Of a stretch of DNA of 33,932 bases, positions 1 to 33,932 are shown piece after piece. Below the pieces are notes generated by a model, which saw nothing but the letters and a program-made list of their open reading frames with translations, was not told the origin of the DNA and did no database searches. Position numbers and translations under genes: made by a program. The number at the start of each line of letters is the position of its first letter. Positions within the stretch are counted from its first letter, which is position 1. This DNA is from Helicobacteraceae bacterium (GTDB lineage Bacteria; Campylobacterota; Campylobacteria; Campylobacterales; Sulfurimonadaceae). The stretch covers positions 1-33,932 of the forward strand of contig JAMONY010000043.1 of assembly GCA_027066325.1 (NCBI GenBank), read 5' to 3'.

Positions 1-23
1 GCACCATATAAAAATTTACTCAT
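1..23 (-). CDS. cas10: N-terminal start of a probable Cas10 (type III CRISPR), cut by window edge
   Basis: Only the first eight codons are inside the window, reading MSKFLYGA (the last codon shows GC only, which is Ala whatever follows). The ATG overlaps the cas6 stop as ATGA, so the two genes are translationally coupled. Many Cas10/Cmr2 proteins begin with a short stretch ending in LYGASVQGIQ, so the fit to type III Cas10 is good but rests on few residues plus the cas6 neighbour. If right, it would be the polymerase/HD signal-generating subunit of a type III effector. The identification is inference; the ORF start and the overlap are seen directly. Confidence 0.5.
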
Positions 24-847
24 CTAATCTCCTCCACTTCAATCTTTCCAAGTCCAAACACGGTGCTCTTGCCGACTCCGATAAGTTCGCCTAGTTTTAA
101 AACATTAAAAGACTCTTCATTTAGATTTTTTATCTGTATCTCTCCCATGATTCCTCCTAGATTCATTGTAGTTTTTTGACGATTGCTCTGTCTGGTTAGC
201 TCTTTGTATTTTAGATCTTTACTAATTATCTCTGCCTCAATAGGGTAGGGGAATTTTTTAAAATCTCTATCTAGGATCTGCATCTGTCTTTGATAGATCG
301 AGTTTATGATGTCTCTTAGCTCTATGGAGCTGTCTCTTACAAAGCGATTATTTTTTTTGATCCTCAATGGTGTTGTGAATTTTAATCTTATATCTTGACA
401 AACTTTGTCTATTTGGAAGGTTTTTATCTGATCTTGAGGGATTTTGAGCTCATTTTTTATAAAACAGCTCTTATCGTTTATGTATAGTTCAAACTCTTTG
501 TAGGTCTGCCTCTCTTTGCCTAGTCCGTTTTGAGTAAGCATCATGTGAAGTGCAGATACTATGTATGGTAGTCTTTGGCAAGATTTATCGAAAAGATAGA
601 GACTAAAATCATAAAAGTCTTTTCCAAGCTCAAAATCAAATCTATAAGTATGGGCTCTGTTGCTCTGCTCATAAAAATGGTAGTAGAGGCAGTTTGTTGC
701 AGCAAAGCATCCTTCACACTTGTAAGATGGATTTATGCATGTCACTTTTTTAAGAGCGTATCCAAATGCACCTCTAATCTGTGAGCCTATGAAGTAGGGC
801 GGTTTTGTTTTGGCTCTTAGTAAGATCGATATTTTTGTATGTTTCAT
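20..847 (-). CDS. cas6: CRISPR pre-crRNA endoribonuclease Cas6
   Basis: This 275-residue RAMP-fold protein is expected to cut CRISPR precursor RNA within the repeats to give crRNAs. The N-terminal part has PPYFIGSQIRGAFGYALKK, as in the PF10040-type Cas6 group, followed by four cysteines (about C37, C44, C47, C53) in a CxxC-containing cluster that could bind a metal. The C-terminus has the glycine-rich RAMP loop GVGKSTVFGLGKIEV at about residues 257-271. The ATG at 847 has AGGAG at 860-864, a rather long 12-nt spacing, and a possible -10 (TACAAT, minus strand) at 873-878. It overlaps the next gene by ATGA, so it is first in a cas operon running out of the window. The family call is strong; the subtype (type III) is inferred from the next gene start. 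No repeat array is visible nearby. Confidence 0.82.
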   Translation of the reverse strand: MKHTKISILLRAKTKPPYFIGSQIRGAFGYALKKVTCINPSYKCEGCFAATNCLYYHFYEQSNRAHTYRFDFELGKDFYDFSLYLFDKSCQRLPYIVSALHMMLTQNGLGKERQTYKEFELYINDKSCFIKNELKIPQDQIKTFQIDKVCQDIRLKFTTPLRIKKNNRFVRDSSIELRDIINSIYQRQMQILDRDFKKFPYPIEAEIISKDLKYKELTRQSNRQKTTMNLGGIMGEIQIKNLNEESFNVLKLGELIGVGKSTVFGLGKIEVEEIR

Positions 848-1196
848 GATCTAGATCAACTCCTGTTGGTGTATTGTACTTGTTTATTTCTTAAGGTTTC
901 TCACAAGGTAAAATAAATAAGCTAAAAGATTTTATCTATGTTTGACAAGAGTGTCAAAATCAAAGCAGATCTATAGTGCCTGCTTGTATCTTCTCATGTT
1001 GGTTAACATAATGTATATTCTATTGATAATACATGACCGCTCTACTTCTTGCCAAATATGCTTTAGTGTTGTTTTTGTCTATTGATTGATATTGAAGCAT
1101 ATCAATAGTGCTCTTTTGATTTTTGTTGAACTGAGTTAGCTGTAGTATTGAGGGTTTTCAACAAAGAGCCTTGGGTGCGGGGTTTATGAGCATAAG
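848..1196. other. 349-bp non-coding stretch between cas6 and the tetR operators
   Basis: I see no convincing coding frame or CRISPR array here. It is AT-rich and holds the probable cas6 leader at its left end. Two short perfect inverted repeats stand out: TTTGACA/TGTCAAA at 941-958 with a 4-nt centre, and ATTGATAT/ATATCAAT at 1085-1106 with a 6-nt loop followed by T-rich sequence. Either could be a regulator site or weak hairpin; nothing assigns them. Confidence 0.5.
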
Positions 1197-1306
1197 TGAA
1201 CATATGTTCAGATAGATAGCTCTAAGTGTGAACATATGTTCATATATACTTAAGCTTAGATTAACAGTTGTTCATATATACTTCTAGCTTGATGAACAAC
1301 TGTTAA
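1197..1306. promoter_or_regulatory. Array of four palindromic operators with exact 32-bp spacing, upstream of tetR
   Basis: Four 14-bp sites start at 1197, 1229, 1261 and 1293. The first two are the perfect palindrome TGAACATATGTTCA; the third is TTAACAGTTGTTCA and the fourth its exact reverse complement TGAACAACTGTTAA. All fit TNAACANNTGTTNA. The spacing of 32 bp is about three helical turns, so the sites lie on one face of the DNA. The 18-bp spacers after sites 2 and 3 are also alike (TATATACTT followed by AGCTT) and contain candidate -10 elements TATACT at 1245-1250 and 1277-1282. The last site ends just before the tetR Shine-Dalgarno. Autorepression by the TetR protein is the obvious inference. 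Confidence 0.8.
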
Positions 1307-1319
1307 TAAAGGAGCTACA

Positions 1320-1946
1320 ATGTCCGAAAACATGGGCTTTGTGAAGGGTCAGGGTACAAAAAGAAAGATAGTAGATGCTAGCATGGAGCTATTTGCTCAA
1401 CATGGCTACAAGGGGACATCTGTGCGTGCTATAGCCTCTAGTGTTGGCATTAAACAGAGTGCTCTGTATAATCATTTTGCCAATAAAGAGGCGATATTTA
1501 TGCAGATAGCTACTGAGATCTTCTCTACCCCTTTTGCCACCAAGAGTGATAGCGCACTTGTAGAGGAACAGGCAAAAAGAGGTAAAGCATTTTTGAGTAA
1601 GTTTGCTAACGAGATAAGACTTTTGGCATTTGATAAGAGGAGTGAGAAGCTTTTTAGGTTTATGATGATAGAGATTATGCAGCATGCTCAGTTAAGAGAG
1701 CAGTTTAGAGCCCGTTTTCACGATGATAACATAGAGTATCTATCTACTGGGCTATTTGCGATGATGCGTGCTAACCTCATACGCTCTTGTGATCCTATGG
1801 TGATGGCTGAAGCATTTTTAGCACCCCTCTTCTACCTTAGGTTTAACATCAGCCTTCAAAAGGCCGACGAGAAGCCTACAGCCAACTACTCTAAGCAGTT
1901 TGAGAAACATCTAGACTTTTTTTGGGATTCGATTAAGAGAAATTAA
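1320..1946 (+). CDS. TetR/AcrR-family transcriptional regulator
   Basis: The 208-residue protein has the N-terminal TetR DNA-binding domain: a helix around KRKIVDASMELFAQHGYKG, then the helix-turn-helix TSVRAIASSVGIKQSALYNHF and the usual NKEAIFMQI continuation. The C-terminal ligand domain is variable and gives no ligand clue. The ATG at 1320 follows GGAG at 1311-1314, which fixes the start. The gene sits directly behind the four-operator array, implying autoregulation. No efflux pump or enzyme gene is adjacent: cas6 lies beyond 470 bp on the other strand and rnpB is convergent downstream, so its other targets are not evident. TetR-family proteins usually release DNA on binding a small molecule. 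Confidence 0.9.
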   Translation: MSENMGFVKGQGTKRKIVDASMELFAQHGYKGTSVRAIASSVGIKQSALYNHFANKEAIFMQIATEIFSTPFATKSDSALVEEQAKRGKAFLSKFANEIRLLAFDKRSEKLFRFMMIEIMQHAQLREQFRARFHDDNIEYLSTGLFAMMRANLIRSCDPMVMAEAFLAPLFYLRFNISLQKADEKPTANYSKQFEKHLDFFWDSIKRN

Positions 1947-1963
1947 AAGATATTAAACAATAT
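1940..1963 (-). terminator. Weak candidate terminator after rnpB
   Basis: On the minus strand, just past the rnpB 3' end, ATATT-GTTT-AATAT can form a 5-bp AT-only stem followed by CTTTTAATTT. The stem is weak, so this is only a candidate; it would overlap the last codons of tetR, which converges on rnpB. Confidence 0.3.
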
Positions 1964-1964
1964 G

Positions 1965-2306
1965 ATAGCAGGTGCAATGGTAAGCTGGGTTCTGTTTGTG
2001 CGATAATTTATCTACGGCAGTTGTTACCAACTACCTCTAGCGAAACAAAAGCTATGTAGGACGCTTACCATCTGTTTCTTGCTGCCAGACTGGGTTTACA
2101 TAGCTACTAAGATTACTCAAAGTACTGGTAGGCTCTTACTCTACCGTTTCACCCTTACCTATCATACTAAACAATATGAAGGCGGTCTACTCTCTGTTGC
2201 ACTATCCCTCAGCTTGCGCTGGTCATCTGTTAGATGAAGTCCTGTCCTACAGCAGCCCAGACTTTCCTCTTGTGTTTGCACACAAGCTATCGCTAATTGC
2301 ACCTGT
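1965..2306 (-). ncRNA. rnpB: RNase P RNA (type A), catalytic RNA for tRNA 5' maturation
   Basis: The minus strand has the conserved core: AGAGGAAAGTCTGGGCT near the 5' end (CR I), GATAGTGCAACAGAGAG and GGTAAGGGTGAAACGGTAGAG in the middle, and an AGAACCCAGCTTAC 3' segment. The terminal helix P1 is directly visible as CAGGTGCAAT at the 5' end (2296-2305) and its perfect complement ATTGCACCTG at the 3' end (1969-1978). The length of about 340 nt suits this lineage. A TATAAT -10 on the minus strand at 2310-2315 puts the transcript start close to P1. Ends are good to within a few bases. Confidence 0.95.
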
Positions 2307-2309
2307 GTA

Positions 2310-2334
2310 ATTATAGCACTTTTTATAGTATAAT
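2310..2334. promoter_or_regulatory. Back-to-back promoters for rnpB (minus) and the BFD-like gene (plus)
   Basis: A minus-strand TATAAT lies at 2310-2315, a few bases before the rnpB 5' end. A plus-strand TATAAT lies at 2329-2334, about 27 bp before the BFD-like ATG, giving a 5' leader of some 20 nt with AGGAG at 2348-2352. The two -10 elements are only 13 bp apart, so each promoter's -35 region runs over the other's -10. No strong -35 is seen for either. Confidence 0.65.
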
Positions 2335-2360
2335 TTAGACTAAAAATAGGAGTTGGAAGT

Positions 2361-2582
2361 ATGTTAGATAAGTTTGATGATGATTATGAGGTCTGCTCTT
2401 GCATGAATATAGATCTAAAAAAAGTCATTGAGGTGGTTAGAGCTGGTAGTCTTACAACGGTTGAAGAGGTGATGCAAGAGTGTGAGGCAGGTACCGCTTG
2501 TGAGCAGTGTCAATGTATAAAAAAGAGTGGCGGTGACAAAGAGCTACATCTTAATGAGATAGTAGCTAGTTTACAAAAGTGA
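2361..2582 (+). CDS. BFD-like [2Fe-2S]-binding small protein
   Basis: The 73-residue protein matches the BFD-type [2Fe-2S] domain: VCSC near the start (C12, C14), a helix with the typical GSLTTVEEVMQ segment, then AGTACEQCQC giving C47 and C50. Those four cysteines are the expected cluster ligands; C41 and C52 are extra. The family includes bacterioferritin-associated ferredoxin and domains in nitrite reductases and NifU, and acts in iron mobilisation or electron transfer; which partner applies here cannot be told. AGGAG at 2348-2352 supports the ATG at 2361. The 3' end overlaps the convergent diguanylate cyclase gene by 17 bp. Confidence 0.85.
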   Translation: MLDKFDDDYEVCSCMNIDLKKVIEVVRAGSLTTVEEVMQECEAGTACEQCQCIKKSGGDKELHLNEIVASLQK

Positions 2583-3459
2583 CATGCTCTCCACTCTTTT
2601 TAGAGTAGTACATAGCTTTATCACTTTTTAGTATCAGCTTCTCAAGGGAGTCTGAGTGTTCTGGATAGAGACCAGCGCCCATGCTTAGTTCTATAGTAAA
2701 TGTATGCTCTCTGATCAACATAGGTTCTCGTATATTATAGTAGAGCTTATTTGTGATATTGTTTAATATAGAAGCTTTTTTCTCTATGGGGCCTTGAAAT
2801 CTAAGTATCACTAGAAACTCATCACCACCTACTCTAAACAGAAGATCACAACTACGCAATGAGCATCGAATTCTTCTAGTAGTCTCTTCTATGACTAGAT
2901 CTCCGATAGTGTGCCCAAAAGTATCATTGATGGGTTTAAATCTATCAATATCTATATATAGCATACCCAAATTTTGCATATCTGGCATATTTTTATGTTT
3001 TGTCAATACTACATCATCAAGATAACGCCGATTGTAAAAACCTGATAGCACATCTATAAAAGAGTCATTTTTTAGCTTATCTATGCGTTGCTCTATAGTT
3101 GTGAAGTCATGTAGGGTTGCTAATGCATAATTTTGACCATCTAAGATTATGTTTGATATAGATATGCGTGCAAAAAACTTCTCCCCTTGGCTATCTATGC
3201 AAGAGAGTGAGTCTCTGTTCATCATCTTTAGAGCTGATCTATTTGAGTCTACAAACTCTTTTACATTCTTATGATGATCTGCACTATATTCTGAATCCAT
3301 GAGATCGGACACACTAAGCTCTTGCATCTGCTCTTTGGTGTAGCCAAACAGCTTTGTACACGATCCATTAACGCAGACTATATTGGAGCTGCTATCTACT
3401 AGTATAACCGCATCACATAAGATCTCAATAAACGCTTCTATATTATCTCTAGTTACCAT
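2566..3459 (-). CDS. PAS-GGDEF diguanylate cyclase
   Basis: The protein probably makes c-di-GMP from two GTP. An N-terminal PAS domain (about residues 8-125, with ILVDSSSNIVCVNGSCTKLFGYT) precedes a GGDEF domain with an intact active site, RVGGDEF (about 213-217 counted from the upstream TTG at 3465). RSCD stands five residues before it, fitting the inhibitory RxxD site for product feedback. There is no signal peptide or membrane segment, so it is a cytosolic sensor. In-frame starts are TTG 3465, GTG 3462 and ATG 3459. I prefer the ATG, because it overlaps the stop of a six-codon ORF that carries the only good ribosome-binding site. No phosphodiesterase is adjacent; an HD-GYP protein lies about 8 kb away. 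Confidence 0.92.
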   Translation of the reverse strand: MVTRDNIEAFIEILCDAVILVDSSSNIVCVNGSCTKLFGYTKEQMQELSVSDLMDSEYSADHHKNVKEFVDSNRSALKMMNRDSLSCIDSQGEKFFARISISNIILDGQNYALATLHDFTTIEQRIDKLKNDSFIDVLSGFYNRRYLDDVVLTKHKNMPDMQNLGMLYIDIDRFKPINDTFGHTIGDLVIEETTRRIRCSLRSCDLLFRVGGDEFLVILRFQGPIEKKASILNNITNKLYYNIREPMLIREHTFTIELSMGAGLYPEHSDSLEKLILKSDKAMYYSKKSGEHVTFVN

Positions 3460-3491
3460 CACCAACAGCCAACAAACATTAAAATCACCTT
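3459..3491 (-). promoter_or_regulatory. Six-codon leader ORF with the only Shine-Dalgarno, overlapping the diguanylate cyclase start
   Basis: On the minus strand AAGGTG (3486-3491) stands 6 nt before an ATG at 3477-3479 that opens the ORF MFVGCW, whose TGA (3459-3461) overlaps the cyclase ATG as TGATG. No other ribosome-binding site is seen before the cyclase. This arrangement would couple cyclase synthesis to translation of the short leader. Chance cannot be excluded for so short an ORF. Confidence 0.4.
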
Positions 3492-3527
3492 ATGATATAA
3501 ATCTATTTTGAAATAATATCATAAAAT

Positions 3528-4235
3528 TCATTTTATTGCTATAAATGTTGCAAAATTGCCCCATCTAAAGATCACTTCACAACTAGAGAAGCCTGCATCT
3601 TTAAGCATCTGTAGATTTTCATCTTGTGTGTAGGGGATTAGGACATTCTCTAACGCTTCTCGTTTTTGCATGATCTCATACTCGCTATAGCCCTGCTCTT
3701 TTTTAAACTCATAGTAGTGATCTATCATGATTTTATTGAGTCTGTTGTTGCTGCTTACTACCTTTTCACTAAATATAAATGCGCTATCTAAATTGAGTGC
3801 ATTGTAGATATTTAGAAGTAGATTCTGTCTCTGAAGAGGTCTTATGAACTGTAGAGTGTAATTGCTTATGAAGAGATCACTTTTTTTGTATTGATATTGA
3901 GTAATATCAGCATTAATTAGCTCTATTTTTGAGTTGAAAGCCCCTATTTTACGCTTAGCTTGCTTTAGCATGGAGCTTGAGTTATCTATGCCAACGAGTG
4001 TGGCATCTACCTTGAGTTCTCTTTCTATATTAAGTAATATGGTTGCGGTTGAGCAGCCTAAATCATAAACAGTGCCTCCATCTTTTATGTACGATAGAGC
4101 ATAGTATCTGATAAGATCTGCTGTCTGATTGTAGTAGACTATAGAGCGTTGGAGCATATCATCAAAGACTGAGGCTACCTGCTCGTCAAACTCAAACTGC
4201 TTAGATATAGGTTTGGCAAAGATCTTATCGTTCAA
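3528..4235 (-). CDS. cmoA: Carboxy-S-adenosyl-L-methionine synthase
   Basis: CmoA converts SAM and prephenate to carboxy-SAM, which CmoB uses to make 5-oxyacetyluridine at the tRNA wobble position. The 235 residues match the family end to end: [22 protein letters not shown] at the start, the SAM-binding loop [26 protein letters not shown] as motif II, FSEKVV, then [20 protein letters not shown] and a C-terminal NFATFIAIK. The substrate prephenate also links to tyrA in this window. It lies 3 bp after ribBA on the same strand, so it is probably cotranscribed. No cmoB is seen in the window. Confidence 0.93.
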
Positions 4236-4238
4236 GCC

Positions 4239-5273
4239 CTACTCCTCAAGATGTATCACCTCTGCGATATCTAGCCCAAAACCAGCTAGTCCTGCAAATG
4301 ATGGAGCATCTACATCTGTAATGAGTCTCATATGTTTAACGCCAAGATCTTTAAGTATCTGTGCGCCTACGCCATACTCTTTAAGATTTGTACTACTGCT
4401 CATCTCTGGGTTATCGATAAAAACCAGTACTCCGCCCTGCTCTTTTAGGTACGATATAGAGTTTATGAGGCGGTTGTAGCGGTTTTGATTTAACAGTAGC
4501 TTAGCATCGCTGATGATATTGTGCATCTTAATATTGCTAGTCTGCTCTATATCGCCAAAAAGTATGGCTGTATGCTCACGCTTCTCATGGTCTATAAAAT
4601 CATATTTTACAACATTTGCACCAAAAAACTCTATCTCCTCTTTGTTGCTCACCTCTACTAGTGTCTCATTTGCAAGCCTATATTCAACTATGTCCGATAT
4701 GTAGAGTATAGGCAGATTGAACTTTTTGGCAAAAAGATCAAGATCATCTCGTCTTGCCATGGAGCCATCCTCTTTCATCATCTCACATATAACAGCTGAC
4801 TCACTAATACCTGCCAATCTACATATATCTACAGATCCCTCGGTATGCCCTACGCGCACAAGCGTGCCACCATCTTTTGCTATCAGTGGAAATATATGTC
4901 CTGGTCTTACAAGCTCATCTGCTCTACTGATAGGGTTTGCAAGTATCTTGATCGCCATGTCTCGCTCATCTGCAGATATACCTGTACTTGCATCAATAGC
5001 GTCAACAGAGACCGTAAAGGCGGTCTCATGACTAGATGTATTTGAGCTAACCATGGGTGCTAACTGTAACCTATGTGCTGTCTGTTCTGTGATAGCAACA
5101 CATATAAGCCCTTTTGCATGTGTTGCCATAAAATTTACATGTTCTGGTGTTGAGAAGGCTGATGCGTAGACTAAGTCGCCCTCATTCTCTCTATCTTCAT
5201 CATCTACCATAATGATCATCTTGCCCTGTTTTATGGCTTTTATTGCCTCTTTTACTCTTAAAGATGGTGTCAA
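4239..5273 (-). CDS. ribBA: 3,4-dihydroxy-2-butanone 4-phosphate synthase fused to a degenerate GTP cyclohydrolase II domain
   Basis: The N-terminal ~200 residues are a full RibB domain: the acidic loop VDDEDRENEGDL, a THAKGLICVA segment, and the RVGHTEGSVD substrate motif. It makes the four-carbon unit of riboflavin from ribulose 5-phosphate. The C-terminal ~145 residues align with RibA (ending KEYGVGAQILKDLGVKHMRL) but lack its zinc-binding cysteine cluster (the ECxxGDxxxSxxCxC region): no cysteine is present there. GTP cyclohydrolase activity is therefore unlikely, as known for the Helicobacter homologue, and a separate ribA would be needed. The ATG at 5273 lies 35 bp from the tRNA promoter on the opposite strand. 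Confidence 0.92.
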   Translation of the reverse strand: MTPSLRVKEAIKAIKQGKMIIMVDDEDRENEGDLVYASAFSTPEHVNFMATHAKGLICVAITEQTAHRLQLAPMVSSNTSSHETAFTVSVDAIDASTGISADERDMAIKILANPISRADELVRPGHIFPLIAKDGGTLVRVGHTEGSVDICRLAGISESAVICEMMKEDGSMARRDDLDLFAKKFNLPILYISDIVEYRLANETLVEVSNKEEIEFFGANVVKYDFIDHEKREHTAILFGDIEQTSNIKMHNIISDAKLLLNQNRYNRLINSISYLKEQGGVLVFIDNPEMSSSTNLKEYGVGAQILKDLGVKHMRLITDVDAPSFAGLAGFGLDIAEVIHLEE

Positions 5274-5307
5274 TTCGGCTCCTTTTTGAAATTATATCCA
5301 TTTTGTC

Positions 5308-5336
5308 TTGACAAAGTAAAACTATTTGCTTATAAT
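5308..5336 (+). promoter_or_regulatory. Perfect-consensus sigma-70 promoter for the tRNA-Gln/tRNA-fMet unit
   Basis: TTGACA at 5308-5313 and TATAAT at 5331-5336 are separated by exactly 17 bp. Most other promoters in this window show only a -10 element, so this is probably the strongest promoter here and fits a stable-RNA operon. Transcription should begin near 5343, about 47 bp before tRNA-Gln. Confidence 0.9.
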
Positions 5337-5389
5337 TTCGACCTCAACACAGTGATGGGTTGCGATAGTGATTATGTTTATCTGCTAGT

Positions 5390-5464
5390 TGGGGTGTCGC
5401 CAAGCGGTAAGGCCTCGGTTTTTGGTACCGATATTCGGGGGTTCGAATCCCTCCACCCCATCCA
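5390..5464 (+). tRNA. tRNA-Gln (anticodon TTG)
   Basis: The cloverleaf is clear: acceptor stem TGGGGTG (5390-5396) pairs with CACCCCA (5454-5460), the anticodon stem TCGGT/ACCGA encloses the loop TTTTGGT with anticodon TTG, and the T arm reads GGGGGTTCGAATCCCTC. The CCA end is encoded (5462-5464). In Campylobacterota such tRNAs are usually charged with Glu and then amidated by GatCAB; that is family knowledge, not seen here. Confidence 0.97.
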
Positions 5465-5472
5465 CTACATAA

Positions 5473-5549
<77 letters not shown>

Positions 5550-5628
5550 ATATCTACAAACTACATAAATTTAAAAACCCTAAAGCAAAGATTGTTATAA
5601 TAACAGACAGTACAACTCAGGAGAGATT

Positions 5629-5964
5629 TTGAAACAGTCCATGTTTGCCGTATTGGTGTTTATGTTTACTATATCTCATAGCGGATGCGCAACAAGAGAG
5701 TATCATAGAGCTTTTGATGGTGGTAGTGGTAATCTTCAAAAAGATATAGCTGAGTGCTCCTATGAGTCGGAGTTGAATATGCTAGCAGACTCAAGTACTC
5801 ATACTACTGTCAATGTAAACATAAATAGCAACGCAGACAAAGGGGCTCAAAAACTGGCAAAAAAAGATCAAGAAGATAAACGATGGGAGAGAAAAAAGAG
5901 GATTAGGCACTTAAGAGATCTCTGCTTAAAAAGCAGAGGTTGGATCTGGGATAGTAGATGGTAG
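5629..5964 (+). CDS. Small predicted lipoprotein of unknown function
   Basis: I do not recognise a family. The 111-residue product has a hydrophobic signal segment ending SHSGCA, so the cysteine at position 20 is a likely lipidation site, although the lipobox is imperfect. The mature part is polar, with a KKDQEDKRWERKKRIRHLRD basic helix and two further cysteines (AECSYE and DLCLKSRGW) that could form a disulfide. The TTG at 5629 is preferred over ATG 5641 because AGGAG at 5619-5623 is spaced for it, and TATAAT at 5596-5601 gives it its own promoter. Its stop directly abuts that of convergent thiG. Confidence 0.7.
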   Translation: MKQSMFAVLVFMFTISHSGCATREYHRAFDGGSGNLQKDIAECSYESELNMLADSSTHTTVNVNINSNADKGAQKLAKKDQEDKRWERKKRIRHLRDLCLKSRGWIWDSRW

Positions 5965-6744
5965 CTAGAACTCTATCTTGCCATCTATAGGTGATGAAGC
6001 AGTAGCATAAGGGCGTTTGGCTATGCGTCCAGCTAGATAGCTTAACCGACCAGCCACAACAGCACTCTTCATAGCTTCTGCCATCAACATAGGGTCTTTA
6101 GCTTGTGCAATAGCAGTGTTGGTTAAAACCCCATCTGCTCCAAGCTCCATAGACGCAGCCGCATCAGAAGCACAACCTATGCCAGCATCTACTATGACAG
6201 GTACACTTACGGCTTCACGCACAAAGACTATGTTGTAACGGTTTTGTATGCCAAGACCAGAGCCTATGGGCGCTGCTAGAGGCATGATAGCGTGAGCTCC
6301 AGCATCCTCTAGTCGTTTTGCCATGATAGGATCATCGGAGGTGTATGCCATGATGGTAAATCCATCTTTTGCTAACACCTCGCAAGCTTTGATAGTCTCG
6401 ATCACATCTGGATATAGAGTCTTTTGTGTATCTCCTATGACCTCTAGTTTGATCAGATCTATGCCTGTAGCTTCTCTGGTTAGGCGAAATGTACTTATCG
6501 CCTCTTCAGCTGTTACACACCCTGCAGAGTTTGGTAAAAACTTCACATCTGTATCTCTAAAAGTGTCACGCAAATTCTCTTTTGATGGGTCTGTGATATT
6601 TAGACGGCGAACTGCTACTGTTATGAGCTCTGAGCCTGATGCTAATGTCGCTGCTTTTGTAGTCTCAAAGTCTGCATATTTACCACTACCTACGATGAGG
6701 CGACTCTTTAACTCATACTTACCTATTTTTAATATATCACTCAT
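5965..6744 (-). CDS. thiG: Thiazole synthase
   Basis: ThiG forms the thiazole ring of thiamine from 1-deoxy-xylulose 5-phosphate, dehydroglycine and ThiS-thiocarboxylate. The 259 residues match the family: [14 protein letters not shown] near the N-terminus, [12 protein letters not shown], the Schiff-base lysine in [11 protein letters not shown] (about K99), and the phosphate-binding [31 protein letters not shown] region. It stands alone: no thiS, thiF or thiH is beside it, unlike the common thiSGHF layout. It begins 31 bp after the sensor kinase gene on the same strand and may be read through from that operon. Confidence 0.95.
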
Positions 6745-6775
6745 AATCTACCCTATTTTTTTTGCAATTATACCA

Positions 6776-9700
6776 TCAAAGTGAGATCAATTTTTCTCGA
6801 ATGAGTATAAAATCGTGCAGGAGAGTTTGAAGTGAGCTGATATCAAAGGCATCTAGTGCCTCCTCAAGAGAGACGGCATACTCTATGAGATACTCAACTT
6901 CAAACTCCTCTGCAACATCTCTTATAGCAGATGCAAAGTGTGAAATATCTTCGATATTGTGTGTCAAAATAGCCTTGCTATGCGCGGGATCTAGGCTATT
7001 TGATACCTCTTTTAAAAGTTGGTCTAGATTTTGAAGTGCTCTATCTGAGAGTCTAAGCTCCTCTTGTTTATCGCTACCTAGATCTATGTAGTCATGTGGT
7101 AGATAGTTAGATAGTAGCTCAAATAGCTCACTTTTTCTGATCGGTTTTTGTAAAAAAGCCTCAAATGGAGTATCTGTATCTGTATGCTGTAGATTATCAA
7201 TAGAGGCACTAAGTGCTATGATAGGAACTGATGAGAACTCTCTTATGGCTCTAGTAGCTTCATACCCATCCATGATAGGCATCCTAAGATCCATAAGAAC
7301 TAGATCAAACTCGCTATCTCTACAGAGCTCTACAGAGTTTTTGCCATCTACTGCGGTGGTTATCTCAATATTTGTCTTAGCAAACATCTGTTCTACTACT
7401 TCACGGTTATTTGCTATATCATCAACAAGTAGTATTTTAGAGTGTCTAAAAACCATTTTTCTATTTGTAGACTTTAACTTTGTATTAGCTGATGAGCTAT
7501 CTGGCTCAACACTCTGCACCTCATAAAGAGTCAATGTAAAGGTTGATCCTGCACCGATCTGACTAGTGACACTTAGTTTGCCACCCATAAGTTCACAAAG
7601 CCTGCTTGATATAGCTAGCCCTAGTCCTGTTCCGCCATACTCTCTATTGTCCTGTCCATCTCGCTGTTCAAAAGCACCAAATATGCGCGATAACTGATCT
7701 TGAGGTATGCCTATGCCGCTATCTTTTACACTTATGAGAAGATCTACAACATTAACACTGCGCTTAATGCTATCTAGAGTGATCTCTACCTCACCTTCTT
7801 GAGTAAACTTTATGGCGTTACCAATAAGGTTAAAAAGTATCTGGCGCACCCTCACCTCGTCTATCATCACTAAAGAGTTCTCTAGCGGATGAAGCTTTAG
7901 TGTGAGTTTAAGATTTTTATTGCGTATGTTGAGCATAAAGAGTGAGGCTGTATCTTCGATAAGCAGTGCAATATCTGCTTTGTGATACTGTATAAGTAGC
8001 TTGCCAGCCTCAATCTTAGATAGATCTAGTATGTCGTTGATGAGCGCCATAAGCGTCTCTCCTGCTGAACGAACTGTCTTGATGTATGATCTAAGCTTAG
8101 GCTCTTTGATCTGCTCATCTAACAACTCCGTAAAACCTATGATAGCATTCATAGGAGTTCTAATCTCATGAGACATATTGGCTAAAAAGTTAGACTTTGT
8201 TCTACTAGCAGCAAGTGCCATATCTTTGGCTAGCTCAAAGTTTTCTAACATAGCTTTGTGTTCAGATATATCACGCCAGACAACATAAAAAGCTACTTTA
8301 GAATCATAGATGATCTTTGTGAGCACTATGTCTATCCAGACATTGTTTCCGTAGATATTGGTATTGAGCCACTCAAAGCGGTAGCTACCTTTTGAGATCG
8401 CATACTTTAGCATCTGTGAGCTCTTCTCATCTGCCCTGCTCCCATCTGGCTGAATAGGTGCAGACCATCGATTGGGTGTTGACTCTAAAAGGTCACTCTT
8501 CTGTTTTAAGCCAAGCATCTTAAGTGCTGCGCTGTTGCACTCTATGAATCGATTGTTCTGTATGATCAAACTACCATCAGGACTACTCTCAAAAAGTGCT
8601 CTAAAGTTATCTTTTTCACGCTTTAAAGCACGCTGTACCTCTTTGGTCTTAGAGACCTCAAGCCTCAATTTTCTCATCCAAAATAGAGTCAAAAAAGCTA
8701 TAAGAGTAAAGATAAAAGAGATGATATAAAGAGGTGTATAGTCTACTTTAGTAGCAAACTCAACGCTACTCCACTGCGATGATATCTCATATTTTTTCTG
8801 CTCTGGTATGTTTTGCATAACCCTATCTATGAGAGAGTATAACTCTGGAGAGTCTCGATTGACAAAGAGGGTTGCACGCATATTGATCGATGTCTTTCCC
8901 GCAATCTTCAACTGACTCAAACCCTCCTCTCTTAAAAGGTATAGAGCCTTTGGTAGTGACAACAACATAGCATCAACCCTCTTTGCATCTAGTAGCTCTA
9001 GTGCTTCTATAGGGCTACTAGTCTCTACAAAACTTTGCGCTGCGTACTCTTTGTATACTTTAGATATGTAGCCATAGCCCTTAACGATAGCGATCTTTTT
9101 GCCTGAGAGATCCTTTAGATCTGCAACAAAACTACTATCTTCATGCATGATAATAACAATAGGTGTTTTTAAGTAGGGAGCAGTTGGACGGTAGTTCTGT
9201 AGTAATTTTTTATCATCAAGGTCACCAGAGACAACATCAACAGCTCCTTGGTGAGCCAACTCCAATGTTTGGGCAAGAGTTAGTGTGCGTATGGTATCGA
9301 ACTCTACATCCAGCTCATCTTCGATATATCGTAAGTATGATGCAACCATGCCTACATGCTCACCTCTCTCATCAAATGCCTCAAATGGGAGCCAGTCTGG
9401 ATTGCCCACAAAAATGAGATCTCTATGCTTTCTAAGCCACTCCCGCTCTACTCTACTAATCAACCTCTTATCATCTTGTTGTGAATATGTGTTCCACTTG
9501 CTTAAGATCTGCTGTTTTTTATGAAACGATATGTGATCTATAGCTTTGTTTACTATGGAACTTAAGATCTTAAGATCTTTTCGTATCGCTATCGCTGGCT
9601 CTGTTTTGATCTCATCTACCTGTAGTGCTATTGTTAAATTGCTTAGCAGTCTAGTTTTGATGATATGTGATGCAACAGCAAGGTTACCAATATAAGCATC

Positions 9701-10987
9701 AGCTCTACCGTATGCCACAGACTCTAAGGCCTCTTCGTTGGAGGTTGCAGGCACTATCTTGATATCTGGATAGGCTTGAGCAAGCCACTCATGTAGGTAT
9801 GAATTTTTATTTACCGATACTGTTTTGCCTACTAGATCTCGTAGTGAGCCTATAGAGTCCATACTATTTTTTGTAATAACAGCGCTACTGACACTAGCAT
9901 ATGGTGCCGTAAAGTTGAGATATTGAAGGCGCTTTGGGGTTGAGACCGCACAAGCTAAACCATCTATATCCTCATCTTGTACAAGATGTAATATATTTGA
10001 CCAGACACCAGACACTATCTCTATGTTTAGCCCCGTACTACTACGCACAAGCTCTAGTATGTCAGCGCTTATGCCACTATGTCTGCCAGATAGATCATCG
10101 AACTCAAAAGGAACCCACTTAAAATCTGCTCCAAGAGTTATGCTCTGATGCTCCTGAATCCAGCTCTTCTCCTCAAGAGTTAGACCAATATCTACTCTTT
10201 TTGGTACTGTTTTGCCTATCCATTTAGACATCAATCTATCTTTTGTCTGCATATCTATCTGATCTAGTGCTTTGTTGATAATGGTGAGTAAAATGGTGTG
10301 GTTTTTAGTTGTTGCCATATGCAATGGAGCACTTCTAAGAGGTCGAAAAGACTCTATATTGTAGATGCCAAGCTCTTGAAGCTTGTATTTGAGTACTACA
10401 TAGCTATCTACTAGTAGATCTGCTCTATGTTGTAGTACGGCATTGATTGCTGAGATCTGATCATCAACCTCTAGTATCACAAGATCTGGATAGATCTTTT
10501 TTAGCTCTGATATAACCTGATAGCCTCGCGGAATAGCAGCTATCTTGCCACTAAGGTTATCTGTCTGCTCCAAGTTGACACCAGAGCGTACAAATAGATA
10601 CTCATAAACATTTATTAGAGGTCTGCTAAAATCAAGAAAGGCTGCTCTGTCTTTGCTAAAATACAATCCTGCTATCAGATCAATCTCATCCGCTCTAGCG
10701 CGCTCTAGCACCATCTGCCAACTACTAGGATACTGCTTAAACTTTAGACCTGTCTGCTCTGAGATAAGCTTTAAAATATCTGTGAGAAAACCGGCTTGAG
10801 TATCATTTTGATCTCTAAAATCATACGGCGTCCAGTCATACTCACTTCCAACTATAACGGTAGGATGTTGCTCTATCCACTTAAGCTCTTGGTCGGTAAG
10901 GATGGAGCCAGTTTTAGCGTATGCTAAAGATGATATAGATATAAGTAGTAGGACAAGCCTAAAGCTTAGAGATAGCGATAAACTCAT
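6776..10987 (-). CDS. Hybrid sensor histidine kinase with three tandem periplasmic solute-binding domains (BvgS/EvgS-like)
   Basis: Counting from the upstream TTG at 11026: signal segment to about 37; three SBP_bac_3-type domains at about 43-270, 280-515 and 522-755, each opening with a WI/WL-E-H-x-x-I-x-x-G..W.P(Y/F) motif; one membrane helix at about 763-785; PAS at 800-925; HisKA with SHEIRTPMN (H953); HATPase with NLIGNAIKFT, DSGIGIP and GGTGLGLAIS; and a receiver domain with DD (1202-1203), VLMDLRMP (D1246) and K in FLQKPI. The last ~85 residues are helical like an Hpt domain but lack the usual HxxKG histidine motif. I prefer ATG 10987: it follows GAGG by 9 nt and starts a good signal peptide, whereas TTG 11026 would overlap the response regulator by 68 bp. 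The overlap is then 29 bp. Ligands are unknown, probably amino-acid-like or other small solutes. Confidence 0.93.
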   Translation of the reverse strand: MSLSLSLSFRLVLLLISISSLAYAKTGSILTDQELKWIEQHPTVIVGSEYDWTPYDFRDQNDTQAGFLTDILKLISEQTGLKFKQYPSSWQMVLERARADEIDLIAGLYFSKDRAAFLDFSRPLINVYEYLFVRSGVNLEQTDNLSGKIAAIPRGYQVISELKKIYPDLVILEVDDQISAINAVLQHRADLLVDSYVVLKYKLQELGIYNIESFRPLRSAPLHMATTKNHTILLTIINKALDQIDMQTKDRLMSKWIGKTVPKRVDIGLTLEEKSWIQEHQSITLGADFKWVPFEFDDLSGRHSGISADILELVRSSTGLNIEIVSGVWSNILHLVQDEDIDGLACAVSTPKRLQYLNFTAPYASVSSAVITKNSMDSIGSLRDLVGKTVSVNKNSYLHEWLAQAYPDIKIVPATSNEEALESVAYGRADAYIGNLAVASHIIKTRLLSNLTIALQVDEIKTEPAIAIRKDLKILSSIVNKAIDHISFHKKQQILSKWNTYSQQDDKRLISRVEREWLRKHRDLIFVGNPDWLPFEAFDERGEHVGMVASYLRYIEDELDVEFDTIRTLTLAQTLELAHQGAVDVVSGDLDDKKLLQNYRPTAPYLKTPIVIIMHEDSSFVADLKDLSGKKIAIVKGYGYISKVYKEYAAQSFVETSSPIEALELLDAKRVDAMLLSLPKALYLLREEGLSQLKIAGKTSINMRATLFVNRDSPELYSLIDRVMQNIPEQKKYEISSQWSSVEFATKVDYTPLYIISFIFTLIAFLTLFWMRKLRLEVSKTKEVQRALKREKDNFRALFESSPDGSLIIQNNRFIECNSAALKMLGLKQKSDLLESTPNRWSAPIQPDGSRADEKSSQMLKYAISKGSYRFEWLNTNIYGNNVWIDIVLTKIIYDSKVAFYVVWRDISEHKAMLENFELAKDMALAASRTKSNFLANMSHEIRTPMNAIIGFTELLDEQIKEPKLRSYIKTVRSAGETLMALINDILDLSKIEAGKLLIQYHKADIALLIEDTASLFMLNIRNKNLKLTLKLHPLENSLVMIDEVRVRQILFNLIGNAIKFTQEGEVEITLDSIKRSVNVVDLLISVKDSGIGIPQDQLSRIFGAFEQRDGQDNREYGGTGLGLAISSRLCELMGGKLSVTSQIGAGSTFTLTLYEVQSVEPDSSSANTKLKSTNRKMVFRHSKILLVDDIANNREVVEQMFAKTNIEITTAVDGKNSVELCRDSEFDLVLMDLRMPIMDGYEATRAIREFSSVPIIALSASIDNLQHTDTDTPFEAFLQKPIRKSELFELLSNYLPHDYIDLGSDKQEELRLSDRALQNLDQLLKEVSNSLDPAHSKAILTHNIEDISHFASAIRDVAEEFEVEYLIEYAVSLEEALDAFDISSLQTLLHDFILIREKLISL

Positions 10988-12005
10988 CCAGATGGGCCTC
11001 AAAAATCTCAACCAACTGCGGATCAAACTGTTTGGCTCTATTTTGGATAATGTACTCTACTGCATCATCCATACTCCATGCTTTTTTGTAGACTCTATCG
11101 TGAGTGAGTGCATCAAAAACATCAGCAAGTGCTACGATGCGCCCAAATATATGTATAGACTCTGCACTTAAGCCTTGTGGGTATCCGCTCCCATCCCAAT
11201 TTTCATGATGTTGATGAGCTATGATATCTGCTGCTTGGAGTATCTTTCTCTTTGAAGATCTAAGGTATGAGTGTGCTGCTGTGGTGTGAGTTTTTATGAT
11301 GTCAAACTCCTCTTGAGTCAACTTCCCACTCTTGTGTAGTATCTCATAGGGTATAGTTATCTTTCCTATATCATGCATAGGTGAGGCGTGATAGATAGTG
11401 TTAACATCCTCCTCAGTTAGTGATGGATGATAATAGGCTAACAACATGGAGTAGTCTGCTACTCTTTTGATATGTTTTCCTGTCTCATCTGATACTGATT
11501 CCATAAGCTCCGTAAGTATATAGATGATCTCTTTTTGACTCTCTTCTAGCTCACTTTGTAGTCGGTGAATACTCTGTTTCATCTTTGTTTTTAGAGATAG
11601 ATTGTTATACTTTAGCACCTCTCTAGACTTATATAACTCAAGCTGAGTACGGACTCTAGCTAGCAGCTCTTCTGGATGAAATGGTTTTAGTATGTAGTCA
11701 ACTCCACCAACCTCAAACCCCCTAGCTATGGAGTCTACATCTGTTTTGGCAGTTAGAAATATCACTGGTATTTCGCGTAACCTCTCATCTGAGCGCATAG
11801 CTAAGCAGACTTCAAATCCATCAATGCCAGGCATCATGATATCTAAGAGTACAAGATCAAAACTGTTCTCTCTTAGTAGCTTCAGAGCAGAGTCACCAGA
11901 TGTTGCAAAAGAGAATCCGTAACCATCTTCTCTTAAGATATTCATCGCCACTTTTATGTTGTCTTCAACATCGTCTACTATTAGAATATTGTCGCTATAT
12001 CTCAT
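10959..12005 (-). CDS. Response regulator with HD-GYP c-di-GMP phosphodiesterase output
   Basis: The receiver domain (about 1-125) has the acidic pair D11/D12, phosphoacceptor D55 in VLLDIMMPGIDG, LTAKTD and K in LKPFHPEE. A coiled-coil linker (about 140-170) leads to an HD-GYP domain with the metal-binding MHDIGK (about 211-216), HQHHEN and the GYP signature in WDGSGYP (275-277), all intact, as in RpfG-type proteins that hydrolyse c-di-GMP. The ATG at 12005 follows GAGGTG, and a minus-strand TAAAAT at 12039-12044 could be its -10. Its 3' end overlaps the triple-sensor kinase, so the pair is probably a cognate two-component system in which solute sensing controls c-di-GMP breakdown. Cognate pairing is inference from the overlap. 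Confidence 0.93.
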   Translation of the reverse strand: MRYSDNILIVDDVEDNIKVAMNILREDGYGFSFATSGDSALKLLRENSFDLVLLDIMMPGIDGFEVCLAMRSDERLREIPVIFLTAKTDVDSIARGFEVGGVDYILKPFHPEELLARVRTQLELYKSREVLKYNNLSLKTKMKQSIHRLQSELEESQKEIIYILTELMESVSDETGKHIKRVADYSMLLAYYHPSLTEEDVNTIYHASPMHDIGKITIPYEILHKSGKLTQEEFDIIKTHTTAAHSYLRSSKRKILQAADIIAHQHHENWDGSGYPQGLSAESIHIFGRIVALADVFDALTHDRVYKKAWSMDDAVEYIIQNRAKQFDPQLVEIFEAHLDEFIAISKL

Positions 12006-12093
12006 AATCTATCACCTCGCCCAAGATAGTCTTGAGCTATTTTAACATAATTTTTTTATATTTAACATTATGGGTGATAAAAAACTAACTTCT

Positions 12094-13434
12094 CTACATC
12101 CAGTCTATAAGTTTACTCACTTCATCAATGGCATAACACTTAATGCCGTGCCTATTTGATGGTTTTTTGGCAACAATTGCTTTATCTATGTTGTGCATAG
12201 AGAGCTCTCTTAGTCTATTTTGTATCTGATAAACCTCACGGATATCACCCACAAGTGAGACCTCACCTATAAAGACTGTCTGTTTAGATATAGCGCGCTC
12301 TCGAAAACTACTAATAATGGCAGCTAGTATCGCAAGATCTGCTGATGGCTCTGTTATCTTGATGCCTCCAGCTATGTTAATAAAGACATCATAGCTCTTT
12401 AGAGGTAGCTCTAGCTTGCGCTCTAGTAGCGCCAATAGCATGTTGAGTCTGTTGTTATCAAACCCTGTAGCTTGGCGTTTGGGATTTGGAGAGTGTGAGT
12501 CACTAACTAGTGCTTGAACTTCCAGTATGATAGGGCGTGAACCCTCTAGTATGACACTAAGAGCTGATCCACTCATGCTGTTGCCTTGTGTAAAAAAGCG
12601 TGATCCTATATCTTTGGCACTTACAAGTCCACGATCACTCATCTCAAAAACACCGATCTCGCTAGTGGAACCAAAACGGTTTTTAAATCCTCGTAAAATC
12701 CTCAACTCTTTTGAGCTATCACCCTCAAAATAGAGCACTGTATCTACCATGTGCTCCAATACTCTAGGTCCAGCTATAGAGCCCTCTTTGGTGATATGAC
12801 CTATGATAAATATCGCAATAGAGCGCTCTTTAGCTATACGCATAAGCTCAAAAGTTATCTCACGCACTTGTGAAACAGAGCCAGGAGCTGAGTTGATACG
12901 ATCTGCATATAGTGTCTGTATAGAGTCTATGATGATTGCGCTATAGTTACGATGTGAAAGCTCTGCTACAACCTGCTCTAGGCGTATCTCACTTAGTAGA
13001 TATAGACCATCACTAACAGCGCCAAGCCTATCTGCTCTTAGCTTGATCTGAGCTTCGCTCTCTTCGCCACTCACATAGAGCACATCTTTATCTATCTTAG
13101 CAATATTTGAAGCTATACGCAGAAGTAGTGTAGATTTGCCAACTCCAGGACTTCCACCAATAAGTATCAGTGAGCCTGGAACTATGCCACCTCCAAGCAC
13201 CATATCAAGCTCTAGATCACCAGAGCTAAATCTCTCAATCTCTATCTGCTCTATCTGTGCTATTGGTTTAGCTTTTGGTTTAGCTGAGCCAAGTGTCTCT
13301 TTGACTACCTTAATCTGCTGCTCACTAAGCTCTATTAAGCTATCCCAAGCTCCACAGTTGGTACATTTGCCCATCCACTTTGATGAGCTAAAACCGCAGT
13401 GTTGACACTCATAGAGTGAGCTTTTTTTAGCCAT
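12094..13434 (-). CDS. radA: DNA repair protein RadA
   Basis: RadA is a RecA-like ATPase that drives branch migration in recombinational repair. The 446 residues include an N-terminal zinc finger (C10, C13, C24, C27), Walker A GGSPGVGKST (93-102), Walker B in SAIIIDSIQTL, the RadA-specific KNRFG motif (251-255) and a C-terminal Lon-protease-like domain. Length and order are typical. The ATG overlaps the end of ftsY by 8 bp, placing it last in the ribF - thioredoxin - ftsY - radA operon. Confidence 0.96.
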   Translation of the reverse strand: MAKKSSLYECQHCGFSSSKWMGKCTNCGAWDSLIELSEQQIKVVKETLGSAKPKAKPIAQIEQIEIERFSSGDLELDMVLGGGIVPGSLILIGGSPGVGKSTLLLRIASNIAKIDKDVLYVSGEESEAQIKLRADRLGAVSDGLYLLSEIRLEQVVAELSHRNYSAIIIDSIQTLYADRINSAPGSVSQVREITFELMRIAKERSIAIFIIGHITKEGSIAGPRVLEHMVDTVLYFEGDSSKELRILRGFKNRFGSTSEIGVFEMSDRGLVSAKDIGSRFFTQGNSMSGSALSVILEGSRPIILEVQALVSDSHSPNPKRQATGFDNNRLNMLLALLERKLELPLKSYDVFINIAGGIKITEPSADLAILAAIISSFRERAISKQTVFIGEVSLVGDIREVYQIQNRLRELSMHNIDKAIVAKKPSNRHGIKCYAIDEVSKLIDWM

Positions 13435-14530
13435 TATCTATCATCTGTTTTGTGTATGTCTTAAGTATAGAGCCATCTTTATCTACTATCTCTATTGCAC
13501 TTGCAGTCTCATTGGCGATATACTTATACTCACTCCAGTTATGCATGTTGCGCACAAAGTGTTTTGAGAGCATCTCAAAGCCATCTTTATACATGAGTTT
13601 AGATAGGCTATCTCTTTGAGTATCATCCATCTGTGATAGATCTGATAAATCACGCGGTTCACTCTCATAGATAGAGTCTAAAAACTCATCTACAAACTCA
13701 TACTTGTTGAAACTTACAAGATCATCGGGCTGTTCACCAACACCAACAAATAGTATGGGTAGACGCAGAGCGTGAGCTATTGAGAAGAGAGAGCCACCTT
13801 TAGCTGTTCCATCTAGCTTAGTGATAATGATACCATCTATGCCGATAATCTCATTGAATGCTTTGGCTTGAGCTATGGCGGAGTTGCCCTGTGTGCCATC
13901 CAATACAAGCACTTTGCGGTGAGGTGCGCCACTGTGTGCTTTGGTGCATATGCGCACTATCTTTTTAAGCTCTTCAGATAGATTTTTTTGTGTATGAAGC
14001 CTACCTGCTGTATCGATGATGACATGATCTATACCTTTTGCCTTAGCAGACTCTATGGCATCGTACGCAACAGCTGATGGATCGTGCCCCTGCTTTGAAG
14101 AGACTATCGGTATCTCAAGTCTCTCTGCCCAGCGTGTAAGCTGCTCAATTGCTGCTGCTCTAAAGGTATCAGAAGCTGCTAGTAGTACGGTATTAGCACT
14201 CTTTTTATAGCGTGATGCTAGCTTAGAGATAGTGGTTGTTTTGCCCGCTCCATTTACACCTATGATAAGCTCAACATACGGTTTTTCATATGCCTCAAGG
14301 CTATAATCAGACCATGCAAGAGTAGCAAGTAGCTTAGACTCTAACTGCTTTCTAGTCACCATCTCATCATAGAGTTCACGCAAGATAATCTCTATAAGCG
14401 CATACTCAACATCGGACTCTAAAAGTGCATCTTCTAGCTCATCTTTTGAGATCTTATCTCGTTTTTTTGAGACTACACTCTGCATCGCTTTGCTGGTTTT
14501 GCCCAAACTCTTTTTAAATAATCCAAACAC
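13427..14530 (-). CDS. ftsY: Signal recognition particle receptor FtsY with an extra C-terminal segment
   Basis: FtsY is the membrane-associated SRP receptor GTPase that delivers ribosomes making membrane proteins to SecYEG. The N domain covers about residues 1-85. The G domain has G1 GVNGAGKTTT (91-100), the DTFRAAAIEQL motif, G3 DTAGR (173-177), G4 TKLDGTAKGG and the closing GVGEQPDDLVSF...FVDEFLDSIY (to about 288). There is no long acidic A domain, as usual in this group. About 79 residues follow where most FtsY proteins stop; this tail (from ESEPRDLSDL to the end) resembles nothing I recognise and is in frame with no sign of sequence error. The gene begins 1 bp after the thioredoxin lipoprotein gene. 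Confidence 0.94.
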   Translation of the reverse strand: MFGLFKKSLGKTSKAMQSVVSKKRDKISKDELEDALLESDVEYALIEIILRELYDEMVTRKQLESKLLATLAWSDYSLEAYEKPYVELIIGVNGAGKTTTISKLASRYKKSANTVLLAASDTFRAAAIEQLTRWAERLEIPIVSSKQGHDPSAVAYDAIESAKAKGIDHVIIDTAGRLHTQKNLSEELKKIVRICTKAHSGAPHRKVLVLDGTQGNSAIAQAKAFNEIIGIDGIIITKLDGTAKGGSLFSIAHALRLPILFVGVGEQPDDLVSFNKYEFVDEFLDSIYESEPRDLSDLSQMDDTQRDSLSKLMYKDGFEMLSKHFVRNMHNWSEYKYIANETASAIEIVDKDGSILKTYTKQMIDNG

Positions 14531-14531
14531 T

Positions 14532-15029
14532 CTATCTACCCCTCTTTAGCTCTATCTCTATATCGCGCTCTAACATCTCTTGTGGCATTAAAGAGTACTG
14601 CTTCACATAGCGCGAATCTCTAAATAGAGCCACAAGTGGAACTGTAAAATTACGATCAATCCCAAGCAGATCTTCAACTGCCATCAAAAGCTCTCTGTCT
14701 GCATCTCTATCTACATCCAAGGTTATTATCATTAAGGAGCTACCATATTTTTTGTCTATCTGTAGTAGCTGCTCTTGCATGATCTCACAAGCTCCACACC
14801 AGTTAGCTGTTATATTATACAATATAAAATCACTATCTTCACATACTAGCATGTCATCTTTTTTTGTTATGGTGATGTTGATATCATCTGTGATATATCT
14901 GTAGTTATTGTTAACAACGGTCTCTGTTTTCTCTTTCTCTGTATCTGTATCATCACTATTTTGTCCGCTACACCCAGATAGTAGCAGCAAAAAAGAGATA
15001 GATAGATAGATAAATATCTTAAGATTCAT
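14532..15029 (-). CDS. Periplasmic thioredoxin-like lipoprotein
   Basis: The 165-residue product has a signal peptide with lipobox LLSGC (C20), a short polar linker rich in D/E/T, and a thioredoxin-like domain with the redox motif WCGAC (C78, C81) and a cis-proline region NFTVPLVAL. It is probably a membrane-anchored thiol-disulfide protein acting in the periplasm; its substrate cannot be read from sequence. Two D/E-x-N-x-S/T glycosylation sequons are present, DINIT and DRNFT. The ATG overlaps the ribF stop as ATGA, and ftsY follows after 1 bp. Confidence 0.85.
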   Translation of the reverse strand: MNLKIFIYLSISFLLLLSGCSGQNSDDTDTEKEKTETVVNNNYRYITDDINITITKKDDMLVCEDSDFILYNITANWCGACEIMQEQLLQIDKKYGSSLMIITLDVDRDADRELLMAVEDLLGIDRNFTVPLVALFRDSRYVKQYSLMPQEMLERDIEIELKRGR

Positions 15030-15853
15030 AGTGCTATTATAGCAAAGATTGCTCTGGCTTGCTCTATATCTTGCTCAATCTGCTGTTTAAGTTCTGCATT
15101 ATCTTTAAACTCTGAACCATCTCTTATAAATTTTAAAAATTTAATTGCTATTTTTTGTGTAGAGGTAGTTACTGTTGTGTCCAACAGATGTGTCTCAATG
15201 GCAAATTGATCATCAGTAGTAGCGCGTCTGCCTATAAAAGTTATGGACGCTCTTAAAGAGTCTTCATCATCAAGCTGAGATAGTGTAGCATAGACTCCAT
15301 CTTTGGGAAGTAGAAAATCACTCTGCTTAGCATTGATGGTAGCAACTAGCTCTTTTGATCCTATCCCCTGCCCTCTAACTACTGTGGCTCTATATGTGTA
15401 GTGATAGCCCAATAGTCTACTAGCTAGCTCTATCTTTTTAGAGCCTAAGAACTCTCTTATTTTGTGTGAATGTACTGAGATATGATCTATCATAAACTCA
15501 TCAACCACTACAACCTTACCATCAAAACAGTCTCTTAGATCATCTATGTCATAAGCTCTATCTCTACCAAAATGAAAATCATAGCCAACTACTATAGAGC
15601 GCAACAATGGCATCTGTTGTGATAGATAGTCCAAGAAGCCCTCTGCATCAAAGTGTCTAATCTCATCTAGCTGTAGATATATGACAGGTAGTTCTGTGTG
15701 CCTCTCTCTCTCACGATATGGCGTAAGGTTGGCATGTCCGCTCTCTATAACAACAATAGCACCACTTAAACCAACTCTCTTAAATAGCTCTTGATGTGCT
15801 CTATGCATGCCATCAAACCCACCTATTGCTATAGACTCTATCTCTCTTTTCAC
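15026..15853 (-). CDS. ribF: Bifunctional riboflavin kinase / FAD synthetase
   Basis: RibF phosphorylates riboflavin to FMN and adenylates FMN to FAD. The N-terminal nucleotidyltransferase domain has AIGGFDGMHRAHQELF (the GxFDGxHxGH motif with A for G) and VVGYDFHFGRDR; the S-x-x-IRE motif appears as HSHKIREFL. The C-terminal kinase domain begins about residue 145 with LLGYHYTYRATVVRGQGIG and continues with LPKDGVYATL. The 275 residues are a little shorter than in E. coli. It is first in the operon with the thioredoxin lipoprotein, ftsY and radA, and is divergent from ilvC. Confidence 0.92.
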   Translation of the reverse strand: MKREIESIAIGGFDGMHRAHQELFKRVGLSGAIVVIESGHANLTPYRERERHTELPVIYLQLDEIRHFDAEGFLDYLSQQMPLLRSIVVGYDFHFGRDRAYDIDDLRDCFDGKVVVVDEFMIDHISVHSHKIREFLGSKKIELASRLLGYHYTYRATVVRGQGIGSKELVATINAKQSDFLLPKDGVYATLSQLDDEDSLRASITFIGRRATTDDQFAIETHLLDTTVTTSTQKIAIKFLKFIRDGSEFKDNAELKQQIEQDIEQARAIFAIIAL

Positions 15854-15911
15854 ATCACCCTCTTCTTTTAGATCTCAAATTGTACAAAAAAACTCTTAAA
15901 ATGGTGTTACT

Positions 15912-15944
15912 ATTATACAAATAGAAGCTATTTTTAGGTACAAT
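15912..15944. promoter_or_regulatory. Divergent promoters of ribF (minus) and ilvC (plus)
   Basis: A minus-strand TATAAT at 15912-15917 lies 59 bp before ribF; a plus-strand TACAAT at 15939-15944 lies 34 bp before ilvC, whose Shine-Dalgarno AAAGGA is at 15967-15972. The -35 boxes are not convincing. I see no attenuator or leader peptide in this 124-bp gap. Confidence 0.55.
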
Positions 15945-15959
15945 CGCAAAAATTTATGA

Positions 15960-17000
<1,041 letters not shown>

Positions 17001-17019
17001 CTTTAACTCACTCTAGCGT

Positions 17020-17058
17020 AGTAGATATCCATATGTATTAATACTGGTTATCTCTACT
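17020..17058. terminator. Imperfect hairpin between convergent ilvC and folP
   Basis: Arms AGTAGA (17020-17025) and TCTACT (17053-17058), then CCA/TGG, enclose the perfect palindrome GTATTAATAC (17035-17044). It lies between two convergent genes and could stop transcription either way, but has no T-run, so the terminator call is weak. Confidence 0.3.
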
Positions 17059-17076
17059 TCTGAGTATATATTGATA

Positions 17077-18222
17077 CTAAAAAAGAGTTGCTACTGCTTC
17101 TGCTACATCTAGTGCCTGTTTATGCTCTGCTACATCATGAACGCGCACTATAGAAGCTCCATTTCTAACTGCTTCTAAATGTAAAGCTATAGTTCCTGCT
17201 AGTCGATCTTTACTCCTATTTTGATCTAGCTCAGATATGAGTGATTTTCTACTGGCTCCCACAAGTAGTGGTAGACCCAGTAGTAAAAAGTGTTCCAGAT
17301 TGGCTATGAGAGAGAGGTTGTGCTCTAAAGTTTTACCAAATCCTATACCAACATCTAGAACTATATCTTCTACACCAAACCCTCTAGCTCTATCGATGCG
17401 TTTGGTAAAAAAATCACTAATATCTATCAGTATGTCATCATATTGTGGATCGATCTGCATTGTAGATGGTCGACCCTGCATATGCATGATAATAGCCGTC
17501 GCATTATATTCGGCACATAGTTTACAGACCATCTCATCTTCCAAGCCTCTTATATCATTAACAATACTAAAGCCTCTATCTAGTGCATATTGCAATACAG
17601 ATGGAGTGTAGCTATCGATACTCATCTGCACAGACTCATACAGTTTCTGCTCATAGATAGTATCTATAATAGCCTTAACTCTTAGCATCTCATCCTCTTC
17701 GCTTACATCTAGCGCATTTGGGCGTGAGGATACCGCTCCTATATCTACCATATCAGCACCATCATCTATCATCTTCTCTATCATCTCAATAGCACCATGA
17801 CCGCTAAACCTACTTGAAGCGTAAAAGCTATCATCATTTGCATTGATGATACCCATAATCTTCCTCTGGTTGGGTCTATCTATCTGTAGAGTTGCTTGCA
17901 ACATAGAGGCTAGATCTTTTAAGCCAAATGGTTGTGAGAGAGCTTTTTTTGCAACTCTTTGTAGTTGGCGTGGTGTAGCTAAAAGTAGAGCATCTACTTT
18001 TGATGTTTGAGCGATTACAGTCCCTCTTGGTACAGCCAAATCTGCGCCTACACTAAGTGCATCTTGTTTTAATATATTGGCAGCTCCAACATGAAGATCT
18101 TGGATTAAGATATGTCTCATAGATGATTTTGAATCTAGTATCTTTAAAGCTGCCTTGTCAACACCCATGGTTGTTAAAAGATTGCTAATATCGCTAGATA
18201 GATTTAGTAATTTAGCTCTCAT
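17077..18222 (-). CDS. folP: Dihydropteroate synthase with N-terminal extension
   Basis: FolP joins 6-hydroxymethyl-dihydropterin diphosphate to p-aminobenzoate and is the sulfonamide target. The catalytic domain starts near residue 120 with RKIMGIINANDDSFY and carries DDGADMVDIGAVSSRP, SIDSYTPSV, SIVNDIRG, IIMHMQGRPSTMQ, VLDVGIGFGKT and a C-terminal IVRVHDVAEH. N and A replace the usual NVTPDSF residues (NANDDSF). The ~115-residue extension before the domain, making 381 residues in all, is typical of Campylobacterota FolP and of unknown role. Its start overlaps holB by 11 bp. Confidence 0.94.
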   Translation of the reverse strand: MRAKLLNLSSDISNLLTTMGVDKAALKILDSKSSMRHILIQDLHVGAANILKQDALSVGADLAVPRGTVIAQTSKVDALLLATPRQLQRVAKKALSQPFGLKDLASMLQATLQIDRPNQRKIMGIINANDDSFYASSRFSGHGAIEMIEKMIDDGADMVDIGAVSSRPNALDVSEEDEMLRVKAIIDTIYEQKLYESVQMSIDSYTPSVLQYALDRGFSIVNDIRGLEDEMVCKLCAEYNATAIIMHMQGRPSTMQIDPQYDDILIDISDFFTKRIDRARGFGVEDIVLDVGIGFGKTLEHNLSLIANLEHFLLLGLPLLVGASRKSLISELDQNRSKDRLAGTIALHLEAVRNGASIVRVHDVAEHKQALDVAEAVATLF

Positions 18223-18838
18223 GTTGCTCTCTATCTTTTAAAAATTGTGACAACAGCATAACAAGCACTACTCTTAAATTGCCGTTGAGCTCTAGTAGTC
18301 TAAAAGCGGTTGTAAATGCATCTAGTTGAGAAGAGCCTAGCTTCATCTTCTGCACATAAAGAGCTTGATAAAATATCTGCTCTACTATCTCTTTTGAGCC
18401 ATGTCTGCTCTTTTTTTGAGCACTTGAGACAAAGTTTAACATCTGATCTATGGTGAGGTTTATCAGATCTATATCGATACCGTTACTGCGTCGCTCTTTA
18501 GGTATAGACTCAATCATCAATCTTGATCTAATCGTAGGAAGCAGTACTGAAGCTGTTGGAGCTACAATAATAAAGATGATATTAGACGGTGGCTCTTCTA
18601 GGACTTTTAGAAGAGCATTTTGTGCCTCTATGCCAAACTTTTTGGCACACAAGATAAGATATTTGTTGCTTGACTCTGCAACATAAGCCTTTGCTATAAC
18701 TTTCTTTGCATCATCTAGTAGAAAATCATCTAAAACAGTGCCCTCTACTATATGTGGACTAAGCTGCTCTTTTAGAGTCTCAAACCTTGTAGAGATATCT
18801 TCATCAATAATAATACGACCACGCTCCAAATCACTCAT
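18212..18838 (-). CDS. holB: DNA polymerase III delta prime subunit (short form)
   Basis: The segment KYLILCAKKFGIEAQNALLKVLEEPPSNIIFIIVAPTASVLLPTIRSR is characteristic of delta prime: LLKxLEEPP and the SRC-like SR(L) motif at the end. There is no Walker A, so it would not hydrolyse ATP; it is a structural clamp-loader subunit. At 208 residues it is much shorter than the E. coli protein, as usual in this group. ATG 18838 is chosen over the upstream ATG at 18883, because the shorter form begins MSDLERGRIIID and overlaps hobA by 8 bp rather than 53. Confidence 0.85.
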   Translation of the reverse strand: MSDLERGRIIIDEDISTRFETLKEQLSPHIVEGTVLDDFLLDDAKKVIAKAYVAESSNKYLILCAKKFGIEAQNALLKVLEEPPSNIIFIIVAPTASVLLPTIRSRLMIESIPKERRSNGIDIDLINLTIDQMLNFVSSAQKKSRHGSKEIVEQIFYQALYVQKMKLGSSQLDAFTTAFRLLELNGNLRVVLVMLLSQFLKDREQHES

Positions 18839-19379
18839 CAACCTCAACCTCACCAAAAAGAGCTGCATTGAGTGAGAGCTCAAAGAGTCGGTAGAGCTGT
18901 AGTAGCTCTATGTCGATTTTTGGGTCATAAGAGCTTAGGTGTATAGAGTTTGGGTACTCTTCGTTCATTATCCAAAGTGTACTATTGGTAGATGATTTTG
19001 CTATCTCTGAGCGTGGATCACTACCTTTGCCGATATACCAGAAAAAATACCTATCTGCAAACGATAGCTCCAGAAGATCTAAGAGCATCTGCATAGACTG
19101 CCCGCTACTCATCTGAACTGATTCATAATGCAATCTATCAAGAGCAACAACACTAACTAGAGGTCTCTCTTTTGTCAAACTGTTGATCGATGAGCTGATG
19201 TAGTGTTCAAACCACTTGTATCGTTCATCGGTTAATAAAATGGCTGTCTTGCCCTCTAGAAGTTGTGAGACTGTATGTTTAGTGATAGCTGTCCACTCAA
19301 ACCGCTGCTCCTCAATCCAGTTAAAAGATGCCCCTTCATTGCGAATAGCATCTAACATCCATCGTGAAAACTCCTGCAT
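18831..19379 (-). CDS. hobA: DnaA initiator-associating protein HobA
   Basis: HobA is a SIS-fold tetramer that bridges DnaA protomers at oriC and is required for replication initiation in Helicobacter. It is found only in Campylobacterota, so it marks the lineage. The 182 residues fit the family in length and pattern: MQEFSRWMLDAIRNEG at the start, WTAITKHTVSQLLEGK, a central VSVVALDRL strand, and DRYFFWYIGKG. It sits in the usual context, between lysC and holB. The gap from lysC is 9 bp. Confidence 0.93.
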   Translation of the reverse strand: MQEFSRWMLDAIRNEGASFNWIEEQRFEWTAITKHTVSQLLEGKTAILLTDERYKWFEHYISSSINSLTKERPLVSVVALDRLHYESVQMSSGQSMQMLLDLLELSFADRYFFWYIGKGSDPRSEIAKSSTNSTLWIMNEEYPNSIHLSSYDPKIDIELLQLYRLFELSLNAALFGEVEVDE

Positions 19380-19388
19380 AACTCTCTA

Positions 19389-20600
19389 CTAGCTATCTAG
19401 CTCATAAGCACCATGAAGAGCTCTGACTGCTAACTCTGCATACTTCTCATCAATCACCATTGAGACTTTAATTTCCGATGTTGAGATCATCATAATGTTG
19501 ATATTTTCATGTGCCATAGTAGCAAATGCTTTTGCTGCAACTCCAGTGTGTGACTTCATACCAACACCAACTATGGAGACTTTACAGATATTTTCATCAT
19601 AACTAGCCTCTTCTATCTCACCTCTATTTACAAATGACTCTACTATGGGTTTTGCATCTAAGAGCTCATTGATTGGGACAGTAAAGTCTAGATGTGTTTT
19701 ATCATCTACTCCAAGCGTCTGGATAATCATATCGATATTTACACTACTCTTTGCTAATCTTCCAAATATATCAGAAGCTATTCCTGGTCTATCGCACACT
19801 CCACCTAGTGATACTCTAGCTTGATTTCGATCTAAGGCTACGCCACTAACTAGTGGTTCTTCCATGATATTACTCTCCTTTGTTATTAAGGTTCCCTCTG
19901 CGTCTGTAAAACTTGATCTTGTTACTAAGTTAATCTGTAATTTTTTTGCCAGCTCAACTGAGCGGTTTTGCAACACTTTAGCACCAAGTGATGCTAGCTC
20001 TAACATCTCATCATAAGAGATCCGATCTAGCTTTTTTGCTTTTGGCTCTATGCGCGGGTCTGTTGTGTAGATGCCATCAACATCTGTATATATTTCACAC
20101 AAATCTGCTCTAAGTGCTCCAGCAATAGCAACAGCAGAGAGATCACTTCCACCTCTACCAAGAGTTGTAACTCTACCATCGCTATTGACACCTTGAAAAC
20201 CTGCTACTACTACCACTTTGCCACTATCTAAAGCCTCTTGTAGAGGTTTTGGATCTATGCTCTCGATGCGTGCTCTAGTGTGAGTTGCATCTGTAACTAT
20301 GCCTGCGCGTCGTCCGCTCATAGACTCCGCTAGTACTCCCCTCTCATTGAGAGCTATTGAGAGTAGAGATGCTGTCACTCTCTCACCTGAACTAAGTAGC
20401 ATATCAAGCTCAAAACTCTCTGGATTATCACTTAGCTCATTAGCATACCCTATGAGCTTATTGGTCTCACCGCTCATAGCAGATACAACAACTACAACAC
20501 TATTGCCAGAGTCTACACTCTTGCTTACTATGTCACATACAGACGATATGCGCTCTAAATCTGCCACACTCGTGCCACCAAACTTCTGAACTACTAACAT
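19389..20600 (-). CDS. lysC: Aspartate kinase
   Basis: The enzyme phosphorylates aspartate, the first step to lysine, threonine and methionine. Motifs are VQKFGGTSV at the N-terminus, VVVVSAMSGETN, LSSGERVTASLL, GRGGSDLSAVAIAGAL, EIYTDVDGIYTTDPR and RISYDEMLELASLGAKVLQNRSVELA, followed by two ACT domains (about 265-403) for feedback control. The 403 residues are the usual monofunctional length. It starts one base after the end of rppH and is followed by hobA. Confidence 0.97.
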   Translation of the reverse strand: MLVVQKFGGTSVADLERISSVCDIVSKSVDSGNSVVVVVSAMSGETNKLIGYANELSDNPESFELDMLLSSGERVTASLLSIALNERGVLAESMSGRRAGIVTDATHTRARIESIDPKPLQEALDSGKVVVVAGFQGVNSDGRVTTLGRGGSDLSAVAIAGALRADLCEIYTDVDGIYTTDPRIEPKAKKLDRISYDEMLELASLGAKVLQNRSVELAKKLQINLVTRSSFTDAEGTLITKESNIMEEPLVSGVALDRNQARVSLGGVCDRPGIASDIFGRLAKSSVNIDMIIQTLGVDDKTHLDFTVPINELLDAKPIVESFVNRGEIEEASYDENICKVSIVGVGMKSHTGVAAKAFATMAHENINIMMISTSEIKVSMVIDEKYAELAVRALHGAYELDS

Positions 20601-21071
20601 CTACAGATACCCTTTAGATAAAAAATAATTGACCACCTTTTCATAGATGGGCTTTTTAAAGTGTGCCATAACATCTGAAAGCTGGTCTACTTGAATAAAC
20701 TTATAGTTTATAAACTCTGGATTTTTTGTACATAAATCAATAGCATCTATATCTCTAAGGCGAACCATATAGTAGCGCTGTGTCTGTCCATAATATGGAC
20801 TCATTTTTGTAGCTACATGGCGTGGGAACTCATACGATATCCACCCTGGATACTCGGTAATGATCTCTACATCATCTGTCCCAATCTCCTCTAAAAGCTC
20901 ACGAAAAAGTGCCTCTTTAGGAGTCTCGCCCTCATCTATACCACCTTGAGGAAACTGCCATACATCAAACATATCACTTCGCTCTGCGATAAATAATCGC
21001 CTATCTTCTGGATAAGATGGTGGGACTATCACTGCTGCAACATTAGGACGATACGGCTTGACGCTTAGCAT
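20601..21071 (-). CDS. rppH: RNA pyrophosphohydrolase (Nudix)
   Basis: RppH removes pyrophosphate from the 5' end of mRNAs and so starts decay. The Nudix box is complete: GGIDEGETPKEALFRELLEEIG. YRPNVAAVIV near the start, FDVWQFPQGG before the box and QRYYMVRL after it are typical of RppH/NudH. ATG 21071 (156 residues) is chosen, because a minus-strand TATAAT (21094-21099) and AAGG (21079-21082) lie within the longer ORF that would start at 21131; translation from there would begin upstream of the promoter. It heads the lysC - hobA - holB - folP operon. Confidence 0.92.
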   Translation of the reverse strand: MLSVKPYRPNVAAVIVPPSYPEDRRLFIAERSDMFDVWQFPQGGIDEGETPKEALFRELLEEIGTDDVEIITEYPGWISYEFPRHVATKMSPYYGQTQRYYMVRLRDIDAIDLCTKNPEFINYKFIQVDQLSDVMAHFKKPIYEKVVNYFLSKGYL

Positions 21072-21078
21072 AGATAGA

Positions 21079-21099
21079 CCTTTTTTTAATGCAATTATA
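21079..21099 (-). promoter_or_regulatory. Promoter and Shine-Dalgarno that fix the rppH start
   Basis: TATAAT on the minus strand at 21094-21099 predicts a transcript start near 21087. AAGG at 21079-21082 then lies 7 nt before ATG 21071. This is the only clear promoter for the five-gene rppH-folP block. Confidence 0.65.
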
Positions 21100-21140
21100 C
21101 TCTCATTGTTATTAAAGATAGATTGAATCATTATAATCTC

Positions 21141-21190
21141 TAGTAGATTATTTGGCTATCATAAGCAGGACTCTTGCCATACTATAATCC
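21141..21190. repeat. Direct repeat copy 1 flanking the two-gene island
   Basis: About 50 bp, starting TAGTAGATTATTTGGCTATC, that recurs at 22289-22338 with about 4 differences. On the minus strand it contains an AGGA followed by a ten-codon frame MARVLLMIAK and a stop; the single difference inside that frame (CTG against CTA) is silent. It lies just after the 3' end of the lipoprotein gene. Confidence 0.85.
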
Positions 21191-21217
21191 TTGTTTGAGC
21201 CAAGAGATAAAGAGCAC

Positions 21218-21670
21218 CTACCTCACATACTCTGCTCTATCTTTGCACATATATTTCAGGTGACCTATGTTATTAGTATTGTTTTCATCCATATAGCAAC
21301 ATCCAGCTTCAAAGCTTGTGCAAGTGTAAGTATTATTGTTATTTTTAAAGGTAACTTCTGTACCATCTTGATTTACACCATAGTGCGTGGTACCGCCATA
21401 AGAAAGGTCTATTCCAAATATTTCGACACTACCATCATCTACAAAGCTCAAGGTTCGTATATCATCCTCCCAACCCCCAACAATCTTTTCAGTTCCCAAC
21501 ATAACCCCATTGCCATAATATCCAAGATCATTTTTTGGTTGCAATGAGTTGTCAACTATAAAGGCTGAAGTACTATTTGTGTCATTAGTGTCACTACTGT
21601 TGCTATCGCTCCCGCACCCTGCCACTAAAAATAGTAAAGCTATTAGGAGTGTTGTGTTTATATGTCTCAT
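21218..21670 (-). CDS. Predicted lipoprotein of unknown function with a sequon-rich linker
   Basis: I recognise no family. The 150-residue product has a signal peptide with a good lipobox, LVAGC (C19). Immediately after it come three consecutive D-x-N-x-S/T sequons, DSNSS, DTNDT and DTNST (residues 22-34), and a fourth, DENNT, near the C-terminus. The rest looks like a small beta-rich domain, with GGWEDDIRTLSFVDDGSVEIFG and VNQDGTEVTFKNNNNTYTC, plus four cysteines in the C-terminal half. Its ATG overlaps the previous stop as ATGA, so it depends on translation of the phase-variable gene before it. Confidence 0.75.
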   Translation of the reverse strand: MRHINTTLLIALLFLVAGCGSDSNSSDTNDTNSTSAFIVDNSLQPKNDLGYYGNGVMLGTEKIVGGWEDDIRTLSFVDDGSVEIFGIDLSYGGTTHYGVNQDGTEVTFKNNNNTYTCTSFEAGCCYMDENNTNNIGHLKYMCKDRAEYVR

Positions 21671-22150
21671 TTTTCTATCCTTTTAGCTAGCTCTGCTCTT
21701 GCATTATTTTGCTTTTCTAGATACTTATCTGTAGCATTATCTTTATTCTTTTGATATTCCAATATCTTTTTCTTGCTCACTCTTGTACCGTTCAGCACAT
21801 AGGTTATATCACCACTTGCATTAGTAGTATATGTTCCACTAGAACTTGCTAACTCATCATAGAGCATTCTTAGTTCACTAAATCTTGGTAATGCTATAAG
21901 TAGATTTACTTTTTCATCTGCTTTTTTGGACAACAAGATAGCTCTCATCTCGCCATCTACTATCTTTGCCTCTTTTGTGCTCAAACCCATTATTTTGGAA
22001 AAATCTACCAAAATCTTATTATGCTTTTGCATATCCTGAGTTTTAATTTCTACACTATTAGGACTATAAGCAGGTACTTCTGCTACCAATGAAGCACACA
22101 TCATGCTCAACGCTGTTATTGTTGTCAATAAGGGGGGGGGTTCGTCTCAT
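21667..22150 (-). CDS. Probable exported protein, phase-variable; out of frame with its proper start in this sequence
   Basis: The open frame runs from 22128 (a TTG without a Shine-Dalgarno) to 21667. The natural start is ATG 22150, which has AAGGA at 22159-22163. Between them is C9 (22132-22140 as G on the plus strand). With nine C the ATG frame ends after 28 codons; with eight (or eleven) it joins the long frame and gives a good signal peptide, MRRTPPLLTTITALSMM then CASLVA. The gene is therefore OFF as sequenced. The mature part (about 130 residues) is helical and lysine-rich with no recognised family. The lipoprotein gene downstream is coupled through an ATGA overlap. A sequencing error in the homopolymer would look the same. 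Confidence 0.75.
22132..22140. repeat. Homopolymeric G9/C9 tract (contingency locus)
   Basis: Nine G on the plus strand, inside codons 4-7 of the exported-protein gene. No other such long G/C run was noticed in this AT-rich window. Intragenic poly-G/C tracts of 8-12 are the standard phase-variation switch in Campylobacter and Helicobacter. Confidence 0.9.
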
Positions 22151-22176
22151 CCTATCATCCTTTTATGTGATAGGAT
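22149..22176 (-). promoter_or_regulatory. Hairpin holding the Shine-Dalgarno and start codon of the phase-variable gene
   Basis: CCTATCA (22151-22157) and TGATAGG (22168-22174), extendable by two A-T pairs, form a 9-bp stem. On the minus strand the 10-nt loop is CATAAAAGGA, with the Shine-Dalgarno, and the stem takes in the AT of the ATG. Such a structure could modulate initiation. Confidence 0.5.
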
Positions 22177-22189
22177 AAGTTTAACTAAA

Positions 22190-22288
22190 GCATATAGAGT
22201 TTAAAGTAAATGCTCTCTTGATGCTCAAATAAATCTTTTTAGCAGTGGTACTTTTTGTAACATAGAGGTTTTAAAGTAAAGGCCTCTT
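22190..22288. repeat. Pair of related stem-loop repeats upstream of the island
   Basis: Two copies of a ~30-bp element share CATA.AGAG, TTTAAAGTAAA (22200-22210 and 22270-22280) and a closing CTCT. In the second, AGAGG (22264-22268) pairs with CCTCT (22283-22287). They lie 70 bp apart in the otherwise empty leader of the phase-variable gene. Confidence 0.5.
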
Positions 22289-22338
22289 TAGTAGATTATT
22301 TGGCTATCATAAGTAGGACTCTTGCCATGCTGCAATCC
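22289..22338. repeat. Direct repeat copy 2 flanking the two-gene island
   Basis: Same orientation as the copy at 21141-21190, 1148 bp away, with the same ten-codon minus-strand frame MARVLLMIAK. The pair brackets the two exported-protein genes and their leader. No transposase or integrase is present. Confidence 0.85.
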
Positions 22339-22496
22339 TGTCTGGTGTCACTACATGTAGTCTAGACTAAAGTCCCAGTCTCTAAGGTGGATTGATTATA
22401 CATACGCTACTAGAGTAGATCTTAATGATAAAGAAAAATCAGTAAAGAAGATGTCATCAAGAGCATTGTTATCAAACATAGATTATACTCTCAACT
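22339..22496. other. Non-coding leader before hemW with overlapping palindromes
   Basis: I see no gene. CTACATGTAG (22351-22360) and TAGTCTAGACTA (22358-22369) are perfect palindromes sharing three bases. A TATACT at 22484-22489 is the probable hemW -10; no Shine-Dalgarno stands before hemW. Confidence 0.45.
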
Positions 22497-23555
22497 ATGC
22501 TTTTATATATACATATACCTTTTTGCGATAGTAAGTGCCACTACTGTAGTTTCAACTCATATACAGATAAGCTTTATCTAAAAAGAGCCTATTTGGACTC
22601 TCTCATAGAGCAGTTTGAGTTTGAGGTAGAGCGTCACAACATAGAGCCAAAATCACTAGAGACCCTGTTTATCGGTGGCGGAACACCATCAACAATAGAT
22701 GCTTCGCTCTACATGGAGCTATTTGACAAGATTGGCAGATATCTTAAAGTTGGTGCTGAGATAACAGTAGAAGCAAACCCACACAGTGCCACAGAGCAGT
22801 GGCTATCTCAAATCTACTCTCTTGGTGCCAATAGAGTAAGTCTTGGTGTGCAGAGCTTTAGTGACATTAAACTTAATAAACTCGGAAGAGAGCACACAAG
22901 AGCGGATGCATTTAGGGCGGTTGAGGCTGCTAAAAAAAGTGGATTTGACTCCATCAATATTGACCTCATATATGCACATTGTGATGATACACAAGAGCTA
23001 CTACTGCAGGATCTACAAAGTGCCTTCTCTCTACCCATAGATCACATCAGTGCTTACGCTCTTACCATTGAGAGTGGAACTCTTTTTGCTAAGAGACCTG
23101 AAGTTGCATCTGAAGATCTAGAGCTAACTAAAACTCTCTTTGAAGAGATAAAAAAGGGTGGGTTTGAGCAGTATGAGATCTCAAATTTTGCACAAACTAG
23201 ATCAAAACATAACCTTGGATACTGGCAATACAGACCATACATAGGACTAGGTGCTGGTGCTGTTGGATCTATAGAGCAAGTGCGCTACTACCCGCACAGT
23301 TCTATTGAGCTCTATATCAAAAACCCACTTTATAGGCGAGAAGAGAAGCTCAGCTCTGAAGATGTCAAAAGTGAAAAACTACTGCTAGCCCTTAGATCTT
23401 GTGTTGGAGTAGATAGAGCTCTTTTAAATACCCAAGAGCTACAAAGAGCTCAATGGTTATGTGAAGAGGGTAGACTAAAAGATCAAGATGGGAGATTTTA
23501 CAATAGAGATTATCTATTAAGTGATGAGATAACACTCTACATTCAAGGAAACTAG
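22497..23555 (+). CDS. hemW: Radical SAM heme chaperone HemW
   Basis: The N-terminus MLLYIHIPFCDSKCHYCSF carries the radical-SAM [4Fe-4S] motif CxxxCxxC and fits the HemW family from its first residue, so the ATG at 22497 is right. ETLFIGGGTPS, VEANPHSATEQWL, RVSLGVQSF, INIDLIYAHCDDTQ and YEISNFAQTRSKHNLGYW are all family signatures. HemW inserts heme into target proteins such as respiratory enzymes; it is often misnamed coproporphyrinogen oxidase, but the CDSKCHYC motif lacks the fourth cysteine of HemN. 352 residues is typical. The transcript may be leaderless, since the -10 is only about 8 bp before the ATG. Confidence 0.93.
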   Translation: MLLYIHIPFCDSKCHYCSFNSYTDKLYLKRAYLDSLIEQFEFEVERHNIEPKSLETLFIGGGTPSTIDASLYMELFDKIGRYLKVGAEITVEANPHSATEQWLSQIYSLGANRVSLGVQSFSDIKLNKLGREHTRADAFRAVEAAKKSGFDSINIDLIYAHCDDTQELLLQDLQSAFSLPIDHISAYALTIESGTLFAKRPEVASEDLELTKTLFEEIKKGGFEQYEISNFAQTRSKHNLGYWQYRPYIGLGAGAVGSIEQVRYYPHSSIELYIKNPLYRREEKLSSEDVKSEKLLLALRSCVGVDRALLNTQELQRAQWLCEEGRLKDQDGRFYNRDYLLSDEITLYIQGN

Positions 23556-23584
23556 TATATAATATCGAAAAAAATAGGCTTAAG

Positions 23585-23923
23585 ATGTTTGGGATCGGTT
23601 TTGCAGAACTTCTTGTCATTGTTATAGCTGCTATACTATTTTTGGGTCCAGATAAGTTGCCACAAACATTAGTTCAAATAGCAAAATTTTTCAATGAGAC
23701 AAAAAGAGCGCTCACAAGTGCAAAAAACTCCATAGAAGAGGAGCTTCATCTAGATGAGATGAGGCGTGAAATTAGCTCCTTGAGAGATGAAGTAAAAAAT
23801 AGCAGAGCAGATCTAACAACTCTAGATGATCTAACACGAGTTGAACCTGAACTCAAATCATCACCAATAGAGCCAAAAGTTGTAAAATTTAGCAAAGAGA
23901 AGAGTAGCAAAGAGGATGTTTGA
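23585..23923 (+). CDS. tatB: Twin-arginine translocase subunit TatB
   Basis: The 112 residues start with the Tat single membrane helix, MFGIGFAELLVIVIAAILFLGP, with the conserved E8 and a GPDKLP hinge, then an amphipathic helix and a charged coiled-coil tail. The GFAEL start and long tail favour TatB over TatA. It works with TatC as receptor for folded proteins bearing twin-arginine signals. It lies 29 bp after hemW and its stop overlaps the tatC start by 8 bp. TatA is not in the window. Confidence 0.9.
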   Translation: MFGIGFAELLVIVIAAILFLGPDKLPQTLVQIAKFFNETKRALTSAKNSIEEELHLDEMRREISSLRDEVKNSRADLTTLDDLTRVEPELKSSPIEPKVVKFSKEKSSKEDV

Positions 23924-24704
23924 AAACCTACGACCACACCTAATAGAGTTACGCCAAAGAGTTGGCAGATCTGTAGCAACTGTTGTGCTCTTTTTTATAG
24001 TTGCGTTTATATTTCATGAACCACTTCTAAACTGGGTTATAGCCCCTCTTAATGATGCTCTAACTACCCTTGGTAAAGATGGCATAGATGTAGCCGACGG
24101 TAAAATTGTCTCAAATGGCTCGGGAGCCGTTGTGACACACATAGTTGGCGGTGTGTTTTACGCATCTATTAAAGTAGCTTTTTTAGCCTCTCTTCTACTG
24201 TCCCTGCCTGTTATATTGTGGCAAGTATGGCACTTTATAGCACCTGGTCTATATGACAATGAGAAGAAGATGCTTCTACCATTTGTAGTTGGTGGAACTG
24301 TTATGTTTACTACTGGTGCCGCATTTGCGTACTACATAGTCACACCCTTTGGGTTTACTTTTCTCATCTCGTTTGGTAGCTTTGCGTTTATGCCACTTAT
24401 TGCTATTGAGGAGTATGTTGGCTTTTTTACCAAAATCATGTTTGGATTTGGACTAGCCTTTGAGCTACCAATCTTTGCCTATTTTTTAGCTCTTCTAGGC
24501 TTGGTTGATGATAAACAGATGAGAGATTTTTTCAAATATGCTGTTATTATTATCTTTGTAGTAGCTGCTCTGCTTACGCCTCCTGATGTGATCACACAAC
24601 TACTGATGGCGGGACCTCTTGTATTGTTGTACGCTATCTCAATATTTATAGTCAAAGCTGTAAATCCTCATAAAGATGAAGAAGTTGTCACTCCTAAGAA
24701 GTAG
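23916..24704 (+). CDS. tatC: Twin-arginine translocase subunit TatC
   Basis: The six-helix membrane core that recognises twin-arginine signal peptides. It begins MFENLRPHLIELRQRVGRS, the TatC cytoplasmic N-terminus with the conserved H-L-x-E-L-R pattern, and has WHFIAPGLYDNEKK with the F-x-x-P-G-L motif and conserved E, a GAAFAYYIVTPFGFTFL helix, FELPIF and LLTPPDVITQLLMAGPLVLLY. 262 residues is normal. It overlaps tatB by 8 bp and queA by 29 bp. Confidence 0.96.
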   Translation: MFENLRPHLIELRQRVGRSVATVVLFFIVAFIFHEPLLNWVIAPLNDALTTLGKDGIDVADGKIVSNGSGAVVTHIVGGVFYASIKVAFLASLLLSLPVILWQVWHFIAPGLYDNEKKMLLPFVVGGTVMFTTGAAFAYYIVTPFGFTFLISFGSFAFMPLIAIEEYVGFFTKIMFGFGLAFELPIFAYFLALLGLVDDKQMRDFFKYAVIIIFVVAALLTPPDVITQLLMAGPLVLLYAISIFIVKAVNPHKDEEVVTPKK

Positions 24705-25701
24705 CTACGACTTTACCCTACCCTCTGAGCTAATCGCTACTTCACCAGCACCCACACGCGATAGCTCTAAGCTACTGGTCTATAACCGTGCAACAGATGA
24801 GATTACACATGCTATATTTGCGGACATTGAGCAGTTTATACCAGATGATTGTGCTCTTATATTTAACAATACCAAAGTGATTAAAGCGAGACTTTTTGCA
24901 AAGAAGCTAAGTGGTGCAAAATTAGAACTTCTAATCAATAAGCCACTACCACACAACCGTGTAAGCGTCTACATAAAAGGCAGAGTTAAAGTTGGTACAA
25001 CTATGCTATTTGATCAAAACTTAAGTGCTGATGTTGTAGAGCTCGTGGATGATGGTAGTCGTATAGTAGAGTTTAAACAGAGCAATCACATAGTAGAGTA
25101 CACTACCCTACTGCGCACTGTAGAGAAGATTGGTCACACGCCATTGCCTCCATACATCAAGCGTCAAGATAATCTAGATGATGAGTCCAACTATCAGAGT
25201 GTTTTTGCACTCAAAGAGGGAGCAGTTGCTGCACCTACTGCCTCACTACACTTTACAGATGAGCTTCATAGCAAAATATGCAAAAAACATACTCATGACT
25301 ATATAACGCTACATATTGGCGCTGGAACCTTTAAGCCTGTTGAGAGTGAAATTATCACAGATCACCCAATGCACTCCGAATACTTTGAGATTACAGATAC
25401 CACAAAACAGATCATAAACTCTACTCAAAAGATACTCTGCGTCGGTACAACAACTACTAGAACTGTAGAGTATTTTGTGCGAACAAGAGAGCTTAGTGGA
25501 GAGGCAGATCTATTTTTGCATCCACAAAATAGACCACAAAGAGTAGATTATCTACTGACAAATTTTCACCTGCCAGCATCTACGCTTATCATGTTAGTAG
25601 CATCTTTTGTTGGTGTCAAAAAGACTCAAGAGTTATACGCTAAAGCGATAGAGCATCGTTACCGTTTCTACAGTTACGGTGATGCTATGTTAATCATCTA
25701 A
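24676..25701 (+). CDS. queA: S-adenosylmethionine:tRNA ribosyltransferase-isomerase
   Basis: QueA transfers the ribosyl moiety of SAM to preQ1 in tRNA to make epoxyqueuosine. The 341 residues match well: YDFTLPSELIATSPAPTRDSSKLLVYNR, IFNNTKVIKARL, GHTPLPPYIKR, YQSVFALKEGAVAAPTASLHFT, ITLHIGAGTFKPV, CVGTTTTRTVEYF and TNFHLPASTLIMLVASF. The only ATG before the conserved start is at 24676, inside the end of tatC; a TTG at 24685 is possible. A good ribosome-binding site is not obvious, so coupling to tatC translation is likely. Confidence 0.95.
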   Translation: MKKLSLLRSSYDFTLPSELIATSPAPTRDSSKLLVYNRATDEITHAIFADIEQFIPDDCALIFNNTKVIKARLFAKKLSGAKLELLINKPLPHNRVSVYIKGRVKVGTTMLFDQNLSADVVELVDDGSRIVEFKQSNHIVEYTTLLRTVEKIGHTPLPPYIKRQDNLDDESNYQSVFALKEGAVAAPTASLHFTDELHSKICKKHTHDYITLHIGAGTFKPVESEIITDHPMHSEYFEITDTTKQIINSTQKILCVGTTTTRTVEYFVRTRELSGEADLFLHPQNRPQRVDYLLTNFHLPASTLIMLVASFVGVKKTQELYAKAIEHRYRFYSYGDAMLII

Positions 25702-25710
25702 GGAGATATA

Positions 25711-26460
25711 ATGGGCAATATATTTATACTAATCACCATCGCTATCATAGTATATATGATAGCAAAAAGTGTCAAAACATCATCTATGTCACGCAAACAT
25801 GAGCCGATCACTGCAACTGCAAAAATGTTAAAAAGAAGCGACTTGGGGCTATTTGTAGCTCTTGTGGCCAAAGTTGCTAAAGCAGATGGTAAAGTTGATG
25901 AGCTTGAGGCTCAACTTGTAGGTCTACTCTTTGACGATATATGTAAAACATTTACAAATCCAAAAGAGGCAAAAGAGATCTTAAAGGAGATCTTCAATAC
26001 TCACAAACAGACTCAAGATGACATAGAGCAGATAGCCACAACTCTTAGACTACTTACAAGAGCTCAAAGAGCTAAGCAGCAGCAGTTTATGGGGTTTTTG
26101 ATACAGCTAGCATTTGTAGATGGTACAGTTAGTCAAGATGAAGAGAGAGTCTTAAAGCGCATAGCAGAGTCTCTTAAGATAGAGCCTAAGATCTATCATG
26201 GTATATATGATCAATTTGAAAAACTGGTTAAAAACTCTCAACCACAACTATCTTTAGATGATGCTTGTGCCATACTTGGGGTGAGTATCGATGATGATCT
26301 AAGCACAATTAAAAAAGCCTACAGAAAACTTGTTCGTGACTATCATCCAGATATCATTAAAGCTCAAGGTGCAGATGATGATTACATAGAAAAAGCGACA
26401 GCTAAAACACAACAGATCAATCAAGCCTATGAGCTAGTTAAGAGAGATAAGAGATCATAG
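25711..26460 (+). CDS. Membrane-anchored TerB/J-domain protein (DjlA-like)
   Basis: An N-terminal membrane helix (residues 4-19) is followed by a TerB-like helical domain (about 42-172; LVAKVAKADGKVDELEAQLV and LAFVDGTVSQDEERVL are the paired acidic repeats) and a C-terminal J domain (about 181-246) with the essential HPD at 212-214. The layout is that of DjlA, a co-chaperone stimulating DnaK at the inner membrane. AGGAG just before the ATG supports the start; it follows queA by 9 bp and ends in a terminator. Confidence 0.88.
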   Translation: MGNIFILITIAIIVYMIAKSVKTSSMSRKHEPITATAKMLKRSDLGLFVALVAKVAKADGKVDELEAQLVGLLFDDICKTFTNPKEAKEILKEIFNTHKQTQDDIEQIATTLRLLTRAQRAKQQQFMGFLIQLAFVDGTVSQDEERVLKRIAESLKIEPKIYHGIYDQFEKLVKNSQPQLSLDDACAILGVSIDDDLSTIKKAYRKLVRDYHPDIIKAQGADDDYIEKATAKTQQINQAYELVKRDKRS

Positions 26461-26476
26461 TCTTACTATGATTTTT
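26453..26476 (+). terminator. Intrinsic terminator after the TerB/J-domain gene
   Basis: ATCATAGT (26454-26461), a CTT loop and ACTATGAT (26465-26472) form a perfect 8-bp stem followed by TTTT. The hairpin includes the gene's own TAG stop and reaches into the convergent bamA stop codon. It should end the hemW-tatBC-queA-TerB/J transcript. Confidence 0.7.
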
Positions 26477-28715
26477 AAAATCTCCTACCTATGGTAAATT
26501 CGAAGTTTGATGTCTTGTCATCACCATCTGGATTTATGGCATTTGCGTAGACTAGCTGTAGTGGACCCATAGGTGAGAACCACTCCAGTGATACACCATA
26601 GCCTCCTCGCGAGAACTCATCTAAGGACTCTTCACCTATCCAGCCCCAATCTACAAATAGACCAAAGCGCATCTTAGCTGATGGTAGTAGTGGAAAACTA
26701 AGCTCAAAGTTATTCGATAGTGTCTGCTTGCCACTAATACGAACTGTCTTACCCGTTGTTCGACTTGTATAGTATGGCAACTGATACGGGCTATATCCTC
26801 TAACTGAACCTATGCCACCCATATAGTATCGCTCAGCATATGGCAAGTACCCTGTATCTTTAGCAAAGTAGTAGCGCATTTTATATCTAAATATAAGATC
26901 AAAATTTACAAGTTTCTCTAGTGAGTTGTATTTGCTTAGTGTTGTTCTACTCTTAAAGTAGTCCGCTTCAGCACCAATACCACCCTTCTCAAAACCTTGT
27001 GTAACTACCCACCCCTCTCTAGCAACATAGTAGTTATCGGTATTGTCAAATGTTGCACCAATAGAGAGAGCACTTTTAGAGTAGCTCTCAAAATATCTCT
27101 GTCTACTCTCATCATATGTTGTTGTATTGATATCATAATAGTCAACATTTGAGTAAGTATAGTTTAAGTACCCTCTAATATGTCTAGAGAAACGGTGCCC
27201 TGTTCCAACTGTAATACCATTTGAGCGTGTGCTATATGATGAGTACTCAAAGTCATTGTAAAATAGTGAAAAATTGCCACTAAAATCACTATCGTTAAGT
27301 CGTGGATTTGAGATATTAAAAGAGTAGCTACTGCTTTTTTGTGATCTCTCAGCTTGCACTCCAACATCTATGCCAGAACCAAAGATATTGCGATCACTCA
27401 AACCTACATTGAGAGAGAATCCACCATAGCTACCATACCCACCACCAATTTGTATCTTACCTGTAGGAGTCTCTTTGACTTTTACAACTAGATCCATAGT
27501 GCTATCATCAACTCTCATCTCTTCAATAATTGAACTCTCAAAAAAACCTGTTCTACCAAGAGCATTTCGTGAATCTTTAAGATCTGTAAGGGAGTATAGA
27601 TCAGTTGGTCCAAGATAGAGTTCACGACGGACTATGCGATCTAGTGTGCGTGAGTTGCCAGATATAATGACATCACGAATATACACCTTCTCTCCAGCCG
27701 ATATGCGGTAGATAACATCAACAGTTCTATCATCTGTATTTTTTCTAATGTCTGGATAGACCTGCGCATACGCATAGCCCAAATCTGCTATATGTAGCTT
27801 CAATCTCTCAGAATCATCACGAAAAGTCTGGATATTAAATGGCTCTGATACCTCTAGTCTTAAAAGCTCTTTTAGCTCCTGCTCATCCACAACCCTCTCT
27901 TGCTGATAGAGTTTGATGCTGCTGACGCTATACTGATCACCCTCTTTGATATCATAGTCAATGGTAGCACTATAGTTATCAAAATCTACCCTTACAAACG
28001 GTTCATCAACCCTGATATCCATATAGCCGTGTTGCATGTATTTATCTGCAATTCTAAGAGGATCATACTCAAGCTGTTCTAATGCCATCTCACCATCATT
28101 ACGACCCCAAAACCAACCCATAAACTCATGCTCTTTGTTGACTATGACCTTATTAAAATCGCTACTACTTAAGTTGGTTGCACCCTTGAGTCTTAAACGC
28201 TCAATCAAGATCGTCTCCCCCTCATTGACAATAAACTCAAGATCTACTGTGCTATTGCTATTGTGTTTAACATTGACTTCAACAATAGAGTCTAGTTTAC
28301 CCTCATCTTCTAGCACTTTTAAGATACGCTCTTTAGCAGACTTAATCTTAGACTCATCATAGAGCGTACCGCTCTTGATCTGGATTGTCTGCTCTATAAA
28401 CTCATCATCACTCTCTTTATATCCTACTAGCTCCACCTCAGAAACAGTTGGCTTCTCAACAAATACAAGAGTTAACACACCATCTTCAAAAGTTGCATAG
28501 ATATCATTAAAATAGCCCTGTCGATAGAACTCCTTGATCGCCTCATCTACCTTTGCGCTCTCTAGTTCGTCACCAACTTTAAGCTTAAGCATACGCTCTG
28601 CTGCAATCGGCAACATGTGGGCTAAGCCGCTATATTTGATCTGCTCAATACTTTGTGATGCTTGTAGCAGGCTAAGAGATAGCAGTGTTACTGTTAAGAT
28701 AATATTTCGAATCAT
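26475..28715 (-). CDS. bamA: Outer membrane protein assembly factor BamA
   Basis: BamA folds beta-barrel proteins into the outer membrane. A signal peptide (MIRNIILTVTLLSLSLLQAS) is followed by five POTRA repeats over roughly residues 22-400 and a C-terminal 16-strand barrel. Family signatures are GFFESSIIEEMRVDDSTMDLVVKVKETPTGKIQIGGGYGS, the lid-lock VRGY and a C-terminal phenylalanine in FTIGRRF, the usual outer-membrane signature. 746 residues is normal. AAGGAG precedes the ATG by 5 bp. Convergent with the TerB/J-domain gene, divergent from tyrA. Confidence 0.95.
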   Translation of the reverse strand: MIRNIILTVTLLSLSLLQASQSIEQIKYSGLAHMLPIAAERMLKLKVGDELESAKVDEAIKEFYRQGYFNDIYATFEDGVLTLVFVEKPTVSEVELVGYKESDDEFIEQTIQIKSGTLYDESKIKSAKERILKVLEDEGKLDSIVEVNVKHNSNSTVDLEFIVNEGETILIERLRLKGATNLSSSDFNKVIVNKEHEFMGWFWGRNDGEMALEQLEYDPLRIADKYMQHGYMDIRVDEPFVRVDFDNYSATIDYDIKEGDQYSVSSIKLYQQERVVDEQELKELLRLEVSEPFNIQTFRDDSERLKLHIADLGYAYAQVYPDIRKNTDDRTVDVIYRISAGEKVYIRDVIISGNSRTLDRIVRRELYLGPTDLYSLTDLKDSRNALGRTGFFESSIIEEMRVDDSTMDLVVKVKETPTGKIQIGGGYGSYGGFSLNVGLSDRNIFGSGIDVGVQAERSQKSSSYSFNISNPRLNDSDFSGNFSLFYNDFEYSSYSTRSNGITVGTGHRFSRHIRGYLNYTYSNVDYYDINTTTYDESRQRYFESYSKSALSIGATFDNTDNYYVAREGWVVTQGFEKGGIGAEADYFKSRTTLSKYNSLEKLVNFDLIFRYKMRYYFAKDTGYLPYAERYYMGGIGSVRGYSPYQLPYYTSRTTGKTVRISGKQTLSNNFELSFPLLPSAKMRFGLFVDWGWIGEESLDEFSRGGYGVSLEWFSPMGPLQLVYANAINPDGDDKTSNFEFTIGRRF

Positions 28716-28822
28716 ATCACTCCTTAAAGAGATGAGATTTTACCACCTTAGGGGTTAATAGAGTATAAAAAAGGCTTCTCTAATGAGCTTATGGGTAAAA
28801 TAAACCATTAAAAGGGGGTTTG

Positions 28823-29653
28823 ATGACGATTGGTATTATAGGTTTAGGTTTAATGGGTGGCTCACTTGGTCTTGAGCTTAGGGAGTTGCCGTTTGTAAAA
28901 GAGGTTTTAGGAAGTGATCACAACAAGGAGCACTGTAGTAGTGCGCTCAAACTATCTCTAGTAGACAAGATAGTCGAAGCCAAAGAGATAGTAAAGTGTG
29001 ATACGCTATTTTTAGCTGTTCCTGTTGATGGAATCATAGAGATCATCAATAACCTAGCTCCACTCATAGATCAAAATAGCACCATTATAGATCTAGGAAG
29101 TACAAAAGAGCGCATAGCCTCATCCATACCACCATCAATACGCCACAACATCATCACAGCACACCCACTAACAGGCACAGAAAACTTTGGTCCAACAGCA
29201 GCACTCAAAGATCTATATAGAGACAAAGTTGTGGTACTTTGTGATATGAAAAAATCTGGCAAACTACAACAAGAGGTGGCAGTAAAGCTCTTCTCTGCTC
29301 TTCACATGCGCCTACACTACATGAGTGCTAGCGAACATGATCGTCACGCTGCCTTCATAAGCCACATGCCCCATGCCATATCTTACTCCCTTGCCAACAC
29401 AGTTCTAGCACAAGAGGATAAGAGCAATATCTTAGCACTAGCTGCTGGTGGATTTAGGTCTATGAGCCGCTTAGCTAAGAGTTCACCTGTTATGTGGGAA
29501 GATATATTTAGGCAAAACTCAGACAACCTAGTAGAGGCGATAGAGCTTTTTGAGAGTGAGCTTAGTGCTATGAAAGAAGCTATAAAAACAGAGAACTGGA
29601 AAGAGTTAGGTGAGTACCTACATACTGGTCAAAAGCTACATGAGCTGATCTAA
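28823..29653 (+). CDS. tyrA: Prephenate dehydrogenase
   Basis: TyrA oxidatively decarboxylates prephenate to 4-hydroxyphenylpyruvate for tyrosine. The Rossmann loop GIIGLGLMGGSLGLEL opens the protein; SDHNKEHC, LFLAVPVDGI, IIDLGSTKERI, TAHPLTGTENFGP and HDRHAAFISHMPHAISYSLANT (with the catalytic histidines) follow. No ACT or chorismate mutase domain is fused. The ATG at 28823 follows AGGGGG; a TTG one codon earlier is less likely. TAAAAT about 35 bp upstream may be the -10. The next gene begins 4 bp after the stop. Confidence 0.94.
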   Translation: MTIGIIGLGLMGGSLGLELRELPFVKEVLGSDHNKEHCSSALKLSLVDKIVEAKEIVKCDTLFLAVPVDGIIEIINNLAPLIDQNSTIIDLGSTKERIASSIPPSIRHNIITAHPLTGTENFGPTAALKDLYRDKVVVLCDMKKSGKLQQEVAVKLFSALHMRLHYMSASEHDRHAAFISHMPHAISYSLANTVLAQEDKSNILALAAGGFRSMSRLAKSSPVMWEDIFRQNSDNLVEAIELFESELSAMKEAIKTENWKELGEYLHTGQKLHELI

Positions 29654-29657
29654 AACC

Positions 29658-30869
29658 ATGAGAGATGTTATCGTCATAGGAGCTGGAGCATCGGGGATGA
29701 TGGCAGCGATTATGGCAGCTAGAAGAGGCAAAAGAGTTCTTATATTAGAGAGACAACATGCCTGTGGAATCAAACTAAAAGCTACAGGTGGGGGTCGCTG
29801 CAACCTTACCAATACTCTTAATAGCAGTGAGTTTATGAGTCGCTTTGGTAAAAGTGGCAGATTTATGAGCGAAGCACTTAAAGTGCTAGATCACCATAAA
29901 CTTATAACTTTTTTTGAGCAGCTTGGTGTTAAGACTCACTCTCCTGATGGATATAGAGTATTTCCCGTAACACACAATGCTCAGAGCATACTAGATGCTC
30001 TAGTGCTTGAGCTTACAAATCTAAACATAGAGATACTCTGCTCTCAAAATGTGCTCAAAATAGAGACTATACAGAAGAGAGTTGCTGCTGTCTATAGTAA
30101 TGGTAGATGTTATCCTGCTAAGAGTGTTGTAGTCTCAACAGGAGGAGCTGGGTACCAGAAGCTTGGTGGAAACTGTAGTGGATATGATCTACTTAGATCA
30201 CTCAAACACACAGTAACAGATCTACATCCTGCCATGTTGGCACTTAAAGTTAAAGAGCGCTGGGTTAATAAGTGTCGTGCAGATACTCTTGGTTCAGTGC
30301 AGATCAAAATTGATCTTAAAAAGAGAAAATCCATAGCTACTGGTGATCTCATCTTTACGAAGAGTGGTATCAGAGGTCCAGTGGTGTTAGATATATCAAG
30401 AGAGATCACGCCACTACTCTCAAAATATCAAGAGATACCCATACTGATCAAGGCCTTAAAAGATATAGATAGAGATGCCTTAGAGCATCATCTGCGCTTA
30501 GATCCAAGCTCTACTATCTTAGAGTCTCTCTCAAAGCTACTCCCCAAATCACTATGTTCTGCTCTACTACAAGAGATAGAGCTAGATTCATCAAAATCAT
30601 ATACCCAGCTCTCTGTAAAAAATAGAACCAAGTTAAGCGAAATATTTTGTCTCATACCACTAACTATTATAGGTGATGGTGGATTTGAAAATGCGATGGT
30701 TACGCGTGGAGGAGTAAAGCTTAAAGAGATAGATCCTACTACAATGCAGAGTAGAGTAGTAGATGGACTCTATCTATGTGGAGAGGTTGTCGATTTAGAT
30801 GGTCCTTGTGGAGGATATAATCTACAATTTGCGTTTGCTAGTGGTGCTCTTGTAGGAGCATCACTCTAG
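29658..30869 (+). CDS. BaiN/YhiN-type NAD(P)/FAD-dependent flavoprotein (HI0933 family)
   Basis: The FAD-binding GAGASGMMAAIMAARRGKRVLILER is followed by the family signature KLKATGGGRCNLTN, VVVSTGGAGYQKLGGNCSGYDLL, the middle DLIFTKSGIRGPVVLDISR, GDGGFENAMVTRGGVKLKEIDP and the closing LYLCGEVVDLDGPCGGYNLQFAFASG. All are diagnostic of the HI0933/YhiN family. The physiological substrate of most members is unknown; some reduce bile-acid intermediates. Full length at 403 residues. Probably cotranscribed with tyrA. Confidence 0.92.
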   Translation: MRDVIVIGAGASGMMAAIMAARRGKRVLILERQHACGIKLKATGGGRCNLTNTLNSSEFMSRFGKSGRFMSEALKVLDHHKLITFFEQLGVKTHSPDGYRVFPVTHNAQSILDALVLELTNLNIEILCSQNVLKIETIQKRVAAVYSNGRCYPAKSVVVSTGGAGYQKLGGNCSGYDLLRSLKHTVTDLHPAMLALKVKERWVNKCRADTLGSVQIKIDLKKRKSIATGDLIFTKSGIRGPVVLDISREITPLLSKYQEIPILIKALKDIDRDALEHHLRLDPSSTILESLSKLLPKSLCSALLQEIELDSSKSYTQLSVKNRTKLSEIFCLIPLTIIGDGGFENAMVTRGGVKLKEIDPTTMQSRVVDGLYLCGEVVDLDGPCGGYNLQFAFASGALVGASL

Positions 30870-30891
30870 CCATACGCTATCTGTTTAGGGT

Positions 30892-32697
30892 CTAGTTTGT
30901 CGTCTGATTCTGATCTTCTGTTAAGTTTTGATCCCCTGTTGAGTTCTGATCTTCTGTTAAGTTCTGATCATCAGGCTCTACAGATGTATTGGTCTCTGGT
31001 TTAAATGTTACTACATAATCAGCAACTGTGCTAATCTGATCATCACTATATGTTTTGATCTGATCATACATGATATCACCATATCCATACTGGTCTATAG
31101 ATCTGCTCTTGTATTGAGATAGCACAGATGTTATATCTTGAGCCTCCATAGTGCTTATAACTTTTGATACATTGTATGCTGGCTTTTCTGCTTTTGTACC
31201 ATGACAAGCCATACATTTCTCAAAAAGTCTCATTGCCTCTTTGTTGACAGGCACACCACCAGGATCTATTGAACCATTTTGTTCTACAGTTGTGTTGAGC
31301 TCCAGATAGCCAGATAGTATCTCGCCATTTAAGTCTACATCAACACGATACTTTGTTGTTCTATTTTTATCTACATCAGTTCTAAACTCATAGAAGTACT
31401 GTATCTCACTAAGAAGGTCTTTAAATTTGTCACCAATATCAGTACCTGTAGCTTGAATGTAGACACCACCTGTAGCTTGAGCAATATCAGCCAATGATTG
31501 ATCGTGGAAACCGCCCATAGATATGGTATAGATAGTGGTCTGATTGTCTATGGCTTTTCTTATAACATCTTGTACTGTATTGGAGCTTGAGTTGTCAGAT
31601 CCATCTGTCATAAGAACTACAATTCTCTTATCTGCCATACTAGAAGCGACCTGCTCTATCGACTTAACAGAAGCGTCAAAGTATGCAGTTGCGCCACCCC
31701 AAGAGTAAGTGCTATTTGAGTCTAAAACAAATGGGTACTCACTAACTAGAGTAGATGATGGATTGTATAACTTTGAGTTTGGATGGTATATATCTATGAT
31801 AAATTTTGCCATTTTTTTATCGCGTAAAAAGCCGTCGTTTGGATACTGAAGACTTACTTTTTTATCTGTAATGCTACTTTTAAGACCAAGAGAGTTTACA
31901 AATCCACGATCAACAAACTTAACATTGCTGTCAAAAATGGTAAAACCGATCTCAGAGTCTCCACTCAACTCATCTATAAATGATTTTGATGCTGCATATA
32001 CTAGATCAAAGCCTGTATTTGCCTTAGAGCTATTTGTCTCTTGATATACAGCCTGCATAGAGCCGCTAGCATCTAGAGTAAGGACAAGATCTGCATTTAA
32101 ATTGTTGAACTTATAGCTATTGTAAGATACTAGATCTTTATCTTTATATAGTGCTACTTGAGAGTCTGGTATGCCAAGCACGGCTCTGCCTATTTTGGTA
32201 TCTATAACAGTATATTTAAACTTTTTCTCAGATGAGTTGTAGCTCAAAGAGACACCGTCACTATTGACTCTTACTGCAAAGCTGTTATCATCAGTAGCGG
32301 TTGAAACTACACCCCATCTCTGATTTGGATTCTCAAATAGTGACACATTAGAGCGCATTGTATGATACCCATTTTTTGATATCTGGATAAATTTTAAACC
32401 ACTAATATTGCGCTTGTCATAAAAGCGTCCACAAGAGTCTGTAACCAACGAGCCTGACTGCTCAAGATCAGCAGATATATAGCTTACATCAACTCCAGAT
32501 ACTGGTTTGTACCCTCCAGGGATTGGAAGTGTTAAACACTCCTGCTCCACCTCATAGTTCTCATCACTTGCAACTGGCTCAAGTACAATACCGTTGATAT
32601 TGCCCTTTAGTGGATACTTTGTTGTTGAGCTTGTCTCACATCCGCTCAGCAACAAAAGTGCTACTACCGAACTAGATACTATTTTTGTTAGATTCAT
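30892..32697 (-). CDS. Lipoprotein with von Willebrand A domain, c-type heme site and tandem glycosylation sequons
   Basis: The 601-residue product has a lipobox LLSGC (C20) and an N-terminal region with carboxypeptidase-like patterns. A VWA domain follows (about 202-435) with an intact MIDAS: DASGS (209-213) and TDGSD (364-368). After it is a small cytochrome c domain with CMACH (495-499), M543 as possible axial ligand and a typical SDDQISTVADYVV closing helix. The tail (577-600) is four six-residue repeats, DQN(L/S/Q)T plus one. It has ten D/E-x-N-x-S/T sequons in all. A minus-strand TATAAT at 32737-32742 is the likely promoter. An exported redox-active, metal-dependent adhesin or complex scaffold is plausible; I know no characterised homologue with this order. 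Confidence 0.85.
   Translation of the reverse strand: MNLTKIVSSSVVALLLLSGCETSSTTKYPLKGNINGIVLEPVASDENYEVEQECLTLPIPGGYKPVSGVDVSYISADLEQSGSLVTDSCGRFYDKRNISGLKFIQISKNGYHTMRSNVSLFENPNQRWGVVSTATDDNSFAVRVNSDGVSLSYNSSEKKFKYTVIDTKIGRAVLGIPDSQVALYKDKDLVSYNSYKFNNLNADLVLTLDASGSMQAVYQETNSSKANTGFDLVYAASKSFIDELSGDSEIGFTIFDSNVKFVDRGFVNSLGLKSSITDKKVSLQYPNDGFLRDKKMAKFIIDIYHPNSKLYNPSSTLVSEYPFVLDSNSTYSWGGATAYFDASVKSIEQVASSMADKRIVVLMTDGSDNSSSNTVQDVIRKAIDNQTTIYTISMGGFHDQSLADIAQATGGVYIQATGTDIGDKFKDLLSEIQYFYEFRTDVDKNRTTKYRVDVDLNGEILSGYLELNTTVEQNGSIDPGGVPVNKEAMRLFEKCMACHGTKAEKPAYNVSKVISTMEAQDITSVLSQYKSRSIDQYGYGDIMYDQIKTYSDDQISTVADYVVTFKPETNTSVEPDDQNLTEDQNSTGDQNLTEDQNQTTN
30898..30969 (-). repeat. Four 18-bp tandem repeats encoding DQNxT units
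   Basis: Four imperfect units of 18 bp code for residues 577-600 of the VWA lipoprotein: DQNLTE, DQNSTG, DQNLTE, DQNQTT. Units 1 and 3 differ by one base, so copy-number change by slippage is possible. Confidence 0.88.
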
Positions 32698-32817
32698 TCT
32701 CTACCCTTATCTTACGTTTATATACTCTTTGTCTGTATTATAGCAACTAAGGCTTATAACTTCTTAAGATATTGTATTAAAACTATCAAAAACTAACTTT
32801 TTGTCCAATTTACTACC

Positions 32818-33192
32818 CTATTCCCACTCATCTAACTCTCTTTTGGTGTGTTTATCTTTTTTGTAGCGACGCGCGTTGATGCTTTTTTCTAACTGGTTGG
32901 CACTATATAGCAGATCATCTTTGATCTTCTGTATGTCATCTTCTCCTGATGCATAACGCTGCATTTTATGTACCAATTTTTCAAGCTGATTGTAGTTATC
33001 TTGATAGAGGTTGATTGCAGAGACTCTATCTAGATAGCGGTTACCATTGACTATCTTTTTCCTATATGCAGATATATCAAGCTGATCACTTCTGCTAAGA
33101 TATGAGATTACACTGTTGTAAAATCTCTCAAGAGCTCGTATATACCTAAGTCTTTGTGTCTCTTCTAATCTTTTTTTGCTCACTTTTGCCAT
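32818..33192 (-). CDS. Small charged helical protein of unknown function
   Basis: I do not recognise a family. The 124 residues are strongly helical and charged, starting MAKVSKKRLEETQRLRYIRALERFYN with a middle NQLEKLVHKMQRYASGEDDIQKIKDDLL and a basic tail, RRYKKDKHTKREL. There is no signal peptide or membrane helix, so it is cytosolic. A minus-strand TATAAT at 33223-33228 gives a short leader, and codon use looks like the neighbours, so the gene is probably real. It is followed by the VWA lipoprotein after 120 bp that contain that gene's own promoter. Confidence 0.7.
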   Translation of the reverse strand: MAKVSKKRLEETQRLRYIRALERFYNSVISYLSRSDQLDISAYRKKIVNGNRYLDRVSAINLYQDNYNQLEKLVHKMQRYASGEDDIQKIKDDLLYSANQLEKSINARRYKKDKHTKRELDEWE

Positions 33193-33218
33193 TGTTACGC
33201 CTGTTTATGATTTACTGA

Positions 33219-33228
33219 TACAATTATA
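33219..33228. promoter_or_regulatory. Overlapping divergent -10 elements
   Basis: Plus-strand TACAAT (33219-33224) for the rhodanese gene and minus-strand TATAAT (33223-33228) for the small helical protein share two bases. Only one polymerase could open this site at a time. The -35 boxes are not clear. Confidence 0.5.
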
Positions 33229-33252
33229 ACAGTAAACTCTAAAGGAAACAGA

Positions 33253-33648
33253 ATGATAAAAGGACTTTTAACGCTACTATTAACTCTTAGTGCCGCACTG
33301 TATGCAGAGGTGAGCAATATCACAACAGATGCAGAGTTTGTAGCTAAAAAAATACCGATAGTAGACATAAGAACAGCACCAGAATGGCGTGATACAGGGG
33401 TTTTAAAAGATGCCATCCTTATCACTTTTTTTGATGAAAATCGCAACTATGATATCGATAAATTTGTTAAAGAGCTAAATAGCGAGCTCAACACTAGTAA
33501 GGAGTTTGCGCTCATATGTAGATCAGGCGCACGCTCTGCGCTTGTAGCTAAGATGCTCTCTCAAAAGTACAACTACAATGTTATAAACTTAGTAGGCGGC
33601 ATGAGACATGTAGCCACAACAGATCTACAGACTAAAAGCTACAAATAG
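33253..33648 (+). CDS. Exported rhodanese-like protein
   Basis: A signal peptide ends near ALYA (residue 18) and is followed by a single rhodanese domain: IPIVDIRTAPEWRDTGVLKDAI, and the active loop CRSGAR (C89 to R94) with the catalytic cysteine, then VINLVGGM. Periplasmic single-domain rhodaneses carry or transfer sulfane sulfur, which fits a sulfur-metabolising organism, but the substrate is not evident. One sequon, ELNTS, is present. AAAGGA at 33241-33246 sets the start. Confidence 0.88.
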   Translation: MIKGLLTLLLTLSAALYAEVSNITTDAEFVAKKIPIVDIRTAPEWRDTGVLKDAILITFFDENRNYDIDKFVKELNSELNTSKEFALICRSGARSALVAKMLSQKYNYNVINLVGGMRHVATTDLQTKSYK

Positions 33649-33661
33649 ACACTCCAAGCTC

Positions 33662-33932
33662 TCAAGTCTCATTTATATCTTTCACAACCGAGCGGTTGTG
33701 ATCTATAAACACCTCTATCTCATTGATACTCTCTATATTGATAATTAGGTTTAAACTTAAGAAGTTTAGTTTAAAAGCTACAGGACGACCTTTTGTGCTA
33801 AAATGCTAGTAGAGTCTAAATCATACTGCTTGTCTACTATAGCACTCTGTATATCACTACTGCTATGTATTTTAGAGTCATATAGTGCAACTATCACCTC
33901 ATCGTCTTCTTTGAGAAATCTACTCTCACCAT
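33662..33932 (-). pseudogene. 3' part of an unrecognised gene, apparently frameshifted, cut by window edge
   Basis: From the window edge the minus strand reads GESRFLKEDDEVIVALYDS... and stops at 33778-33780. A second frame, open from about 33816, continues STKGRPVAFKLNF... and ends EVFIDHNRSVVKDINET at 33662-33664. Adding one T to the T4 tract at 33800-33803 joins them smoothly as ...TSIFSTKGRP.... So either the gene has lost a base, the sequence has an error, or expression needs a frameshift. The combined ~90 residues have alternating hydrophobic strands but no family I recognise. Confidence 0.5.

Follow-up and report, generated by a model that had tools for sequence, protein, structure and literature searches.

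Tandem PglB-type sequons on a VWA-cytochrome c lipoprotein of a Helicobacteraceae bacterium: a probable natural multi-acceptor tail

Introduction

A C-terminal tag of four DQNAT sites, used to direct N-glycans to a chosen protein, is reportedly a design of Fisher et al. from 2011. The acceptor motif of the oligosaccharyltransferase PglB is D/E-x-N-x-S/T, where x is not proline. The R331 residue of Campylobacter lari PglB contacts the acidic side chain at the -2 position and thereby reads D/E at -2 (PMC7226087). Experiments have identified DQNAT as the optimal PglB site and established the -2 rule (PMC4894442). Four C-terminal DQNAT repeats have become a standard engineered tag that is glycosylated by PglB (PMC10018396), and four sequons have likewise been added to the C-terminus of a C. 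jejuni AcrA carrier (PMC9990991). Natural sequon arrays are already known, because C. jejuni Cj1433c contains nine KIDLNNT repeats; attached to an exported carrier, these repeats received up to nine glycans, with a mean of three to four (Nothaft et al. 2016, PMC4879521). The Cj1433c array, known as GlycoTag, has a period of seven residues, is found in the N-terminal part of its protein, and was tested solely as a fusion with a signal peptide. To our knowledge, Cj1433c is not an exported protein, and hence sequon repeats can arise without being used.

This report concerns a stretch of 33,932 nucleotides (the window) from a Helicobacteraceae bacterium (GenBank assembly GCA_027066325.1, contig JAMONY010000043.1, positions 1 to 33,932 of the forward strand). 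It encodes an exported lipoprotein that resembles the engineered tag in having four tandem DQNxT sites at its C-terminus, where they would be read by PglB. The engineered tag is man-made and has Ala at x, whereas the tail described here is natural, has L, S, L, and Q at x with one-residue E/G/E spacers, and is carried by a lipoprotein with haem and VWA domains. It resembles GlycoTag in being a natural tandem sequon array on a Campylobacterota protein, but it is C-terminal and comes with its own lipobox. Multi-site glycosylation was demonstrated for Cj1433c (PMC4879521), while the array described here is known from sequence. In the literature that we searched, we found no description of an exported lipoprotein with a natural C-terminal array, nor of an order-wide recurrence of such arrays with matched controls.

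The lipoprotein and its ten sequons

The gene at 30892..32697 on the minus strand encodes a VWA/c-type haem lipoprotein of 601 aa that contains ten D/E-x-N-x-S/T sequons, as seen by translation, Pfam searches, and shuffles. It begins with a signal peptide and the lipobox LSGC (32638..32649, minus strand), which is part of LLLLSGC and whose Cys20 is invariant in all three homologues; the protein is predicted from these sequence features to reach the periplasm. The best-scoring part of the VWA domain is at 31450..31707 on the minus strand (Pfam PF00092, E 2e-8, over the cut-off), and both metal-site motifs of the fold, DASGS (D209-S213) and MTDG (D365), can be read in the sequence. A cytochrome c domain with one CMACH haem-binding site follows at 31006..31230 on the minus strand (PF00034 Cytochrom_C, E 4e-4, over the cut-off). 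The initial annotation had described an exported VWA-cytochrome lipoprotein with a lipobox, and that description holds. The pairing of these two domains on one lipoprotein, a VWA domain whose metal-site motifs appear intact and a cytochrome c with a single haem, is unusual, and it occurs at full length in just one other related genome. An AlphaFold2 model of the protein, computed from three sequences, is poor (mean pLDDT 44.5). The C-terminal tail appears in it as a low-confidence coil with pLDDT under 30, which fits disorder and does not show it.

The protein ends in ...PETNTSVEPDDQNLTEDQNSTGDQNLTEDQNQTTN followed by the stop codon (translation of 30892-32697, minus strand). Its last 25 residues, D577-N601, hold the four tandem DQNxT sequons of the tail DQNLTEDQNSTGDQNLTEDQNQTTN. 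The codon listing places the units DQNLTE, DQNSTG, DQNLTE, and DQNQTT at 30898..30969 on the minus strand, with acceptor Asn residues 579, 585, 591, and 597. The tail is a natural array of the GlycoTag type, that is, at least three tandem and complete sequons at a constant short period, here with four copies and a period of six residues. It is encoded by an 18-bp in-frame tandem repeat at 30908..30969, to which no strand is assigned (Tandem Repeats Finder: 3.4 copies, 81% match, score 82). The D, N, and T codons of the four copies differ only synonymously (AAC/AAT and ACA/ACG, with GAT in all), and amino-acid differences are found mostly at the residue after Asn and at the spacer. Retention of the motif by array copies is partly circular, since the arrays were found by that same motif, and its count was not used as proof.

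Six additional sequons are found on the minus strand of the same gene: ETNSS (N222, 32026..32040), DSNST (N328, 31708..31722), DKNRT (N445, 31357..31371), ELNTT (N468, 31288..31302), EQNGS (N474, 31270..31284), and ETNTS (N570, 30982..30996). The initial annotation had listed four tandem sites in the last 25 residues and six elsewhere, and we find every one of them in its place. The PglB acceptor motif is thus complete at ten sites, against 0.93 +/- 0.94 expected, and none of 20,000 shuffles of the mature protein reached ten. Without the tail, six sequons remain against 0.76 expected (0/20,000 shuffles). The reversed motif S/T-x-N-x-D/E does not occur in the 601-aa lipoprotein.

Scans of the genome and viral contigs with the single protein returned no relatives, and an alignment query returned one. 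This is the only full-length orthologue among 100 related genomes (L004), it is 43% identical, and it comes from the MAG Sulfuricurvum sp. bin20014 (G005). A plasmid search gave a match to the cytochrome domain only. L004 is sequon-rich itself, with 13 sites, and four of the six core sequons are in register in it (permutation p 0.014): ETNSS aligns with DFNGT, DKNRT with EENTT, ELNTT with EHNAT, and ETNTS with EFNSS. DSNST and EQNGS are not conserved in L004. In a three-way alignment, N222 is also kept as DENGT in a more distant third homologue (L005, 32% identity). The D/E, S/T, and x residues are swapped in the four sites shared with L004, and because the register is kept while the letters change, the core sites are conserved as sequons. 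L004 stops shortly after its equivalent of the N570 sequon and has no DQNxT tail. The tail would therefore be a lineage-specific addition or have been lost in G005, a direction judged from two sequences. Homologues that keep the repeats but lose the D/E, N, or S/T positions, which would have spoken against a glycan tag, were sought and none was found; the sole full-length orthologue is the one without a tail.

Oligosaccharyltransferases and the pgl locus

The initial annotation had suggested a search for pglB and a glycan locus, and both are found. The genome (1.69 Mb in 82 contigs) has two STT3/PglB genes, and one of them is part of a pglF-E-D-C-B-like cluster. PglB1 (contig C55, 704 aa) aligns over its full length with C. 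lari PglB (5ogl, E 5e-129). In this alignment it keeps TNDGY, an R-x6-D-x-D stretch, the catalytic Glu, GLRF, WWDYG, and an Arg aligned with R331. It belongs to the STT3 fold family, retains the catalytic acidic residues along with WWDYG, and has equivalents of R375 and E319. PglB1 matches the Pfam models STT3, STT3-PglB_core, and STT3_PglB_C; its match to the NCBIfam model ProtGlycPglB is full-length, yet below the cut-off. Genes similar to pglF, pglE, pglD, and pglC adjoin pglB1 (Polysacc_synt_2, DegT/DnrJ, NeuD/PglD, and Bac_transf, respectively) and form a pgl locus with it. PglD passes the NCBIfam subfamily cut-off, while PglF, PglE, and PglC are family-level matches. The neighbourhood also contains several glycosyltransferases, a WecB-like epimerase, and a MOP flippase.

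The genome shares with C. jejuni a cluster of PglF/E/D/C/B-like genes, the R331-equivalent Arg, and acidic -2 sequons in periplasmic lipoproteins. It differs in having WecB-like and GT56/WecF-like glycosyltransferases, a MOP-type flippase, and a second PglB elsewhere. A glycan different from that of C. jejuni is expected because of the different glycosyltransferases and the MOP-type flippase in the locus. The second gene, PglB2 (contig C38, L079 5172-7283, plus strand), is far from the pgl locus. It is intact, matches the STT3 and PglB models, and keeps the WWD motif, but is more divergent, and in the alignment its residue at the R331 position is not an Arg; its specificity may be relaxed, or it may serve a second glycan. 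Helicobacter pullorum similarly has two PglB homologues at separate loci, one of them canonical (PMC6025236), whereas PglB1 of the genome described here is in a single pgl cluster.

Sequons in the exported proteins of the genome

Sequons were counted in a 511-kb sample of this genome that was drawn irrespective of sequons and from which the 601-aa lipoprotein was left out. Localisation classes were assigned by simple hydrophobicity and lipobox rules, and expectations were based on composition. Lipoproteins contain 31 sequons against 6.0 expected (5.2-fold), and other exported proteins contain 49 against 17.4 (2.8-fold). Cytoplasmic proteins, which serve as an internal control, contain 56 against 54.1 (1.0-fold), and polytopic membrane proteins contain four against 7.6. 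Of the N-x-S/T sites, 31% of those in exported proteins and 13% of those in cytoplasmic proteins have an acidic -2 residue (p 3e-9). The pathway appears to be active with the acidic -2 rule, because sequons are enriched in lipoproteins and other exported proteins and are at 1.0-fold in the cytoplasm. Together with the R331-equivalent Arg of PglB1, this exported-only enrichment points to a cognate PglB with acidic -2 specificity. The last 40 residues of lipoproteins have 14.3 sequons per 1000 residues (8 sites, a small number) against 5.0 elsewhere, and as far as such small numbers go, the C-terminal placement of the tail fits a wider habit of the lipoproteins of this genome.

The scan of the sampled proteome also located a second lipoprotein in the window (21218..21670, minus strand). 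It is 150 aa long, has no Pfam match, and carries three sequons directly behind its lipobox (CGSDSNSSDTNDTNST). A paralogue at another place in this genome (L098 133-615, plus strand) keeps the three sequons (CGSDSNSSDTNDTNHT). Another lipoprotein of this genome (G000, contig C57, L084 12140-13237, minus strand) has a linker rich in sequons (VVVDNNTTPIVVVDNNTSTDTNTTTTPTTPDLNQT) and, after it, a C-terminus with a very high Asp content.

Tandem sequon arrays across the family and order

The array search used a nucleotide pattern encoding three [DE]xNxT sites spaced at period 6. Such triple arrays are present in 13/228 genomes of the family. The matched control [KN]xNxT is found in 1/228 and [DE]xNxA in 0/228 of these genomes, while the reversed control TxNx[DE] is found in none of 180 genomes, ten of which have the true pattern. 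Given these matched controls, the arrays are not a one-off. Across the order, arrays occur in 16/399 genomes from 11 genera. When translated, nearly all of their hosts are lipoproteins, signal-peptide proteins, a pseudopilin, or membrane proteins; one match (G143) falls at the edge of a contig, where the gene start is missing. Arrays are C-terminal on a thioredoxin-like protein (L123, ...TTTENNQTSESNQTSETNQTK) and on two CvpA-family proteins (L050 and L051, ...EKNISEINATIETNLTNETNLTKEN), and others are directly behind the lipobox. In one case a tiny lipoprotein consists mostly of the array (L126, CSKKAKEEANTTVEANTTVEANATAPVEANATAPVEANATEANKTH).

This tiny lipoprotein is encoded in two genomes of one genus (L125 1228-1611, minus strand; L126 1426-1617, plus strand) and has six sequons in a mature chain of about 45 aa. 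STT3 was not detected in either genome, though a sibling species has one. The protein is a candidate for a dedicated glycan carrier, or for a relic. Another lipoprotein (L119, genome G303, contig C59) has an overlapping DTNETNETN... run that creates around a dozen sequons at period 3; glycans probably cannot be attached to every one of them.

Were PglB a requirement for arrays, only genomes with pglB would be expected to have them, and this expectation was not borne out. STT3 was detected in 294/399 genomes of the order. Arrays are present in 13/294 genomes with STT3 and in 3/105 without, which is not a significant association (p 0.58 in the 399 genomes; p 0.20 among good genomes). All 11 genera with arrays have an STT3-positive member, against 68/87 genera overall (p 0.055). 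The three array genomes in which STT3 was not detected (G076, G274, and G409) are fragmented assemblies, two of them just 84% complete, and they could be false negatives or genuine relics. The families f9, f11, f18, and f20 gave no triple sequon array in the order search, and some of them have near-universal STT3. Arrays are therefore lineage-biased.

Interpretation and alternative explanations

We consider it probable, at roughly 0.7, that the canonical PglB of this genome uses the tail as a natural multi-acceptor site. The initial annotation had proposed a natural multi-glycan tag, and the pgl locus, the Arg at the R331 position, the sequon enrichment, and the search for refuting homologues support it; we infer the occupancy of the sites, selection for multi-glycan display, the disorder of the tail, the structure of the glycan, and the benefit of the tail. 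The lipoprotein would be exported by Sec and lipidated at Cys20. Its C-terminus, flexible beside a folded haem domain, would show four DQNxT sites in a row to periplasmic PglB. The pgl locus would make a lipid-linked oligosaccharide, which PglB would then transfer en bloc, and the six sequons outside the tail would be further acceptors. The array would have grown by in-frame duplication of the 18-bp unit downstream of the older, conserved N570 sequon, and because the unit is in frame, each duplication would add one whole site. A local cluster of glycans would likely shield and solubilise the C-terminus, which would then resist proteases and form an extended, hydrophilic envelope stalk. The six-residue spacing may prevent full occupancy of the tail: the nine-repeat GlycoTag averaged three to four glycans (PMC4879521).

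The tail could alternatively be a hydrophilic, unstructured repeat, serving as a linker or for solubility, that grew by replication slippage, with sequons as a by-product of a composition rich in D, N, Q, and T. The sequons would then be incidental to function, even if some of them carry glycans. Such an origin would account for the 18-bp tandem repeat, the absence of the tail from the orthologue, and the low-confidence coil in the model; it would also agree with the existence of a sequon repeat in C. jejuni Cj1433c and with the lack of a significant tie between arrays and STT3. We regard it as unlikely, since composition alone would not explain why arrays of matched composition, with an altered position or a reversed order, are almost absent from the same genomes, nor why acidic sequons are enriched solely in exported proteins. 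That the tail copies differ mainly at the x and spacer positions also argues against it, though this point is partly circular.

Modification of the tail by PglB2 instead of PglB1, possibly with a different glycan, is suggested by PglB2 being intact, matching the STT3 and PglB models, and keeping WWD. Without an Arg at the R331 position, however, PglB2 is not expected to prefer an acidic -2 residue, and the sequons of this genome do show that preference. PglB2 of H. pullorum had no detectable activity on such sites (PMC6025236), an argument that assumes the two PglB2 proteins to be equivalent, and we hold a role for PglB2 in the tail to be improbable. A role of the repeat at the DNA level, for example as a GATC cluster or as part of a bidirectional terminator between convergent genes, with coding incidental, was suggested by four GATC sites, spaced 18 bp apart, near the point where the convergent gene ends (30869). 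It was rejected as highly improbable, because arrays in the family and order share the protein motif with varied codons and no common DNA word; arrays are also found at N-terminal linkers and in internal positions besides gene ends. Glycosylation by PglB1 remains our preferred reading of the tail.

Significance for Campylobacterales

What general N-glycosylation does in Campylobacterota is not yet settled. A natural acceptor similar to 4xDQNAT, together with its own acidic-rule PglB in a Sulfuricurvum-like host, offers a direct test of the cellular use of clustered N-glycans. It also provides ready-made acceptor sequences and a new PglB and pgl locus for glycoengineering. We tentatively propose, at somewhat less than even odds, that tandem sequon arrays are a recurring and independently evolved adaptation of Campylobacterales, in which in-frame expansion builds natural glycotags on exported proteins and makes them carriers of dense N-glycan clusters. 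If so, and we hold this part just as tentatively, the glycotags would take the form of tails, of linkers behind the lipobox, and of nearly a whole tiny lipoprotein. The L125/L126 lipoprotein, which is almost all sequons, suggests dedicated glycan carriers. Since each repeat unit has a length divisible by three, changes in copy number could adjust the glycan load without frameshifts.
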